64,000 nucleotides of DNA from Actinomycetota bacterium (GTDB lineage: Bacteria > Actinomycetota > Actinomycetes > Actinomycetales > Kineosporiaceae). The position numbers were made by a program, and so were the translations under genes. This document shows positions 1-64,000 of the stretch, piece by piece. Each line of letters starts with the position of its first letter. The stretch's first letter is position 1. The notes beneath the pieces were generated by a model. It ran no database searches and had not been told where the DNA came from. It saw only the letters and a program-made list of their open reading frames with translations. The DNA is taken from contig JAUPKQ010000159.1 in the NCBI GenBank assembly GCA_030837345.1, positions 1-64,000 of the forward strand, given 5' to 3'.

Positions 1-110
1 ATCAGCCAGGTGTGAGGTGATCGAGGTGGCGACAGCAGAGGGCCCCTGACGGGAGCTGGGCACCAGGCCAACCCACACCACCCGGAGCCTTGCCACGCCT
101 GACAGCGCGG

Positions 111-141
111 GCCCGTGGACCGTCATCGACGGTCCACGGGC
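111..141 (-). terminator. Hairpin downstream of tRNA-Thr
   Basis: A perfect 14-bp inverted repeat (111-124 pairs with 128-141) with a 3-base loop lies 15 bases past the 3' end of the tRNA on the minus strand. There is no T-tract, which is common for actinobacterial terminators. It is symmetric and could also act on the plus strand. Confidence 0.7.
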
Positions 142-155
142 CCACCCACCACGAG

Positions 156-228
156 AGCCCCCGGTCGGGGTCGAACCGACGACCTACCGCTTACAAGGCG
201 GTTGCTCTGGCCGCTGAGCTACGGGGGC
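156..228 (-). tRNA. tRNA-Thr (anticodon TGT)
   Basis: Read on the minus strand this gives a 73-base cloverleaf. The acceptor stem GCCCCCG pairs with CGGGGGC, the D arm follows, the anticodon arm has a 5-bp stem and loop CTTGTAA with anticodon TGT, and the T arm contains GGTTCGACCCC. The CCA tail is not encoded. TGT reads ACA threonine codons and, when modified, others of the ACN box. A strong hairpin follows. The tRNA is monocistronic as far as the window shows. Confidence 0.95.
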
Positions 229-407
229 AGCGGTAGAGGCATCGTACGTGTGATCTCACCGCGCCCGCTCGGATCGACACGATCAGGTCACCCGTCACCG
301 GCCCGACCGGAGGGCTCGCGGTATCAACTGTTCTGCTGGCATGGCCTTACCTCATGCAGAGAGTCATCATTCATACACTCTTCGTAATCAGGGGACGAGG
401 AGGACCA

Positions 408-2300
408 ATGACGACCGGCGCGGTGGGCGATATCCGGCCTCGAGGCCGTCGCGCTCTTCCCGACCCCTCCGTCTCCCCCTTCGGCGCCTGTCTGACCGGT
501 ATCGGTCCCGGCGTCATCGGACGCGGGGACTCAAGCGTTCAGCGTGTGCCCCTCCCCCGGGAGGACCTGGTCGGGCAGGACGCCGGGCGCTCACCAGCCG
601 TCGGGCGCTCACCGGACGCCGGGACCAGCGGGGTCGAGCTCCGGCTCGTCAAGGCGCTCACCATGGCGGAGCGACGGCTCCGGGCGACGGTGGAGTATTC
701 GCCCGTCGGCACGGCCGTCCTGACGCCGGAGGGCGTCTTCGTGCAGGCCAACGCGGCGATGTGCCGTCTGCTCGGCCGGAGCGGGACCCGGATGCACGGC
801 CTGACGCTCGCCGACATCACCCACCGCGAGGAGGTCGACCGGGAGGCGGTCCCGCTCGCCCGGCTCGTGCGGGGCGAGATCGAGACCTACGAGGTCGAGA
901 AGCGGGTCATCCGTCCCGGCGGGGACTTCCTGTGGGCCCGGGTGACGGTCTCGGCGGTCCGGGACGACGACGACGTCCCGCAGCACCTCGTCGTCCAGGC
1001 ACTGGACATCACCGAGGCCCGGCGCGCGGTGGAGAAACTGGCCCACGCCTCGCTCCACGACCCTCTGACCGGGCTGCCGAACCGTGCCCTGTGCCTCGAC
1101 CGCATCCAGCGGTCCCTCGACCGGAGACGCCCGAGCGGCGGCGGGCACCTCGCCGTCCTCGTCATCGATCTCGACCGCTTCAAGGTGGTCAACGACAGCA
1201 TCGGTCCGGTGCACGGGGACGTCGTCCTGCTGGAGGTCGCCCGCCGCCTCCAGGAGATCCTGCGCACCGGCGACACCGCGGCCCGCCCGTCGGGCGACGA
1301 GTTCGTCGTCGTCTGCGACGACGTCCGTTCCTCGCCGGAGGCCGTCGTCATCGCCGACCGGATCCTCGCCGCGCTCCGCGTGCCCGTCGTCGTCGAGGGC
1401 CGGGTCGTCGTGCCGACCGCGACGATCGGCATCGCCGTGTCCACCGACGAGGACCGCGACGCGATGGCCCTCCTCCGCGACGCCGGTGCCGCCCTGCACC
1501 GGGCCAAGGAGAACGGGCCGGACGGCTGGGCCCTCGTCGACGACGAGATGCGGCGCCGGGCGGTGGACCGGTTCGACATCGAGCACCAGCTGCGTTCCGG
1601 TCTCGCACGTGGGGAGCTGCGCCTCCACCTCCAGCCGATCGTCGAGGTGACCACGGGGCACGTCGTCGGGCGAGAGGCTCTCGTCCGCTGGCAGCATCCC
1701 GAGCGAGGGCTGCTCGGTCCCGCCTGGTTCTTGCCGGTCGCCGAGGAGAGCGGGCTGATCGAGGACCTCGGGCGCTGGGTGCTGGCGGAGGCCGCCCGGA
1801 TCGCCCGCGCCACGCCGGACCAGGGGTATGTCGCCGTCAACGTGTCTCCGTCCCAGGTGAGGCGGGCGGGTCTGTCGAAGGACGTCGAGACGGTCCTGCG
1901 GCGCACCGGGCTCGCCCCGGGGAACCTCGTGATCGAGCTGACGGAGTCGGTGATGCTCGGAGCGGCGACCGAGGGCCGGCGTCAGCTGGAGGAGCTCGAC
2001 GGTCTCGGCGTCCGGCTCGTGGTGGACGACTTCGGGACGGGGTTCTCCGCGCTCTCGCACCTCCGCGACCTGCCGGTGTCAGGGATCAAGGTCGATCGCG
2101 GTTTCACCGCTGGCCTCGGGCATGATCCGCAGTGCGACCGCATCGTCGAGGCCCTGACCGGCCTGGCCCAGGGCCTGGGCGTCGACATCGTCGCCGAGGG
2201 GGTCGAAACGGAGGAACAGCGCCTCGGCCTCGCGCGGATCGGCTGCGAGCACGCGCAGGGGTACTTCTTCGGCCGTCCGGAGCCGGTTCACCTGCCGTGA
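408..2300 (+). CDS. PAS-GGDEF-EAL cyclic-di-GMP enzyme
   Basis: Predicted cytosolic protein of 630 aa with three domains: PAS (about 85-200), GGDEF (about 210-365) and EAL (about 380-628). The GGDEF signature is SGDEF (295-299), a tolerated first-position variant. An inhibitory I-site RTGD (286-289) sits exactly five residues before it. The phosphodiesterase half keeps EAL (423-425), the DDFGTGF loop and the KVDR and AEGVET motifs, so both halves look catalytically plausible, and the net direction cannot be read from sequence. Start 408 is chosen over the upstream in-frame ATG 354 because GAGGAGGA lies just before it. No membrane segment is seen. The PAS domain would be the input. Its product ligand is what RsiG (29313-29891) senses in Streptomyces. 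Confidence 0.9.
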   Translation: MTTGAVGDIRPRGRRALPDPSVSPFGACLTGIGPGVIGRGDSSVQRVPLPREDLVGQDAGRSPAVGRSPDAGTSGVELRLVKALTMAERRLRATVEYSPVGTAVLTPEGVFVQANAAMCRLLGRSGTRMHGLTLADITHREEVDREAVPLARLVRGEIETYEVEKRVIRPGGDFLWARVTVSAVRDDDDVPQHLVVQALDITEARRAVEKLAHASLHDPLTGLPNRALCLDRIQRSLDRRRPSGGGHLAVLVIDLDRFKVVNDSIGPVHGDVVLLEVARRLQEILRTGDTAARPSGDEFVVVCDDVRSSPEAVVIADRILAALRVPVVVEGRVVVPTATIGIAVSTDEDRDAMALLRDAGAALHRAKENGPDGWALVDDEMRRRAVDRFDIEHQLRSGLARGELRLHLQPIVEVTTGHVVGREALVRWQHPERGLLGPAWFLPVAEESGLIEDLGRWVLAEAARIARATPDQGYVAVNVSPSQVRRAGLSKDVETVLRRTGLAPGNLVIELTESVMLGAATEGRRQLEELDGLGVRLVVDDFGTGFSALSHLRDLPVSGIKVDRGFTAGLGHDPQCDRIVEALTGLAQGLGVDIVAEGVETEEQRLGLARIGCEHAQGYFFGRPEPVHLP

Positions 2301-2322
2301 GCGGTGCTCCACCGGGGACGGA

Positions 2323-4245
2323 TCACGGCAGCACCGACGACCCGCCGAGGAGACCGGCCGGCGACGGGAAGGGCGCCCAGTCCGGTTCGTACACGTCCCC
2401 GGAGGCGACCATCGCCGACGCGAGGACGACGAGCAGGCATCCGGCGACGACGACGATCCGCCCGGTCTGCCCTCCCGTGACCACCCGGACGACGGCGCGG
2501 CTGCCGGTGCGCAGGCTCCAGCCACCCGGACCCCACCACGCGGTGACGATCGCGGTCAGAGCGGCGACGAAGAGGGCCAGAGCCCTCGACGGGACGCCCG
2601 GCCCCGACGACGAGATCAAGGACCACGCGATGAAGGAGGTGCTGACCCCGACGAGCCCGGGAAGGATCATCGTCACCACGGTCATGGCCATGGAGCGGAC
2701 GAGCCTCCACGGCAGAGCCGCGAGGACGATCGCGACATCGCCGGACGTCGGGCGCCCGTCCTGCCGCCGACGCTGGAGACCCGCTCTCGACCGTTGGATC
2801 AGACGGGCCACGACGGCCCAGCAGAAGCCCAGGACGGCGGCGCCACCCGGAGCGACGGCCGCGACGGCCGCGAAGGTCAGGGCGAGGGCCGCCAGAACGG
2901 CGGTGCCCTGCCGGGCCCCGGTGGCGTCCGCCCAGGAACGGTCCGGGTGGAACGGCTCCTGCGGGTACCCGCCCTGCGGCTGGGAACGCCCCGGAGGGGC
3001 CTGCCGGGAGGGAGGCCGGGCGACCGGGCGACCGGTCTGCTGGGCAGCCGGGCGACCCGTGGGCTGGGCGGTCGGCCGACCCGCCTGCTGGGCGGTTTGC
3101 CGGACGGGCGGCCGGGCAGGTTGACGCGCGGGTTGCCCGGAAGGCTGGCGGGAGGGTGGGCGGGCACCGCGGCCGGGGGGCCGGGGAGCGGACTGCTGCT
3201 GGTTGGGACCGGGCGGCGGCGTGTACGGCACCGGAGGAGGGGTGTAGCCCGGCGCGGGGCGGGACGGAGGGCGGCGGGCGGACCGGGCACCGGGATACGG
3301 CGGGATCGGGGACGCGGGGCCCTTCCCGGGGGTGTCCGTGACGGGCGGCATCCGCCGGGTGCGGTCGGGCGGGGGCGTCCGGGAGGTCGGGCCCTGTGGG
3401 TCGGCGCTCTCCTCGACGCTCGACGGGGCTGTCGTCACCCCGGAGATCACGGTGTCCAGGCGCTGCACGAGGGCGGCGGCCGTCGGACGGCGGGCCGGGT
3501 CGAGGGTGAGGGTGGCTGCGAGGAGCTCCTTCAGACCCGACTCGATGCCGTCGATCTCGGGCTGGCCACGTCTGACCCGTTCGAGCACGGCCTCGATCGG
3601 CCCCGTGCCGAACGGCTGCCGGCCGGTCGCGGCGAAGACGAGGGTCGCTCCCCACGCCCACCAGTCGGTGGCGGGGGTCACTCCCCCGCCGTAGATCAGC
3701 TCGGGCGACAGATAGCCCGGCGTCCCCATGACGAGGCCGGTGCGGGTGATGCGCGACTCGTCCGCGATGTGCGCGATCCCGAAGTCGATCAGCACCGGGT
3801 CGCCGTCGATCAGCATGACGTTCGCCGGCTTGACGTCGCGGTGGATCACGCCGACCGCGTGGATCGCGCTGAGCGCCTCGGCGAGGGCACGGCCGATCCG
3901 GGCAACCTGGCCGGAGGGGAGGGGACCGGAGGAGTTGACCTCCTCCTCCAGGCTGCGCCCGGGCACGAACCTCGTGACGAGATACGGCTCGGCACCGGCG
4001 ACGTCCGCGTCGAGGACCTCGGCGACCCTGGGGTGGCGGACCCGCCGGAGCGTGGCGACCTCCCGGCTCAGGCGACGCCGCGCCTCGGGATCGTTCGCGA
4101 CATGTGCACGCAGCACCTTGAGCGCGACCGCACGGCCCCCCGGGTCCGTGGCGAGATGAACGACCCCCATCCCGCCCTCGCCCAACTTCCGTACCAGACG
4201 GTACGGGCCGACGGTCGCGGGGTCACGTGTCGTCCCCGCCGTCAC
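2323..4245 (-). CDS. Ser/Thr protein kinase with Pro-rich linker and C-terminal membrane domain
   Basis: Hanks-type kinase of 640 aa. The kinase domain (about 15-270) has the glycine loop GEGGMG (22-27), ATP lysine K43, HRDVKPAN (catalytic D137), DFG (154-156) and MGTPGYLSPE activation-loop end, so it should be active. A Pro/Gln/Arg-rich linker (about 275-440) leads to four hydrophobic segments near 445-475, 515-540, 552-570 and 595-615, an unusual multi-span C-terminus rather than the single span and sensor domain of PknB. Start GTG 4245 follows GGTGGAGGG and lies inside the 3' end of the lacI gene (23-bp overlap), which implies coupled translation. Convergent with the c-di-GMP enzyme. Substrates unknown. 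Confidence 0.85.
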   Translation of the reverse strand: MTAGTTRDPATVGPYRLVRKLGEGGMGVVHLATDPGGRAVALKVLRAHVANDPEARRRLSREVATLRRVRHPRVAEVLDADVAGAEPYLVTRFVPGRSLEEEVNSSGPLPSGQVARIGRALAEALSAIHAVGVIHRDVKPANVMLIDGDPVLIDFGIAHIADESRITRTGLVMGTPGYLSPELIYGGGVTPATDWWAWGATLVFAATGRQPFGTGPIEAVLERVRRGQPEIDGIESGLKELLAATLTLDPARRPTAAALVQRLDTVISGVTTAPSSVEESADPQGPTSRTPPPDRTRRMPPVTDTPGKGPASPIPPYPGARSARRPPSRPAPGYTPPPVPYTPPPGPNQQQSAPRPPGRGARPPSRQPSGQPARQPARPPVRQTAQQAGRPTAQPTGRPAAQQTGRPVARPPSRQAPPGRSQPQGGYPQEPFHPDRSWADATGARQGTAVLAALALTFAAVAAVAPGGAAVLGFCWAVVARLIQRSRAGLQRRRQDGRPTSGDVAIVLAALPWRLVRSMAMTVVTMILPGLVGVSTSFIAWSLISSSGPGVPSRALALFVAALTAIVTAWWGPGGWSLRTGSRAVVRVVTGGQTGRIVVVAGCLLVVLASAMVASGDVYEPDWAPFPSPAGLLGGSSVLP

Positions 4246-5278
4246 GCCCTCCACCGTACGGCACACACCGTGCCGTGGAGGACCGCACGACGAGCTCGGG
4301 CCGGAAGACGTACTCGCCGCCGGACTCGTCCGCCGACGACACGAGGTCGACCGGCTCGTCCAGCAGGGCCCGGACGGACGCCTCGGCCATGGCGACGATC
4401 GGTTGCCGGACGGTGGTGAGCGGCGGGTCGGTGAACGCGATGAGAAGGGAGTCGTCCGACCCGACGACGGACACGTCGTCCGGGACCGCGAGGCCGAGGG
4501 ACCTCGCCGCCCGGATCGCGCCGAGGGCCATGAGGTCCGACCCGCAGACGATCCCCGTCGCGCCCCGGCGCAGAAGACGGTCGGCGGCGAGGGCACCGCC
4601 CTCGACCGTGAACATGCAGGACTCGATCCACTCACCGGCGTCCTCGGTACCGACGTGACGCCGGACGGACTCAATGAAACCGGTCATCTTGCGGACGACG
4701 GGAACGAACTGCCGGGGCCCGACCGCCAGCCCGATCCGCCGGTGCCCGAGCGAGGCGAGGTGGCCCACCGCCAGCTCCATCGCGACGATGTCGTCGTTGC
4801 TGACGAAGGGAGCCCGAAGCCCCGGCAGGTAGCCGTTGACCAGCACGATCCGCAACCCGCGGGCCCGCAGCGACCGGTACCGCTCCGGATCGGCCGAGCT
4901 GTCCGCGTGCAGGCCCGAGACGTAGACGATGCCCGAGACGCCCCGGTCGAGGAGCATCCGGGTGTATTCGTCCTCGTGAACCCCTCCGGGCGTCTGGGTG
5001 CACAGGACGAGCGTCAGACCCCGGCGCGCCAGCGAGGTCTCCATCGCCTGGGCGAAGGCCGGGAAGATGGGGTTGTCGAGCTCCGGAACGATCAATCCGA
5101 CCAGACCGGCCGACCGTGGCCGAAGCCGTGACGGCCTCTCGTACCCGAGCACGTCGAGCGCCGTGAGGACGGCCTGGCGGGTGGTGTCGGCGACTCCGGG
5201 CCGGCCGTTGAGGACGCGGCTGACCGTGGCCTCGCTGACGCCGGCCTGAGCCGCGATATCCGCAAGCCGCGCCGTCAT
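4223..5278 (-). CDS. LacI-family transcriptional repressor
   Basis: 351 aa. The N-terminal helix-turn-helix begins immediately (LADIAAQAGVSEATVSRVLN), followed by a hinge and a periplasmic-binding-protein-like sugar-sensing domain with the usual family blocks (GLIVPELDNPIFPAF; VVGSDDSLLIAFTDPPLTTV). It is divergent from the sugar ABC ATPase gene msiK (start 5520), so it plausibly controls that gene and/or itself in response to a sugar. Its 3' end overlaps the start of a Ser/Thr kinase by 23 bp. The inducer cannot be deduced, and no clear operator palindrome was found in the 241-bp divergent gap. Confidence 0.88.
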   Translation of the reverse strand: MTARLADIAAQAGVSEATVSRVLNGRPGVADTTRQAVLTALDVLGYERPSRLRPRSAGLVGLIVPELDNPIFPAFAQAMETSLARRGLTLVLCTQTPGGVHEDEYTRMLLDRGVSGIVYVSGLHADSSADPERYRSLRARGLRIVLVNGYLPGLRAPFVSNDDIVAMELAVGHLASLGHRRIGLAVGPRQFVPVVRKMTGFIESVRRHVGTEDAGEWIESCMFTVEGGALAADRLLRRGATGIVCGSDLMALGAIRAARSLGLAVPDDVSVVGSDDSLLIAFTDPPLTTVRQPIVAMAEASVRALLDEPVDLVSSADESGGEYVFRPELVVRSSTARCVPYGGGRDGGDDT

Positions 5279-5519
5279 GGGGACAGACTAGGACGTCGGG
5301 GAACCGTCCGGTCACGCCGGGTGCCCAGCGGCCTCCGATCAGGGCGTTGTCGGAAAGCTCACCTTTACTGGGATGGGCCGTTAGGCAAGGATGACCGAGG
5401 CGCACGTCCGTCGTCGTGACGGCGCGCCAGTAGAACCCGGACCTCCAGGCGGTGGTCCGGCAGCCCTCTCACTCGGATCGTCCGGCACGTTCCTGCCGGT
5501 GAAGGGAAAGTGCTCCGCC

Positions 5520-6590
5520 ATGGCTACAGTCACCTTCGACAAGGCGACCCGGATCTACCCGGGATCCACCGAGCCCGCCGTCAAGGCGCTCGACCTCGAC
5601 ATCGAGGACGGCGAGTTCCTCGTCCTCGTCGGCCCCTCCGGCTGCGGCAAGTCCACCTCGCTGCGCATGCTGGCGGGCCTGGAGGACATCAACCAGGGCC
5701 GCATCCTCATCGGCGACCGGGATGTGACGAACATCCAGCCCAAGGACCGCGACATCGCGATGGTGTTCCAGAGCTACGCGCTCTACCCGCACATGTCCGT
5801 CGCGGACAACATGGGCTTCGCCCTGAAGATCGCGGGCGTCCCGAAGGACCAGATCAAGAAGCGCGTCCAGGAGACCGCCAAGATCCTGGACCTGGAGGAG
5901 TACCTCGACCGCAAGCCCAAGGCGCTGTCCGGTGGCCAGCGGCAGCGTGTCGCGATGGGCCGGGCGATCGTCCGCAAGCCCCAGGTCTTCCTGATGGACG
6001 AGCCGCTGTCCAACCTCGACGCCAAGCTGCGTGTCTCGACCCGTACCCAGATCGCCTCGCTGCAGCGCCGGCTCGGCGTCACGACCGTCTACGTGACGCA
6101 CGACCAGACCGAGGCCATGACGATGGGCGACCGGATCTGCGTCCTCAAGGACGGCATCCTCCAGCAGGTCGGCACCCCCCGGGCCCTGTACGACCACCCG
6201 ACCAACATCTTCGTCGCGGGCTTCATCGGCTCCCCGGCGATGAACCTGATCGACCTGCCCGTCACGGACGGCGGCGTGCAGATGGGCGACATGGTGTGGC
6301 CCGTCGACCGTTCGCTGCTCACGGCGGCCGGTAACCACGTCACGGTCGGTATGCGTCCGGAGGACATCTCGCTCTCGGAGCACGGTCTCGCCGTCGAGGT
6401 GGACCTGGTCGAGGAGACCGGCGCGGACGCCTACATCTACGGTCACACCCTCGGGCAGGACCGCATGGAGATCATCGCCCGGACGGACGGCCGCCGTCCC
6501 CCCGAGAAGGGCGCGACGGTCCACTTCACGCCGAAGCCCGAGCACGTCCACCTGTTCAACACCTCGACCGGTTCCCGGCTCGGTGCTTGA
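5520..6590 (+). CDS. msiK: Multiple-sugar ABC importer ATPase, MsiK type
   Basis: 356 aa. Walker [10 protein letters not shown]-loop MVFQSYALYPH, signature LSGGQRQR, Walker B VFLMDEP and the switch-region YVTHDQTEAMTMGDRI are all present, followed by a C-terminal OB-type regulatory domain of the MalK/UgpC class. In Streptomyces, MsiK is a shared ATPase that energises several sugar importers encoded elsewhere. The lack of adjacent permease or binding-protein genes fits that. ATG 5520 is preferred over upstream in-frame starts because the family begins MATVTFDKATRIYPG and GAAGGGAA precedes it. A good hairpin terminator follows at 6615. The divergent LacI gene is a likely regulator. Confidence 0.93.
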   Translation: MATVTFDKATRIYPGSTEPAVKALDLDIEDGEFLVLVGPSGCGKSTSLRMLAGLEDINQGRILIGDRDVTNIQPKDRDIAMVFQSYALYPHMSVADNMGFALKIAGVPKDQIKKRVQETAKILDLEEYLDRKPKALSGGQRQRVAMGRAIVRKPQVFLMDEPLSNLDAKLRVSTRTQIASLQRRLGVTTVYVTHDQTEAMTMGDRICVLKDGILQQVGTPRALYDHPTNIFVAGFIGSPAMNLIDLPVTDGGVQMGDMVWPVDRSLLTAAGNHVTVGMRPEDISLSEHGLAVEVDLVEETGADAYIYGHTLGQDRMEIIARTDGRRPPEKGATVHFTPKPEHVHLFNTSTGSRLGA

Positions 6591-6614
6591 GCACCACCAT
6601 CTGGCATGACAGTG

Positions 6615-6640
6615 ACGCGCCCGGGTATCCCCGGGCGCGT
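6615..6640 (+). terminator. Intrinsic-type hairpin after msiK
   Basis: An 11-bp perfect stem (ACGCGCCCGGG at 6615-6625 with its complement at 6630-6640) and a 4-base loop lie 24 bases after the msiK stop. There is no run of T. It separates msiK from the kinase gene cluster downstream. Confidence 0.75.
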
Positions 6641-6849
6641 TGCCATGTGCCGGTCACCGCCGCGCCGGAGGCTCCGGTCCGGCGGTCGCCCCGGATCGGC
6701 CACATCCGGGCACCACGATCTGGGACCATCGGCGCTGACGGGAGTCATCGGAACTACTGGGACGACCGCCGCGGGGGCGGATCGGAGGAACAGGTGAGCG
6801 CGTCAGATCCGCGCACCGGGATGAGTCGTTCGAGGGAGCGGACCGTGCG

Positions 6850-8928
6850 ATGAGTCTGGCCGACGACGTCCCGGGCTGCATCGAGGCCGAAGAGATCGGT
6901 GCCGGTGGGTACGGCCGTGTCTACAAGGCGCGCCAGCCGGCGTTCGACCGAACCGTCGCGGTGAAGGTCCTGCACGGTCGGCTCGACGACGCCGACACCG
7001 TGCGGCGGTTCCAGCGCGAGTGCCAGTCGATCGGTGTCGTCGCCGGGCACCCCAACATCGTCGGGGTCCACGACGCGGGCGGCACGCCGTCCGGCCATCC
7101 CTACATCGTCATGCCCTACCTGCGACGCGGTTCCCTCGCGCACAGGCTCGCCCGCTCCGGGCCGATGCCGTGGCGTCAGGCCGTCGAGATCGCCGTGAAG
7201 CTGAGCGGCGCCCTCCACAGCGCCCACGCCGCCGGGGTCCTCCACCGGGACATCAAGCCTGAGAACATTCTCGTGTCCGACTACGGCGAGCCCCTCCTCG
7301 CCGACTTCGGGATCGCCCACCGCCTCGGGTCCTCCCTCCAGACGACGACCGCCGCCGCCCTCACCCCGGCGCAGGGAGCCCCCGAGCTTCTCGGCGACGG
7401 CAAACCCTCCGTCGCCTCCGACGTCTACAGCCTGGCCTCGACCGTCTACACCCTCATGCGCGGAGAGCCGCCGTTCACCCGCCGGGGCGACGAGTCGCTG
7501 TTCCCCATGCTGGCGAGGATCGCCACCGAGCCCCCGCCCGACCTGCGCGACCGGGGAGTCCCCGACCCCGTGGTCCGGGTGCTGGAACACGCGATGGCCA
7601 AGCAGCCCGGGCACCGCCCGACATCGGCGCTCGACTTCGGCAAGGCGCTGCAGAGCGCGCAGTCCCTCCTCGGCGTCCCGGTGACCGTGCTGCCGCTGGC
7701 CGACGACGACTGCACGGGCCTCGACGGCATCCCCGCGACCATCCGCACCCCGGCCCCGGGCACGGTTCCCTCGCAGTCCCCCAGGACGCCCCCGAACGTG
7801 ACACCGACGATCGTCACGCCGCCGCCGGCCCCGGGCACCGTGCGGACCCCTCCGCCAGGGACCCCGCCGAACGCGGCACCGGCGAGCGCCGCTCCGCCAC
7901 CCGCGGCGGCGACCGTACGGACCCCTGCGCCTGGAGCGCCGCCGAACGTCACCCCTCCGCCCCCTCCGTCGCCCCCGCAGCCCACGCTCCAGCCGCCGTA
8001 CGGCGCCGGTTACCCCCCGCCGGGGGCGAACAACACACCACGGCCCCCATCACCGCCGACCGAGCTGAACCCGTACCGGGCACCGACCCGGCCCAGGACC
8101 CCGATCCCCTTCGCCCCTCCGGACGGGCCCCGCAGGGCGAGGAACACCGTGGTCGCGATGCTCCTGACGATCGCCGGGCTCTTCGTCCTCGCGGCGACAG
8201 CCGTCGTCCTCTTCGTCCTCGCCGTGGACGAATCCGACACGTCCGGCGAGGACGGCGAGTCCGGGTCCGCCGTCGCGAGTGAGGAGACCTTCCCCGACGA
8301 CTCCCGGGACGACTCCTCGACGGCGGAGCCGACGGCGAGGACGGGCGGTTCGGCCGCCCCGAGCCGGAAGAGCTCTCTCCAGTCGCCCGCCCAGCGGATC
8401 TCCCCCCCGGGCTTCCTCCAGACGAAGCTGCTGACCAAGAGCGATCTCGGCCAGACCTGGAACGCCGGTGACCCCGACACGCCCAGCGACGAGGCCTTCT
8501 GCGGCAAACCCCTCGCCTACAACGGCGGGAGCCGCGGGACAGCGACCTTCGTCCGGGAGGAGCCCGCCGCCATCGTCCTCCAGCACGCCTACGGCGGCGT
8601 CCCGGGACAGGCCGCGAAGTCCCTGGCGGCCGTGCGGGCCTCGGGCAGATCGTGCACGAGCTGGAGCGACACCGAAGGTCAGGCAACCGTCACCTATGCC
8701 TTCAAACCAGTGCAGGGGCGGACAAAACTCGGGGACGACTCCGCCGTCTACCAGATCAAGGCGACCGGGACAGAGGTGCCGTTCAACGCCGTCCAGATCT
8801 ATGTGGTCAAAGGTGACGTCCTGAGCATCCTCACGTACGGAGTGACGACCGACATCACCTCGGCGGACATCAAGGCGGCGGAGGGTTACGCCCGTCGAGG
8901 CGCCGACCGCCTGGCCACCGCACCGTGA
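6850..8928 (+). CDS. Receptor-type Ser/Thr protein kinase, PknH-like sensor domain
   Basis: 692 aa. The kinase domain (about 10-270) has GAGGYG (17-22), K39, HRDIKPEN with catalytic D134 and DFG (152-154). A very Pro-rich linker of about 150 residues (PPPGTPPN-type repeats) precedes one membrane span (about 434-461). The extracellular part (about 462-692) has two cysteines (FCGKP near 550, SCTSW near 602) that could form a disulfide, reminiscent of the PknH extracellular sensor. The activation segment reads TPAQGAPELL rather than the usual GTxxYxxPE. First gene of a kinase/pseudokinase/FHA cluster. Start ATG 6850 follows GAGGGAGCG. Confidence 0.88.
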   Translation: MSLADDVPGCIEAEEIGAGGYGRVYKARQPAFDRTVAVKVLHGRLDDADTVRRFQRECQSIGVVAGHPNIVGVHDAGGTPSGHPYIVMPYLRRGSLAHRLARSGPMPWRQAVEIAVKLSGALHSAHAAGVLHRDIKPENILVSDYGEPLLADFGIAHRLGSSLQTTTAAALTPAQGAPELLGDGKPSVASDVYSLASTVYTLMRGEPPFTRRGDESLFPMLARIATEPPPDLRDRGVPDPVVRVLEHAMAKQPGHRPTSALDFGKALQSAQSLLGVPVTVLPLADDDCTGLDGIPATIRTPAPGTVPSQSPRTPPNVTPTIVTPPPAPGTVRTPPPGTPPNAAPASAAPPPAAATVRTPAPGAPPNVTPPPPPSPPQPTLQPPYGAGYPPPGANNTPRPPSPPTELNPYRAPTRPRTPIPFAPPDGPRRARNTVVAMLLTIAGLFVLAATAVVLFVLAVDESDTSGEDGESGSAVASEETFPDDSRDDSSTAEPTARTGGSAAPSRKSSLQSPAQRISPPGFLQTKLLTKSDLGQTWNAGDPDTPSDEAFCGKPLAYNGGSRGTATFVREEPAAIVLQHAYGGVPGQAAKSLAAVRASGRSCTSWSDTEGQATVTYAFKPVQGRTKLGDDSAVYQIKATGTEVPFNAVQIYVVKGDVLSILTYGVTTDITSADIKAAEGYARRGADRLATAP

Positions 8929-8989
8929 CCAGGCCGTCCGGAACGCCCCGTCCCGCGCCCACGACCACCCCGCCGATCGAGGAGCCCTC

Positions 8990-9805
8990 GTGACAGGTCA
9001 GCCCCCGGCCCCCGCGCGGATCGCCGACTACGACGTGGTCGAGACCCTGCCCCGTCAAGGTTCCGAGACCTACCTGCTCGCGCGGCCACCGGCCAGGCTC
9101 GGTCTGCTCACCGACCGCGTCGTCATCAAGGTGATGGACGGACGGCACGAGGTCGACCGTTTCCACCGGATAGCGGAGGAACTGCGCCGTTTCGCCTTCG
9201 TGGGGTCGCAGCACCTCGTGATGCTGTACGACGCCGGGTCGGACGACGGGCACCTCTGGTACTCGATGGAGCACCGCCCGATGGGCACCCTGGCCGAACC
9301 GGTGGGACAGCTGACGCCCCAGCAGTGCCTCTCCGCCGTCGCGGACGCCGCGCGCGGCGCCCATGCCCTGCACGAGGCGGGAATCGCCCACCGGGACATC
9401 CGCCCGGGGACCGTGCTCCTCGGCGCCTCGCACGCGGCCCTCGCCGACCCGGATCTCACCCGGTTCCTCTCGCACGGTCAGACGGTGACGAGTGCGGCCC
9501 CCGTCAGCGACCTCGAGTACCTCGACCCGGCACTGATCCGCGGAGAGACGCCCGGCCGTCCCAGCGATGTCTGGGCTCTCGGCCTGACCCTGCACCGAAC
9601 CCTCACGGGACTCTCCGCCTATCCCGAGATCTCACCGGAGGCCGGGACACTGCCCGCCGTCCGGCGCATCCTGTCCGGGGGCCCGGAGATCAGCACCCAC
9701 CTCGACACCGCGGTGGCCGAGGTGATCCGTTCCTGCGTGGCCCCGGATCCGTCCGACCGTCCCTCCACCGCCCTGGCACTGGCCGAAGAGATCGAGGCGT
9801 TGTGA
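8990..9805 (+). CDS. Pseudokinase (degenerate Ser/Thr kinase fold)
   Basis: 271 aa and only a kinase-like domain. The ATP lysine is present (VVIKV, K47), but there is no glycine-rich loop (LPRQGSETYLL). The catalytic loop is HRDIRPGT (134-141), keeping D136 but lacking the Lys and the metal-binding Asn, and DFG is replaced by DPD (153-155). The C-lobe is recognisable (PSDVWALGLTLHRTLTG). It is therefore probably inactive or strongly impaired and acts as a scaffold or allosteric partner of the neighbouring kinase. GTG 8990 follows GAGGAG. The stop overlaps the start of the next gene (GTGA), so the two are translationally coupled. Confidence 0.8.
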   Translation: MTGQPPAPARIADYDVVETLPRQGSETYLLARPPARLGLLTDRVVIKVMDGRHEVDRFHRIAEELRRFAFVGSQHLVMLYDAGSDDGHLWYSMEHRPMGTLAEPVGQLTPQQCLSAVADAARGAHALHEAGIAHRDIRPGTVLLGASHAALADPDLTRFLSHGQTVTSAAPVSDLEYLDPALIRGETPGRPSDVWALGLTLHRTLTGLSAYPEISPEAGTLPAVRRILSGGPEISTHLDTAVAEVIRSCVAPDPSDRPSTALALAEEIEAL

Positions 9806-11727
9806 GCACCGACCTTCTGATCATCAACGGCCCCGGTGTCGTCGCCCGCCGAGGCGAGGCGGTGCTGTGGGCCGAAGGCACCGATCTGCGCCGCGAAGGC
9901 CTGCTCGCGGAGATCGTCCAGCACCTCGACGAGATCTCCGCGTACCGCATCACCGCCGGTGAGTTCACCGACTGGCTGATCGACGAGCTCACCGGTCCCC
10001 GAGGCTCGACGGTCCCGGCCCTCGCCCTCGTCGTCCCGGACGGCGGAGAGGTGCTGGCCGTCGTCCACGGGTGGGGCCGGGTGACCGCACCCGGTGGGGC
10101 GCTGACCGCACCGGACGTCGCCCACCACATCCCCGAGGCCCTCCCGATCGCCGTGGGCCGGGCCGACCTCGCCGTCCTCGCCACGGGGGATTCCTTCCTC
10201 GATCTCCGCTCCGGCGCCGTCCCCGGGGGCGCCGGGCTGCTGTCGCCCCGGCCCGCCTCGTCGTCGTCCGCCCGCCACTCGGCCGGTCCGGTCGCCGAGG
10301 ACGAACCGTTCGAACCGCCGACCTTCGAACCGCCGATCTTCGAGGAACCGGTGTTCGAGGAACCGGCGTTCGAACCTGCGGCGGCTTCGCCCGCGGAAAC
10401 CTTCGAGACCCCCGCCCCGGTAGTGGCCGTCGCGAGCCCCGCAGCGGCCGTTCCGGTCGCGAAGACGTTCGAATCGCCGAGATTCGAACCCCCGGCCTTC
10501 GAACCCCCGGCGGCCACGGTGGCCCCTGATGCGGACGCCTGGCCGGAACGTCCCGAGCCGAGGCCCGAGCCCCTGGTGGAAACACCCGTGTCGTTCGGGG
10601 AAACGGCCGGTCCGCCGAGGGAATCCGATCTTCCGTTCGCGAAGACCGCCGCGCTCCTTCCCCTGCGCCGCCCCGGCGCCTCAGCGCCTCCCTCGCGCGG
10701 ACAGGCGCCGGGAACGCCGGCCGAACGGCCTCCCGTCACGTCGCAGTCCCTGTTCGGGTCCCGCCCGATCGCGACGCCGCCCCCGGCCCGCGCCGTCCCC
10801 GCCCCGCCGCCGTCCCTCGGTCTCTTCTCCGGGATGTCCTCCCCCGGTGGCACGCCGGTGTCTCCGTCTCCGTCGCCCGCCCCACCCGTCATGACCGCAC
10901 CGCCCGTCACGCCGGCGCCCCAGACGATGGCGGCCCAGACGATGGCGCCGCAGAGGTTAGCTCCGGAGCCACCGATCACCCTCGCCCCGGTGTCACGGCC
11001 TCCGGCCCCGGACGTCCTTCGGCCTGCGGCCCCTTCCCCTCTCCCGGAGCCGCTCCCGGCCCCGGTGGCGCCGCCCGCCCCGGCGGGAGGCAGTAGTTCG
11101 CCCGCGAACTCCCTCGTGGTGTCGCTCCAGCCGGATCCGGCGACGGCACCGTCTCCCCACGAACCGTTGCCGATCGTCCGGGACGACGCCCTGGCGCCTT
11201 CGAAGACCGGGTCCGCCACCGGATCCCCGGGGGGTGGAGCCGATCCGCGGGTCGCGATGGTGTCAGGTGTCGAATGCCACCGGAAGCACTTCAACAACCC
11301 GAGGGACAGGTTCTGCCGCGTCTGCGGGACCCCCCTGCACCAGCAGACCCCGGCGGTCCAGGTCCAGGGCGAGCGCCCGTCCCTCGGCGTCCTCGTGTGC
11401 GACGACGGAACCGCCTACGGGCTCGACGGTGACTACGCCATCGGCGCGGACCCGCGTGACGAGCCCGGCGTGGTCTCTGGGCTGGCGGACCCGCTGTACC
11501 TCGGCGACGGCGAGGCCGGGGTCGCCTCGACCCACGTCATCATCCACCTGGACGCGTGGGAGATCCTCGTCCTCAACCGGTCGCCGGGGCTCCCGGCGGC
11601 CGTCCTGCACCGCGGCGACTCCCAGTGGACGCCGCTCGCCCCCGGCCAGTGGGCCAGGCTCGCGCCGGGCAGTTATGTCGGATTCGCGGGGCGTCACGTG
11701 GTGTTCGAGAGCTACGCCACCCCCTGA
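9802..11727 (+). CDS. Zinc-ribbon/FHA-like protein of a kinase cluster
   Basis: 641 aa, not a named protein. It has an N-terminal domain of about 140 aa of unknown fold, a long Pro/Ala-rich low-complexity region including phased FEPP/FEEP repeats (nt 10309-10380 and 10468-10515), a zinc ribbon (CHRKHFNNPRDRFCRVCG; Cys/His ligands) and a C-terminal domain of about 120 aa. The last has FHA-like features (YAIGAD, VASTHVIIHL, VLNRSPG) but lacks a canonical GR..S..H set. FHA domains bind phosphothreonine, so this is a plausible substrate or reader for the upstream kinase. The start is the GTG overlapping the pseudokinase stop by 3 bp. Function inferred from context only. Confidence 0.75.
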   Translation: MSTDLLIINGPGVVARRGEAVLWAEGTDLRREGLLAEIVQHLDEISAYRITAGEFTDWLIDELTGPRGSTVPALALVVPDGGEVLAVVHGWGRVTAPGGALTAPDVAHHIPEALPIAVGRADLAVLATGDSFLDLRSGAVPGGAGLLSPRPASSSSARHSAGPVAEDEPFEPPTFEPPIFEEPVFEEPAFEPAAASPAETFETPAPVVAVASPAAAVPVAKTFESPRFEPPAFEPPAATVAPDADAWPERPEPRPEPLVETPVSFGETAGPPRESDLPFAKTAALLPLRRPGASAPPSRGQAPGTPAERPPVTSQSLFGSRPIATPPPARAVPAPPPSLGLFSGMSSPGGTPVSPSPSPAPPVMTAPPVTPAPQTMAAQTMAPQRLAPEPPITLAPVSRPPAPDVLRPAAPSPLPEPLPAPVAPPAPAGGSSSPANSLVVSLQPDPATAPSPHEPLPIVRDDALAPSKTGSATGSPGGGADPRVAMVSGVECHRKHFNNPRDRFCRVCGTPLHQQTPAVQVQGERPSLGVLVCDDGTAYGLDGDYAIGADPRDEPGVVSGLADPLYLGDGEAGVASTHVIIHLDAWEILVLNRSPGLPAAVLHRGDSQWTPLAPGQWARLAPGSYVGFAGRHVVFESYATP

Positions 11728-11800
11728 CCGGGCGGGACGCCGGAGCCGCGCCGGGGGGTCGCTGACAGAGCCGTTCCAGGTGATGGGCACAATGGGCGCC

Positions 11801-13054
11801 ATGGACGGTGCCCTGCAGATCACCGCTGCCCAGCCCGACCCGGCGTTGCTCGATCTACCGTGGCCCCTGCCTCTGGAGTCGTGGCCGGCCGATCAGCTGG
11901 CAGCTCTCCCCCGCGGCATCAGCCGTCACGTGGTCAGGTTCGTGCGGTTCCAGGGCAGCGTCCTCGCCGTCAAGGAGATCAACGAGGACATCGCCCGCCG
12001 CGAGTACTCGCTGCTGCGGCTGTTGCGCCGGATGGGGATGCCCGCGGTGGAGCCTGTGGGCGTCGTCAGCGGGAGAGTCGATCCCTTCGGCGAACCGCTG
12101 GAGGCGACGCTCGTCACCCGCCATCTCCAGTTCTCCCTGCCCTACCGGGCGCTCTTCTCCCAGAGCCTGCGTGACGACACCGCGACCCGCCTGATCGACG
12201 CTCTCGCCGTCCTGCTCGTCCGGTTGCACCTCGCCGGGTTCTACTGGGGTGACGTCTCGCTGTCGAACACCCTGTTCCGCCGGGACGCCGGAGCGTTCGC
12301 GGCCTACCTCGTGGACGCCGAGACGGGCGAACTGCACGAAACGCTTTCCCCCGGCCTGCGGGAGTACGACGTCGATCTCGCCCGGATGAACATCGCCGGT
12401 GAGCTGATGGACCTCGAAGCGGGCGGGTTCCTCGACGAGACGATCGACCCGGTCGCGATCAGCGACGTCATCACCCAGCGCTACGCCGAACTGTGGACCG
12501 AGCTGACGGTCGCGGAGCAGTTCGAGCGCGGTGACCGGTGGCGCGTCGACGCCCGGATGCGCCGGTTGAACGACCTGGGGTTCGACGTCGACGAGCTGAC
12601 CATCAGCACCGACATCAGTGGCACGACGGTCCGGATCCAGCCGAAGGTCGTCGACGCCGGGCACCACTCCCGGCGGCTGCTGCGGCTGACCGGCCTCGAC
12701 GTCGAGGAGAACCAGGCCCGCCGTCTGCTCAACGACCTCGACTCCTACCGGGCCGCGACGGGTCGTCAGGCGGACGCCGAGGAGTTCGTCGCCCACGACT
12801 GGGTCCAGACCTGCTTCGAACCCGTGATCAGATCCGTTCCGCGCGAACTGCGCGTCAAGCTGGAACCGGCCGAGCTGTACCACGAGGTTCTCGAACACCG
12901 TTGGTATCTGTCCGAGCAGAGAGGCCGCGACGTCGGGCTCACCACCTCGGTCGAGAGTTACATCCGCAATGTGCTTGTCCACAAACCGGACGAAGCCGCC
13001 GTATTGGGTGTTGACACCCAGGAACTCCCCGTGGTTGCGGACCGCGAACCCTGA
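11801..13054 (+). CDS. DUF4032 kinase-fold protein
   Basis: 417 aa, conserved in actinobacteria as DUF4032. The N-terminal half resembles lipopolysaccharide-kinase/ABC1-like folds: an invariant-type lysine (LAVKEINEDIARREY), then GDVSLSNTL (catalytic-loop-like D and N) and YLVDAETGEL (DFG-equivalent D). No biochemical function is established for the family. The start is uncertain. In-frame ATGs at 11783, 11792 and 11801 are available and none has a good ribosome-binding site. 11801 gives the N-terminus DGALQITAAQPDPALLDLPW that resembles relatives. It follows the kinase cluster after a 73-bp gap. Confidence 0.82.
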   Translation: MDGALQITAAQPDPALLDLPWPLPLESWPADQLAALPRGISRHVVRFVRFQGSVLAVKEINEDIARREYSLLRLLRRMGMPAVEPVGVVSGRVDPFGEPLEATLVTRHLQFSLPYRALFSQSLRDDTATRLIDALAVLLVRLHLAGFYWGDVSLSNTLFRRDAGAFAAYLVDAETGELHETLSPGLREYDVDLARMNIAGELMDLEAGGFLDETIDPVAISDVITQRYAELWTELTVAEQFERGDRWRVDARMRRLNDLGFDVDELTISTDISGTTVRIQPKVVDAGHHSRRLLRLTGLDVEENQARRLLNDLDSYRAATGRQADAEEFVAHDWVQTCFEPVIRSVPRELRVKLEPAELYHEVLEHRWYLSEQRGRDVGLTTSVESYIRNVLVHKPDEAAVLGVDTQELPVVADREP

Positions 13055-13137
13055 CATGTTCCGCCCCATCTGACCCACCCGGGTAGTGTTTGCACGGGGC
13101 GCGAAGCTAGTCAGGCCGTGACGGACTGGGGTGGGGC

Positions 13138-13950
13138 GTGCAGTATTTCCAGCGGTCGACGTGGACGTCGACCCCGCGGCCGGTAAGCAAGCTCGCCGCA
13201 CTGAACGGCTCCGAGGTCGAGGGCATCGCGATCCACTACACGGGCTCGTCCAGACCCCTGGGGTCGGGGACGAGCCTCGCGGTGACAGCCCGTCATCTGG
13301 AGGCGGAGCGGCGCTTCCACGCCGGGGCCCCTCCGGAAGGTCGTGGCTGGGGCGACATCGCCTACCAGGCGGCGATCGACGTCGAGGGGCGGGTCTTCGA
13401 CTGCCGGGGCATCGGGTACCGCTCGGACGCCAACGGGAACGCGACGGCCAACCGCGAGTACGGCGCCGTCACCTGGCTTCTCGGCGTCGGCGACCGGCCG
13501 ACGTCCGCCCTGGTCAACGCCTTCCGGCAATGGCGCCAGGATCACTGGCTCCCCCGATACCCCCGTGCGACCAAGGTCGTCGGACACCGCGACCTCTACG
13601 CGACCGACTGCCCCGGGGACCCCGCCTACGCCCTCATCCTCTCTGGAGCCCTGACCAAGGGAGTCGACGTGCCCCTGACCAACGCCGAGATCGACGCGAT
13701 CGCCACCCGAACCCGGGACAAGATCCTCGCCGTCACCTACGGTAACCAACCCGACGGCCAGCCCTTCACGCTGGCGATGCTCTGGGGTGAGGTCCGGGTC
13801 AACGCCATCAAGGCCGCCACGGGCATCGACATCGACGCTCTCGCCAGCGCGATCATCTCCAGGCTGCCCCCGGGACAGGGCGGTCAACTGGACGCGCAGG
13901 CGCTCGCCGTCGCCGTCGCCGACGAGCTGGCGATCCGCCTGCGCTCCTGA
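13138..13950 (+). CDS. PGRP/Amidase_2-type N-acetylmuramoyl-L-alanine amidase
   Basis: 270 aa. The amidase domain (about 25-175) carries zinc ligands H33 (IHYTGS), H150 (VVGHRD) and C158 (DCPGD), the arrangement of peptidoglycan-recognition-type amidases that cleave the bond between MurNAc and L-Ala. The C-terminal 95 residues are a predicted helical tail seen in phage-endolysin-like proteins. There is no signal peptide, so it resembles an endolysin or a cytosolic enzyme, but no phage gene is nearby. Start GTG 13138 follows GGGGTGGGG. It may be a domesticated prophage lysin. Confidence 0.83.
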   Translation: MQYFQRSTWTSTPRPVSKLAALNGSEVEGIAIHYTGSSRPLGSGTSLAVTARHLEAERRFHAGAPPEGRGWGDIAYQAAIDVEGRVFDCRGIGYRSDANGNATANREYGAVTWLLGVGDRPTSALVNAFRQWRQDHWLPRYPRATKVVGHRDLYATDCPGDPAYALILSGALTKGVDVPLTNAEIDAIATRTRDKILAVTYGNQPDGQPFTLAMLWGEVRVNAIKAATGIDIDALASAIISRLPPGQGGQLDAQALAVAVADELAIRLRS

Positions 13951-13989
13951 TTCTCCAGCAGAACGTGCTTGGCGAAACGTCCCTGGTCC

Positions 13990-14754
13990 CTAGTGCCGCA
14001 TCGCCCGCGCCAGCGTCGTCCGCAGGAGGGCGGCCGCGTCACGGTCACCTTCGACGGTCACCGCGTGGTCGTCGGCCCTCCCCCACAACCAGAGGTAGAG
14101 CGGGCCCGGGGCGCCGGAGACGACGGCGTCCGGGGACACGGGGAGGTGGGAGACCTCGACGGTCCTCTCGTTGAGACCGACCGTCCAGTGGCGGCGGCCT
14201 GTCGCGACCCGCACGAGCTGGCCGGCACCACCGACGTCCGCGCCCAGGACGACGCCGAGCCACAGGCGCAGGGCCTCGTCGATGCCGTCGTCCGCGACCT
14301 CGGGCGACACCGGCCACGACCATCCGACGGCGTCGAGGACGTCGACCGCGTGCACCGTGGTCTCGTGGATCATCCGGCGGTGCCAGAATGCGCCGGTGCT
14401 GTCGAACGGGCACCAGGTCGACGTCTCGGCCGACGGGTCCAGCGTCGCCAGGGTGCCAAGGAGCGGCTCCCAACCGGTGGTGAACCACTCCCTGACATCG
14501 GTGCCGCGCGGCATCGACGGGGTGCGGACGGGACGGTGACCGTCGAGGATCCACCGGCGGACGACGCGATGGACGACACCGAGGTGACGGAGGGTCTCCG
14601 CGACATCCATGCCGGGACACCACCGGACCGCCGCGTCCAGCGGGCCTTTCGAGGCCGCCTCGTCCAGGGCCGCGCAGGCCGCCCGGAAAACCTCCACCGA
14701 CGGGTTCGCCGTGCCGCCCGTCGCCGTACCGCCCGTCCTTGTGCCGCCCGTCAC
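13990..14754 (-). CDS. Maleylpyruvate isomerase / DinB-fold family protein
   Basis: 254 aa of the actinobacterial mycothiol-dependent maleylpyruvate isomerase (MDMPI) family. It has an N-terminal four-helix DinB-like domain with the metal-type histidines spaced along it ([25 protein letters not shown]) and a C-terminal MDMPI domain ([12 protein letters not shown]). Family members are thought to use mycothiol or act as metal-dependent transferases. The substrate is unknown. The start GTG overlaps the rlmB stop by 4 bp. The first 15 residues are a TGGT repeat of low complexity. Mycothiol biosynthesis genes mshA and mshD are in the same window, but not linked. Confidence 0.78.
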
Positions 14755-15725
14755 TGTGCCGCCCGTCTGCGTGCCACGTCGTACAGGGCCACCCCTGCGG
14801 CGACCCCCGCGTTCAAGGACTCCATCACACCCGCCATCGGGATCGACACCACGACGTCACACGTCTGGCGGACCAGCCGCGACAGTCCCTTGCCCTCCGA
14901 ACCGACGACGATCACAAGCGGCTCCGTCGCCGCCTCGAACAACGGCAGGTCGAGGTCGCCGTCCGCGTCGAGCCCGACGACGAAACACCCGGCGGCCTGG
15001 AGCTCCTCGAGCGTCCGGGTGAGGTTGGTCGCCCTGGCGACCGGGATCCGGGCCGCGGCCCCGGCCGAGACCTTCCAGGCCGCGGCGGTCATCCCGGCGG
15101 CACGGCGCTCGGGCACGATCACGCCGTGTCCACCGAACGCGGCGACCGACCGGACGACGGCGCCGAGGTTCCGCGGGTCGGTGACGCCGTCCAGGGCGAC
15201 CAGGAGGGCCGGTGTCCCCGAGCGTTCCGCCGCGGCGAGGAGATCGGTGGAATGCGCGTACGAGTAGGCCGGCACCTGGAGCCCGAGTCCCTGGTGAACG
15301 GCGCCGTTGGTCATCCGGTCGAGGTCGGTCTTGCTGACCTCGAGGAGCGACAGCTCACGGGCTGCCGCGATCTTCAGCGACTCCTTGACCCGGTCGTCGC
15401 CCTCGATCCGGGAGGCGACGAACAGGGCCTTCGCCGGAACGTTCTCCCGCAGGGCCTCAAGGACGGCGTTGCGCCCGGCGATCAGCTCGGGGGCACCGTC
15501 CGAGGGCCGCCGGGAACGGGACGAGGGGGACCTGCCGGGGACGGACTTCCGGCGGGACGCCGCCGTGGCCTTGCGGGCCGCCGGGTGGTTGGTGCGCTCG
15601 GTCGCCTTCGGGGTGGGACCGCGGCCTTCGAGCGCCTTCCGCCGCTGCCCTCCGGATCCGACCGTGGCCCCCTTCTTGGAAGCGCCCTTCCGGATCGCTC
15701 CTCGCCGCTTCGAATTGCCCGCCAT
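14751..15725 (-). CDS. rlmB: 23S rRNA (guanosine-2'-O-)-methyltransferase RlmB
   Basis: 324 aa SpoU/TrmH-family methyltransferase. A basic N-terminal tail (Lys/Arg-rich, about 80 aa) is followed by the substrate-binding domain ([18 protein letters not shown]) and the SPOUT domain with motif 1 ([14 protein letters not shown]), motif 2 (VVGSEGKGL) and motif 3 ([21 protein letters not shown]). It methylates a conserved guanosine of 23S rRNA (G2251 in E. coli). Start ATG 15725 overlaps the cysS stop in TAATG. cysS-rlmB is a conserved actinobacterial pair. Confidence 0.92.
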
Positions 15726-17200
15726 TACCGTGTCCCCTCTGCCCCGCGCAGGACCGTCCACCGTGCGCCGTCCCGGGTGTCCTCGACGAGGATCCCGGCT
15801 GCGGTCAGTTGGTCACGGATGGCGTCGGCCTGCTGGAAATCCTGGTCCGCCCGGGCGGTCGCCCGGGCGTCCAGCCGCTCACGCACGAGAGCGTCGAGGG
15901 CGGCTGTCGTTGCGGCCGCGACGTCGTCCGGGCCCGTGGCGGACGACGTCCACGCCGGGTCGAGGGGGTCGAGGCCGAAGACGTCGGTCATCGCCCGCAC
16001 GGCCAGACCGGCCTGCGTGACGCCGTGCTTGTCATTCTTCGCGAGGGCGGTGTTCCCGGCGTGCACGGTCTCGTGGACGACGGCCATCGCGGCGGGGGTG
16101 CCGAGGTCGTCATCCAGGGCCGCGACGAAGGCGGGCGGCAGGGTGACGAACGACCGCAGGTTCTCGGCGTCCAGCTCGTGGACGGCGGGCCCGATCTCGG
16201 CGGCGCGGACGACGAACTGCTGGATCCGCTCGTAGGCCGTCCTGGCCTCGTCGAGCGAGGAGTCGACGACCTCGATGTGGGAACGGTAGTGGGGCACCGC
16301 GAGCAGATACCGGACGACGGACGCCGGGACACGGCGCGTCAGCGCCTCGACCGTCATCGTGTTGCCCAGTGACTTGCTCATCTTCTCGCCACCGGCGACG
16401 ACCCAGGCGTTGTGGAGCCAGAACCGCGCGAAAGGATCCCCGGCGGCCCGCGACTGGGCCTGCTCGTTCTCGTGGTGGGGGAAACGCAGGTCCAGGCCAC
16501 CACCGTGGATGTCGAACTCGGCCCCGAGGTAACGGTGGGCCATCGCCGAGCATTCGAGGTGCCACCCGGGCCGGCCGGGTCCCCACGGGGAGGGCCAGGC
16601 CGCCGTCGCGGGTTCGGTGGGCTTGGCACCCTTCCAGAGGGCGAAGTCGAGGGGGTCACGCTTGCGGGCGGCCTCCCCGGCGTCCGCGTCCCCGGACAAA
16701 CGCAGGTCGTCGACCGACTGGTGGGTGAGCTCACCGTAGGCGGGCCAGGAGCGGACGTCGAAGTAGACGTCCCCGGACCCGTCGTCCGCCGGGTAGGCAT
16801 GCCCCGCCGCGACGAGCCTCTCGACGAGCTCGATCTGGTCGGGGATGTGTCCGGTGGCGCGGGGCTCGTAGGTCGGCCGCAGCACGTTGAGCCGGTCGTA
16901 CGCCCGGCCGAACGCGAGTTCGTTGGTGTAGGCGTGCGCCCACCACTCCTGGCCCGCCTCCGCGGACTTCACCAGGATCTTGTCGTCGATGTCGGTGACG
17001 TTGCGGATCGACACGACCGTGTGGCCGGTCCTGACCAGCCACCGCCGCAGGACGTCGAACGCGATCGCCGAGCGCAGGTGGCCGATGTGGGGGCGAGCCT
17101 GGGGGGTCGCACCACAGACATACATCCCCACCCTGCCGGGCACGAGCGGAACGAAGTCCCGGGTCTCATGGGTGGCGGAATCGAACAGTCTGAGGCTCAC
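15725..17200 (-). CDS. cysS: Cysteinyl-tRNA synthetase
   Basis: 491 aa, a full-length class I synthetase. It has the HIGH motif ([11 protein letters not shown]), zinc-site residues of the cysteine pocket ([35 protein letters not shown]) and KMSKS ([11 protein letters not shown]), plus a C-terminal DALR-type anticodon domain. Those C-terminal helices and the presence of the whole anticodon domain separate it from the shorter mycothiol ligase MshC. Forms a tight unit with rlmB downstream (1-nt overlap) and follows ispD (28-bp gap). Confidence 0.96.
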
Positions 17201-17228
17201 CGGTCCAGGCTACCGGCGGCACGGCCCG

Positions 17229-17936
17229 TCATCGGGCCGCAGGTCCGCCTCCGGGCAGCCGTTCCGCGAGCAGCCGTTCCGCGAGGAGGAGGTCATGGGG
17301 ATACGTCACCTTGAGGTTGCGGCGGCTTCCGGGCACGACCTGGACGGCGAGTCCCGAGAACTCCTCGACGCTCGACGCCGTGTCCGTCCCCTCGAACCCC
17401 TTTGCCGCCGCCGCCTCATACGCGAGAAGGAGGTCCTTCGCCCGGAAAGCCTGCGGCGTCTGGACGCGGACCAACGCCCCGGCCGGCGCGTCGCCGACCG
17501 GCAACAGGTCACGGGCCGGCAGACCGGGCAGGGCGCCACCGGCCGAGGCCGCCGCCCGGATCACCGATCCGATCAGAGCGGGACCGGCGAGCGGCCGCGC
17601 ACCGTCGTGGACGGCGACGACCTCGACCTCCCCGGCCTCGATCCGTGGACGCAGCAGATCCAGAGCCGCCTGTTCCGACCCGTGCCGGGTCGCCCCACCG
17701 ACGACCACCTCGACGTCCAGGTCACCGACCTCCTCATCCAGGATCCCGCGGGCGAGGGCGACGTCCTCGGACCGCGTGACGAGGACGAAGTGATCGACCT
17801 CGGGCACCTGCGCGGCCTGGACGAAGGACCACGAGATCACCTTCCGTCCAGCCAGGGGCAGGTACACCTTGTTCACCCCGGCGCCGACCCGGGTGCCGCT
17901 GCCACCGGCCAGCACCACGAACGCCGCCCGGGTCAT
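17229..17936 (-). CDS. ispD: 2-C-methyl-D-erythritol 4-phosphate cytidylyltransferase
   Basis: 235 aa. It transfers CMP to MEP in the non-mevalonate isoprenoid pathway. The CTP loop LAGGSGTRVGAGVNK, VHDGARP, TPQAF, GTDTASSVEE and the C-terminal NLKVTYPHDLLLAE are present. The usual PVxDTxK stretch is altered (LPARDLLPVGDAP). Start ATG 17936 has TAGGAG eight bases upstream. A second, more degenerate IspD-like gene lies at 18915-19553. This copy carries the catalytic motifs and is the likely enzyme. Confidence 0.85.
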   Translation of the reverse strand: MTRAAFVVLAGGSGTRVGAGVNKVYLPLAGRKVISWSFVQAAQVPEVDHFVLVTRSEDVALARGILDEEVGDLDVEVVVGGATRHGSEQAALDLLRPRIEAGEVEVVAVHDGARPLAGPALIGSVIRAAASAGGALPGLPARDLLPVGDAPAGALVRVQTPQAFRAKDLLLAYEAAAAKGFEGTDTASSVEEFSGLAVQVVPGSRRNLKVTYPHDLLLAERLLAERLPGGGPAAR

Positions 17937-18093
17937 CGACGTGCTCCTACTCCGCACGCCACGACCCTAAATGATCGGTTCCGCCCCGGAGACCACGAGC
18001 CCGGGGACTATGAGACAGTCGTGAGCCAGCACCGTCGACGGGTCGCATCGGTGACGTGTCTTCCCGGTGTACCCGTGAAGCGAAGGAGAGAAC

Positions 18094-18369
18094 GTGGCAC
18101 AGCGGACCGTCGTCATCGCCTCCCGGATCGGGCTCCACGCCCGGCCGGCAGCCGTCTTCGCCAAGGCCGCCGCCGCCGCGGGGACGCCGGTCACGATCCG
18201 CAAGGACGACGGCGCACCCGTCCCGGCCGCGAGCATCCTGTCCGTGCTGGCCCTCGGGGTCAACTGCGGTGACGAGGTGACGATCGAGGCGGACGGCGAC
18301 CAGGCGGACGGCGTCCTCGACGACCTCGCGGCTCTGCTCGCGCGGGACCTCGACGCGGACCCTGCGTGA
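18094..18369 (+). CDS. ptsH: Phosphocarrier protein HPr
   Basis: 91 aa, the usual size. The phosphorylatable histidine is H15 in [15 protein letters not shown]. The regulatory serine region reads [12 protein letters not shown] (S47). HPr accepts phosphate from enzyme I and passes it to sugar-specific EIIA proteins. No other PTS gene is in the window. Start GTG 18094 has GAAGGAGAG in front. The stop overlaps the ispF start (GTGA), an odd operon partner found in some actinobacteria. Confidence 0.93.
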
Positions 18370-18911
18370 GCCCTTCCGTCGCGCTGCCGAGGGTCGGGCT
18401 GGGCGTCGACGTCCACGCCTATGCCCCTCCCGGCTCAGGGCGTCCGATGCGCCTGGGCGGACTGGACTGGCCGGGTGAGGAGGGGCTCGCCGGACACTCC
18501 GACGCGGACGTCGCGGCGCACGCCTGCTGTGACGCTCTGTTGTCGGCGACCGGGCTGGGGGACCTCGGGTCGACCTTCGGAACGGCGGCGCCGGAGTGGG
18601 CAGGTGCCGCGGGCACGACGCTGCTCGCCGAGACCGCCCGCCGGGTGCGGGAAGCCGGGTTCACGATCGGTAACGTCGCTGTCCAGGTCATCGGCAACCG
18701 CCCGAAGCTCGCTCCCCGGCGGGACGAGGCACGCCGGGCACTGTCGGCCGCCTGCGGCGCGCCGGTGACGATCAGCGCGACGACGACGGACGGCCTCGGA
18801 CTGACCGGGCGAGGGGAAGGCGTCGCCTCCGTCGCGACAGCCCTGGTCTTCACCTGGGCGGAGGCTCCCACGCAGGTGGGCCAGCGGCACGCCGACGGCA
18901 CACGTGAATAG
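18366..18911 (+). CDS. ispF: 2-C-methyl-D-erythritol 2,4-cyclodiphosphate synthase
   Basis: 181 aa. It forms MEcPP from CDP-ME 2-phosphate. Zinc ligands D and H are in GVDVHAY and in [11 protein letters not shown]. The signature GDLGSTFG and the C-terminal [17 protein letters not shown] are intact. The start GTG overlaps the HPr stop by 3 bp. It is convergent with the IspD-like gene, leaving only 3 bp between the stops. ispF normally sits directly beside ispD after carD. Here it has been inverted relative to its neighbours. Confidence 0.94.
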
Positions 18912-18914
18912 GTA

Positions 18915-19553
18915 CTACGCGCGCAGCAGGGCCTCGGCCAGGATGAGATCGTCGGCGTCGACGACGGCTATGACCTCACCCAGGGCGGGAACGACGCGAA
19001 GGACACCTCCGGCCGAACGGACACGGGCGGCCAGGGCACCTGGACCGGCGGGCAGGGTGCCGTCCGGCCCGAGAACCCCGGGGCGGACGAGGGCGGCCTG
19101 CCGGTAGGCCTGGGGGCTGCCGACCACGTGGAAGGAACCGCGATCAGCGGTCCCCTCCACAACGCCGTCCGGACCGACCCGTTTGAGCGTGTCGGTCACC
19201 GGACGCACCGGAACAACCCCGTCAAGATCCGGATCGTCCATCAGGACGTCGAGAACCTGATCGATCCAGGCCCCGGAGACGAGCGGATGCGCAGGGTCGT
19301 GCACGACGAGGATCGCCCCTGGGGCGACATCAGGACGCCAGGTCTCCCCGAACAGAACTGCCAGACGGTCCACCCGACCCGAGGTGACGAGGCAGTCCAT
19401 CGCCCGCCGCACCAACGTCTGACCCGACACGTCACACAGAACAGGCTGCTGATCGACGCCCCCAGGGGGCACGCCGACGACAACGACACCTACGACGGGT
19501 ACCCGGACGCCGGACGAGCGGACCGCTCCGTCACGACCTCGTTCGGTCATCAC
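18915..19553 (-). CDS. Degenerate IspD-like protein
   Basis: 212 aa, in the position normally held by ispD (directly after carD). It retains parts of the IspD fold: VVHDPAHPLV (cf. VHDAARP), VPVRPVTDTLKRV (cf. PVxDTxK) and SPQAY (cf. TPQAF). It lacks the glycine-rich CTP loop (VVVVGVPPGG instead), the DDA motif and the NIKxT motif (VVPALGEVIAVVDADDLILAE). It is therefore unlikely to be a normal cytidylyltransferase and could be a regulatory or structural partner of the other IspD, or a decaying copy. The start may be GTG 19553 or ATG 19550. Confidence 0.7.
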   Translation of the reverse strand: MMTERGRDGAVRSSGVRVPVVGVVVVGVPPGGVDQQPVLCDVSGQTLVRRAMDCLVTSGRVDRLAVLFGETWRPDVAPGAILVVHDPAHPLVSGAWIDQVLDVLMDDPDLDGVVPVRPVTDTLKRVGPDGVVEGTADRGSFHVVGSPQAYRQAALVRPGVLGPDGTLPAGPGALAARVRSAGGVLRVVPALGEVIAVVDADDLILAEALLRA

Positions 19554-19591
19554 CAGCCCCGCCTTCGATCACCACCCGTGACGGGGGTGAC

Positions 19592-20077
19592 TCAGGAAGC
19601 GAGGACCTCTTCAAGCAACGCCTCGGCCTTGTCCTCGTTGGTGTGCTCCGCCAGGGCGAGTTCCGACACCAGGATCTGCCGGGCCTTGGCGAGCATTCGC
19701 TTCTCACCCGCTGAGAGCCCACGGTCACGATCACGGCGCCAGAGGTCACGCACGACCTCTGCGACCTTGATGACGTCACCGGACTGGATCTTCTCGATGT
19801 TCGCCTTGTAGCGGCGCGACCAGTTGGTCGGCTCCTCGGCGTAGGGGGCTCGCAGCACCTGGAATACTCGATCCAGACCCTCCTGACCCACGACATCCCT
19901 CACGCCGACAAGATCGACGTTCTGGGCGGGCACCTCGATGGTCAGATCCCCCTGCGCTACGACCTTGAGGACTAGGTACTGATGTTCCTGGCCCTTGATG
20001 ACCCTGGTCTTGATCTCCTCGATGAGTGCGGCCCCATGGTGGGGGTACACAACCGTCTCGCCGACCGTGAAAGCCAT
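19592..20077 (-). CDS. carD: CarD-family RNA polymerase-binding transcription factor
   Basis: 161 aa. It has an N-terminal RNA-polymerase-interacting domain ([32 protein letters not shown]) and a C-terminal helical DNA-binding domain with the conserved tryptophan ([17 protein letters not shown]). CarD binds the RNA polymerase beta subunit at promoters, stabilises the open complex and supports rRNA transcription in mycobacteria. AAAGGGG precedes the ATG. Followed 38 bp later by the IspD-like gene. Confidence 0.95.
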
Positions 20078-20590
20078 GTGGTCTTATCCCCTTTCCCGGG
20101 TCAAGACTAGCACGGCATGAGGGGTCCGTCACGGCGGACTCCCATCGTTTGCGCAGGTCAGAGGCCTCCTTCCCTCCGAGGCAGGCCTTGACAGACCGCG
20201 TGGCGACGTGCTGGTACCCATTTGACCTCCGGTGTCCCGGCGCCCTCGCCACCGCCGTCGGCCCGGTCGGCCCAGGAGTGCGAAGTGAACAAACCCTCCC
20301 CGGTCCGGCCCAGCACCTCATCCCGCCGAGAGGGTGGTGAGTGACCCGCCAAGAGGAGCTTTAGTGGGGTTTTGACCGTCGCTTGACCGTTTTTCCCTCC
20401 AGAACGCGGGGTCCTTCTCCGGGCGAGAAGACGCTATTTGTGCATGGCGTCACCACGATTATCCACATTGTCACCATGTTTACCCACGGGGTCGTCAACT
20501 GGACCCAACCATCCCGAACCCCCACTCACGGGAGATAGCCTGAGCGCGTCCGACCTGATTCCACCACTCCATCCCTCTTCGGGAGGAAAT
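20078..20590. other. 513-bp divergent intergenic region (carD / methyltransferase)
   Basis: No convincing gene on either strand. It must hold the promoters of carD (minus) and the methyltransferase gene (plus). The only pattern noted is the direct repeat TTGACCGT at 20372-20379 and 20383-20390, one helical turn (11 bp) apart, followed by a short T-run. No RNA gene or strong hairpin was recognised. Confidence 0.5.
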
Positions 20591-21415
20591 ATGTCCGTCG
20601 TTCCCGGCGAGTCCCCCTCCGGATCCTGGCCCCCGCCGGAGTTCGACACAGGGATCCCTCACTCTGCCCGCATGTATGACTACTGGCTGGGAGGAAAAGA
20701 CAACTTCGCCGTCGACCGATCGATGGGTGACGCCTTCCTCCGGGAGATCCCCACCCTCCGGGACATGGCCAAGGAGAACCGCAAGTTCGTCAACCGGGCC
20801 ACCCGGTACCTCGCCGCCGAAGGCGTCCACCAGTTCCTTGACATCGGCACGGGGATCCCCACGAGTCCCAACCTCCACGAGACGGCCCAGGCGGTCACGC
20901 CCGACGCGCGAGTGGTCTACGTCGACAACGACCCCGTCGTGCTCGCCCACGCCCGCGCCCTGATGGTCAGCACCGACGAGGGTATGACCACCTTCCTGGA
21001 CGCCGACGTGCGCGACCCCGAGTCGATCCTCCAGCAGCCGGAGTTCCGGCGGGTGATCGATCTCGGCCGGCCGGTCGCCCTGATGGTCATCGCGGTGCTC
21101 ATGCTCGTCGGTGAGGAGGACGAGCCCTACGAGATCATGAAGGTCTTCCGCGACGCCCTCCCCCCGGGCAGCTACCTCGCGCTCACCCACCCGACCCAGG
21201 ACTTCGACCCCCAGGCGGTCGAGACCGTCACCGCCTTCGCGACACAGGGGGGAATGACCTTCGTCCCACGCACGAAGGACGCGGTCGCCGGCTTCTTCGG
21301 TGACTGGGACCTCGTCGGTCCCGGCATCGTCCCCGTTCGGGAATGGTTTCCGAAGACGCCCCCCGCGAACCCGTGGTCGGCGTACTACTGGTCCGGAGTG
21401 GCACGCAAGCCCTGA
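20591..21415 (+). CDS. SAM-dependent methyltransferase, DUF574 type
   Basis: 274 aa. The family hallmark is near the N-terminus (HSARMYDYWLGGKDNFAVDR), followed by the SAM-binding motif FLDIGTGIPTSPNLHE and the acidic end of strand 2 (VVYVDNDPVVLAHA). These enzymes are abundant in actinomycetes and their substrates are mostly unknown. GGGAGGAAAT lies directly before ATG 20591. It stands alone between two divergent intergenic regions. Confidence 0.87.
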   Translation: MSVVPGESPSGSWPPPEFDTGIPHSARMYDYWLGGKDNFAVDRSMGDAFLREIPTLRDMAKENRKFVNRATRYLAAEGVHQFLDIGTGIPTSPNLHETAQAVTPDARVVYVDNDPVVLAHARALMVSTDEGMTTFLDADVRDPESILQQPEFRRVIDLGRPVALMVIAVLMLVGEEDEPYEIMKVFRDALPPGSYLALTHPTQDFDPQAVETVTAFATQGGMTFVPRTKDAVAGFFGDWDLVGPGIVPVREWFPKTPPANPWSAYYWSGVARKP

Positions 21416-21527
21416 TCAGGCCGGGTTGGCCACGTGCGGCTCACCCACCCCGGGGCCGAGCCGCACGTGTTTCCACCGGCCGGGATTTCCGCCGGCCGAG
21501 GGGTCCGGTGGCCCCTCGGCTCACGGA

Positions 21528-22208
21528 TCACGGCTCGAACTTGTATCCCAGCCCGCGGACGGTGACCAGATAGCGGGGGTTCGCCGGGTCTGGCTCGATC
21601 TTGCTCCGCAGCCGCTTGACGTGGACGTCGAGCGTCTTGGTGTCCCCCACGTAGTCCGAGCCCCAGACACGGTCGATCAACTGCATACGGGTGAGCACCC
21701 GCCCGGCGTTCCGGAGCAGGATCTCCAGGAGTTCGAACTCCTTGAGCGGCATCGCGACGGGCTGGCTGTTGACGGTGACGACGTGCCGCTCGACGTCCAT
21801 ACGCACCGGGCCCGCCTCGACGGCCGAGGGAGCGACGGCCTCCGGCTCGCTGCCCCGGCGCAGGACGGCCCGCACCCGGGCGACGAGTTCCCGCGAGCTG
21901 TACGGCTTGGTCACGTAGTCATCGGCGCCGAGTTCGAGCCCGACCACTTTGTCGATCTCGCTGTCCTTCGCGGTCAGCATGATCACCGGAACGTTGCTGC
22001 GGGACCGCAGCTGCCGGCAGACCTCGGTGCCGGGGAGACCAGGAAGCATGAGGTCGAGCAGGACCAGGTCCGCACCGTTACGGTCGAACTCCTCCAGAGC
22101 CGCCGGGCCGTCATCGGCCACGGCCACCTCGTATCCTTCCCGCCTCAGCAGGTAGGACAGCGGGTCGCTGAACGATTCTTCGTCCTCGACCACGAGGATG
22201 CGGGTCAC
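21528..22208 (-). CDS. regX3: Phosphate two-component response regulator RegX3/PhoP
   Basis: 226 aa OmpR/PhoB-type regulator. The receiver domain has acidic pocket E8/D9, phospho-acceptor D52 (LLDLMLPG), T and K in LTAKDSE and TKPYSSRE. A C-terminal winged helix follows (KEFELLEILLRNAGRVLTR; DVHVKRLRSKIE). It is the orthologue of mycobacterial RegX3 and Streptomyces PhoP, which bind GTTCAC-type direct repeats to activate phosphate uptake. The start GTG overlaps the senX3 stop (GTGA). Candidate binding arrays are present upstream of phoU, ppk and pstS in this window. Confidence 0.94.
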   Translation of the reverse strand: MTRILVVEDEESFSDPLSYLLRREGYEVAVADDGPAALEEFDRNGADLVLLDLMLPGLPGTEVCRQLRSRSNVPVIMLTAKDSEIDKVVGLELGADDYVTKPYSSRELVARVRAVLRRGSEPEAVAPSAVEAGPVRMDVERHVVTVNSQPVAMPLKEFELLEILLRNAGRVLTRMQLIDRVWGSDYVGDTKTLDVHVKRLRSKIEPDPANPRYLVTVRGLGYKFEP

Positions 22209-23527
22209 GGTAGTGCTCCCCTCGGAACAGATTCACTGGGCACTGATTCACTGGACACTGATTCACTGGATACTGATTCTGATACCTCAGATTCCGACGA
22301 ATCAGATTCTGACGGGACGGATGGTGACGGAACGGATTCCGCGAGGAAAGGAGCAGAGGCGACGACGTCGGACGGCACCGGGAACGCCTGATCGGCGGGG
22401 GTTCCGGCGGCGGAGTCCGGCAACCGGAGGGTGAAGGTCGAGCCCTGCCCCTCGACGCTCCACAGGGTCACCTCCCCGCCGTGGTTCGCCGCGACGTGCT
22501 TGACGATGCTCAGGCCGAGACCGGTACCGCCGGTCGCCCGGGAACGCGCCTGGTCGACGCGGTAGAAACGCTCGAAGATCCGCTGCTGCTCCACCGCCGG
22601 GATACCGATCCCCTGGTCACTCACCGCAATCTCGACGAGACCCGCGGTACGGCGCACGGTCACGCCGACACGGGTCCGGTCCGGGGAGTACGCGATCGCG
22701 TTGCCGACCAGGTTCCGGACCGCGGTGACCAGCAGACCGTGGTCGCCGTAGACGACGGCGCCGGTGTCGCCGCCGACGGCGACCTCGATGTTCTTGACCT
22801 GGGCCGCCAGACGGCAACGGTCGACCGCTTCGACGATCACGTCGTCCGTGGTCACAGGCTCGGGCGGATGGAGGGCGTCGGCCACCTGGAGCCGTGAGAG
22901 ATCGATGATCTCCTGTACGAGGGTGGAGAGCCGGACGGACTCGCGTTCCATCTGACGGGCGAAGTGCCGCACGGCCTCCGGGTCGTCCGCCGCGTCATGG
23001 ACCGCCTCGGCGAGCAGTTGCAGCGCCCCGATCGGGGTCTTGAGCTCATGGCTGACGTTGGCCGTGAAATCGCGCCGGATCTCCTCGACGCGGCGGGCCT
23101 CGGTGCGGTCGTCGACGAGCAGGAGGATGAACTCCGTCCCGAGCGGTGCCACCCGGGCGTGGACGACGATGTGCGCCCGGCCCAGCGGTCCCCGGGGCAG
23201 TTCGAGTTCCCGTTCGCGCACGAGCCCGAACCGCCGCGCCTCGGCAGCCAGTTCGCGCAGCTCCGGGTGCACGAGATCGTGGCCTCGCACGAGCCCGAAC
23301 GCGTAGGCCGCCGGACTCGCCTTGACCACGCCGTCCGCGACGTCCAGGACGACGGCGGCCGATCTGAGCACGCCGAGGACCTCTGTGACACCAGGAGGCA
23401 GGTCGAGTTCCGGCGGGTCGCCCAGCCCGAGGCCGTCGCGCTCGCTCACCCTGAAGGCGAACACCCCGAGCGCCCCGACGAGCAGGCCGACCAACCCGGC
23501 GTAGGCCATCGTCCAGGCAGGGTTCAC
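22205..23527 (-). CDS. senX3: Phosphate sensor histidine kinase SenX3/PhoR
   Basis: 440 aa. One N-terminal membrane span (about 3-25) and a PAS-like region precede HisKA with the phospho-accepting His in FTANVSHELKTP. The HATPase domain has the N box (RNLVGNAIAYS) and G boxes (DQGIGIP; TGGTGLGLSIVKH). The C-terminal 40 residues are a Ser/Glu-rich tail (SES repeats) encoded by 15-bp tandem repeats, not a known functional element. Start GTG 23527 is inferred to be leaderless: TACTCT (23534-23539, minus) ends six bases before it. An in-frame GTG at 23569 is the alternative. Confidence 0.92.
   Translation of the reverse strand: MNPAWTMAYAGLVGLLVGALGVFAFRVSERDGLGLGDPPELDLPPGVTEVLGVLRSAAVVLDVADGVVKASPAAYAFGLVRGHDLVHPELRELAAEARRFGLVRERELELPRGPLGRAHIVVHARVAPLGTEFILLLVDDRTEARRVEEIRRDFTANVSHELKTPIGALQLLAEAVHDAADDPEAVRHFARQMERESVRLSTLVQEIIDLSRLQVADALHPPEPVTTDDVIVEAVDRCRLAAQVKNIEVAVGGDTGAVVYGDHGLLVTAVRNLVGNAIAYSPDRTRVGVTVRRTAGLVEIAVSDQGIGIPAVEQQRIFERFYRVDQARSRATGGTGLGLSIVKHVAANHGGEVTLWSVEGQGSTFTLRLPDSAAGTPADQAFPVPSDVVASAPFLAESVPSPSVPSESDSSESEVSESVSSESVSSESVPSESVPRGALP
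22231..22275 (-). repeat. 15-bp tandem repeat in senX3 tail
   Basis: Three near-identical 15-bp units (ATTCACTGG[GA][CT]ACTG on the plus strand) encode part of the Ser/Glu-rich C-terminal tail of SenX3. Being in multiples of three, copy-number change would lengthen or shorten the tail without a frameshift. Confidence 0.8.
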
Positions 23528-23533
23528 GTCATC

Positions 23534-23539
23534 AGAGTA
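23534..23539 (-). promoter_or_regulatory. -10 element of leaderless senX3-regX3 transcript
   Basis: TACTCT (fits TANNNT) on the minus strand, six bases before GTG 23527, which would place the transcription start at or next to the first base of the start codon. Confidence 0.5.
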
Positions 23540-23597
23540 GGGGTGGGGAATCCGGTTCGGCCCTCCCACCGGGTCGGGACCAGACCCTTCCCACGGA

Positions 23598-23630
23598 GTT
23601 CACCTCACGGCGGGCGGACGTTCACTACAG
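23598..23630. promoter_or_regulatory. Candidate PHO box between senX3 and phoU
   Basis: GTTCACCTCAC (23598-23608) and GTTCACTACAG (23620-23630) are two 11-bp units in the same orientation, 22 bp apart, with one degenerate 11-bp unit between them. PhoP/RegX3 operators are direct repeats of such 11-bp units. The site lies in the divergent promoter region, so it could autoregulate senX3-regX3 and control phoU. Confidence 0.6.
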
Positions 23631-23647
23631 CCTGCGACGTTACGGTC

Positions 23648-24331
23648 ATGCGTGAGCAGTATCGAGGCGAACTGGCCGGTCTTTCCGAACACATGGTCGA
23701 GATGACCCGATTGGTGGGATCCGCCATAGCCCGGGCGACCCGGGCTCTCTTGGACGCCGATCTGGCGCTCGCGGAGTCCGTGATCGCGGCCGACGAGTCG
23801 GTCGACGCCCTCCAGGCGGAGATCGAGGAGAAATCGCTCGAACTACTGGCCCGGCAGCAGCCGGTCGCCACCGAGCTCCGGGCGATCGTCACCGGTCTGC
23901 GGATGACCGCCGATCTGGAAAGAATGGGTGACCTCGCCCGGCATGTCGCCAAGCTCGCCCGGCTGAAGTACCCGGACTCGGCGATTCCCGCGGAGTTGCG
24001 CTCCACCATGATCGAGATGGGTCAGATCGCGGAACGTATCGTGGCGAAGACCGGCAGCGTCATCGCGACCCGCGACGTCACCGCGGCGATGGAACTCGAA
24101 GTGGACGACGACGCGATGGACGGCCTTCACCGGGAGGTCTTCCGGCTCCTGCTCGGGCCCCACTGGACCCACGGAGTCGAGGCGGCCGTCGACGTCACCC
24201 TGTGTGGCCGGTACTACGAACGGTTCGCCGACCACGCCGTGTCCGTCGCCCGCCGGGTGACCTTCCTGGTCACGGGCGAACGCGCGCCCCTCGCAGGCGC
24301 GAGCCCCCTCGGAGGCACGGGCCCGGCGTGA
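23648..24331 (+). CDS. phoU: Phosphate signalling protein PhoU
   Basis: 227 aa all-helical protein with two PhoU repeats, each showing the metal-cluster type motif (MTADLERMGDLARHVAK and YYERFADHAVSVAR). PhoU couples the Pst transporter to the SenX3 kinase, keeping it off when phosphate is plentiful. Divergent from senX3-regX3 with a candidate PHO box between. The C-terminal 18 residues (Ala/Gly/Pro-rich) are non-conserved. ATG 23648 was chosen because it starts the conserved MREQYRGEL. No clear ribosome-binding site is visible. Confidence 0.93.
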   Translation: MREQYRGELAGLSEHMVEMTRLVGSAIARATRALLDADLALAESVIAADESVDALQAEIEEKSLELLARQQPVATELRAIVTGLRMTADLERMGDLARHVAKLARLKYPDSAIPAELRSTMIEMGQIAERIVAKTGSVIATRDVTAAMELEVDDDAMDGLHREVFRLLLGPHWTHGVEAAVDVTLCGRYYERFADHAVSVARRVTFLVTGERAPLAGASPLGGTGPA

Positions 24332-24376
24332 ACCCGGCACGGGCCCGGCGTGAGGTACCGGGTCGTTCCCGGTCGG

Positions 24377-24421
24377 CCGTCGTCATCCGTCCGGGCCACG
24401 CGGGCCGGACGGAGACGACGG
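24377..24421. terminator. Bidirectional hairpin between phoU and gpmA
   Basis: Two stacked 8-bp stems, CCGTCGTC (24377-24384) with GACGACGG (24414-24421) and CCGTCCGG (24387-24394) with CCGGACGG (24405-24412), separated by a small internal bulge. It lies between the stops of convergent phoU and gpmA (the gpmA stop is at 24427) and can serve both. Confidence 0.75.
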
Positions 24422-24426
24422 AACGG

Positions 24427-25170
24427 TCAGCGCCCCTGGTTGGCGACCGCGGCGGCGGCCTTGGCGGCGGCCTCGGGGTCGAGGTAGCGCCCGCCCGGGG
24501 TGAGGGGGGTGAACGAGTCGTCCAGTTCGTACAGCAGCGGGATCCCGGTGGGGATGTTCAGCCCGGCGATCGCCTCGTCACTGATCTTGTCGAGGTGCTT
24601 GACCAGGGCCCGCAGCGAGTTGCCGTGCGCGGCGACCAGGACGACCTTGCCCGTCACCAGGTCGGGCACGATGTCGCTGTCCCAGTAGGGGAGCATGCGG
24701 GCGACGACGTCCTTCAGGCACTCGGTCGACGGCATGTCGTCACCGAGCCCGGCGTACCGGGGGTCGCCAGCCTGCGAGAACTCGTCGTCCGCTTCGATCC
24801 GCGGCGGCGGGACGTCGTACGAACGGCGCCAGAGCATGAACTGCTCCTCGCCGTACTGTTCGAGGGTCTGCTTCTTGTTCTTGCCCTGGAGGGCACCGTA
24901 GTGGCGCTCGTTGAGGCGCCAGCTGCGCTTCACCGGAATCCAGTGGCGGTCGGCGGCGTCCAGGGCCAGGTTGGCCGTGGTGATCGCGCGGCGCAGCAGC
25001 GAGGTGTGCAGAATGTCCGGAAGCACCCCGGCCTCGGTGAGCAGGCGCCCACCGGTCTCCGCCTCGACACGGCCCTTGTCGGAGAGCGGCACGTCGACCC
25101 AGCCGGTGAAGAGGTTCTTGGCGTTCCAGTCGCTCTCGCCGTGGCGGAGCAGGACCAGCGTGTACGTCAT
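24427..25170 (-). CDS. gpmA: 2,3-bisphosphoglycerate-dependent phosphoglycerate mutase
   Basis: 247 aa. It interconverts 3- and 2-phosphoglycerate in glycolysis. The phosphohistidine motif [10 protein letters not shown], the acid/base region [15 protein letters not shown] and the second histidine ([14 protein letters not shown]) are all present. Family length and the C-terminal tail match actinobacterial GpmA. It is preceded by a 76-bp gap after mshA on the same strand. gpmA next to mshA and senX3-regX3 is a conserved actinobacterial arrangement. Confidence 0.95.
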
Positions 25171-25246
25171 GCCTGAAGGCTAGTCCCCCCGCCTCCGGTG
25201 GACGGCCAGGAGGTCCCCGACGGGCCACGGTCGCTCCACGAGGTGC

Positions 25247-26611
25247 TCACGGAGCGACCGCCAGGGCGCCGAAGGAGACCGGGGACGCCGTCCGCGGCCG
25301 GTCACCGGCGCCCGCGACTCCCCCGGCACCCGTGAACCGGGGGGAGGCGGTGAACTGGCCCATCGCCTCGGCGTACACCTCGGACAGAGTGTCCACGGTC
25401 CTGTCCCAGCCGAAGGCGGTGGCGTGGCGGACGGCGGCGGCCTGCATCGCGCACCGCCGAGGGCAGTCGTCCAGCAGGTCACGGATGGCACCCGCCCAGC
25501 GGACCGGGTCGTGCCCGTCGACGAGGACACCCGTCCGCCCGTCGCTGACGGCGGTCACCAGCCCGCCGACCCTCGCGGCGACCACGGGTGTCCCGCAGGC
25601 CTGGGCCTCGAGCGCGACCAGGCCGAAGGACTCGTTGTGGGAGGGGACGACGACGAGGTCGGCCGCGCGGTACCAGTCGGCGAGAACACTCCGCCGGGCA
25701 GGCGGGTGGAAGCGCACGACCTCGTCGAGGCCGAGGGACGCGGTGAGGGACGTCAGCTCCTCCGGCCGGTCCAGGCCCGTGCCGCTCGGTCCTCCGACGA
25801 CCGCGACGAGGAGCTCGTCACGACGGTCCGGGTCCTCGCGGAGGATCTCCCCGACGGCGCGGATCAGGACGTCCGGAGCCTTCAGCGGCTGGATCCGTCC
25901 GACGAACAGCAGCAGACGGCCCGTTCCCGGCAGCCCGAGACGACGCCGGGCGGCGCGACGGGCCTCGGGGCCTCCGGGGGAGAAGACGTCGAGATCGACG
26001 CCGGGAGGGACCACCGCGACCCGGTCCGGCGGAGCGTCGTAGAGATCGACGAGTTCCGCGGCTTCCTTCTCGGTGTTGGCGAGCAGGCGGTCCGCCGTGG
26101 CGACGATCTGCTCCTCACCGGTCACCCTGATCGCGGGCTCGGGCGCGTCGCCGTCCGCGATCGAGGCGTTCTTGACCTTCGCCATCGTGTGCATCGTGTG
26201 GACGAGCGGCACCTGCCACCGGTTGGCCACAAAACACCCGGCTTGCCCGGATATCCAGTAGTTCGAGTGGACCAGGTCGTACCAACCCGGGTCACGCCGG
26301 GCCTCGACACGCATCATGCCCGCCGTCACGGCGCACAGCTGCCCGGGGAGGTCGTCCTTGGCGAGTCGCTCGAACGGGCCCGCCACCACATGCCGCACGA
26401 GCACGCCGGGGGCGAGCTCGGTGATGGTCGGCAAGCCACTGCTGGTCGCCCGGGTGAAGATCTCGACCTCGGTGCCGCGGCGGGCCAGGCGCCGGGCCGT
26501 CTCGACGACGTACACGTTCATACCGCCCGCGTCGCCGGTCCCCGGCTGGTCGAGTGGCGATGTGTGCACCGACAACATGGCGACACGTCGCGGCACGTCG
26601 GCATCGCTCAC
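25247..26611 (-). CDS. mshA: D-inositol-3-phosphate glycosyltransferase
   Basis: 454 aa GT4-family, GT-B fold. It joins GlcNAc from UDP-GlcNAc to 1-L-inositol 1-phosphate, the first step of mycothiol synthesis. The N-terminal domain begins [10 protein letters not shown] and has the [12 protein letters not shown] acceptor loop. The C-terminal domain has the donor-site [33 protein letters not shown]. The last 30 residues are a non-conserved tail. Start GTG 26611. The later mycothiol enzyme MshD is encoded at 35618. Confidence 0.94.
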
Positions 26612-26706
26612 CGCGTGCCACCCCCTCGCCGGCCGATGCTTCGAATATCGGCCTCCGGGCGACTCCAGCGTTCCAGCGGCCGGGATTGTTCCCTACCCTC
26701 GACCGG

Positions 26707-27540
26707 ATGACCCGGCGAGCCCGCCACCTCGGAGAGATCACCCGTGGCACGACCAACCCGAACCGCCTGCGCCGCGCCGACCGGTGGCTGACCGGGCCCG
26801 CCGCGGACCGGCTGCGCCGCGCGTCCGACCCCCTCGTCGTCGACCTCGGTTTCGGGGCCACACCCGTGACGGCTGTCGAGCTGCTGACCCGTCTGCGCGC
26901 CGTCCGGCCCGGGGTGCGGGTCGTCGGGATCGAGATCGACCCGGAGCGGGTCGCCGCCGCGAGGTCCTGGAGGCGGCCCGGGCTCGACTTCGCCGTCGGT
27001 GGCTTCGAGATCCCTCTGCCGGACGGACGGCGACCGATCGTCGTCCGCGCCTTCAACGTGCTCCGTCAGTACCCGGAGGAGGCCGTCGGTCCCGCGTGGC
27101 AGGCGGTGAGCGAACGGCTGGCCCCGGGCGGGCTGCTCGTCGAGGGCACCTGTGACGAACTCGGCCGGCGGGCGACGTGGGTGGCCGTCGAACCCGGGCG
27201 GGGACCGGTGTCGTTGACGCTGTCGCTGCGGCTCGCCGGGCTCAGCCACCCGTCCGAGATCGCCGAACGGCTGCCGAAGGCGCTCATCCACCGCAATGTG
27301 CCCGGTGAACCCGTCCATACCTTCCTGTCCGCCTTCGACACCGCGTGGGACCGGCAGGCGCCTCTGGCGGCCTTCGGAGTCCGGCAACGATGGACGGCGG
27401 CCGTCCGCGACCTCGTGACCGGCGGATGGCCGGTGCTCTGTGGTCCGGCGCGCTGGAGACTCGGCGAGGTGAGCGTCGCCTGGCACGCCGTCGCCCCGGC
27501 GGGGGACCCCCCGACAGGGCACGGCACGACACTGACGTGA
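26707..27540 (+). CDS. Class I SAM-dependent methyltransferase
   Basis: 277 aa. Motif I is VVDLGFGATPVTAVEL, and the strand-2 acid is in VVGIEIDPERVAAA. The N-terminal TRRARHLGEITRGTTNPNRL is typical of an actinobacterial family found beside mshA. The substrate is unknown. Start ATG 26707 lacks a clear ribosome-binding site. TACCCT about 8 bases upstream could be a -10 element for a near-leaderless transcript. It is divergent from mshA. Confidence 0.8.
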   Translation: MTRRARHLGEITRGTTNPNRLRRADRWLTGPAADRLRRASDPLVVDLGFGATPVTAVELLTRLRAVRPGVRVVGIEIDPERVAAARSWRRPGLDFAVGGFEIPLPDGRRPIVVRAFNVLRQYPEEAVGPAWQAVSERLAPGGLLVEGTCDELGRRATWVAVEPGRGPVSLTLSLRLAGLSHPSEIAERLPKALIHRNVPGEPVHTFLSAFDTAWDRQAPLAAFGVRQRWTAAVRDLVTGGWPVLCGPARWRLGEVSVAWHAVAPAGDPPTGHGTTLT

Positions 27541-27561
27541 CGGCGCCCCGGACGACAGCCC

Positions 27562-29127
27562 TCAGTGGTCGTCCTCCATCGGGGCGTAGGACAGCACCAG
27601 GTCACCGACCTGGATCCGGCTTCCCAACGGAAGCGGAGCGGGAACCCGCGGCACCATCGCGATCCATCCGGCACCGCCGGGCGGCTCGATCCAGGTGCCG
27701 TTCACGCTGCCCGCGTCGACGATCTCGACGCCGTCGTCCGCGTAGACGAGCCGGGCGTGCACCCGGGAGATGCGCTGCTCGGCGTCGGGAAGGATGACGG
27801 GCTTCGCCCGGCCCTGTGCGACGTCGACGTCGACCTCCGGGTTACGGCCGATCACGCAGTCGGCGTCGACGACGATATCGGGACCGTCGTCCATGATCAG
27901 GCGGCCGAGGGGGGAGGAGCGAGCCGGCTTCTTGCGCCCCGGCTCCGCCGGCGGCGCGTCGGAGTCCGGGGGACGGGGCGACAGTGCGCCGAAGGGGTCG
28001 AACGTCGGGGAGGCCGGCGGCGGGACCACCTGGGTCGGTGGCTGCGCCGGCGGGACCGCGCCCTTGGGACGGCGGACGGGCAGGCCCGAGCCGAGCCTCT
28101 GCGGCAGGACCGGCGGCTCCGGAGGAGTGGGCGTCGCCGCCGACGGAACGGGCGGCGGCGCGGGCGTCGGCCGTGCGGGCGGCGACGGAACGGGCGGCGG
28201 CGGAACGGGCGTGGACGGCCGGGAGGGCAGCGGCGGCGGCGCGGGCGTGGACGACGCTGGCCGGGAAGGCAGCGGCGGCGGCGCTTCGGCGGGAGGTTTC
28301 ACCCCGGATTTCGCGGTGGGCTTCTTCGCGGGCTTCCCGGAGGGTTCGGCGGCGGGAGCCCCCTCGGACCGGGTGGAGGTGAGGATGGTGTCCGGCACGG
28401 AGGTGACCTCGGACGGCGTGGGTTTCCCCTGCGGTACCTCGGGCGCTTGCGGGACCGGGGTCGACGTCGCGGTCTCCATCCGGCCGCTCTCCCCGAACCG
28501 GATCGGTTCGGGACGGAAACCGACGGGTGACGACCCGGAGTGCCCGGAGGCGGGAGCCGGCGAATTGATCACCGCCCGCCCGGAGTCCGCGGGGGCCCGG
28601 CCCGAGTCGGTGAGCGCGTCCGAGGAACCCGGAGTGTCACGCCCCGGCGTGTCAGTCCAGGCCGGGGTGAGCGGCCCCGGCGCCCGGGAGGACGAAACGG
28701 CTTCGAGGACGAGACGCCCGCCGTCCCGGGACCCCGCGCGCACGAGGAGATGGGTGAGCCCGACGGGCAAGGTCCGGTCGACCCACGAGTGGGCGTCCAG
28801 GCCGTTCAGGCGGGTGACGCTCTGGTCGCCGTCGCCGGAGCGGGCCTCCAGGACGACGTCACCGTGGACGAGGGCGAAAAGCCCGCCCTTGTCGGACTCG
28901 ACGACCAGGCAGAACGCCGGTAGCCGGTCGGTGTCGACGTCAGCGATCACTCTCGCGACGGCCCGTACGACCGGTCGGGTCGTCGCCGCCGACAGGAGGG
29001 CGTCGAGCGCCTCCTCCTGGCCGGGGTCGATCGACGGAACGACGAGCAGGACGCCTCTCAAGGACGCGACAGCTCCGGGGCCGGGTTCGACGCGAATCCT
29101 AAGATCCGCCAGGTAATCGCCGCTCAC
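27562..29127 (-). CDS. FHA-domain protein with Pro-rich linker
   Basis: 521 aa. An N-terminal globular domain of about 140 aa (unknown) is followed by a long Pro/Ser/Ala-rich region with PPPLPSRP repeats and a C-terminal FHA domain (about 415-515). The FHA domain has the phosphothreonine-binding set: IGRNPEV, ISRVHARL, DAGSVNGTWI. It probably docks onto Thr-phosphorylated partners of the Ser/Thr kinases in this window. The start is uncertain: GTG 29127 (AGGGG directly before) or GTG 29148 seven codons upstream. Its overall plan resembles the protein at 9802-11727. Confidence 0.85.
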   Translation of the reverse strand: MSGDYLADLRIRVEPGPGAVASLRGVLLVVPSIDPGQEEALDALLSAATTRPVVRAVARVIADVDTDRLPAFCLVVESDKGGLFALVHGDVVLEARSGDGDQSVTRLNGLDAHSWVDRTLPVGLTHLLVRAGSRDGGRLVLEAVSSSRAPGPLTPAWTDTPGRDTPGSSDALTDSGRAPADSGRAVINSPAPASGHSGSSPVGFRPEPIRFGESGRMETATSTPVPQAPEVPQGKPTPSEVTSVPDTILTSTRSEGAPAAEPSGKPAKKPTAKSGVKPPAEAPPPLPSRPASSTPAPPPLPSRPSTPVPPPPVPSPPARPTPAPPPVPSAATPTPPEPPVLPQRLGSGLPVRRPKGAVPPAQPPTQVVPPPASPTFDPFGALSPRPPDSDAPPAEPGRKKPARSSPLGRLIMDDGPDIVVDADCVIGRNPEVDVDVAQGRAKPVILPDAEQRISRVHARLVYADDGVEIVDAGSVNGTWIEPPGGAGWIAMVPRVPAPLPLGSRIQVGDLVLSYAPMEDDH

Positions 29128-29312
29128 GCCCCTGTGTCTAGCGGACACACCGTCGAGGGGGCAAACGCCTTCGAGTCTTCTTCACCATGTCGGAGGGTGA
29201 GAAAATCACCCGCTACAGGCGCAAATCGACCGCTGACCTCGTCGAACGTCCCGGATCCGCCAAGAGTCCCGGGCCCGCCGGGTGTGTCGGGTGTCCCGCG
29301 CCCCCGGGAAGA

Positions 29313-29891
29313 TCAGTTGGAAACCTCGTCGGGAAGGACGACGGCGATCTCCCCGGTCGTGTAGCGCCGGGCGATCTCCTCTGTCAGCGCGTCGACGACA
29401 CCCTGGACACCGCGCCGGGTGCGGCTGACCCGGGTCTCGATGTCGACGAGATGCTCGATCGCCCCGCCGAGATCGTCATCCGACATCGCCGCGAGATCGG
29501 AAGCCCCGACATCGGCGACCGCGCGTTCGGCCTCACGGCGGTGCTCCCCCACCCTCGTCGGGCCGACGTTGCCCAGGTAGCGGCCCATCCCGTGGTCGAC
29601 ACGTGGGCCTTCGTCCGCAAGGATCCTCGCGAGCGCACCGACGATCTCGTCGTCGGTGCGGGGTTCACGGATCATTCCGCCGTCGGTGCGCCGGTTGTCC
29701 TGTTCGGCCCGGAGGATGTCGATCCGGCCCTGGAGCAGGCGCCGGGCGAAGGAAAGATCGACCTCTTCCTGCTCGGCCTCCGCGCGACGGGCACGGACGT
29801 CGCTGAGGGGGAGTTCGGCCAGCCCCACCACGTAGTCGGGCGCGAGCACCCGGTCGACGCGACGGCGGCCTCCCGCCATGAACTCGCTCAT
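29313..29891 (-). CDS. rsiG: Cyclic-di-GMP-binding anti-sigma factor RsiG
   Basis: 192 aa, matching RsiG (formerly annotated 'aerial mycelium formation protein'). In Streptomyces, RsiG together with c-di-GMP sequesters the sporulation sigma factor WhiG. The c-di-GMP signature E-x3-S-x2-R-x3-Q-x3-D occurs twice, as in the Streptomyces protein: E43, S47, R50, Q54, D58 on the first helix and E152, S156, R159, Q163, D167 on the second. The conserved start region is RVLAPDYVVGLAELPL. Start ATG 29891 is supported by GAGGGG three bases upstream. No whiG is in the window. Confidence 0.92.
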   Translation of the reverse strand: MSEFMAGGRRRVDRVLAPDYVVGLAELPLSDVRARRAEAEQEEVDLSFARRLLQGRIDILRAEQDNRRTDGGMIREPRTDDEIVGALARILADEGPRVDHGMGRYLGNVGPTRVGEHRREAERAVADVGASDLAAMSDDDLGGAIEHLVDIETRVSRTRRGVQGVVDALTEEIARRYTTGEIAVVLPDEVSN

Positions 29892-30087
29892 GCGCCCCTC
29901 ACCCGATCGTGATGTCCGCTCGTCCGTGCACCTGTCGCCCGCGAACCGGCCGGTCAGGTGACCGGAGACGGCGATCATGCACCACTGTCGACGCCAACTG
30001 TAGAGCGCGTCGTTTCAGATAGTAATCGACTTATCACCTGAGAGTATTCACCCGGTCGGCCGAACGGTCACCAGGGGCAGTGGGCGG

Positions 30088-30435
30088 TCACCAGGGGCCG
30101 TAGGGACCGCTGCTCCGGCCACCACCTCCTCCACCACCACGGATCTGACGGACGGCGGGGCGCACGTCAGTCAGATAGACCGCGGAGGCGACGACGGCAA
30201 CGATGGAGAGCAACCCCAGAGGATCGAGAACACCCCTGCCGCCGATGCCGAGGGACAAGAACCCGAAGGACGCGGCGACACCGAGAATGACCAGCCAGAG
30301 GATCTTGGTCTGCTTCCCGGCGACGACGAAGGCATCCGCTCGTGTCCGCGCGACGTCGACGAGGGCGAAGATCTCGAGACCGAAGGCGAGCACGCTCAGA
30401 GCCAGCACGATGAAGATCTGGAGGTTTCCGAACAC
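30088..30435 (-). CDS. DUF2516 membrane protein
   Basis: 115 aa with three hydrophobic segments (FIVLALSVLAFGLEIFALV; ILWLVILGVAASFGFLSL; LGLLSIVAVVASAVYL) and a short cytosolic Arg/Gly-rich tail ending in GPYGPW. Family DUF2516 is actinobacterial and uncharacterised. It lies downstream of the XRE regulator with a 96-bp gap. Confidence 0.85.
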   Translation of the reverse strand: MFGNLQIFIVLALSVLAFGLEIFALVDVARTRADAFVVAGKQTKILWLVILGVAASFGFLSLGIGGRGVLDPLGLLSIVAVVASAVYLTDVRPAVRQIRGGGGGGGRSSGPYGPW

Positions 30436-30531
30436 CTCCCCAGAGTACGGAAGATCTCGGTGAACGGCCCGTCACCCGCCACACCCCCACTACATCATCG
30501 AGAACTCAGGGGACGGCAGGAACCGCCTGAA

Positions 30532-31140
30532 CTAGGACGATGACGCGGAATTGCCGTTTCCGTCGGCCTTGGTTCCGGACTCCGCCGCCGCGGGACGGGA
30601 GGTCCTCTTCGAGGCGGCCTTCGTGGTCGCCCGCGCAGTGCGCTTCACGGCGCCCGGCGCGGCGCGCTTGCGCGGCACCCCGGCCCGGGAGGGGCGTGCG
30701 AGGTCGGGCACCCCCGCTCCGGCGGCCGGCGAGGTCGCGGCGTCACGGACGACGGGGGTGATCTCCGCGTCGGCGGCGTCGGCGGCCTCGGTCGCCCGGC
30801 GGTTCTCGGCGCGGAACGAGGCATAGATGTCGAGCAGTACCCGGCGCTGCCGGTCATTGAGGTCAGGATCGGTGTTGACCGCGGCCTCGACATCCGGGCG
30901 GCCCTCGCTGTCGAGGATTCCCGCGCGCACGTAGAGGGCCTCGGCGGAGATCCGCAGGCCCCGGGCGATCTGCTGGAGAACCTCGGCCGACGGTTTGCGC
31001 AGCCCCCGCTCGACCTGGCTGAGGTACGGGTTGCTCACCCCGGCGAGACTGGCCAACTGCCGGACCGAGAGCCGTGCGTGCTCACGCTGCTCACGGAGGT
31101 ATCCACCCAGATCCCATCCCTTGTCCGCGATTCCAGCCAC
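30532..31140 (-). CDS. XRE-family regulator with basic Ala/Arg tail
   Basis: 202 aa. A Cro/C1-type helix-turn-helix (about 10-75: LREQREHARLSVRQLASLAG, VSNPYLSQVERGLRKPS) is followed by a helical segment and a low-complexity basic tail (TARATTKAASKRTSRPAAA) that could bind DNA or be disordered. Start GTG 31140 gives VAGIADKGWDLGGYLREQ, the conserved N-terminus in actinobacterial homologues. A near-perfect palindrome lies just upstream (31148-31171) and suggests autoregulation. The target genes are unknown. Confidence 0.85.
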   Translation of the reverse strand: MAGIADKGWDLGGYLREQREHARLSVRQLASLAGVSNPYLSQVERGLRKPSAEVLQQIARGLRISAEALYVRAGILDSEGRPDVEAAVNTDPDLNDRQRRVLLDIYASFRAENRRATEAADAADAEITPVVRDAATSPAAGAGVPDLARPSRAGVPRKRAAPGAVKRTARATTKAASKRTSRPAAAESGTKADGNGNSASSS

Positions 31141-31147
31141 GGCCCCA

Positions 31148-31171
31148 TAGTGCTTGCTCTGGCAAGCACTA
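31148..31171. promoter_or_regulatory. Palindromic operator upstream of the XRE gene
   Basis: Two perfect 10-bp arms, TAGTGCTTGC (31148-31157) and GCAAGCACTA (31162-31171), with the 4-bp spacer tctg. An extra half site GGCAAGC follows at 31172-31178. It ends 8 bp before the XRE start codon and overlaps plausible promoter elements (TTGCCT and CACTAT, 18 bp apart on the minus strand), the position expected for repression. Confidence 0.65.
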
Positions 31172-31207
31172 GGCAAGCGAGGCATCCGCCGGACGGATGA
31201 TCCCCGG

Positions 31208-32026
31208 TCACAACCCGAGCGTCTTCCGGGCGTCGGCGGGGCTCATGGGCGGTCGCTGGAGTTCCGTGGCCAGACGGGCCGCGCGCTCGACGAGCTCGAC
31301 GTTGGAGCGGACGGGCCGGCCCTTCGCGTACATCAGCGAGTCTTCCATGCCGACCCGCAGGTGTCCGCCGAGCGCCAGCGTCGCGGCGGCGACGGGGAGG
31401 TGGCTGCGGCCGATGCCCGTCGCGGACCACGAGGTGACCTGGGGAGGCAGCGAGTCCACGCCGTTGACGAGCATCTCGACCGTCGCCGGCATCTCCCACG
31501 GCGCGCCGAGGACGAAGATGCAGTGGACCTTCTCGCCCCAGGGCAGTCCGCACGTGTCGATCAGGCGCCGCAACTCGTGCACGTGCCCGAGGTCGAACAG
31601 CTCGAACTCGGGGACGACGTGCGCCTCCTGCGCCCGCTCGAACAGTTTGACCATGAACGGCCAGGTGTTGAGGAACACACCGTCCCCGACGTTGACCGTC
31701 CCGCAGGTCAGGGAGCAGGAGTCGGGGGCCGCGTCGATGACGGCGAGCCGGTCCTCCAGGGAGGCGTGCCCGCTCCCCCGGGTGGAGAGCTGGACGATCA
31801 GGTCCGTCTCCTGCCGCAGCGCGGCGACGGTCTCGCGCAGCAGACCGGGGTCGAGGCTCGGCCGGTCCTCGGCGTCCCGGGCGTGCACGTGGATCAGCGT
31901 GGCCCCCGCGGCCTGACACGCCTTCGCCTCGGCCACGAGCTCGTCGAGCGTCGTGGGGAGCGCGGGGACGTCTGACTTCGCGGTCTCGGCACCCGTCGGC
32001 GCGACCGTGATGAGTGTGCTGGTCAT
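31208..32026 (-). CDS. BKACE / 3-keto-5-aminohexanoate cleavage family protein
   Basis: 272 aa, DUF849 (beta-keto acid cleavage enzyme) family. The zinc-site motif IHVHARD, a strand motif EFELFDLGHV and EDSLMYAKGRPVRSN are present. Family members split beta-keto acids with acetyl-CoA using zinc, and substrate range varies widely, so no specific substrate can be assigned. Start ATG 32026 (TSTLITVAPTGAE) is preferred because conservation begins there. No ribosome-binding site is visible. Confidence 0.83.
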   Translation of the reverse strand: MTSTLITVAPTGAETAKSDVPALPTTLDELVAEAKACQAAGATLIHVHARDAEDRPSLDPGLLRETVAALRQETDLIVQLSTRGSGHASLEDRLAVIDAAPDSCSLTCGTVNVGDGVFLNTWPFMVKLFERAQEAHVVPEFELFDLGHVHELRRLIDTCGLPWGEKVHCIFVLGAPWEMPATVEMLVNGVDSLPPQVTSWSATGIGRSHLPVAAATLALGGHLRVGMEDSLMYAKGRPVRSNVELVERAARLATELQRPPMSPADARKTLGL

Positions 32027-32131
32027 GGGCGGATCGTGGCACGGTGTCACGGGAAACCGTCGGCTCCTCGCCGAGCACCGGCCAGGTGGTCGAGGGGGTG
32101 ATCGGCGGGTCGGCCGACCCTTCGCCGCCGG

Positions 32132-33214
32132 TCAGGGCCGGACGACGATCTCCTGGGCGGCGGCGAGACCCGAGACGAGCAGCGGCGCCCCGACCGGGAC
32201 GGACCGCCTGACCATCGCCAGGGCGACGGGTCCGAGCTCGTGGTGACGCGCGGCCGTCGTCACGAACCCGACCGGACGGTCACCGAGCAGGACGGCGTCC
32301 CGCGCCCCGGGCAGGGTGTCCTCGCTGCCGTCGAGGTGGAGCATCACCAGACGCCGGGGGGGCCGCCCGAGGTTGTGCACCCGGGCGACCGTCTCCTGAC
32401 CGCGGTAGCACCCCTTGGCGAGGTGGACCGCCGTGCGGAGCCAGTCGACCTCATGGGGAATCGTCCGGTGGTCCGTCTCGGCACCCAGGCGTGGCCGCCA
32501 GGCCTCCACCCGCAGCGCCTCGGAGGCCCAGCTGCCCGCGAGGAGGACGCCGGCCAGCCGGTCGGTGAGCTCGTCCCTCGGGATGAGCACCTCCCGCCAC
32601 GGGCGGGCGTGACCGGGGTGGTCGCCGTCCGGGATCCCGGAGTACGAGACGGAGCCCGGTGACACGGCGGGCCACGGATCCTGCCAGGACGGCGGCGCGG
32701 GCGAGGTGAGGTCCGCCGGAGGGAGGAGACCGCCCGGGAGAGGGTCCCCCGGCCCGGCGGCGAGCCCGACGACAGCCCAGGCCGAGGTGACATCGGTCAC
32801 CTCGACCCGGAGCAGGAACCGCATCCGGTCCAGCCACCCGACGAGCTCGGTGACGGTGCCCGGCTCGACCGTGATCCACGTCGACGCGCCGTCGTCCACG
32901 AGATGGAGCGCGTGCTCGACGTGGCCGTGCGGGGTGAGCACCAGCGCCTCGGCGGGGACGCCGGGGGCGAGACCGGTCAGGTGCTGCGTGGTGAGGGAGT
33001 GCAGCCAGGTCAGGCGGTCCGGGCCGGTCACCCGGACGACCCCCCGGTGCGACAGGTCGGTGACGGCTCGCCCGGCCGCCAGCATCCTCTGCTCACGCAG
33101 GGGGTCGCCGTAGTGCCACGGGACGGCGGCGTCGGGAGGGACCGCGGCGTCGGCGAGGGGGACGGCCCCGGGGACGGCGAGAAGCGGGCTGGTCCCGGCG
33201 GGCACGTCAGACAC
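32132..33214 (-). CDS. ygfZ: YgfZ/GcvT-type folate-binding protein
   Basis: 360 aa aminomethyltransferase-fold protein. The YgfZ signature KGCYRGQE is present, with TGPDRLTWLHSLTTQ near the N-terminus. YgfZ assists assembly or repair of certain Fe-S enzymes, using tetrahydrofolate. The start GTG 33214 overlaps the end of the upstream nitrobindin-like gene by 8 bp, so the two are probably co-translated. Confidence 0.88.
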   Translation of the reverse strand: MSDVPAGTSPLLAVPGAVPLADAAVPPDAAVPWHYGDPLREQRMLAAGRAVTDLSHRGVVRVTGPDRLTWLHSLTTQHLTGLAPGVPAEALVLTPHGHVEHALHLVDDGASTWITVEPGTVTELVGWLDRMRFLLRVEVTDVTSAWAVVGLAAGPGDPLPGGLLPPADLTSPAPPSWQDPWPAVSPGSVSYSGIPDGDHPGHARPWREVLIPRDELTDRLAGVLLAGSWASEALRVEAWRPRLGAETDHRTIPHEVDWLRTAVHLAKGCYRGQETVARVHNLGRPPRRLVMLHLDGSEDTLPGARDAVLLGDRPVGFVTTAARHHELGPVALAMVRRSVPVGAPLLVSGLAAAQEIVVRP

Positions 33215-33719
33215 GCTTCAGGCGCGCCGACGCGTGGGAGGTCAGGGGTTGTCCCACGGCCGCCATGTCGAGGACCCAGACGAGATCGCTCTCGACCAGC
33301 CCGTACAGGCGGTGCGCCGCGTTGTACTCCTTGGCGGTGGCGGTCCGGGCGACGACGTCGGTCGAGAGCTTGATCCGGGGACCGTCGACCGCGCCGTAGT
33401 AGGTCTCGATGATGCCGGAGGGGTGGACGAGGAGCACCTCAAGAGCGGTGCCGCCGTCGTCCGCGGGCCCGGCGGGACGCCAGTACCCGGTCTCGGAGGC
33501 GAGCGGACGGACCTTCTCACCCGCGGCGTCGAGCAGCCAGGTGCGGGAGCTGTAGGCGAGGAACCCCCTGCCGTCGTGGCTGAAGGAGACCTCCTGCCCG
33601 AAGTTCAGCTCTTCTGTCATCGTCGGGTAACCGACGACGCCCGCCCCCGCCCAGTCGCCGATCAGCCAGGCGAGAGGGATGAGTGAGGTGGGTGTCTCGG
33701 TGGAGAGTTCGATGGGCAT
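33207..33719 (-). CDS. Nitrobindin-like heme-binding protein (FABP family)
   Basis: 170 aa ten-stranded beta-barrel family formerly called DUF1794. The fold signature LIGDWAGAGVVGYP and the C-terminal histidine in TSHASARLKRV (likely heme ligand) are present. Characterised relatives bind heme b and isomerise peroxynitrite to nitrate. It starts 4 bp after the stop of a small membrane peptide gene and overlaps ygfZ downstream. Confidence 0.88.
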   Translation of the reverse strand: MPIELSTETPTSLIPLAWLIGDWAGAGVVGYPTMTEELNFGQEVSFSHDGRGFLAYSSRTWLLDAAGEKVRPLASETGYWRPAGPADDGGTALEVLLVHPSGIIETYYGAVDGPRIKLSTDVVARTATAKEYNAAHRLYGLVESDLVWVLDMAAVGQPLTSHASARLKRV

Positions 33720-33723
33720 TGCG

Positions 33724-33819
33724 TCAGCGTAGGAAAAGCGACCGCAGGAAGCGACCGGTCAACGCGGCCATCGCGGCGGTCGCAGCGACGATGAGCAGGA
33801 GGAAGACGCCTTCGAGCAC
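33724..33819 (-). CDS. Small leaderless membrane peptide
   Basis: 31 residues. Starts GTG and is one hydrophobic span (LEGVFLLLIVAATAAMAAL) with a basic end (TGRFLRSLFLR). TAGTAT at 33826-33831 (minus) is a good -10 element ending six bases before the GTG, placing it at the transcript's 5' end, and its stop is 4 bp before the nitrobindin gene. It therefore looks like the translated leader and first gene of a small-peptide / nitrobindin / ygfZ operon. The peptide could be a real membrane protein or simply drive re-initiation. Not recognised. Confidence 0.55.
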   Translation of the reverse strand: MLEGVFLLLIVAATAAMAALTGRFLRSLFLR

Positions 33820-33825
33820 CCGCAG

Positions 33826-33831
33826 ATACTA
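33826..33831 (-). promoter_or_regulatory. -10 element of the nitrobindin-ygfZ operon
   Basis: TAGTAT on the minus strand (TANNNT), six bases before GTG 33819. Confidence 0.5.
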
Positions 33832-33865
33832 GCCCGTTCGGGGGGTGTCCCCGTCGGCCGATCGG

Positions 33866-34603
33866 TCAACCGAGCAGACGGGCGACGGCGTAGGCCGCGG
33901 TGCCGACGGCCAGGACCGGCGCCGCCCCTCCGGCGAGCGCCGCCGCTACGCCCTGTGACCGGGTCAGGTGGAGGAGGAGCAGGTCGAGCCCGGCAGCCAC
34001 CCCGGACACGATCCCCGCGACGACGACCAGAGCCGTCACCTTCGTGGGGCCGACCATGACGGCGGTGAAGGTCCCGGCGATGATGCCCGCGGCGAGGGAC
34101 ACCCAGCCCGCGAGCGGCCCGGTCAGGGGCATCACCCCGATCACCCGGACGGCGGCCGTCGCGGCGGCGGCGACCGTCAGGGCCGCCAGCCCGAGCCGGG
34201 TGGTCGGGAGCATCACCCAGGCCCCGCCCAGCAGGGCGACAGCCTGCCCGGCGAGCGTCCCGGTCACGGACTCGACGAGATCGGACCGGCCGTCACGGCG
34301 CAGCAGTTCGTGGACGAAGGCCAGCAGAACGCTCAGGGCGAGGAGCGCCGCGAAGGGGGCCAGAGGGCGGGTGATCCCGACGGCGTGGACGGCGAGCGCC
34401 GCCGACGACCAGCCGGTGAGGACGACGGACAGCGTCGTCCCGCGTGGCGAGGGAAGGTGAAGCAGACGCGGCCACCCGAGGGCGAGCACCAAGGCGGTGA
34501 ACCCGACGGCGAGGGCGAGCAGGGTGGGGGTGGCGGTGTACCCGGCGACCACGACGAGGGCGGCGAACGCCACCGTGGCGAACGCTGCGGTCAGGGCGGT
34601 CAC
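33866..34603 (-). CDS. Multi-span membrane protein, function unknown
   Basis: 245 aa with seven or eight hydrophobic segments through almost the whole length and very short loops; charged loops LPSPRGTT and [13 protein letters not shown] stand out. No known domain motif. Similar unannotated membrane proteins sit near glnR in other actinobacteria. Only 46 bp separate it from the small-peptide operon downstream. Divergent from glnR. Confidence 0.7.
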
Positions 34604-34837
34604 GCGGGCATCCTGGCAGACGCGACCGCCCCTCGGGTAACTGGTCAGGTCTTCGGTCCTCCAACCGCGGGGCCTCTATCCCTGCCCCTTCCCGTCACCT
34701 CCTGGTTATCCTTCCTTCACGTCCCGCAAAGGAGCGGCGCGCGACGCCGACCCCACCCGGCGGCGAAGGACAGCATTCCCCGGCGTCGGGGGTCTCTTGC
34801 GCAGCTGGCCGGGTGCCACGACCGCGGAGGCTGTCCG

Positions 34838-35554
34838 ATGGCCCAGCTGCTGCTTCTGACGAACGCGCTCGCTCCCTCGACCGAGGTGCTCCCGGCCCTC
34901 GGTCTGCTCCCCCACCAGATCAGGGTCCTTCCCGCCGAAGCAGCGGTCCTCGTCGACGCCCCGCCCGCGGACGTCGTCCTCGTCGACGGCCGCCGTGACC
35001 TCGCCGGGGTCCGCTCGTTGTGCCGGTTGCTGCGCACGACGGGCCTGTCCTCCCCCCTGCTCCTCGTCCTGACGGAGGGGGGGATGGCCGCCGTCGCCGC
35101 CGACTGGGGCGCGGACGACGTCCTGCTCGACTCCGCCGGCCCCGCCGAGGTCGAGGCGAGGCTGCGGCTCGCGACGGGACGCCGGCGCCTGGCCGAGGCC
35201 GCCCAGGAACCGGAGACGGCGGAGATCCGCGCCGGTGACGTCGTCGTCGACGAGATCACCTACAGCGCCAAGGTCCGCGGGCGCACGCTCGACCTGACGT
35301 ACAAGGAGTTCGAGCTGCTCAAGTTCCTCGCCCAGCACCCGGGCCGGGTCTTCACCCGCGCCCAGTTGCTCCAGGAGGTCTGGGGTTACGACTATTTCGG
35401 CGGCACCCGCACGGTCGACGTCCATGTCCGCAGGCTCCGGGCGAAGCTCGGGGTCGAGCACGAGTCGCTGATCGGGACCGTCCGGAACGTCGGGTACCGG
35501 TTCGTCCCGCCACGCCGCGAGCGGGTGACGGCCGACGAGACGGTCGACGCCTGA
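34838..35554 (+). CDS. glnR: Global nitrogen regulator GlnR
   Basis: 238 aa OmpR-type protein closely resembling Streptomyces GlnR ([40 protein letters not shown]). The N-terminal receiver-like domain keeps an Asp ([10 protein letters not shown]), but GlnR is an orphan without a cognate kinase and works through unphosphorylated dimer formation. The C-terminal winged helix binds gTnAc-type boxes at glnA, amtB and nitrogen genes. GGAGG lies 7 bases before ATG 34838. Followed by mshD, a conserved pair. Confidence 0.95.
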
Positions 35555-35617
35555 GGCCCGCGGCCCCCGGGAGCAGGCGCCCGTCCCGTCCCGGCCGGGC
35601 GGACCTAGGGTGGACGG

Positions 35618-36631
35618 GTGAGTGCTTCCCCGGCCGGTTCCCCCGGCGACGACGGCTCGACGCGCCTGGAGGTGTTCGAGTCCCTCCCCCCGGATCTCGT
35701 CGAGGCGGTGTCACGGCTGGTCGACGCCGCGACGGAGGCGGACGGCGTCCACCCCCTGTCGGAGCACGTCATGCTGCATCTCCGGCTCGGCGGCGAGGGC
35801 CCCGACCGGCACCTCCTGATCCTCGACCGGGGGACCGTCGTCGGCTACGCCCATCTCGACCCCACCGACACGGTCGCGGGTTCCGCCGCCGAGATCGTCG
35901 TCCGGCCCGACCGGCGGCGCCGGGGCCTCGGACGCCGTCTGGTGACCGCCGTCGCCGCACAGGCCCCCGACGACCGCCTGCGGCTCTGGGCCCACGGGGA
36001 CCAGCCGGCGGCCCGCGCGCTCGCCGGATCCCTGGGGCTTCCCGAGGCACGCCGTCTCGAACAGTGGCGCCGGTCCCTGTACTCCCCGCTCCCGCGCGCC
36101 GGCCTGCCGGACGGCGTCGTCCTGCGGACCTTCCGCCCGGGGGAGGACGACGAGGAGTGGCTCGCGCTCAACGCCCGGGCCTTCGCCGGCCACCCGGAGC
36201 AGGGCACCTGGACCGCCCGCGACCTCCACGCCCGCATGGGCGAGGCGTGGTTCGACCACGAGGGGTTCCTCGTCGCCGACGAGGACGGCGCGATGGCCGG
36301 CTTTCACTGGACGAAGGTGCACGGCGCCCGGCGGGCGGGCGGGGACGCCTCGCACCACGCCCACGACCCGATCGGCGAGGTCTACGTCGTCGGTGTCGAC
36401 CCCGGCAGGCAGGGCCGCGGGCTCGGGCGGGCCCTGACGGTCGCCGGACTGGCGTGGCTCCGGGCGCGAGGGCTGCCACAGGCGATGCTGTACGTCGAGA
36501 GCGACAACGCTCCCGCGAGGGCGACGTACCGGGGGCTGGGTTTCGCCCCGTGGGACACGGACGTGATGTTCAGCCGGGGCGCCCGGGGAGAGCGTTCCCC
36601 GTCACCCGGCGCGCCCCCGGCGGTCACCTGA
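35618..36631 (+). CDS. mshD: Mycothiol acetyltransferase (mycothiol synthase)
   Basis: 337 aa with two GNAT domains. The active C-terminal one has the acetyl-CoA motif VGVDPGRQGRGLGRAL and the closing YVESDNAPARATYRGLGF. The N-terminal one keeps VRPDRRRRGLGRRL. It acetylates Cys-GlcN-Ins, the last step of mycothiol synthesis. Start GTG 35618. The 3' end contains candidate PHO-box units for the next gene, ppk. Confidence 0.94.
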   Translation: MSASPAGSPGDDGSTRLEVFESLPPDLVEAVSRLVDAATEADGVHPLSEHVMLHLRLGGEGPDRHLLILDRGTVVGYAHLDPTDTVAGSAAEIVVRPDRRRRGLGRRLVTAVAAQAPDDRLRLWAHGDQPAARALAGSLGLPEARRLEQWRRSLYSPLPRAGLPDGVVLRTFRPGEDDEEWLALNARAFAGHPEQGTWTARDLHARMGEAWFDHEGFLVADEDGAMAGFHWTKVHGARRAGGDASHHAHDPIGEVYVVGVDPGRQGRGLGRALTVAGLAWLRARGLPQAMLYVESDNAPARATYRGLGFAPWDTDVMFSRGARGERSPSPGAPPAVT

Positions 36632-36632
36632 C
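36600..36632 (+). promoter_or_regulatory. Possible PHO box upstream of ppk
   Basis: CGTCACCCGGC (36600-36610) and GGTCACCTGAC (36622-36632), 22 bp apart in the same orientation, the same spacing as the phoU site. They match only TCACC, and they lie mostly within the mshD 3' end, so support is weak. Confidence 0.3.
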
Positions 36633-36664
36633 CGGCCGGCCCGGCCTCGTGTCACCATTTCCGC

Positions 36665-38881
36665 ATGACCAGCCCTGCTTCCTCCCCGGTGCCTCGGTCG
36701 TCCGCCGCGCCGGGGCGCAGCGCCCGCCGGACGACGCCGCGCGCCCTGGCCACGGCCGCCCAGGAGCTTCCCGGACCGGGCGGATCACCCGTCGACCGGA
36801 CCCTCCCGCCAGGGCGTTTCCTGGACCGGGAGCTGTCGTGGCTGGCCTTCAACGAGCGGGTCCTCGCCCTCGCCGAGGACTCAGGGCTCCCGCTCCTCGA
36901 ACGCGCCCGCTTCCTCGCGATCTTCGCGAGCAACCTCGACGAGTTCTTCATGGTCCGGGTGGCCGGGCTCAAGCGCCGTATCGCGACGGGTCTGGCGGTG
37001 ACCGCGGCGAGCGGCCTCGAACCGCGCCGGGTGCTCGAACGGATCAGCGAGAAGGCCCACGCCCTCCAGGCGGAGCACGCCGGCGTCTTCCACGACGTCA
37101 TCGCCCCGGCCCTCGCCGGATCCGGGATCGCCCTGGTCCACTGGAACGCCCTGAGCACGGACGACCAGGAGACGCTCCACACCTTCTTCCGCGAACAGGT
37201 GTTCCCCGTGCTCACCCCGCTCGCGGTCGACCCGGCCCACCCGTTCCCCTACATCTCGGGGCTGTCCCTCAACCTGGCGGTGATCCTGCGGAACCCGGTG
37301 AGCGGCAAGGAGCACTTCGCCCGGGTCAAGGTCCCGCCGCTGCTCCCCCGGTTCATCGACGTCGGCGGTGACGACGACCACCAGGCGAGGTTCGTCCCCC
37401 TGGAGGACGTGATCGCCGTCCACCTGCAACAGCTCTTCCCCGGGATGGAGGTGCTCCAGCACCACGCGTTCCGGGTGACGCGCAACGAGGACCTCGAGGT
37501 CGAGGAGGACGACGCCGAGAACCTCCTCCAGGCGCTGGAGAAGGAGCTGCTGCGCCGCCGGTTCGGGCCTCCGGTCCGGCTGGAGCTCGCCGAGGACGTC
37601 GATCCGCATGTCAAGGAGCTGCTGGTCCGCGAGCTCGGGGTGCGCGACGCCGAGGTCTACACCCTTCCGGAGCCGCTCGACCTGCGCGGGCTCAACCTCG
37701 TCGCCGACCTCGACATCCCCGACCTGCACTACCCGAAGTCCGTGCCCAAGACCCACCGTCACCTGAACGAGGTCGAGACCGCCAAACCCAGCGACGTCTT
37801 CGCGGCGATTCGTGCCCGGGACATCCTCCTGCACCATCCCTACGACTCGTTCTCGACGAGCGTGCAGACCTTCCTGGAGCAGGCCGCGGGCGACCCGAAG
37901 GTCCTGGCGATCAAGCAGACCCTCTACCGCACGAGCGGGGACTCCCCGATCGTCGACGCCCTGATCGACGCCGCGGAGGCGGACAAACAGGTCCTCGCGG
38001 TCGTCGAGATCAAGGCCCGGTTCGACGAACAGGCGAACATCACGTGGGCCCGCAAGCTCGAACAGGCCGGTGTCCACGTCGTCTACGGCATCGTCGGACT
38101 CAAGACCCACGCCAAACTCAGTCTCGTCGTCCGCCAGGAGGCGGAGGGGCTGCGCCGGTACTGTCACGTCGGCACCGGCAACTACAACCCGAAGACGGCG
38201 CGTCTCTACGAGGACCTCGGGGTGCTGACGTGTGACCCGCAGGTCGGCGAGGACCTGACCCGGCTGTTCAACCAGCTGTCCGGCTACGCCCCGAAGACGG
38301 CCTACCGGCGTCTGCTCGTCGCTCCCCGTTCCCTGCGCAGCGGCCTGGTCGACCGTGTCCACCGGGAGATCGCGAACCACGCCGAGGGGAAACCCGCCGG
38401 GATCCGGTTCAAGATGAACTCGATCGTCGACGAGATCCTGATCGACGCCCTCTACCAGGCGAGTCAGGCCGGGGTTCCCGTGGACATGGTCGTCCGGGGC
38501 ATCTGCGCCCTCCGCCCGGGGGTTCCGGGCCTCAGCGAGAACATCCGGGTGCGCAGCATCCTGGGCCGTTTCCTGGAGCACTCGCGGGTGTTCTGGTTCG
38601 CGAACGGCGGCGACCCCGTCGTCTACATCGGCAGCGCCGACATGATGCACCGCAACCTCGACCGCCGGGTCGAGGCCCTCGTCCGCCTCCGCGATCCGGG
38701 ACATCTCGCCGAGCTCGACCAGCTGATCAACCTCTCCATGGATCCCCAGACGGTCTCCTGGCACCTCCAGCCCGACGGGTCGTGGGTCCGGCACCCGACG
38801 GACGACGAGGGACCGGGGCGCGATCTCCAGGCGCACATCATCTCGTCGCGCCCGCGCCGTCGCGGCACCCGGCGCCGGTGA
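36665..38881 (+). CDS. ppk: Polyphosphate kinase
   Basis: 738 aa. It polymerises the gamma-phosphate of ATP into polyphosphate, reversibly. It has an N-terminal domain ([37 protein letters not shown]), an H domain and two phospholipase-D-like catalytic domains. The autophosphorylated histidine lies in [11 protein letters not shown], with [20 protein letters not shown] following. The first 45 residues are a non-conserved basic tail. The stop overlaps the next gene start (GTGA). It sits between mshD and the pst cluster, in keeping with phosphate control. Confidence 0.96.
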
Positions 38882-39912
38882 CCCCGCCGGTGCCGGGCCG
38901 ACCCGCCGGCTCCCTGCCGGACACCGCCGTGACCACACAGGCCGGAGCCGAGGGACCGCCCGACGTCGTCGCCGCCGGTGTCGTCTGCTGGCGGCGGGCC
39001 CGTGAGGGCGACGGACTGGAGGTGCTCGTCGTCCACCGTCCCGCCCGCGACGACTGGAGCTGGCCCAAGGGCAAACCCGAACGCCGCGAGAGCCTGACCG
39101 AGTGCGCCGTCCGGGAGGCCCGGGAGGAGACCGGTGCGGAGGTGCTGCTCGGCCGCCCGTTACCGACGACGCGGTACCGCCTGCCGGACGGACGGCTCAA
39201 GGAGGTCTCCTACTGGGCGGCACGCGCGATCAGCTCCGGGAGGCCCACCGCGTCGGCCCGCGAGGTCGACCGGAGCGCCTGGCTCCCTCTGGAGGAGGTG
39301 TCCCGGCGTCTCACCTACACCCCTGACCGCGAACCGCTCGCCGCGCTGAGCGCCTTCGCCGAGGCCGGGACCCTCTCGACCGCGGCGTGCCTCATCATCC
39401 GGCACGCGACCGCCCGGCCGCGCGACGCCTGGGCACGGGCCGACGCCGAGCGGCCCCTCGTCGTCTCCGGGAAACGGCAGGCGATGGCCCTCGCGGCGCT
39501 TCTTCGCTGCTGGCGGCCGGGGTACGTGCTGTGCTCACCGTGGCGCCGCTGCGTCCAGACGATGACCCCGTACGCCGCGGCGTCCGGGGCCCGTCTCAGG
39601 ACCAAGGGCGGCCTGGCCGAGGACGGATTCCGGCGTTCGCCCGGCAAGGTCCGGCGGCACACCCACCGGATCCTCGACGCCACCCACGGAGGTGCCCTGT
39701 GCACCCACCAGCCCGTACTGGAAGGAGTGTTCGACACCCTGCGGGAGCGGAGCACGCCCGAGGTCGCCCGGCAGTTACCCGGCGCGGGACGTGGCGCGGC
39801 ACCCGGCGCGGAACCATACCTGCACGCCGGTGAGGTATTCGTCGCCCACGTCGCGCACCCGGCGTCGGGAAGCGGCCTCGTAGTGGCGGTGGAACGGCAC
39901 ACTCCGCAGTGA
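38878..39912 (+). CDS. Nudix hydrolase fused to histidine phosphatase (MutT1-like)
   Basis: 344 aa. The N-terminal Nudix domain has the box G-x5-E-x7-RExxEE ([20 protein letters not shown]). The C-terminal histidine-phosphatase domain has the RHA motif (LIIRHATA) and a later catalytic-type His (CTHQPVLEG). The same fusion is found in mycobacterial MutT1, which removes 8-oxo-dGTP and related nucleotides and diadenosine polyphosphates. Coupled to ppk by a 4-bp overlap. GTG 38878 was chosen for this coupling. An in-frame GTG at 38929 is possible. Confidence 0.88.
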
Positions 39913-39966
39913 TCCCACCACACACAATGACCGAAACTTCCTAGATCGACCTGATTCACGGCCGTC

Positions 39967-40065
39967 CGTCACCTATCGGTCACCTCATCGTGGTCAGACC
40001 GTCACGCGCGTCCCCGAGGACGTTCACGCCGCGTTCATGGCTACCGGGTCGGTGCTTCACCTCGT
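39967..40065 (+). promoter_or_regulatory. Nine-unit 11-bp-phased PHO-box array upstream of pstS
   Basis: Cut into 11-bp steps, six of nine units show TCAC or TCAT at positions 3-6: CGTCACCTATC (39967), GGTCACCTCAT (39978), CGTCACGCGCG (40000), GTTCACGCCGC (40022), GTTCATGGCTA (40033) and CTTCACCTCGT (40055). Units at 39989, 40011 and 40044 are degenerate. The 40022-40043 pair matches the classical PhoP direct repeat best. The last unit would cover the -35 region ahead of TAGCGT at 40071. Confidence 0.7.
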
Positions 40066-40070
40066 CTCCT

Positions 40071-40076
40071 TAGCGT
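40071..40076 (+). promoter_or_regulatory. -10 element of pstS
   Basis: TAGCGT (TANNNT), five bases after the last PHO unit. No -35 consensus, as expected for an activator-dependent promoter. Leaves a leader of about 70 bases before GTG 40153. Confidence 0.45.
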
Positions 40077-40152
40077 CGACTCCGCGCCGTCCTGGCGCCC
40101 GGCGTCCGAGCAATCGCCGCCGCAGCATTCGAGACGTGAGGACTCAAGGCCC

Positions 40153-41286
40153 GTGAAGGTATCTCGGTCCGGTCGCGCCCTGGGCGTGGCCCTCGCCGGC
40201 GCGCTGGCGCTGGCCGCCTGTGGCTCCGACGACAACTCCGGCTCCACCACCAGGTCGACGGACACCGCGCCTCGCGCGGCCTCCGGCGGATCCGGTGTCA
40301 GCGGGACTCTGAACGGCGAGGGATCGACCGCTCAGAAGAACGCGATCCAGCAGGTGATCACCGGCTTCCAGACAGGGAACGGCACGGCGACGATCAACTA
40401 CAACGGCACGGGGTCCGGAGCCGGGATCAAGCAGTTCAACGCCGGTCAGGTCGACTTCGCCGGATCGGACTCGGTGCTCAAGACCGAGGCGGCGGGCGGC
40501 GGCACGAGCGAGGCCGACGCCGCGAAGCAGCGGTGCGGCGGCAACAGCGCCTGGAACCTGCCGATGGTCGCCGGACCTGTCGCCATCGCCTACAACCTGC
40601 CCGGGGTCAGCAAGCTCACCGTGACCGCCGACCTCGCCGCCAAGATCTTCAAGGGCGACGTCAAGACCTGGAACGACCCCGCCGTCGCGGCGGCCAACGC
40701 CGGGGTCACCCTGCCCAGCAGCCCGGTCAAGGTCTTCTTCCGGTCCGACGAGTCCGGCACGACGGAGAACTTCCAGAAGTACCTGAGCGCCGCCGCGCCG
40801 TCGGCGTGGACCGGCAAACCGGCCAAGAAGTGGGCCGGGACCGTCGGCGAGGGCAAACCGAAGTCGGACGGCGTCGCCGCCGCCGTCAAGGCGACCCCGG
40901 GCGGCATCTCGTACGTCGAGTGGTCCTTCGCGACGAAGAACTCCCTCGGCGTCGCCCGCGTCGACACCGGTGCCGGCCCCGTCGAGCTCACCGGCGAGTC
41001 GGCCGGCAAGGCGGTCGCCGCGGCGACCCAGACCGGTACCGGCAACGACCTCGCCCTGAAGCTCGACTACGCGACGAAGGCGCCCGGCGCCTACCCGATC
41101 GTCCTCGTCACGTATGAGATCGTCTGCTCGAAGGGTCTGCCCGCCGAGAAGACCACCCTGCTCAAGGCGTTCCTGACGTTCTTCGCCGACCCCGCCCAGC
41201 AGGGCAAGCTCCTTGAAGCCGGGTACGCGCCCCTGCCCACCGAGGTCCAGTCCAAGGTCTCGGCCGCCGTCGAAGCCATCGCCTGA
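40153..41286 (+). CDS. pstS: Phosphate-binding lipoprotein PstS
   Basis: 377 aa. Lipoprotein signal with lipobox LAAC (Cys near 23), a Ser/Thr-rich linker, then the PBP-like phosphate-binding fold with the characteristic GEGSTAQ loop (cf. GAGATFP), NYNGTGSGAGIKQF, DFAGSDSVL and VFFRSDESGTTENFQKYL. Exported and anchored outside the membrane, it delivers phosphate to PstC/PstA. First gene of pstSCAB. The leader carries a PHO-box array. Confidence 0.95.
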   Translation: MKVSRSGRALGVALAGALALAACGSDDNSGSTTRSTDTAPRAASGGSGVSGTLNGEGSTAQKNAIQQVITGFQTGNGTATINYNGTGSGAGIKQFNAGQVDFAGSDSVLKTEAAGGGTSEADAAKQRCGGNSAWNLPMVAGPVAIAYNLPGVSKLTVTADLAAKIFKGDVKTWNDPAVAAANAGVTLPSSPVKVFFRSDESGTTENFQKYLSAAAPSAWTGKPAKKWAGTVGEGKPKSDGVAAAVKATPGGISYVEWSFATKNSLGVARVDTGAGPVELTGESAGKAVAAATQTGTGNDLALKLDYATKAPGAYPIVLVTYEIVCSKGLPAEKTTLLKAFLTFFADPAQQGKLLEAGYAPLPTEVQSKVSAAVEAIA

Positions 41287-41289
41287 CCG

Positions 41290-42270
41290 ATGGCGATCCT
41301 CACCGGACGGCCGGGTCCCGGCACCTCACCACCTCCGGCGGATCTGAGCTCGACCGGACGGTTCGGCGACCGTGTGTTCCACGGCCTCTCCACCGGATCC
41401 GGGATCGTCGTCATCGGGCTCGTCACCGCCGTCGGGGCCTTCCTTCTCGCCCAGGCCCTCCCCGCCCTCGTCCGCAACGACGCGAACTTCCTCACCGACC
41501 GTGTCTGGCAGGTCGACGGAGACCCCCTCCGCTTCGGCATCCCGGACCTGCTCTGGGTCACCGTCATCTCGTCGCTCGTCGCCATGGTCATCGCGCTGCC
41601 CGTCGCGATCGGCGTCGCCCTCTACCTGACCGAGTACGCGCCGCCGAGGCTCGCCCGGCCGTTCGCCTACCTCGTCGACCTGCTCGCCGCCGTCCCCTCG
41701 ATCGTGTACGGGCTGTGGGGGGCGACGATCATCATCACGTACGTCGCCCCCGTCCAGACGTTCCTCGGGTCGGTGCTCGGCTGGATCCCCCTGTTCAGCA
41801 CCGAGAACGCCATCACCGGCACGATCTTCCTCGCGTCGATCGTCCTCGCCGTGATGATCCTCCCGATCATCACGGCGATCAGCCGGGAAGTGTTCGCGCA
41901 GACCCCCCTCACCCACAAGGAGGGTGCCCTCGCCCTCGGGGCCACACGGTGGGAGATGATCAGGACGACCGTCCTGCCGTTCGGCACCCCCGGCACGATC
42001 TCGGCGGCGATGCTCGGGCTCGGCCGGGCGCTCGGCGAGACGATCGCCGTCAGCCTGATCATGGGGACGACGAACGGCGCCTTCTCGTGGTCGCTCTTCT
42101 CCGGCGGGGAGACCTTCGCCTCCCGGATCGCCAACAACGCCCAGGAGTTCGACACCCCGACCAAGGCGGGGGCGTTCATCGCGGCCGGGCTGGTCCTGTT
42201 CGTCCTGACGTTCGTGGTGAACGCGATGGCCAGGGTCGTCATCGAGCGCAGGAAGGCCTTTGCCGAATGA
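41290..42270 (+). CDS. pstC: Phosphate ABC permease PstC
   Basis: 326 aa. Six predicted membrane spans, with the ABC-permease EAA-type loop (REVFAQTPLTHKEGALALGA) and the PstC feature AVPSIVYGLWG. Forms the channel with PstA. Starts 3 bp after pstS; the stop overlaps the pstA start (ATGA). Confidence 0.95.
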   Translation: MAILTGRPGPGTSPPPADLSSTGRFGDRVFHGLSTGSGIVVIGLVTAVGAFLLAQALPALVRNDANFLTDRVWQVDGDPLRFGIPDLLWVTVISSLVAMVIALPVAIGVALYLTEYAPPRLARPFAYLVDLLAAVPSIVYGLWGATIIITYVAPVQTFLGSVLGWIPLFSTENAITGTIFLASIVLAVMILPIITAISREVFAQTPLTHKEGALALGATRWEMIRTTVLPFGTPGTISAAMLGLGRALGETIAVSLIMGTTNGAFSWSLFSGGETFASRIANNAQEFDTPTKAGAFIAAGLVLFVLTFVVNAMARVVIERRKAFAE

Positions 42271-43169
42271 CCGCCACCGTCTCCTCCCCGCCTCTTCACG
42301 CCCCCGGCGTCCCGGAACTCTCCCGGAGGCGACGCACCCGGGACGTCCTGGCGACCGTCATGGTCCACGTCGCCTTCGCGATCGCCATGGTCCCCCTCGT
42401 CTGGATCCTCTACAGCGTCCTCGGGCACGGATGGCACCTGCTGCTCGACTCGACGTGGTGGACGAACTCGCAGCGCAACATCAACCCCGAACGGGCCGGC
42501 GGAGGCGTCTACCACGCCATCTTCGGCACCCTGGCGCAGGCCCTGATCTGCGCGGTCATCGCGGTGCCGCTCGCCGTGTTCACCGCCATCTACCTGGTCG
42601 AGTACGGCACGGGACGGCTCGCCCGGGCCGTCAGCTTCACGGTGGACATCCTCACCGGGATCCCGTCGATCGTCGCCGGACTGTTCATCTACGCACTGTG
42701 GGTCACGACGTTCGGCCTCCAGCGGGTCGGGCTCGCGGCCTCGCTGTCCCTCGTGCTGCTGATGGTCCCCGTCGTCGTCCGGTCGACCGAGGAGATGCTC
42801 AAGCTCGTGCCCAACGAGCTGCGCGAGGCCTCCTACGCCCTCGGCGTCCCCAAGTGGAAGACCATCTCGCGGATCGTGCTGCCGACGGCCCTCGGAGGGA
42901 TCGTCACCGGCGTCATGCTCGGGCTCGCCCGGGTGATGGGCGAGACCGCGCCGCTGCTGATCCTCGGTCCCTACGCGTCGTCCATCAACACCGACCTGTT
43001 CAACGGCAACATGGCGACACTCCCCACCATGATCAGGGAGAACTTCGGGCTCCCCGACCAGCCGGCGATCGACCGCATGTGGGCCTCCGCGCTCACCCTG
43101 ATCGTCCTCGTCCTCCTGCTCAACATCGCCGGACGCGTCGTCGCCCGGTTCAGCGGCGTCAAGAAGTAA
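42267..43169 (+). CDS. pstA: Phosphate ABC permease PstA
   Basis: 300 aa with six predicted spans, the GIPSIVAGLFIYALW segment and the coupling loop ELREASYALGVPKWKTI that contacts PstB. ATG 42267 overlaps the pstC stop by 3 bp. pstB follows 9 bp later. Confidence 0.95.
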   Translation: MTATVSSPPLHAPGVPELSRRRRTRDVLATVMVHVAFAIAMVPLVWILYSVLGHGWHLLLDSTWWTNSQRNINPERAGGGVYHAIFGTLAQALICAVIAVPLAVFTAIYLVEYGTGRLARAVSFTVDILTGIPSIVAGLFIYALWVTTFGLQRVGLAASLSLVLLMVPVVVRSTEEMLKLVPNELREASYALGVPKWKTISRIVLPTALGGIVTGVMLGLARVMGETAPLLILGPYASSINTDLFNGNMATLPTMIRENFGLPDQPAIDRMWASALTLIVLVLLLNIAGRVVARFSGVKK

Positions 43170-43178
43170 GGAACCACG

Positions 43179-43955
43179 ATGGCCCAGCGCATCGACGTGA
43201 AAGACCTCAACATCTACTACGACCGCTTCAAGGCGGTGGAGGACGTCTCGATGACGATCGAGGCCCGCTCCGTCACCGCCTTCATCGGTCCGTCCGGATG
43301 CGGCAAGTCGACGGTCCTGCGCACGTTGAACCGCATGCACGAGGTGATCCCGAAGGCGACGGTCACAGGGACCGTCGACCTCAACGGGCGCAACCTCTAC
43401 GACCGGGACGTCGACCCGGTCGCCGTGCGGCGCACCGTCGGCATGGTGTTCCAGCGACCCAACCCGTTCCCGACGATGTCCATCTCCGACAATGTCGCGG
43501 CGGGGCTGAAACTCGGCGGCGAGCGCAACAAGGCCGTTCTCGCCGAGGCGGTCGAGCGGTCCCTGCGGGGCGCGAACCTGTGGAACGAGGTCAAGGACCG
43601 GCTCGACAAACCGGGCGCGGGACTGTCCGGCGGGCAGCAGCAACGCCTGTGCATCGCCCGGGCGATCGCGGTGGAACCCCAGGTCCTGTTGATGGACGAA
43701 CCCTGCTCCGCGCTCGACCCGATCTCGACCCTGGCGATCGAGGACCTGATCGAGGAGATCAAGACCAACTACACGATCGTCATCGTCACCCACAACATGC
43801 AGCAGGCGGCGCGGGTCAGTGACCGCACCGCCTTCTTCAACCTCGCCGCGACCGGCAAGCCGGGCAGACTCGTCGAGATGGACGACACCACCAAGATCTT
43901 CAGCAATCCGGGCCGCAAGGAGACCGAGGACTACATCAGCGGGCGTTTCGGCTGA
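43179..43955 (+). CDS. pstB: Phosphate ABC ATPase PstB
   Basis: 258 aa. Walker [11 protein letters not shown]-loop [13 protein letters not shown], signature [16 protein letters not shown], Walker [14 protein letters not shown], switch histidine [13 protein letters not shown]. Energises PstSCA. The stop codon lies inside the first copy of a 19-bp triple repeat shared with the 3' end of the convergent PiT gene. Confidence 0.96.
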
Positions 43956-44005
43956 CCTTCCTCAGATCGGCTGACCTTCCTCAGATCGGCTGACCTTCCT
44001 CAGAA
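43949..44005. repeat. 19-bp tandem triplication spanning pstB and pit stop codons
   Basis: Three head-to-tail copies of CGGCTGACCTTCCTCAGAT starting at 43949, 43968 and 43987, the third diverging at its last base. The first copy holds the pstB stop (43953-43955) and the third the pit stop (44000-44002). Each contains a short CTGA/TCAG inverted repeat. Confidence 0.9.
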
Positions 44006-44995
44006 GGAGAGTCTCCACAGCTGGTAGCACGCCGAGGCGAGGGCCGCCGTCGCGAAGGGGGTCGCGGCGAAGACGACGGCGATCTTCCCGATCACAGGCC
44101 AGTGGATCGCCCGGAGGCCGCGCGTCGCCCCCGATCCCATGATCGAGGCGACGAGGACGTGGGTGCTCGACACGGGGACGGCGAAGACCCCCGACGCCGT
44201 GTAGAGGGCCCCCGCGGCGACGGCCTCCGCCGCGAACCCGGTGACCGGATGGACGTCGGTGATGCGGCGGCCGAGCGTACGGATGATCCGCCAGCCGCCG
44301 AACGCCGTCCCGGCGCCGAGGGCGAGGGCCGTCACGAGCCGGACCCACATCGGCGCCGACGCGCCGTCCTCCGCGTGCCCGGACGCGATCAGGGCCAACA
44401 GCACGACTCCGGCCGTCTTCTGCGCGTCCTGGAGGCCGTGGCCGAGGGCCATCGCCGACGCGGACACCACCTGGGCGATGCGGAAACGCCGCAGCATCGG
44501 CCCGTGCGCGGCGTCCTGGGTCGCCCGCATCAGCACCCAGGTGAAGAGCCAGGCCCCCACGAAACCGATCACGGGTGACACCAGAGTCGGCAGGAGGACC
44601 TTCTCGCACATCAGGCCCCAGTCCACCCCGGCGCCCGCGGCGAGACCCGCGCCCGCGATACCTCCGACGAGCGCGTGGGAGGACGAGGAGGGCAGCCCGA
44701 ACCACCAGGTGACAAGGTTCCACGCGATCGCGGCGAGGAGGGCCGCGAGGACGAGCCGCATCCCCGGATGGTTCACCGGAACCTCGAACAGGCTGCCCTG
44801 GAGCGTCTGCGCGACCGACACCCCGAGCAGCCCGCCGACGACGTTGAGCACCGCGGAGAGCGCGAGGGCGATCCCCGGACGAAGGGCACCGGTGGCGAGA
44901 GGCGTCGCGACGGCGTTGGCCGCGTCGTGGAAGCCGTTGGTCCAGGCGAAGACGAGGGCGGTCGCGATCACCAAGGCTAAGAGGGCCGGTTCCAC
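44000..44995 (-). CDS. pit: Low-affinity inorganic phosphate transporter (PiT family)
   Basis: 331 aa with about ten spans. The two PiT signatures are present: GFHDAANAVATPLATGAL at the N-terminus and GALYTASGVFAVPVSSTHVL in the second half, plus WWFGLPSSSSHALVG. Sodium- or proton-coupled phosphate uptake is expected. Transcribed after the PhoU-like gene (6-bp gap). Convergent with pstB. The 3' end lies in a triple repeat. Confidence 0.93.
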   Translation of the reverse strand: MEPALLALVIATALVFAWTNGFHDAANAVATPLATGALRPGIALALSAVLNVVGGLLGVSVAQTLQGSLFEVPVNHPGMRLVLAALLAAIAWNLVTWWFGLPSSSSHALVGGIAGAGLAAGAGVDWGLMCEKVLLPTLVSPVIGFVGAWLFTWVLMRATQDAAHGPMLRRFRIAQVVSASAMALGHGLQDAQKTAGVVLLALIASGHAEDGASAPMWVRLVTALALGAGTAFGGWRIIRTLGRRITDVHPVTGFAAEAVAAGALYTASGVFAVPVSSTHVLVASIMGSGATRGLRAIHWPVIGKIAVVFAATPFATAALASACYQLWRLSF

Positions 44996-45001
44996 CCCGG
45001 T

Positions 45002-45625
45002 TCAGCCTTCCTTGACCGCGACCGTCTGCAACGCGCCGGCGAGGTCCTCGAAGGCCTCCACGACCCGCCGCAGGGATTCGGCGGCCGCCACGAGCCGCAC
45101 CATGGTGGCCGGATCGGCCGAGACGGGTGGCGCCGTGATCTCGACGAGCAGACGGCGGTGCGACTGACCGGCCTGCTTGCCGATCCTCGTCAGCTCGATC
45201 CACGAATCCGCGAGATCGGTCGCCCGGGACAGGCGGGGCAGGGCCTGCACGGTGACGTCCGCGGCCCGGACGACGAGGAGCACCAGCTCGCTGATCCCCG
45301 AGGGCAACGGGTTCAGCCGGAACAGCGTGATCTCGTCGGCGGCGGCGTCCATCCGGCTCAGGCAGGCGCGCATCGACCAGGCGACGTGGTAGACGTCCGC
45401 TCGGTCGAAGGGCGTGACGAAGGTCGCCGACAACACCCGCAGGACGGCGAGGGCCGCCGCCTCGGCCGCGTGGTCGACCTCACGCAGACGGGCCCCGGCT
45501 TCCGCCCGGGACAGCGGCTCGGTGTCCAGGACCTCCGACAGGAGCTGGGCCCCGGCGACAACATGCCCACCGAGCTCGGCGATCAAGTCCCCCAGCTGGG
45601 GGTCGTCACGGCGGACGCGAAACAC
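45002..45625 (-). CDS. PhoU-like DUF47 protein
   Basis: 207 aa all-helical protein of the DUF47 (Pit-accessory) family. LTPFDRADVY-type motif appears as VTPFDRADVYHVAW. It probably regulates the PiT transporter encoded 6 bp downstream. Start GTG 45625 follows CGGAGGC. Confidence 0.9.
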   Translation of the reverse strand: MFRVRRDDPQLGDLIAELGGHVVAGAQLLSEVLDTEPLSRAEAGARLREVDHAAEAAALAVLRVLSATFVTPFDRADVYHVAWSMRACLSRMDAAADEITLFRLNPLPSGISELVLLVVRAADVTVQALPRLSRATDLADSWIELTRIGKQAGQSHRRLLVEITAPPVSADPATMVRLVAAAESLRRVVEAFEDLAGALQTVAVKEG

Positions 45626-45669
45626 GGGGAAAGCCTCCGATCGGGTCAGGTCGTGGCCACCCCATTCGA

Positions 45670-47532
45670 TCAGCTCACGCCGGAGGGGGCAGGCCGGATC
45701 GTACGCGACTCAGATGACGTGTCCGGAGTCACACAGCTGAGGCCGTCGGCGTCACCCGCCGGTCTCCCGGTCGGCGTACCGACCGGGGCACCGCCGGGCG
45801 AGTCGGTCGCGGTGCCGCCGGGCGAGTCGGTCGCCGCACCGCCGCAGGCCTGAGGCCCCTTCCTCTCGCCGGGGGCGAGCCCCCCGCCTTCCTCCGCCCG
45901 CACGACGGTCCGCTTGACGGACGCCGAGGCCAGGCCGAACCCCCCGACCGTCACGTCGTCGTAGGCGACGAGCTGGCCCGCCCGGTCACCGCTGCGGGCG
46001 AAGTAGAGGACCGAGGCGGACAACGGCACCGGATGGTCGGCCGCCGACGGCTGGAGGCTGTCGAATCCCGCGCCTCCGGTCGATCCCTGGACCATCAGCC
46101 GTGTGCCCTCGGACAGCGTCTTCGTCGAACGGTCGTGCAGATGCCCGGACAGCACGAGCGGAACGATCCCGTCCAGGGCCTTCGCCCCCGCAGGCTCGTG
46201 GAAGGCTGCGACGGCTACGGGTTTGGAGGGATTCGCACGGTTCCACTCCTGGATGATCCCGGACAGCCTGCGCCCTTCGACGAGCTCCGGATCCGCCCCG
46301 GGGAGGACGGCCCGCGTCGCGGTCGAGGCGACGGGCGCGGTCGGGGACGGGGACGCCGTCGGGACCTGATCCTTGCGGTCCTGATCCTTGCGGTCCCGCC
46401 CGGAGTCCTCGCCGTCCGGGGTGAAACGGGGGTCCCCGAGCCCGGCGAAGACGAGCCCGGCGACCTCGACCGCCCTCCCGTCGAGGACGACGGCGTTCGG
46501 GTTCCCCGCGACCGCGAGCTGGGTACCCGCCGAGTCGTGGTTGCCCCGGACGAAGACGTAGGGGATCTTCATGTCCCGGATCCGGGCCAGGACGGCGGAC
46601 TCGGCCTCCGTGCCCCACGTGGTGATGTCGCCGGTGTCCACGACGGCGTCCGCGCTGAACTGCTCGACGAGCCGCGCGGCGAGGTCGAACCCCAGAGGGT
46701 TCAGGTGCATGTCCGAGACGTGCAGAACGGTGACGAGGTCCTCGTGCGACGCGCCGGGAAGTACCGGGAGATCATCCCCCGCGCCGTAGAGGGTGGTGAT
46801 GCTCTGCACGATGTCCGCCAGGCCGCTGCGGTAGGACTCCAGGCGCTGCACCAGGCTGGAGGTCTGGTTGGCGACATAGGGGGCCTGGCTGAGCAGTCCT
46901 TCGAACCGGGGCTGGGCGAGCCGGTCGCTGTTGAAGCTCAGCCCGCCGGTCACCCCGGTCACGCCGAGCAGTCCGGCGAGGGCGAGCGCGACCTGGCGGT
47001 TGCGGCGCCGGTCGGTCCGGTAGACGAGCAGGCCGAGAGCCAGCGTGCACGCCACCGCGAAGGCAGCCGAGAGGGCCAGGGCCGTCAGGGCCGCCTTCAG
47101 CAGTTCGTCCGGGGCCTCCTCCTGCAGGGACCGCAGTCCCGCCGGGGAGAGGATCAGGGCCCGGGCCCCTTCGAGGTCGACCTCGCTGATCTCCGCCTCA
47201 AGGGCGAGGGGGGCGAGATGGGTACTGAACCGGACCTCGCCCGCCGGTGGCAGCAGCAGGTGGACGCCGGGGGTGACGCTCGGGACGACCCGTACCTCGA
47301 CCCGCAGGGGCCCGATCTGCGCCGGGACCGCGGGGGCGAGAGCAGTCCCGATCCCCGACCCGGCCAGGACGACGGCCGCCACCCCGAGGGCCCGCAGTGC
47401 CCTTCGTCCGGCCGCCGGCACCCGACGACCTCGGACCGTCCACCGGCCCGTGCGGATGCTCCGGGCGTCGTCCCGGTCATCTGCCAGGTCATCTGCCCGG
47501 GCATCGGCCGGATCGTCAGGGTGAGGAGCCAT
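45670..47532 (-). CDS. Membrane-anchored metallophosphoesterase
   Basis: 620 aa. The N-terminus has one span (ALGVAAVVLAGSGIGTALA), an extracytoplasmic-type domain and a second span (ALTALALSAAFAVACTLALGLLV), possibly a third (QVALALAGLLGVTGVTGG). The calcineurin-like domain then shows the full metal set: HVSDMHL, DTGDI, GNHDS, AAFHEP and LSGHLHD. A disordered charged insert (SGRDRKDQDRKDQ) and a Gly/Pro/Thr-rich tail with a TDSPGG repeat follow. Substrate unknown. Start ATG 47532 precedes the acidic APHPDDPAD. An upstream in-frame start at 47604 exists. Confidence 0.85.
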   Translation of the reverse strand: MAPHPDDPADARADDLADDRDDARSIRTGRWTVRGRRVPAAGRRALRALGVAAVVLAGSGIGTALAPAVPAQIGPLRVEVRVVPSVTPGVHLLLPPAGEVRFSTHLAPLALEAEISEVDLEGARALILSPAGLRSLQEEAPDELLKAALTALALSAAFAVACTLALGLLVYRTDRRRNRQVALALAGLLGVTGVTGGLSFNSDRLAQPRFEGLLSQAPYVANQTSSLVQRLESYRSGLADIVQSITTLYGAGDDLPVLPGASHEDLVTVLHVSDMHLNPLGFDLAARLVEQFSADAVVDTGDITTWGTEAESAVLARIRDMKIPYVFVRGNHDSAGTQLAVAGNPNAVVLDGRAVEVAGLVFAGLGDPRFTPDGEDSGRDRKDQDRKDQVPTASPSPTAPVASTATRAVLPGADPELVEGRRLSGIIQEWNRANPSKPVAVAAFHEPAGAKALDGIVPLVLSGHLHDRSTKTLSEGTRLMVQGSTGGAGFDSLQPSAADHPVPLSASVLYFARSGDRAGQLVAYDDVTVGGFGLASASVKRTVVRAEEGGGLAPGERKGPQACGGAATDSPGGTATDSPGGAPVGTPTGRPAGDADGLSCVTPDTSSESRTIRPAPSGVS

Positions 47533-47613
47533 CAACTCATCTGTCGGCAGGGGAGCGCCACTGTGCAGGAATTGGGTCAGGGCGTCGGACCGGGAGCGCC
47601 TCACGGCGCAACG

Positions 47614-47635
47614 GCCGCTCGTAGCGGCTTTTTTT
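47614..47635 (+). terminator. Orphan intrinsic terminator, plus strand
   Basis: GCCGCT (47614-47619), loop CGT, AGCGGC (47623-47628), then seven Ts (47629-47635). It is a textbook rho-independent terminator pointing in the plus direction, yet both flanking genes are on the minus strand. Confidence 0.6.
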
Positions 47636-47664
47636 GGGACCCGGGGCTACCACGGCCCGACGCC

Positions 47665-47709
47665 CGGTGAGACCCGAGGGTGTCACCGAGAGGTGCCAAC
47701 GCGGCACCT
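47665..47709. other. Hairpin-rich intergenic element
   Basis: Two adjacent hairpins: CGGTGA (47665-47670) with TCACCG (47683-47688), extended inside by ACCC/GGGT, and AGGTGCC (47691-47697) with GGCACCT (47703-47709). They lie between the conserved hypothetical gene and the metallophosphoesterase gene and may be a terminator or the leader of the latter. I could not match a known riboswitch. Confidence 0.5.
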
Positions 47710-47796
47710 GACGGCCATGTTCCCGGTACGGCGAGGGATTTTCCAATCGCCTTGCTCCGGACGGGTGCCCCGGAGGGACGGACACCGGTCGGGGAG

Positions 47797-48486
47797 TCAG
47801 TGCAACGCCCCGGATCGCCAGCGCCGCGCCGCTGACTCCAGCTGGATCCCGGTGCGCAGGAGATCCGACGCGCGGCGGGTGAGAACGGCCGGGACGTCGT
47901 CCCCCGAACAGCCCCCCGGATGATCATCCGGATGATCATCCGGACAGGCGTCGATCTGGGCGGGAACAGTGATCTCGTCCGCGAGCAGGGCCCAGCCCGT
48001 CGACACGATCCGGCAGAATGCACCGGCCCGGTCCAGGGCGACTCCGAGATCCCCGGTGAACGCCCCGGCCAGGACGGAGTCGGCGAGCGCACGCACCTCG
48101 GCCGGACCGGGCGGATCACCCACCCCGGCGACCACCTCGTGGACCGGTGCGCGGCGCCGTCCGACGTCGAACGCCCGGGCGATGAGCTCACTCCGCCCAC
48201 GGATACCCGCTCGCAAGGCGTACAACCGCCACAAAGCTCCCGGAAGCGAATCGGCTGGCCGCTCGGCCCACAACAGCGCGACCTCGTCGAGGCCGTGCTC
48301 ATCCGTCAGGGCGACGAGCCTGGCGGTCACCGCGTCGTCCCCGCCCCGCCCGTGCCGCACGAGAGCCTCAGCTGTCGCGTGCGCCGCCTGGACCAACTCG
48401 GCGGGGTCGACGCCTCCGACATGGGCGTCGACCTCGACCGGTGCCAGCAAGGCGGGGCGGCGGGGGCGGCCCGGCCGGGACGGCAT
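47797..48486 (-). CDS. Conserved actinobacterial hypothetical protein
   Basis: 229 aa, mostly helical. Homologues near pit in other actinobacteria are often mislabelled as RNA polymerase subunits. It has no polymerase motif. Recognisable conserved stretches: RPALLAPVEVDAHVGGVDPAELVQAAHATAEAL (given here in outline), SLPGALWRLYALR, APVHEVVAGV. An Asp/His-rich insert (DDHPDDHPGG) near the C-terminus could bind metal. Start ATG 48486 has AGG five bases before it. Confidence 0.75.
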   Translation of the reverse strand: MPSRPGRPRRPALLAPVEVDAHVGGVDPAELVQAAHATAEALVRHGRGGDDAVTARLVALTDEHGLDEVALLWAERPADSLPGALWRLYALRAGIRGRSELIARAFDVGRRRAPVHEVVAGVGDPPGPAEVRALADSVLAGAFTGDLGVALDRAGAFCRIVSTGWALLADEITVPAQIDACPDDHPDDHPGGCSGDDVPAVLTRRASDLLRTGIQLESAARRWRSGALH

Positions 48487-48598
48487 GTTCACCTGCATAT
48501 CGTCCCATCCCAGCCAGGAACGGCATATCCGCCGAGCAGTTCAGCCCGCAAGGACGCCACCAGACGCCCCACCCGTCACAGGGTTGTTCAGAGGCGTC

Positions 48599-50560
48599 CT
48601 AGTGCTGCTGGCACGCCATCGGACACGGCATCGGTCCGGGCATCGGCCCCGGCATCGGCCCCGGCATCGGTCCGGGCCTCGGCCCCGGCATCGGTCCGGG
48701 CACCGGCACGTGGACCCGAGGCGGTTTCACGACGACGGGCAACGGGGGCGGCATCCGGTCCGACGAGAACAGGCAGAGACCCTCCCAGAGGTGCTCCTGC
48801 GATATCCCGTTCCCCCGGGGGATGTTCCAGGCGCCGCAGGGCGCGACGAGCCACCACCGGTAGCTGTCCCCGCAGTGGGCCGTAACCACCAGGTATCCCG
48901 TCATGCTCACGTAGTTGTGGACGGATTCGGGGTGCCGCGACGCCGGACACCACATGCGGCGCTCGAACTCACCCGAGCCGATCGGCACCCCCCGATCCTT
49001 CTGCTCCACAGGTCCGCGCCCGTCGTCCCGGCCGGGGTCGTTCTTCCCAGGATCTTTCGTGCTCGTCCCGTTCTTCCCAGGATCTTTCGTGCTCGTCCTG
49101 TTCTTGCCGGGGTCCTTCGTACTCGTCCCGTTCTTCCCGGGGTCCTTCGTACCCGGTTCCGTTCGGTTCAGGGTCGGGCGAGAGGACGCGCCGGTCTTCC
49201 GGGGAGTACCGGTGGCAGTGGGCGTCGTCGTCCGGTGCGCCCGCGCGCCCGACGAGGACGACGGACGGCGGGAGGCGTCCTCCGGCCCCTGCCCGGACCT
49301 CGCGGGCCCGGCGTCGCCGCCCGCCGGAGCGGTCTGAGGAGCTCCCGTCCAGCCCGGCGACCCTGTCGGTGTCGCCACGGTCGGATCCACCGGCACCGTC
49401 TCGGTCGAACTCGGCAACGGAAGGGCGACGGCGGTCGCCCAGGTGCGCGGTCCTCCGCTCCCGCTCGAGTCCCCGTCCCATCCGCGGCTTCCAGGGATCA
49501 GCAGGGCTCCGAGGATCCCCACGACCGCGAGACCAGCCACGACGGCTGCCGCCCATCCCGGGATGCTCGTCCCTCCGATCCCACCGGCACCACCGGTCCC
49601 GGTCGAACCACCCGTCGCGGTCGAACCACCGGTCCCACCGGTCCCACCCGTCCCACCGGTCCCACCCGTCCCACCCGTCCCGGTCGTGCCCGAACCGTCC
49701 GGAGTGGAGGGCTGGGACGTGACCGTGGACGCAGGGGTGCTCGGCGGGAGCATCGGAACTCCGGCCTGCGCCAGGGCCGCCCTCGCCTGGTCCTTCAGCG
49801 AGGCAGCGGCAACGGCGATCGGCACGGCGGAGAAGAGGAGTTCTGGCTGGGTCTGCTTGAGCATCTCCGCGGCGCAGCTCATGCACTTGCGCCGATGCCG
49901 GGTGATCATCGACGCGGCCTTGGCGTCGAAACCGCTGTCGTCCTTGACGAGCCTGGCCAGGTCGTCGCAGCTCGGGCGGCCTTCGCGCCAGAGCAGGACG
50001 GCGCCGATCGTCTCACGGAGCCGGCTACGAAGCCGGAACAGCATCTGGTAAGCGCTGTTCGGGGTGACGCTGAGTTCCTCTGCGATCTCGGCCGGTTCCA
50101 GACCGTGGCGCAGGTGGAGGTCGAGCAGGCTGGTGTCACGGTCCCCGAGGGCAGCCGCAGCCGTCCAGATCAGTCTCTGGCGGTCGTCCCGTTCGACCTC
50201 GGCGTCGGGCCCGGGCGCGGCATCGGGAATCGCCATCGGTTCCTCGGTATCTAGCGAGTCATGGCGCCGAGTGCGTTCTCGCTCCAGTCGGTTGAGAGCT
50301 CTGTTCCGGGTAGCCCGGAGGATCCACCCCCCAAAGGCCGCCGGATCCCGCAATTGCGCCAATTGCTCCCAAGCAGCGAGGAAAGTGTCCTGGGTGACAT
50401 CGGCAGCGTTCTCGCTGTTGCGGCAGATGTTCAGAGCTACGTCATAACAACGGTCGTACCACCGTTCAAAGAGCTCTCCGTAAGCATTCGGACGCGTTCC
50501 GCGTGCCGCATCCACGAGATCGGCATCGCTCCACCCGACGAAAGCCCCCGACCGATTCAT
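48599..50560 (-). CDS. ECF-type sigma factor fused to zinc motif, membrane span and extracellular domain
   Basis: 653 aa. Sigma region 2 (about 27-93: DVTQDTFLAAWEQL) and region 4 (about 128-185: LEPAEIAEELSVTPNSAYQM) make an ECF sigma factor. A zinc-anti-sigma-like motif follows (C198, then H222-x3-C226-x2-C229). A Gly/Thr repeat (291-331) leads to one membrane span (335-355). The outer part has four copies of a 10-residue TKDPGKN repeat (471-507), a Cys-containing domain (C538, C563, C575, C596) and a PMPGP repeat tail with C646 and C650. Start ATG 50560. Last gene after the Cys-repeat protein and L,D-transpeptidase. Suggests a membrane-tethered sigma factor sensing the envelope. Confidence 0.85.
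   Translation of the reverse strand: MNRSGAFVGWSDADLVDAARGTRPNAYGELFERWYDRCYDVALNICRNSENAADVTQDTFLAAWEQLAQLRDPAAFGGWILRATRNRALNRLERERTRRHDSLDTEEPMAIPDAAPGPDAEVERDDRQRLIWTAAAALGDRDTSLLDLHLRHGLEPAEIAEELSVTPNSAYQMLFRLRSRLRETIGAVLLWREGRPSCDDLARLVKDDSGFDAKAASMITRHRRKCMSCAAEMLKQTQPELLFSAVPIAVAAASLKDQARAALAQAGVPMLPPSTPASTVTSQPSTPDGSGTTGTGGTGGTGGTGGTGGTGGSTATGGSTGTGGAGGIGGTSIPGWAAAVVAGLAVVGILGALLIPGSRGWDGDSSGSGGPRTWATAVALPLPSSTETVPVDPTVATPTGSPGWTGAPQTAPAGGDAGPARSGQGPEDASRRPSSSSGARAHRTTTPTATGTPRKTGASSRPTLNRTEPGTKDPGKNGTSTKDPGKNRTSTKDPGKNGTSTKDPGKNDPGRDDGRGPVEQKDRGVPIGSGEFERRMWCPASRHPESVHNYVSMTGYLVVTAHCGDSYRWWLVAPCGAWNIPRGNGISQEHLWEGLCLFSSDRMPPPLPVVVKPPRVHVPVPGPMPGPRPGPMPGPMPGPMPGPMPCPMACQQH
48623..48709 (-). 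repeat. PMPGP-coding repeat
   Basis: Repeats of GGCATCGGTCCGGG type encode PGPMPGP units at the C-terminus of the sigma-fusion protein. Units are in multiples of three bases. Confidence 0.8.
49040..49150 (-). repeat. 30-bp tandem repeat in the sigma-fusion gene
   Basis: Nearly four copies of a 30-bp unit encode TKDPGKNGTS-type decapeptides in the predicted extracellular stalk. Small base changes between copies (AGGATCTTTCGT versus GGGGTCCTTCGT) show two sub-types, meaning block duplication. Confidence 0.85.
49568..49690 (-). repeat. Gly-Thr-coding repeat before the membrane span
   Basis: CCCACCGGT/CCCACCCGT-type 9-bp units encode GGT tripeptides between the zinc motif and the membrane segment of the sigma-fusion protein, a flexible cytoplasmic linker. 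Confidence 0.75.
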
Positions 50561-50597
50561 GGCCCCGATCCTCACACCTTCGATTGATCGTTTGTAC

Positions 50598-51443
50598 TCA
50601 GGCGACTATGTCGATCGGAGTACCCAGCGGAACGTCCTCGAGTTTACGAACGACCGAGTTCGGCACCCGGACGCAGCCATGCGTCGTAGCGGTCCCGATA
50701 CTCGCAGGTTCGTTCGTGCCGTGAATCCCTATCTGGGCATCCCCGTCACCGAACTTCGTCAGGGACGCCGAGTGCGCGGAGATCCCCAGGGCGAAGGCGC
50801 CGTAGGCCCCCTTCGGATCAGTGGTCCGCACGCGGTCGGTGACGAAGAAGGTCCCCACCGGCGTGGGCGTCCGTGCCGCACCCGTCGCGACCTTCGTCGA
50901 GACCACCTGACTCCCTCCGGCCCTCAGCACCAGGGTCCGGTCGGAGATGTCGATGACGATCCGCTCGGTGATCTGCTGCACCACGACGTCCGAACGACGG
51001 ACCCAGCCCGTGGCTCCGTTCGGCCGTACCGGCAGGAGCACCTCGATCCATTCACCGGCATCGCGCTTGGCGAGCAGGACCCTGGCGCTGCCCATCGGGG
51101 TGGTGGCGGTCAGCGTAGCCACCGGTTTCGCGTCCTTCTTGGCCGCCTTCCGAACGATCAGCGAACCACGCCGGGCGCGGACGACATTCGCCGGGCCGGA
51201 TGCCGGGGAATCGGACGTCTCTGGGGACGCCGCGCCGGACGTCGCGCCGGACGTCGCCGACGCGGGGTCGGACATCGGGTCCAAGGTGGGACTCGACTCG
51301 CTCGCACCGGCGTCGACGACCGATCCGGACATCGTGGCGCCCACGGACGACGCCCGGGACACCTCGGTCTCGGCCGAGCCACACGCCGTCAGCATCAGAC
51401 TCGCGACGACCACGGGCCCGATCCTCCTCAACAGACACCTCAC
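50598..51443 (-). CDS. L,D-transpeptidase lipoprotein
   Basis: 281 aa. Signal with lipobox LTAC (C21), a Ser/Ala/Asp-rich linker, an SH3-like domain (about 87-155) and a C-terminal YkuD catalytic domain. The last has IGIHGTN and HGCVRVP with nucleophile C257. L,D-transpeptidases form 3-3 peptidoglycan cross-links or attach proteins to the wall. Start GTG 51443 is fixed by AAGGAGG nine bases upstream. It lies 37 bp before the sigma-fusion gene and 76 bp after the Cys-repeat gene on the same strand, so one transcript is likely. Confidence 0.9.
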   Translation of the reverse strand: MRCLLRRIGPVVVASLMLTACGSAETEVSRASSVGATMSGSVVDAGASESSPTLDPMSDPASATSGATSGAASPETSDSPASGPANVVRARRGSLIVRKAAKKDAKPVATLTATTPMGSARVLLAKRDAGEWIEVLLPVRPNGATGWVRRSDVVVQQITERIVIDISDRTLVLRAGGSQVVSTKVATGAARTPTPVGTFFVTDRVRTTDPKGAYGAFALGISAHSASLTKFGDGDAQIGIHGTNEPASIGTATTHGCVRVPNSVVRKLEDVPLGTPIDIVA

Positions 51444-51519
51444 CGGTCCTGGCCTCCTTCTTCTCTCATCGTGACTTGATCGAACGATCCATGGGGACGA
51501 CACGAGCAGCGGCGGCACC

Positions 51520-52230
51520 TCAGCCGGTGAAGTTCGGAGGAGCGATGACGATCTCGCATCCGCCCGGGCCGGAAGGCTTACCGGTCTCGCAGCGGGGGGT
51601 CTTGCTGGTGCTCGGCGGGCGCGTGATGGTGACTGTGGGCGGAACAACGGTCACCACGGGAGGGGTCACGACAACGACCGGGGGAATGGTCACGCTCGGC
51701 GGCTCGACGGTCACGGTCGGCGGCGTCACGACGATCGGCGGCACCTTCACCCTCGGCGGGTTCTTGCCACACCGGCCCGAACCACAGTCCGACGGCGGCA
51801 TGACGACAATCGGCGGCACGTTCACCTTCGGCGGCGTGTGCCCGCACCGGCCCGAACCACAATCGACCGGCGGGACGACAATCTTCGGCGGCGTGTACCC
51901 GCACCGGCCCGAACCACAGTTCTGCGGCGGAGTCTGACCGCACCGGCCCGAACCACAGTTCATCGGCGGGACGACGATCTTCGGCGGCATCTGACCGCAC
52001 CGGCCCGAACCGCACTGGGGCGGCACGTTCACCTTCGGCGGCGCCTGGCCGCACCGGCCCTGACCGCAGTTCTGCGGCGGGCGCGGAGCCGGGTAGTCAC
52101 ACGCCAAGGCCGACACCGCGGGGCCGAAAGTCATCGCCGCGGTGGCCACGGCGACGCCGAAGAGGCGAAAGCGCAGACGCTTACCTCTCGCCAGGACGAT
52201 ACGGCTGATGACGCCTCGCATGGAGTCCAT
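51520..52230 (-). CDS. Secreted Cys-rich repeat protein (CGxGRCG repeats)
   Basis: 236 aa, not recognised. A signal peptide ends near ALA-C44. Six copies of CG[SQ]GRCG follow (C55/C60, C73/C78, C92/C97, C105/C110, C124/C129, C149/C154), each followed by a PPK[VI]-type linker. Then comes a stretch of PPxVTV units (about 160-205) and a last cysteine pair (C214, C225). With 15 cysteines after export, a disulfide-linked or metal-binding fibre or wall protein is plausible. Start ATG 52230 follows GAGAGGA. GGGAACCC about 80 bases upstream could be an ECF-type -35 element, weak evidence. First gene of the three-gene set. Confidence 0.8.
   Translation of the reverse strand: MDSMRGVISRIVLARGKRLRFRLFGVAVATAAMTFGPAVSALACDYPAPRPPQNCGQGRCGQAPPKVNVPPQCGSGRCGQMPPKIVVPPMNCGSGRCGQTPPQNCGSGRCGYTPPKIVVPPVDCGSGRCGHTPPKVNVPPIVVMPPSDCGSGRCGKNPPRVKVPPIVVTPPTVTVEPPSVTIPPVVVVTPPVVTVVPPTVTITRPPSTSKTPRCETGKPSGPGGCEIVIAPPNFTG
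51765..52078 (-). repeat. Cys-repeat coding tandem array
   Basis: Six degenerate units sharing CACCGGCCCGAACCACA-type cores (plus strand) encode the CGxGRCG motifs. Spacing between units varies (about 39 to 75 bp), so the array grew by unequal duplication followed by linker divergence. Confidence 0.8.
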
Positions 52231-52427
52231 CGGAAGTCCTCTCGGTCGGCGCGCGGCTCCTGTTGCTGCGCGCTCGACCGTCCTGACCGGTAGCCCCCCA
52301 CGTCTCTTACGGGTTCCCGGAAAAAAACTTTGAGAACTTCGGAAAGTCGACGCAATGTAATCGCCAAATGGCATTGAGTGACCAATGTGGGGGTTGCCCT
52401 CCAGTCCGAGGGCAGTGCTCCGCAAAA

Positions 52428-52466
52428 GCCCGCAGCCCTCCGGATCGGCTCCGGAGGGCTGCGGGC
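52428..52466 (-). terminator. Terminator of the DUF1508/H1-like gene
   Basis: A perfect 16-bp stem (52428-52443 with 52451-52466) and a 7-base loop begin 11 bases after the stop codon of the minus-strand gene. The downstream minus-strand sequence starts with a short T run (TTTT). Confidence 0.85.
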
Positions 52467-52477
52467 GAGGGCTGGCG

Positions 52478-53293
52478 TCAGGCGTTGACGGAGTGCTTCG
52501 TGACGGACTTCGCGGTGAGGGGCTTCGCGATCGACGGTTTGCGGGCGCCGGAGGTCCGGACGACCGGCTTGCGCGTCATGGCCTTCCCGTTCGATCTCCC
52601 GTTCATCGTCCCGTCCAGCTTCCCCTTGGCGGTCGGGTTCAACGAGGTGACCGTCGCGGGCCTGCTCATGCCAGGCTTCGAGGTGTTCTTGGCCGCAGCT
52701 GGCTTCGGTGCCGGCTTGGCGGCCGGACGGGAAACAGTCACCGCCGGAACGGGCTTGCGCGCGACCGGCTTGCGGACCACGGGCTTGCGCGCCACGGGCT
52801 TGGCGGCAGGCTTGCGGACGGCGGATTTGGCCGCGGGTTTACGGACGGCCGGTTTGACGCCGCGCTTGGCCTCCGCGGCGGTGACGGTGCGCTGCGCCGG
52901 GACGCGACGCGCCGGCGTCGGAGCAGAAGCCTTACGAACGGCCGGCTTCGCCGTGGACGTCCGCTTCGCCGCGGGCTTCGCGGCGGCGGGCTTCGCCACA
53001 GCGGACCGGCGGGCGACGGGCTTCGCGGCGGCGGGCTTCACCACGGGCGCACGCTTCGCGGCGGGCTTCGCAGCGGCGGGCTTCGCGGCGGGCCGACGGG
53101 CGGCGGGCCTGGTGACGGTGGTGTCGTCGAGCGCCGCCACAACGGCGTTCTTCCGAACGGACGCCAGCCCGTTCAGCGCCGACGCCTTGGTCGCGTACGT
53201 CGCCGAGGTGGCGACCTCCTGACCGTTGGCGGCAAGGAGCGAGAACCGGAACTTCCCGGTCTTGTCCTTGAAGAGGGTGAACTTCGCGGGCAC
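52478..53293 (-). CDS. DUF1508 protein with histone-H1-like tail
   Basis: 271 aa. The first about 57 residues form a single YegP/DUF1508 repeat (FTLFKDKTGKFRFSLLAANG; then KASALNGLASVRKNA). The rest is a Lys/Arg/Ala/Pro-rich tail of KPAAAKPA and RKPVARKP units, as in histone H1-like proteins and HupS-type tails, expected to be disordered and DNA- or RNA-binding. Start GTG 53293 has AGGAGG five bases upstream. Followed by a strong terminator, so it is a single-gene unit. A nucleoid-associated role is inferred, not shown. Confidence 0.82.
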   Translation of the reverse strand: MPAKFTLFKDKTGKFRFSLLAANGQEVATSATYATKASALNGLASVRKNAVVAALDDTTVTRPAARRPAAKPAAAKPAAKRAPVVKPAAAKPVARRSAVAKPAAAKPAAKRTSTAKPAVRKASAPTPARRVPAQRTVTAAEAKRGVKPAVRKPAAKSAVRKPAAKPVARKPVVRKPVARKPVPAVTVSRPAAKPAPKPAAAKNTSKPGMSRPATVTSLNPTAKGKLDGTMNGRSNGKAMTRKPVVRTSGARKPSIAKPLTAKSVTKHSVNA

Positions 53294-53496
53294 TAGGGCC
53301 TCCTGGTGAGGGGCGGTCGACCGACCACCACTGGGATCAGCTACGCCCCACAGATCGTCACCCTCCGCTCGGACCTGTAGCCGTTCGGAGCAACTTCCTC
53401 GTCTCCGCGGAGCAATCCGCAGCCCCACTCTTGACACCGCCGTCGGCCAGCAGCTGGTCGGCGGGCCCGGGACCGAGGTCTCCGCCGCCCCCCAGA

Positions 53497-53560
53497 AATC
53501 GAGAACCCGGGTGGCGCCGACGAGAAACTCCTCTCACCGTCACCACCCGGGTTCTCGATT
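53497..53560. repeat. 18-bp perfect inverted repeat
   Basis: Arms 53497-53514 and 53543-53560 (AATCGAGAACCCGGGTGG and its complement) flank 28 bases. It begins 28 bp past the stop of the minus-strand membrane gene, so it may be its terminator, though the loop is large and no T-run follows. Confidence 0.7.
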
Positions 53561-53588
53561 CTTGCCTGGCCCGAGGTGCGAAGTTCGA

Positions 53589-54533
53589 TCAGGCCGCTGG
53601 ATCCTTCGTCGTGGCCTGGTCCTTCTTGCGGTCGTCCGCGCCGGTGTTACGCGCCGCGTCACCGCCCTCGTCCGCCGCGCCGCCCTGACCCGCCTCGGCG
53701 GTGGGCGTCGGCTCGGGGGACGCCTCATCGGTCGTCGTCCGGTTCTTCTCGCCCGAGCCCTCCGCGCCGGAGGAACTGCTGGAGCTCGATTCGTCCCGGG
53801 TCTTCCCGTTGTCCCCCTCGGTGGACGACGTCGTCGTGGAGGAGGTGCCGGCGGGGTCCTCGGTGCCCTTGGTGGCGGAACCCGACGGCGACGACGTCGC
53901 CTCCTCCGGAGACGTGATCGTGGCGGTCGGATCGGGAGCGGGCTTCTTCTCGCGGACCGGTTTCTTCACCGGTGGGGCGGGAGCGACGAACTGTCCGACC
54001 GTCGTGCCGGTCCGCTGGGCATCGCTGATCGGGTGACCGAGGAAAAGCTCCGTGCTGAAGATCGCCCCCATGGCGATCACGAAGGCGAAACCGGTCATCA
54101 CGGCGACGGGTTGCCACAGCGAGATCGAACGCCGCGGCTGCGCCCGCCGGGGGCGGTACTGGGGCTCCGAGGGGCGGGAAGCGGCCTGTTGCCATTCGGC
54201 CGGGAAACCACCCGAGCCGGGGGCACCGCCGGGGTCGCTGCCGGGGACGGTCAACGACGAGCGCTGGACGCTCGGCACGCCGGACCGAGGGGTGCGGATC
54301 TTGCTGCCCGCCGACTGGAGGGACGTCGCGTAGAAGGTCGCGGCGACGCTCGACAGGACGGAGCCGAGGGCGGCCCCGGTCAGGGTCCCGCCGACGCCCA
54401 GGTAGGACGCGGCGACCGCGGCGGTGACGGAGGCGAGAGCACCCCCAGTGATCTTGGGAACGCTGAGGTCGAGCTTCGCCATGAAGGACTTGGGCTCGTC
54501 GGTGTCTGGAGGAGAGTTCGTGGGAGACGTCAT
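53589..54533 (-). CDS. Membrane protein with Ser/Thr/Glu-rich outer tail
   Basis: 314 aa. A conserved actinobacterial N-terminal segment (FMAKLDLSVPKITGGALASV) with a Gly/Ala-rich hydrophobic region, a basic cytosolic loop, one clear membrane span (VAVMTGFAFVIAMGAIFSTELFLG) and a long low-complexity acidic Ser/Thr/Glu/Pro tail. No catalytic motif. The start may be ATG 54533 or 54575. Neither has a ribosome-binding site. TACAAT at 54634-54639 (minus) is a good -10 element upstream. Confidence 0.7.
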   Translation of the reverse strand: MTSPTNSPPDTDEPKSFMAKLDLSVPKITGGALASVTAAVAASYLGVGGTLTGAALGSVLSSVAATFYATSLQSAGSKIRTPRSGVPSVQRSSLTVPGSDPGGAPGSGGFPAEWQQAASRPSEPQYRPRRAQPRRSISLWQPVAVMTGFAFVIAMGAIFSTELFLGHPISDAQRTGTTVGQFVAPAPPVKKPVREKKPAPDPTATITSPEEATSSPSGSATKGTEDPAGTSSTTTSSTEGDNGKTRDESSSSSSSGAEGSGEKNRTTTDEASPEPTPTAEAGQGGAADEGGDAARNTGADDRKKDQATTKDPAA

Positions 54534-54633
54534 GAGAGGTGGCTTGGCACTCCGTGCGGGAACGTCTACGGGCATCAGAAAGGGACAAGCCCGCCCGGGA
54601 TCAACTACCCCCGTTCGGGCTACTTAGGCATCG

Positions 54634-54639
54634 ATTGTA
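54634..54639 (-). promoter_or_regulatory. -10 element for the membrane gene
   Basis: TACAAT on the minus strand, near-consensus, 60 to 100 bases before the candidate starts of the 53589-54533 gene. Confidence 0.4.
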
Positions 54640-54709
54640 GGCACTGTCCCCGCCTCCTCCGTTCAGCCGGTCCTGCCGCGGCCCCGGCGTCCTGCCGTAC
54701 CGTCGAACG

Positions 54710-55630
54710 GTGACGATCGAGCACACACACCGCCACGATCACCACCACGCGACGACCGGACGCGCGAGACTCGCCATCGTTCTGGCGCTGACCTCGACGG
54801 TTCTCGCGATCCAGCTGATCGGCGCTGTGACCTCCGGCAGCCTCGCGCTGCTCGCGGACGCCGGGCACATGTTCACCGACGCGGCGGGCCTCGCCCTGGC
54901 CCTGTTCGCCGCGGTGCTCGCCGCCCGCCCGCCCACTCCCCGCCGGACCTGGGGGTTCCTCCGGGCGGAGGTGCTCGCCGCCGGGGCGCAGGCGACAGTT
55001 CTGCTGCTCGTCGGGGGGTTTGTGCTCGTCGAGGGAATCGGGCGCCTGATCGACCCTCCCGGCGTCGCCCCGGTCCCGATGGCCGCGTTCGGCGGGGTCG
55101 GCCTGGTCGGAAACCTCATCGCCGTCGCCGTGCTCGCCACCGCCGACCGGCAGAGCCTGAACCTCCGGGCCGCCTTCCTCGAAGTCGTCAACGACGCGCT
55201 GGGGTCGGCGTCCGTGATCGTCGCCGCGTTGCTGATCTCCCTCACCGGCTGGACCCGTTTCGACGCCGTCGCCTCCTTGCTGATCGCCGTCCTCATCGTG
55301 CCGCGGACCCTGGGGCTCCTGCGCGAGAGCGTCGGCGTCCTGCTGGAGTCCACCCCGCCCGGCCTGGACCTCGACGCCGTCCGGGCCCACATCCTCGGCG
55401 TCAGCCATGTGGTGGGGGTCCACGACCTCCACGCCACGCTCGTCGCGACCGGTCTGCCGGTGCTGACGGCGCACGTGATCGTCGACGACGGGTGCTTCCA
55501 CGACGGGTGCGTCCCGCAGCTCCTCGACGCGCTCCAGACCTGCCTCGCCGGTCACTTCGACGTCGGTCACTCGACCTTCCAGATCGAACCCGCCGCCCAC
55601 GCCGAGCACGAGCACGCCCACCACGCGTGA
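54710..55630 (+). CDS. Cation diffusion facilitator (metal exporter)
   Basis: 306 aa, six spans and a C-terminal cytosolic domain. It has His-rich ends (HTHRHDHHH at the N-terminus, HAEHEHAHH at the C-terminus) for metal binding. The transport site in span 2 is H53/D57 (ADAGHMFTDAAG). In span 5 the usual His is Glu (E158-x3-D162, LEVVNDALGS). Zinc, cobalt or similar divalent metals are exported in exchange for protons by the family, and this substitution may alter metal preference. Start GTG 54710. Confidence 0.9.
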   Translation: MTIEHTHRHDHHHATTGRARLAIVLALTSTVLAIQLIGAVTSGSLALLADAGHMFTDAAGLALALFAAVLAARPPTPRRTWGFLRAEVLAAGAQATVLLLVGGFVLVEGIGRLIDPPGVAPVPMAAFGGVGLVGNLIAVAVLATADRQSLNLRAAFLEVVNDALGSASVIVAALLISLTGWTRFDAVASLLIAVLIVPRTLGLLRESVGVLLESTPPGLDLDAVRAHILGVSHVVGVHDLHATLVATGLPVLTAHVIVDDGCFHDGCVPQLLDALQTCLAGHFDVGHSTFQIEPAAHAEHEHAHHA

Positions 55631-55648
55631 GTCCTCCGCGGGAAGCCG

Positions 55649-56818
55649 TCAGCGTGACCTTCCGGTGACGCTCCGGACAGCCTTCGAGGCCATCTCCCGC
55701 CCGATCGTCCCCAGGACCGAAGCGGTGACCGGGCCGTCGGCGAGACCGAGATCCACGAGGTCGTCGAAGACCCGCCGCCGCGACCCGACCCCCCGCAACC
55801 CGGCCGCGACGGCCCGGGGGCGGGCCAGCCGCGCCAGCAGGTCGACGTGACGGGTGTGGCGGCCGTAGGCACCGCGCAGGGCCGTCCGGTAGTCCCGCCC
55901 GGGGTCGGCGACCGTGCCCCGGACGGCGCGGGCCGCGGCGATCCCGGCGAGCGCACCGCTGAGGACGGCGGCGTGGATCCCCTCCCCCGTCAGCGGGTTG
56001 ACGAGGGAGAGCGCGTCGCCCACGAGCAGGACCCTGCCGTCCGGCTGCCGCGTGCCCGCCGTCGACAAGGGGAGATGGTGACCGCGGAAGGGGCCGGGCT
56101 CGTCGACGTCCGGCAGTAGTTCGTGCAGGCGGCCGAGCAGGCGGGCCCGGGTCGGGGTCCCGCCGGACGCCGGGAGCAGCTCGCCGTACCCCACGTTCGC
56201 CCGGCCGTCCCCGATCGGGAACGCCCAGGCGTAGGCCGGGTAGCCGGCGCTCCCGTCGGGGCTCAACGCGATCACCTGTTCGTCCTTCGCGAGGGCGCCG
56301 AGGGGGACGTAGGCCCGCACGGCGATCGCGGTTCGCCCGGGCGGAGGCTCCTGGCCGATCGCGGCGCGGACGGCGGAGTACGCGCCGTCCGCACCGATCA
56401 CGACCCGCGCCTCAAGACGACCGTCCAGGACGACATGGTCGTCGAAACGGCTCACCGTCCGCACCCGGTGGTGCAGCGGCTCCGCTCCCCGGCCGAGGGC
56501 GACGGCGCGCAGCCTGGCGTCGAGGACCGCCCGGGGGACGACGTACGTCGGGCGGAGCATCTCCCCGGCGAGCTCCGGCCCGCCGGGGAACGCCAGGCGC
56601 AACCGGTGGACCGGCGTCCAGTCGTCGAGCAGCCCGCGCACCCCCAGCCTGGCGAGCACGTCGAGCGCATGCGGCGCGACACCGTCACCACACGTCTTGT
56701 CCCGGGGGAACTCCGCCCGGTCCACCAGCCCCACTCGTCCCCGCGGCAGCACCCGGCGCGCGGCGATGGCCGCCGCCGCCCCGGCCGGCCCCGACCCGAC
56801 CACGATCACGTCCCACAT
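55649..56818 (-). CDS. Geranylgeranyl-reductase-family FAD oxidoreductase
   Basis: 389 aa flavoprotein. The N-terminal FAD-binding Rossmann motif is VIVVGSGPAGAAAAIAARR, with the family motif DKTCGDGVAPHAL and the second FAD motif GRVLLVGDALSLVNPLTGEGI. Such enzymes reduce isoprenoid double bonds (menaquinone or lipid side chains) or act in other pathways. The specific substrate is not evident. Start ATG 56818, divergent from the Sua5 gene with 42 bp between. Confidence 0.86.
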   Translation of the reverse strand: MWDVIVVGSGPAGAAAAIAARRVLPRGRVGLVDRAEFPRDKTCGDGVAPHALDVLARLGVRGLLDDWTPVHRLRLAFPGGPELAGEMLRPTYVVPRAVLDARLRAVALGRGAEPLHHRVRTVSRFDDHVVLDGRLEARVVIGADGAYSAVRAAIGQEPPPGRTAIAVRAYVPLGALAKDEQVIALSPDGSAGYPAYAWAFPIGDGRANVGYGELLPASGGTPTRARLLGRLHELLPDVDEPGPFRGHHLPLSTAGTRQPDGRVLLVGDALSLVNPLTGEGIHAAVLSGALAGIAAARAVRGTVADPGRDYRTALRGAYGRHTRHVDLLARLARPRAVAAGLRGVGSRRRVFDDLVDLGLADGPVTASVLGTIGREMASKAVRSVTGRSR

Positions 56819-56860
56819 GGCCCCAGCATCCCGGGTGGTCCACGGGTGCGCGAAACTGCC

Positions 56861-57895
56861 GTGGTGGATCGGCCCCTTCTCACCACCGACGTCACCCGCG
56901 CGGTCACCGCCCTCAGGACGGGTGGTCTCGTCGGCCTGCCCACCGAGACGGTCTACGGACTGGCCGCCGACGCGGACGACGTCCGCGCCGTCACCCGCGT
57001 CTTCGCCGTCAAGGGGCGCCCGGCGGACCACCCCTTGATCGTGCACCTCGCCGGTCCGCAGGCCCTCGGCGACTGGGCACGCGACGTGCCCCGGTACGCC
57101 CGCCGTCTGGCGGAGGAGCTGTGGCCCGGTCCTCTGACGCTCGTCCTCCGCCGGGCGCCACGGGCCGGTGACCACGTCACGGGAGGACAGGAGACCGTCG
57201 GGCTGCGGGCCCCGGCGCACCCGGTCGCCCACCAGGTACTCCTCGATTCGGGACTCGCGCTCGCAGCCCCCTCCGCGAACCGCTTCGGAAAGGTGAGCCC
57301 GACGACGGCGGCCCATGTGCTCACCGAACTGGGGGAGGTGCTCGACCCGTCCCGCGACCTGATCCTCGACGGGGGGCGGTGCGACGTCGGGGTCGAGTCC
57401 ACGATCCTCGACTGCACCGCTGAGGCCCCCGTCCTCCTCCGCCCGGGCGCGGTGGACTCCGAGACGGTACGGCGGGTGGGAGGTGTCGCCGTCGTCGAAC
57501 GGCCGAGCGAGGTACGCGCCCCCGGCACGCTGAGCTCGCACTACGCGCCGCGGGCCCGGGTTGTCCTCGCCCGGGACGCCGAGGCGGCGACGGCGATGCT
57601 CGCGCCGCTCGACGGGCTGCTCGCGCCGGCTGACGTCGTGACGCCCGCCGGGGTGGTGCGGCTCTCGGCGCCGTCGGACGCGGTGGAGTACGCCCGTGCC
57701 CTCTACGCGGCCCTGAGGGAGGCCGACGTTCTCGGCCTGCGGCGGGTGGTGGCCGTCCCTCCTCCGGGCACCGGCCTCGCGCTGGCGGTCACCGACCGCC
57801 TTTCCCGGGCCTCCACGCCCGCGACGGCCCCCAATCACCGAAAAGCGGCTGCTCAGAGCGCCGTGGTGAATACGCTGAGCCACAGCGACGAGTGA
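56861..57895 (+). CDS. L-threonylcarbamoyladenylate synthase (Sua5/TsaC)
   Basis: 344 aa. YrdC domain with the substrate motifs GLPTETVYGLAADA, VKGRPADHPL and APSANRFGKVSPT, then a linker and a Sua5 C-terminal domain (GTLSSHYAPRARVVL). It makes threonylcarbamoyl-AMP for t6A37 modification of tRNAs reading ANN codons, including tRNA-Thr. The start is uncertain: GTG 56861, 56864 or the in-frame GTG 56846. Confidence 0.9.
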   Translation: MVDRPLLTTDVTRAVTALRTGGLVGLPTETVYGLAADADDVRAVTRVFAVKGRPADHPLIVHLAGPQALGDWARDVPRYARRLAEELWPGPLTLVLRRAPRAGDHVTGGQETVGLRAPAHPVAHQVLLDSGLALAAPSANRFGKVSPTTAAHVLTELGEVLDPSRDLILDGGRCDVGVESTILDCTAEAPVLLRPGAVDSETVRRVGGVAVVERPSEVRAPGTLSSHYAPRARVVLARDAEAATAMLAPLDGLLAPADVVTPAGVVRLSAPSDAVEYARALYAALREADVLGLRRVVAVPPPGTGLALAVTDRLSRASTPATAPNHRKAAAQSAVVNTLSHSDE

Positions 57896-57968
57896 CCATC
57901 CGTCGCTGAGCGACAGCGCCGCGTAATGATCTCGTGAGGCGGTCGCCGATCAGGGCAGGAGGTGACCC

Positions 57969-59366
57969 GTGCCGGAGCCGGGACCTGTCCAGGAACTCGC
58001 CGAGGCTCTCGGCACCCGGGACCTGCCACGGATCGCGGCCCTGCTCTCGCCCGGGGTGGAGCTGCTGGTTCCGCCGCTGCGCTACGGGGTCCGGGGGGCC
58101 GACGCCGTCCTCGGCGCCCTCGCCCGGCTGGTGACCGCCTTCGGCGAGCTGGGGTACGACGTCCGGAGCCGGTACCTCGCACCGGGGAGCGTCACCGACG
58201 AGGCGTTCCTCGTCGGACGGCAGACGGCGTACTTCCTCGGGAGCCGGCCGCCGGAGGGTCCGACGAGGGTTCCGGTCCGGGTGATCGCCGACCACGACGC
58301 GGCGACCGTCACGAGGCTGACGGTCTGGCCGGACGTGGCGGCGCTCGGCACCGCCCTTCCCGGCCTGCGCCTCTTCGCGGACCCCGCCCGTACCGTCGAC
58401 GACGTCACCGCGACCCTGCGGGCGACGCTGCCCCCCAGAGAGCCCCGGGTGATCGTCGGTGAGACCCGCACCCCGGGTCCGATACTGCCGCCGTCCCCGG
58501 GTCCCGCCTCCGGCCCGGCACCGTGCGACCCCGGGGACACGGAGGTCCTCCTTGCTCGGTCCGTCCCGAAACCGCCCGTCCCGAAGACGGTCCGGCAACG
58601 CCGCGCCGTCCTCGCGGGAGGCTCGATGCTGATCGCCACCGGCGTCCTGGCGACCTGGGTGACCGTCGGAGTGATGAACGTGCCCCGCGGTGCCACCGCA
58701 CCGGGTGTCGCCATGTCCGATGTCGCCGCACCGTCCGGGCGGTCCGCCGACGCCCCCGACGCACCCCCCACCGTTCCCGGCACCCGCAGCGCCCCCGGTA
58801 CCTCCGGGAAGGTCGCCGCGCCACCCGCCTCGCAGCTCGCCGCCGGTCACGACACCGTGGTCATGAGCTCCGATCTGCTGTTCGACACCAACAGCGACAA
58901 GCTCACCCCGACGGCGCGACGCGAGTTGGCTGCCCTCATCGCCCAGGCGCACCGTGAGCACCGGCCCGGCACCATCGTCGTCCTCGGGTACACCGATGAC
59001 CGGGGCGGGGACGGCTACAACCTCAAACTGTCCGCCCGGCGGGCCGCCGCCGTCGCGGCGGTGCTGCGCACGGGGATGACGGGCCACGAGACCAAGGTCG
59101 TCTCCCGGGGACACGGCGAGAAGGACCCCGTGGGCTCCAACGCGACGGACCCGGGGCGCCAGGCGAACCGGAGGGTCACCGTGGCGTTCCCACCGACCGC
59201 CCGGCAGGCAGTCAATCCCCCGGAGCGCGCCGTAACCGCTTCGTCTCGCCCCGGCGCTTCTTCTCGTCGAGGCGCCTCCGCCGAGCGCCCGCGGAAGGCC
59301 TCGTCGCACGCCGGGCGGGGGCGGGAGGAGCCACGGCGTCGCGGACGAGGGCGGCCAAACGGGTGA
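57969..59366 (+). CDS. SnoaL-like / membrane span / OmpA-like protein
   Basis: 465 aa. The N-terminal SnoaL-like (NTF2) domain (about 1-130) is predicted cytosolic. One span (about 214-236) follows, then a Pro/Ser linker and a C-terminal OmpA-like peptidoglycan-binding domain (about 295-415). The latter has FDTNSDKLTPTARREL, GYTDDRGGDGYNLKLSARRA and NRRVTV. The basic C-terminal tail (about 415-465) overlaps the convergent arfB gene by 155 bp. Start GTG 57969 follows AGGAGGTGA. It could couple a cytosolic ligand domain to the cell wall. Confidence 0.85.
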   Translation: MPEPGPVQELAEALGTRDLPRIAALLSPGVELLVPPLRYGVRGADAVLGALARLVTAFGELGYDVRSRYLAPGSVTDEAFLVGRQTAYFLGSRPPEGPTRVPVRVIADHDAATVTRLTVWPDVAALGTALPGLRLFADPARTVDDVTATLRATLPPREPRVIVGETRTPGPILPPSPGPASGPAPCDPGDTEVLLARSVPKPPVPKTVRQRRAVLAGGSMLIATGVLATWVTVGVMNVPRGATAPGVAMSDVAAPSGRSADAPDAPPTVPGTRSAPGTSGKVAAPPASQLAAGHDTVVMSSDLLFDTNSDKLTPTARRELAALIAQAHREHRPGTIVVLGYTDDRGGDGYNLKLSARRAAAVAAVLRTGMTGHETKVVSRGHGEKDPVGSNATDPGRQANRRVTVAFPPTARQAVNPPERAVTASSRPGASSRRGASAERPRKASSHAGRGREEPRRRGRGRPNG

Positions 59367-59637
59367 TCGCGGCGTCCCGGTTACGCAGCTGCGAACGGTA
59401 CTCGGAGGCGACGACGGTGACGACGCCGTCCACCAGCCGTCCCCCGAGCCGCTGGCGCGCCCTGTCCTTCATCACCTCGTCGAGAGCGGGAGAACTCGCC
59501 AGGTCCCAGCACAGTTCGACCCGCGAATCCGTCGTGTTTACGCCTTGGCCCCCCGGACCGGAAGAGCGTGAGAAGCGCCATGACAGCTCCCTCGCCGGGA
59601 TGCTGACGCGAGCCGTCACCCGCAGGTCACCGTCCAT
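59212..59637 (-). CDS. arfB: Peptidyl-tRNA hydrolase ArfB (ribosome rescue)
   Basis: 141 aa, usual length. The catalytic GGQ motif is in RSSGPGGQGVNTTDSRVEL. The C-terminal basic tail (RRRRLDEKKRRGETKRL) inserts into the empty mRNA channel of stalled ribosomes. It releases peptidyl-tRNA without a stop codon. The 3' 155 bp overlap the end of the convergent OmpA-type gene, so both tails are read from the same DNA. Confidence 0.92.
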   Translation of the reverse strand: MDGDLRVTARVSIPARELSWRFSRSSGPGGQGVNTTDSRVELCWDLASSPALDEVMKDRARQRLGGRLVDGVVTVVASEYRSQLRNRDAAITRLAALVRDAVAPPAPARRATRPSAGARRRRLDEKKRRGETKRLRRAPGD

Positions 59638-59712
59638 GAGCTTCAGCGTCGCATATGTCGGACACGAAGTACCGGCGGGTAGGCTCCATCAGATTCGATC
59701 CGAGGAGGCAGG

Positions 59713-60648
59713 GTGGGACGACGACGGCGGCACCCCGCCCGGGTGGCCCTGATCTGCCTGACGGCGCTGACGACGGGATGCGCCGCGACGGTCGGACCGG
59801 TGGGCGCGTCTCCGTCCGAGGACCTGTCGCCGGCCGCGTCCCCCACGGCGACGACGTCCGGATGGGCCACGGCCCGGGCCGCGTCCACCATCTCCCCGGA
59901 GACCGTCCCCCGGCCGTCGCGATCCTCCGCGCGGGCCATGACCGCGAACGCCATCCTGGCCGCCGCCGTCGCGGACGGGACACTGCGGGGGAAGACCATC
60001 CTCATCGACCCGGGACACAACGGCGCCAACAGCCGCAACCCCAAGGTGATCAACCGGAAGGTGTTCATCGGCAACGGGACCAAGGCGTGCGACACGACAG
60101 GCACCGAGACGAACGCCGGTTACCCGGAATACGCCTTCAACCTGGACGTGTCGACCCAGCTCGCGAGCATGCTGCGGTCGGCGGGGGCGGCCGTCGTCCT
60201 CACCCGGACGACGAACACCGGCGTCGGCCCCTGCATCACCGAGCGGGCCGCGGCCGCGACGACGGCCGGTGCGGACGTCGCCATCTCGATCCACGCGGAC
60301 GGCGCGGCATCCGCGGAGCGTGGCTTCCACGTGATCGTTCCGGGGAAGATCGGCCGGAACAACGCGATCGTCCCCCCCTCCCGGCAGCTGGGGATCCAGG
60401 TGAGGGACGCCTTCCGGGCCGGTACGAGCGAACCTTTGTCGACGTATGCGGGCACCCGCACGGGCGCCGTCGTCGTCCGCTCCGACCTCGGCGGACTCAA
60501 CCTGTCGACCGTGCCGAAGATCTTCATCGAGTGCGGCAACATGCGCAACGCGACGGACGCCCGCCAGATGACCACCCCGGCGTGGCGCCGGCAGGCGGCG
60601 ACCGCCCTGGCCGCCGGGCTCACGTCCTACCTGGTCGGCCAGGGATAA
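59713..60648 (+). CDS. Secreted N-acetylmuramoyl-L-alanine amidase (Amidase_3)
   Basis: 311 aa. N-terminal signal with a lipobox-like TTGC (C23). The amidase domain has zinc ligands H and E (IDPGHNGANSR; DVAISIHADGA; IFIECGNMRN). Zinc-dependent amidases of this class cleave MurNAc-L-Ala bonds, as Rv3717 does in mycobacteria. Start GTG 59713 follows AGGAGG. Stop is 10 bp from the convergent serA stop. Confidence 0.9.
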   Translation: MGRRRRHPARVALICLTALTTGCAATVGPVGASPSEDLSPAASPTATTSGWATARAASTISPETVPRPSRSSARAMTANAILAAAVADGTLRGKTILIDPGHNGANSRNPKVINRKVFIGNGTKACDTTGTETNAGYPEYAFNLDVSTQLASMLRSAGAAVVLTRTTNTGVGPCITERAAAATTAGADVAISIHADGAASAERGFHVIVPGKIGRNNAIVPPSRQLGIQVRDAFRAGTSEPLSTYAGTRTGAVVVRSDLGGLNLSTVPKIFIECGNMRNATDARQMTTPAWRRQAATALAAGLTSYLVGQG

Positions 60649-60658
60649 CGGCCTGGGC

Positions 60659-61888
60659 CTACTGGAGCACCCTGATCCGGATGGTCGAGGAGAGCTCCTG
60701 GAGACTGGCGACCGTGGTCTCGTCGAGTTCGATACCGACATCGGTGATCACGTAACCGAGCTCACCACGCGTCCCGAGGAACTGAGCGTCGATGTTCACG
60801 CTTCCCGCCGCCAGCCGGCTGTTGATGGCCGCGAGGACGCCGGGGGTGTTCCGGTGAATGTGGATCAACCGGTGCTCACCGGTCGCCTCCGCCAGGGTGA
60901 GGCGCGGCAGGTTGACGCTGAGCGAGGTCGCCCCCGTCAGGAGGTAGTCGCTGAGCTTCCCCCCGACGAACCGGCCGATGTCCTGCTGGGCCTCCTCGGT
61001 GGAACCCCCGATGTGAGGTGTGAGGACGACATTGCGCAGGCCCCGAAGCGGCGAGACGAACTCGTCCCCGGCAACGAGAGGCTCCACGGGGAAGACGTCG
61101 ATCCCCGCGCCCGCGAGATGCCCGGATTCGAGGTGGCGACGCAGCGAGTCGTAGTCGACGACGAAGCCCCGGGAAAGGTTGAGGAACAGCGCCCCGGGAC
61201 GCATCGCGGCGAACTCGGCCTCGCCGAACAGGCCCGCATTGCCCTCACGGCCGTCGACGTGCAGGGTGACGACGTCCGCGACCTCCAGGAGATCGGGGAG
61301 GGAGTCACAGCACCGGGCGTTGCCCAGGGCGAGTTTGTCAGCGGTGTCGTAGAACACCACCCGCATCCCGAGAGCCTCCGCGAGCACGGACAGCTGGGTC
61401 CCGATGTTGCCGTACCCGACGATTCCCAGGGTGCGGCCCCGCACCTCGTGGGCGCCGGAGGCCGACTTGTCCCAGACCCCGGCGTGCATCGACCGGTCCT
61501 TCTCGGTCATCCGCCGGGTGAGGGAGACGATCTCGGCCAGCGCGAGCTCGACGACACTGCGCGTGTTCGAGAACGGCGCGTTGAACACGGCGACACCACG
61601 ACGGCTCGCCTCCGCCAGGTCGATCTGGTTCGTCCCGATGCAGAAGGCCCCGATGACCAGCAGGTCCTCCGCCGCGGCCAGGACCTTCTCGCTGACCGTC
61701 GTCTTCGAGCGGATCCCCAGGATCTGGACGCCCCGCAACGCCTCGATCAGCGCGTCCTCGTCGAGCGCTCCCCGGCGGGTCTCGACCGTGCACCCCGCGA
61801 GGGTCAAGGCCTCGACCGCGTCGGGGTGGATGTTCTCGAGCATGAGCGCTCGCGGTGGCGTCGTGGGCGGCGCGATCACTTGGGTCAC
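60659..61888 (-). CDS. serA: D-3-phosphoglycerate dehydrogenase
   Basis: 409 aa, first step of serine synthesis. The NAD motif GIVGYGNIGTQL, active-site R and E (LNLSRGFVVD; VEPL) and the catalytic His in TPHIGGSTEEA are present. A C-terminal ACT-type regulatory domain (LIHIHRNTPGVLAAIN; YVITDVGI) points to serine feedback. It is the E. coli-like shorter form, not the mycobacterial one with an intervening domain. Confidence 0.95.
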   Translation of the reverse strand: MTQVIAPPTTPPRALMLENIHPDAVEALTLAGCTVETRRGALDEDALIEALRGVQILGIRSKTTVSEKVLAAAEDLLVIGAFCIGTNQIDLAEASRRGVAVFNAPFSNTRSVVELALAEIVSLTRRMTEKDRSMHAGVWDKSASGAHEVRGRTLGIVGYGNIGTQLSVLAEALGMRVVFYDTADKLALGNARCCDSLPDLLEVADVVTLHVDGREGNAGLFGEAEFAAMRPGALFLNLSRGFVVDYDSLRRHLESGHLAGAGIDVFPVEPLVAGDEFVSPLRGLRNVVLTPHIGGSTEEAQQDIGRFVGGKLSDYLLTGATSLSVNLPRLTLAEATGEHRLIHIHRNTPGVLAAINSRLAAGSVNIDAQFLGTRGELGYVITDVGIELDETTVASLQELSSTIRIRVLQ

Positions 61889-62026
61889 TCCTCGGACAGG
61901 CGGGCGGCGGGCGACGGGTCCTCGATCGCGCCATTGCGACGGCCAGCCGCGAGGGTCGTAACAGCAGTGTTCCTCGCGAAACTTACCGGAAACCCCTCAG
62001 AGACACGGCGTGGGGGTCACCGTTCG

Positions 62027-63997
62027 TCAACGGCTGGCGACGGCCTCCTCCGGATCGGCGGTGAACTGGCTCGTGTAGAGGGCGTGGTAGGCGCCGTGGC
62101 GGGCCAGGAGTTCGTCGTGGGTGCCCTGCTCGACGACGGCACCGTTCTCGAGGACGAGGATGACGTCGGCGCCCTGGATCGTGGACAGCCGGTGGGCGAT
62201 GACGAAGCTCGTCCGGCCCTTCCGCAGACGCGCCATCGCCTGCTGGATCAGGACCTCAGTCCGGGTGTCGACCGAGGACGTCGCCTCGTCGAGGATGAGG
62301 ATCGCCGGGTCGGAGAGGAAGGCCCGGGCGATCGTCAGCAGCTGCCGCTCCCCCGCGGAGACGTTCGAGGCCTCGTCGTCCAGCACGGTGTCGTACCCGT
62401 CCGGAAGAACCTGGACGAAGTGGTCCACGTGCGCGGCGGTGGCCGCGCGCAGGACGTCGTCCTCCGTCGCTGACCCCGAGCCGTACGCGATGTTGTCGCG
62501 GATCGTCCCGCCGAAGAGCCAGGCGTCCTGGAGCACCATGCCGAAGCAGTGGCGCAGGTCGTCGCGCGTCAGCTCACGGATGTCGACGCCGTCGAGCAGG
62601 ATGCGGCCCCCGTCGAGCTCGTAGAACCGCATCAGGAGGTTGACCAGGGTCGTCTTGCCCGCTCCGGTCGGGCCGACGATGGCGACGGTCTGCCCCGGCC
62701 TCGCCTCCAGCGAGAGATTCTCGATGAGGGGTTTGTCGGCCTCGTACCGGAACGAGATCCGGTCGAACTCGACGTGTCCCCGGACGTCGTCCAGCCGTGC
62801 GGGCGTGACGGGGTCGGGCTCCTCCTCCACCTCGTCGAGGACGGCGAAGACGCGCTCCGCAGAGGCGACCCCCGACTGGAGGAGGTTCGTCAGGCTGGCG
62901 AGCTGCGTGATGGGCATCGTGAACTGGCGTGAGTACTGGATGAAGGCCTGGACGTCACCGAGGGAGATCTGCCCGGAGGCGACCCGCAGTCCCCCGACGA
63001 CGGCGATGCCGACGTACCCGAGGTTCCCGATGATCGTCATCGCGGGCATGATGATCCCGGAGATGAACTGCGCGGAGAAGCTCGCCCGGTACATCCTCTC
63101 GTTGGTCTCGTCGAAGAGCTCCTCGGCCTGGGTCTGACGGCCGTAGACCTTGACGAGCTCGTGACCGGAGTACATCTCCTCCACGTGACCGTTGAGCTTT
63201 CCGGTCCACTTCCACTGCGCCGCGAACTGCGGCTGCGAGCGCTTGGCGATCATCATGGTGACGACCATCGACAGGGGGACCGTCACCAGGGCGATCAGGG
63301 CGAGGACCGGACTGATCCAGATCATCATCCCCAGCACGCCGAGCACCATCGTCAGCGAGGTGATCGCCTGGGTCAGGGTCTGCGTCAGCGTGGTGTTGAT
63401 GTTGTCGATGTCGTTGGTCACCCGGCTGAGAAGGTCACCACGGGCGTGCTGGTCGAAGTATCCGAGCGGCAACCGGCCGAGTTTGCGGTCGACCTCGTCG
63501 CGCAGCGAGTAGATCACCCGCTGGGAGACTCCGGCCATCACGTAGCCCTGCACCCAGGAGAAGATCGAACTCAGCACGTACACGCCGACGACGAGCCACA
63601 GGGCTGCCCCCAGGGCGTCAAAGTCGATCCCCGAGCCGGGGACGATGTCCATCGCCGCGAGCATGTCGGCCTTGGCGTTCTCACCCTTGGCCTGGAGCGC
63701 GGCGACCACCTGGTCCTTGCTCATCCCCGCAGGCACCCACGCCCCGACGACCCCCGCGAAGAGGACGTCGGTCGCCGTACCCAGCAGTTTCGGCCCGGCC
63801 ACGGAGCAGCCGACGCTGAACACGGCGAAAGAGATCACCACGAAGATCTTCCAGCGCTCCGGGCGCAGCCGCCCGACCAGGCGCTTGAAGCTCGGCCCGA
63901 AGTTCTCCGCCTTCTCGGCGGGCAGTCCGAGACCGCCCGGACCACCGCCGCCGCCGGGCCCCGGCCGGCCCCTCGCTGGTTTCGCCGTCGCGCTCAC
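62027..63997 (-). CDS. ABC exporter (MDR-type, fused TMD-NBD)
   Basis: 656 aa. Six membrane spans (about 50-345) are followed by an ATPase domain: Walker A GPTGAGKT, Q-loop MVLQDAWLFGGTIRDNI, signature NVSAGERQL, Walker B ILILDEATSSVD and switch His in VIAHRLST. A Gly/Pro-rich N-terminus. Many such genes are second halves of a heterodimer, and a partner may lie just beyond the window edge. Start GTG 63997 is 3 bases from the end, so an upstream extension cannot be excluded. Confidence 0.88.
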   Translation of the reverse strand: MSATAKPARGRPGPGGGGGPGGLGLPAEKAENFGPSFKRLVGRLRPERWKIFVVISFAVFSVGCSVAGPKLLGTATDVLFAGVVGAWVPAGMSKDQVVAALQAKGENAKADMLAAMDIVPGSGIDFDALGAALWLVVGVYVLSSIFSWVQGYVMAGVSQRVIYSLRDEVDRKLGRLPLGYFDQHARGDLLSRVTNDIDNINTTLTQTLTQAITSLTMVLGVLGMMIWISPVLALIALVTVPLSMVVTMMIAKRSQPQFAAQWKWTGKLNGHVEEMYSGHELVKVYGRQTQAEELFDETNERMYRASFSAQFISGIIMPAMTIIGNLGYVGIAVVGGLRVASGQISLGDVQAFIQYSRQFTMPITQLASLTNLLQSGVASAERVFAVLDEVEEEPDPVTPARLDDVRGHVEFDRISFRYEADKPLIENLSLEARPGQTVAIVGPTGAGKTTLVNLLMRFYELDGGRILLDGVDIRELTRDDLRHCFGMVLQDAWLFGGTIRDNIAYGSGSATEDDVLRAATAAHVDHFVQVLPDGYDTVLDDEASNVSAGERQLLTIARAFLSDPAILILDEATSSVDTRTEVLIQQAMARLRKGRTSFVIAHRLSTIQGADVILVLENGAVVEQGTHDELLARHGAYHALYTSQFTADPEEAVASR

Positions 63998-64000
63998 GCC

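Follow-up and report, generated by a model that had tools for sequence, protein, structure and literature searches.

A conserved C-terminal tag paired with a YkuD L,D-transpeptidase subfamily in actinobacteria, and a candidate wall-sorting cassette with a fused sigma factor

L,D-transpeptidases (LDTs) are a class of enzymes studied as antibiotic targets. Characterised LDTs that attach proteins to the cell wall, all from Gram-negatives, use the stem tetrapeptide as donor and link the protein through an amine, either of a Lys side chain or of the N-terminus (PMC12274547, PMC12729407). In a different context, the membrane sigma factors of groups ECF52 and ECF53, such as SCO4117 of Streptomyces coelicolor, combine an ECF domain, a fused zinc-ligand motif, a membrane span and a long Pro-rich outer region, and are proposed to be released by proteolysis (PMC5826349, PMC8999054). 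The window analysed here, a 64,000-nt stretch of DNA from an actinobacterium of the Kineosporiaceae, encodes a sigma fusion that resembles this domain architecture and, like both groups, is actinobacterial (PMC5826349, PMC8999054). No carbohydrate-binding domain, a feature of ECF52, was found in the window fusion, and it is linked to an LDT and a secreted protein with a C-terminal tag.

A three-gene cassette and its relatives

The cassette consists of three minus-strand genes encoding, 5′ to 3′, a secreted Cys-repeat protein, a YkuD LDT lipoprotein and the ECF sigma fusion, with intergenic gaps of 76 bp (tagged protein/LDT) and 37 bp (LDT/sigma fusion), as the initial annotation had described (Table 1).

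Table 1. Position and character of the cassette features in the window.
Feature	Position	Strand	Description
Tagged secreted protein, 236 aa	51520..52230	(-)	signal peptide, six CG[SQ]GRCG repeats, P/V/T-rich stretch, C-terminal tag
C-terminal tag P-P-N-F-T-G	51523..51540	(-)	immediately before the stop codon; same tag class as found beside the LDT subfamily
Leader 5′ of the tagged-protein gene	52236..52319	(-)	resembles the L007 cassette leader (local alignment)
L,D-transpeptidase lipoprotein, 281 aa, GTG start	50598..51443	(-)	lipobox LTAC, disordered linker, SH3-like domain, YkuD domain
LDT catalytic stretch H241-G-T ... H255-G-C257	50673..50723	(-)	subfamily alignment
ECF sigma fusion, 653 aa	48599..50560	(-)	sigma domains, ZAS-like motif, membrane span, outer region
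Zinc-ligand-like residues C198...H222-x3-C226-x2-C229	49874..49969	(-)	alignment of relatives
Single membrane span	49484..49552	(-)	Kyte-Doolittle peak 2.66
Outer region, 294 aa	48602..49483	(-)	Pro/Ser/Thr- and KDPGKN-rich linker, Cys/Trp-containing patch, PMPGP repeats

The sigma fusion matched TIGR02937 (sigma70-ECF, NCBIfam, E = 1.3e-24) and PF04542 (Sigma70_r2, Pfam, E = 1.9e-12), and PF08281 (Sigma70_r4_2) at E = 2.1e-4, which is below the Pfam cut-off. Residues C198, H222, C226 and C229 were identical in all four relatives, as would be expected for a zinc-type anti-sigma motif, although Pfam zf-HC2 gave no match. The membrane span occupies residues about 337–359, and the outer region beyond it, which is poorly conserved among the relatives, matched no Pfam domain, carbohydrate-binding domains included. 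The reading of this protein in the initial annotation, namely an ECF sigma factor continuing through a Cys-His motif and one membrane span into an outer region with Cys and PMPGP repeats, was borne out as an observation, and the outer region matched no common domain unrelated to the envelope.

The same three-gene order was found at three other loci (L006/L009, L007/L017 and L018) in two related genomes of the family, where the sigma relatives shared 64–65% identity over residues 1–273; this recurrence argues that the cassette is not a chance arrangement. With the window, the count came to four loci in three genomes of the family, which refuted the possibility, raised earlier, that the three genes never co-occur. 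The leaders of the window and L007 cassettes were alike (local alignment score 54, compared with 34 for the best of 500 shuffles) although their downstream proteins differ, and the shared stretch may be a promoter or leader element of the cassette; a simple ECF promoter scan 5′ of the cassettes found no common motif. Near the cassette, the upstream gene (52478-53437, minus strand) encodes a fusion of a DUF1508 (YegP-like) domain with a long, histone-like Lys/Ala/Pro tail, and the gene at 45670-47604 (minus strand) encodes an N-terminal hydrophobic region followed by a calcineurin-like phosphoesterase domain (PF00149, E = 2.6e-11).

The assignment of the second gene to an LDT lipoprotein also stood. 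Its product matched PF03734 (YkuD) over the cut-off at E = 9.1e-18 and SH3_3 below the cut-off, carries the lipobox LTAC21, and has H241 and C257, the catalytic residues, invariant in 10 aligned subfamily members. Its predicted structure placed an SH3-like domain at about 85–153 and the YkuD domain at about 160–280, with B. subtilis YkuD (1y7m) as the nearest solved fold. Domain, catalytic residues and modelled fold together predict a YkuD L,D-transpeptidase.

The secreted protein of the window matched no Pfam family. Its cassette counterparts vary in length, composition and Cys count (15, 8, 4 and 7 for the four proteins, that of L006 being cut by a contig end), and resemble one another at the C-terminus, where a Cys at −12 is followed by P-[NS]-F-T-G and the stop codon, and otherwise through weak Cys-rich matches. 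The proposal that a Cys-repeat wall structure is the conserved element did not hold: the L007 counterpart has 4 Cys and none of the repeats. Judged by this comparison, the constant parts of the cassette are the C-terminal P-[NS]-F-T-G, which the initial annotation had not mentioned (P-N-F-T-G in the window's protein), and the LDT. That the Cys-repeat protein is a metal-binding modified peptide of the HvfA/bufferin type is very improbable; it matched NCBIfam NF050188 at E = 1.5e-7, yet with 31.9 bits against a cut-off of 95, and the L007 counterpart lacks the repeats. An HvfA/bufferin RiPP was rejected on this sub-threshold score and on finding no MNIO/DUF692 enzyme (PF05114) in the genome.

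The tag and its partner transpeptidase

In a prospective test of the pairing, PxFTG was defined on five loci, and a profile of their five LDTs was then searched across 13 genomes of the family. The search returned twelve LDTs in nine genomes, seven of them new, and a PxFTG-terminated secreted protein lay directly upstream of the LDT at 12 of 12 loci, including 7 of 7 newly found ones. Stop-terminated PxFTG matches in the 13 genomes numbered 15 in total, 12 of which were at these LDTs, and no credible tagged protein was found in the four family genomes without this LDT. The window's own genome holds a second pair (L023, G000:C55 2781-4881), in which a secreted protein of 396 aa with PPWDTR repeats ends in NPTFTG and is followed by the LDT gene; its 6.1-kb contig contains no sigma gene, and nearby on the opposite strand lies a gene for a pectate lyase (PF03211, E = 9e-80).

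The fused sigma factor was present at 4 of the 12 family loci and absent from the other 8, and next to distant fused sigma factors (35–41% identity, in four other family genomes) the stretches read contained neither an LDT nor a tagged protein. In the best reading, the fused sigma factor adds regulation locally and is optional to the tag–LDT pair. An association with ECF sigma factors recurs, since a separate ECF sigma gene adjoins the pair upstream at L074 (3081-4710) and L075 (5306-6944), the two loci of another family genus that were read far enough; the sigma domains were confirmed for L074, where a gene without a Pfam family lies between the sigma gene and the pair.

Beyond the family, LDTs matching the subfamily profile were found in 51 of 396 genomes of the order (E ≤ 1e-35) and in 49 of 297 genomes of the class (E ≤ 1e-30), and at these loci the tagged neighbours end in PxFTG, PxYTG, AxYTG, PxYTR or xxYAG. 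When family, order and class were pooled and ORFs of 60 or more codons considered, an ORF ending [PAVI]-x-[FY]-[TA]-[GR] was present at 63 of the 67 subfamily loci read, by a definition widened ([TA], [GR]) after the data had been inspected, a widening on which neither the family test nor the control with TGG in place of the stop depends. The loci without a tagged ORF were L126 and L128, from one family, and L114 and L118, which are contig ends or cut loci. A genome-wide search of 55 genomes with the stricter pattern P-x-[FY]-T-G gave 52 stop-terminated matches, 29 of them within 5 kb of this LDT. The controls set these numbers apart, though with P values that overstate independence because the loci are related: other YkuD LDTs had a tagged ORF at 0 of 14 loci (382 ORFs; Fisher P = 1.7e-12), and none of 45 matches with TGG instead of the stop was near the LDT (P = 9e-11). 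Chance as the source of the tag was rejected on these two controls, and we hold with high confidence that the tag–LDT pairing is real. Among the distant stop-terminated matches, L088, L096, L098, L099 and L159 were discarded as spurious short frames, and an LDT on a Miltoncostaea replicon (Thermoleophilia) had no tagged neighbour.

The tagged gene may lie upstream or downstream of the LDT gene, or be divergent or convergent to it. A pairing kept in four arrangements is not one inherited operon, and function better explains the association, which, as read from gene order, has been preserved through several rearrangements. In most genomes the LDT is accompanied by a single tagged protein. One family has clusters of 2–4 tagged proteins with 1–2 LDTs, together with more tagged exported proteins tens of kb or more away; as a supporting point, many tagged proteins per LDT would be the many-to-one pattern of a sorting enzyme. 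Examples are L093, L095 and L079, where three to four tagged secreted proteins surround two LDTs and one carries a CHRTKSxSNPY motif, and the remote tagged proteins of L080-L085. The literature searched contained no paper with the tag string, and none of the matches listed dealt with LDT anchoring in actinobacteria, which suggests that the pairing is undescribed.

Alignment of 74 tails gave the consensus A(−12)-x-[PA]-V(−9)-x-[AG]-x-P(−5)-[TSN]-[FY]-T-G with a free carboxyl end; its final three positions had themselves been used to select the tails. Positions outside the first search were conserved as well (V at −9 in 60, P at −5 in 57 and A at −12 in 48 of the 74), and Pro, Ala, Thr, Gly and Val abound in the stretch before the tag. 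The tails end in T-G (69) or T-R (5). Ends in T-R came from one family (L103, L104, L107, L111, L116 and L121; for example AEPYYTR and ADPHYTR), and ends in [FY]-A-G were seen at L055, L056, L058, L059 and L062; the final residues of the tag thus differ between lineages.

A signal-peptide-like start was present in 63 of the 74 tagged proteins, and in the others the frame is truncated at the edge of the locus. No membrane helix follows the tag in the tagged proteins: such hydrophobic segments as lie close to the C-terminus are either V-rich stretches of borderline hydrophobicity or, in short proteins, the signal peptide itself. A sortase-type signal was rejected because the tag comprises the last residues and no membrane helix follows the motif. 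The tagged proteins are otherwise diverse, most match no family, and they have no domain in common apart from the tag. In an NCBIfam scan of 20 of them, three matched, all to a choice-of-anchor Q domain whose end lies about 35 residues short of the C-terminus; the name choice-of-anchor is given to models of domains that stand ahead of one or another surface-anchoring signal.

Candidate mechanism and alternatives

The reading that we prefer, and to which we give about an even chance of being right, is that the tag acts as a signal for sorting to the cell wall and that the partner LDT is the enzyme that serves it, with the fused sigma factor as regulator of the window cassette. The secreted protein and its dedicated LDT would form a matched pair, in which the protein is exported through its signal peptide with the short tag at its end, and the membrane-tethered LDT would recognise the tag and fasten the protein covalently to peptidoglycan. 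The LDT would thereby do for tagged proteins what sortases do for those with LPXTG, except that the enzyme is of the YkuD type and its substrates lack a membrane helix at the C-terminus. In the window, the fused sigma factor would be freed by envelope stress, probably through proteolysis, and raise expression of the cassette. We place moderate confidence in wall anchoring of the tagged proteins and low confidence in any exact attachment chemistry.

None of the 74 tails has a C-terminal or near-terminal Lys acceptor of the Lpp-box kind. A tail ending in Gly (or Arg) offers no such amine, and the terminal Gly, which has no side-chain amine, cannot be an acceptor in the way that Lys is in Braun's lipoprotein, so that either the polarity is reversed, with Thr-Gly as donor, or the tag docks; a donor or docking role thus appears more likely than an acceptor role. 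By the donor route, the LDT Cys would attack the Thr carbonyl, Gly would leave as D-Ala does from the stem peptide, and Thr would finally be joined to a diaminopimelate amine; the Thr-Gly bond is proposed, by analogy, to resemble the bond from an L-centre to D-Ala. A simple imitation of D-Ala is hard to square with the five T-R tails, as Arg does not mimic D-Ala, and the LDT-attached proteins in the review literature are all amine acceptors from Gram-negatives, among which a donor tag has no precedent (PMC12729407, PMC12274547). That the YkuD enzyme works as a sortase in this full sense, expelling Gly and joining the new C-terminus to a peptidoglycan amine, is a tentative and somewhat doubtful proposal; if true, a distinct route of wall anchoring, one whose sorting signal has no membrane helix, would exist across the class. 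Alternatively, the tag would be a docking signal, and any attachment would occur elsewhere, for instance at the mature N-terminus.

The tag might also be a non-covalent docking peptide by which the tagged protein, as a regulator, activator or scaffold, binds the SH3-like domain or active-site groove of the LDT and directs the sites of 3-3 cross-links without itself being attached to the wall. The frequent occurrence of a single, immediately adjacent tagged protein per LDT, the SH3-like domain itself, and a free C-terminus resembling a product or pseudosubstrate would fit such a role. The lack of any common domain besides the tag would be odd for regulators, however, and loci with three to four tagged proteins, tagged proteins far from an LDT and the choice-of-anchor domains before the tag in three proteins also speak against docking, which we consider rather unlikely. 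It is less probable still that the tag is read by another factor, such as some other wall enzyme or an export/quality-control protein, with the LDT merely co-regulated: the LDT was singled out as the tag's enzyme from genome context alone, but this subfamily is the sole partner at nearly every locus, the tag is absent beside other YkuD LDTs, and family genomes that lack this LDT also lack a credible tagged protein.

The initial annotation inferred a self-contained envelope system that produces a wall structure together with its sensor-regulator. On this model the Cys-repeat protein would be the wall structure, the fused sigma factor would sense its state and the LDT would reinforce the wall. 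Its basis in a conserved three-gene unit held at four loci. The tags of all four fused-sigma cassettes have Cys at −12, a position mostly occupied by Ala in other tails, and Cys is also present in each of the four sigma outer regions, so that thiol-based sensing may be possible. The Cys repeats are not conserved, however, the fused sigma factor is missing at most family loci of the pair, and the tag and its spread without sigma are left unexplained, and we consider this model improbable as a whole. Were the preferred reading, a sorting signal served by the LDT, to prove correct, many actinobacteria would have their own route for anchoring surface proteins beside sortases, with a recognisable tag; wall proteins could then be picked out among those that match no known family, and a role beyond cross-linking would be added for one LDT subfamily.

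Comparison with known anchoring and sorting systems

Three described systems come closest to the tag–LDT pair. Braun's lipoprotein and OutB share with it a YkuD LDT, an exported protein and a short box at the very C-terminus (PMC12274547), and an aromatic residue close to the end is common in Lpp boxes too (PMC12274547). They differ in having a C-terminal Lys as amine acceptor and in belonging to diderms, whereas the tag described here ends in Gly (or Arg) and occurs in monoderm actinobacteria (PMC12274547). Sortases, class E sortases among them, and their LPXTG or LAXTG signals resemble the pair in a C-terminal signal containing Thr-Gly, in exported P/T/S-rich proteins and in a dedicated Cys transpeptidase (PMC5148588); in contrast, the tag here has neither membrane helix nor basic tail after the motif, and its partner is a YkuD enzyme (PMC5148588). 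The GlyGly-CTERM/rhombosortase system is alike in that a C-terminal tag and a partner enzyme were recognised by genome context, and unlike in the tag, in the enzyme and in the absence of a membrane helix from the tag described here (PMC3237569).
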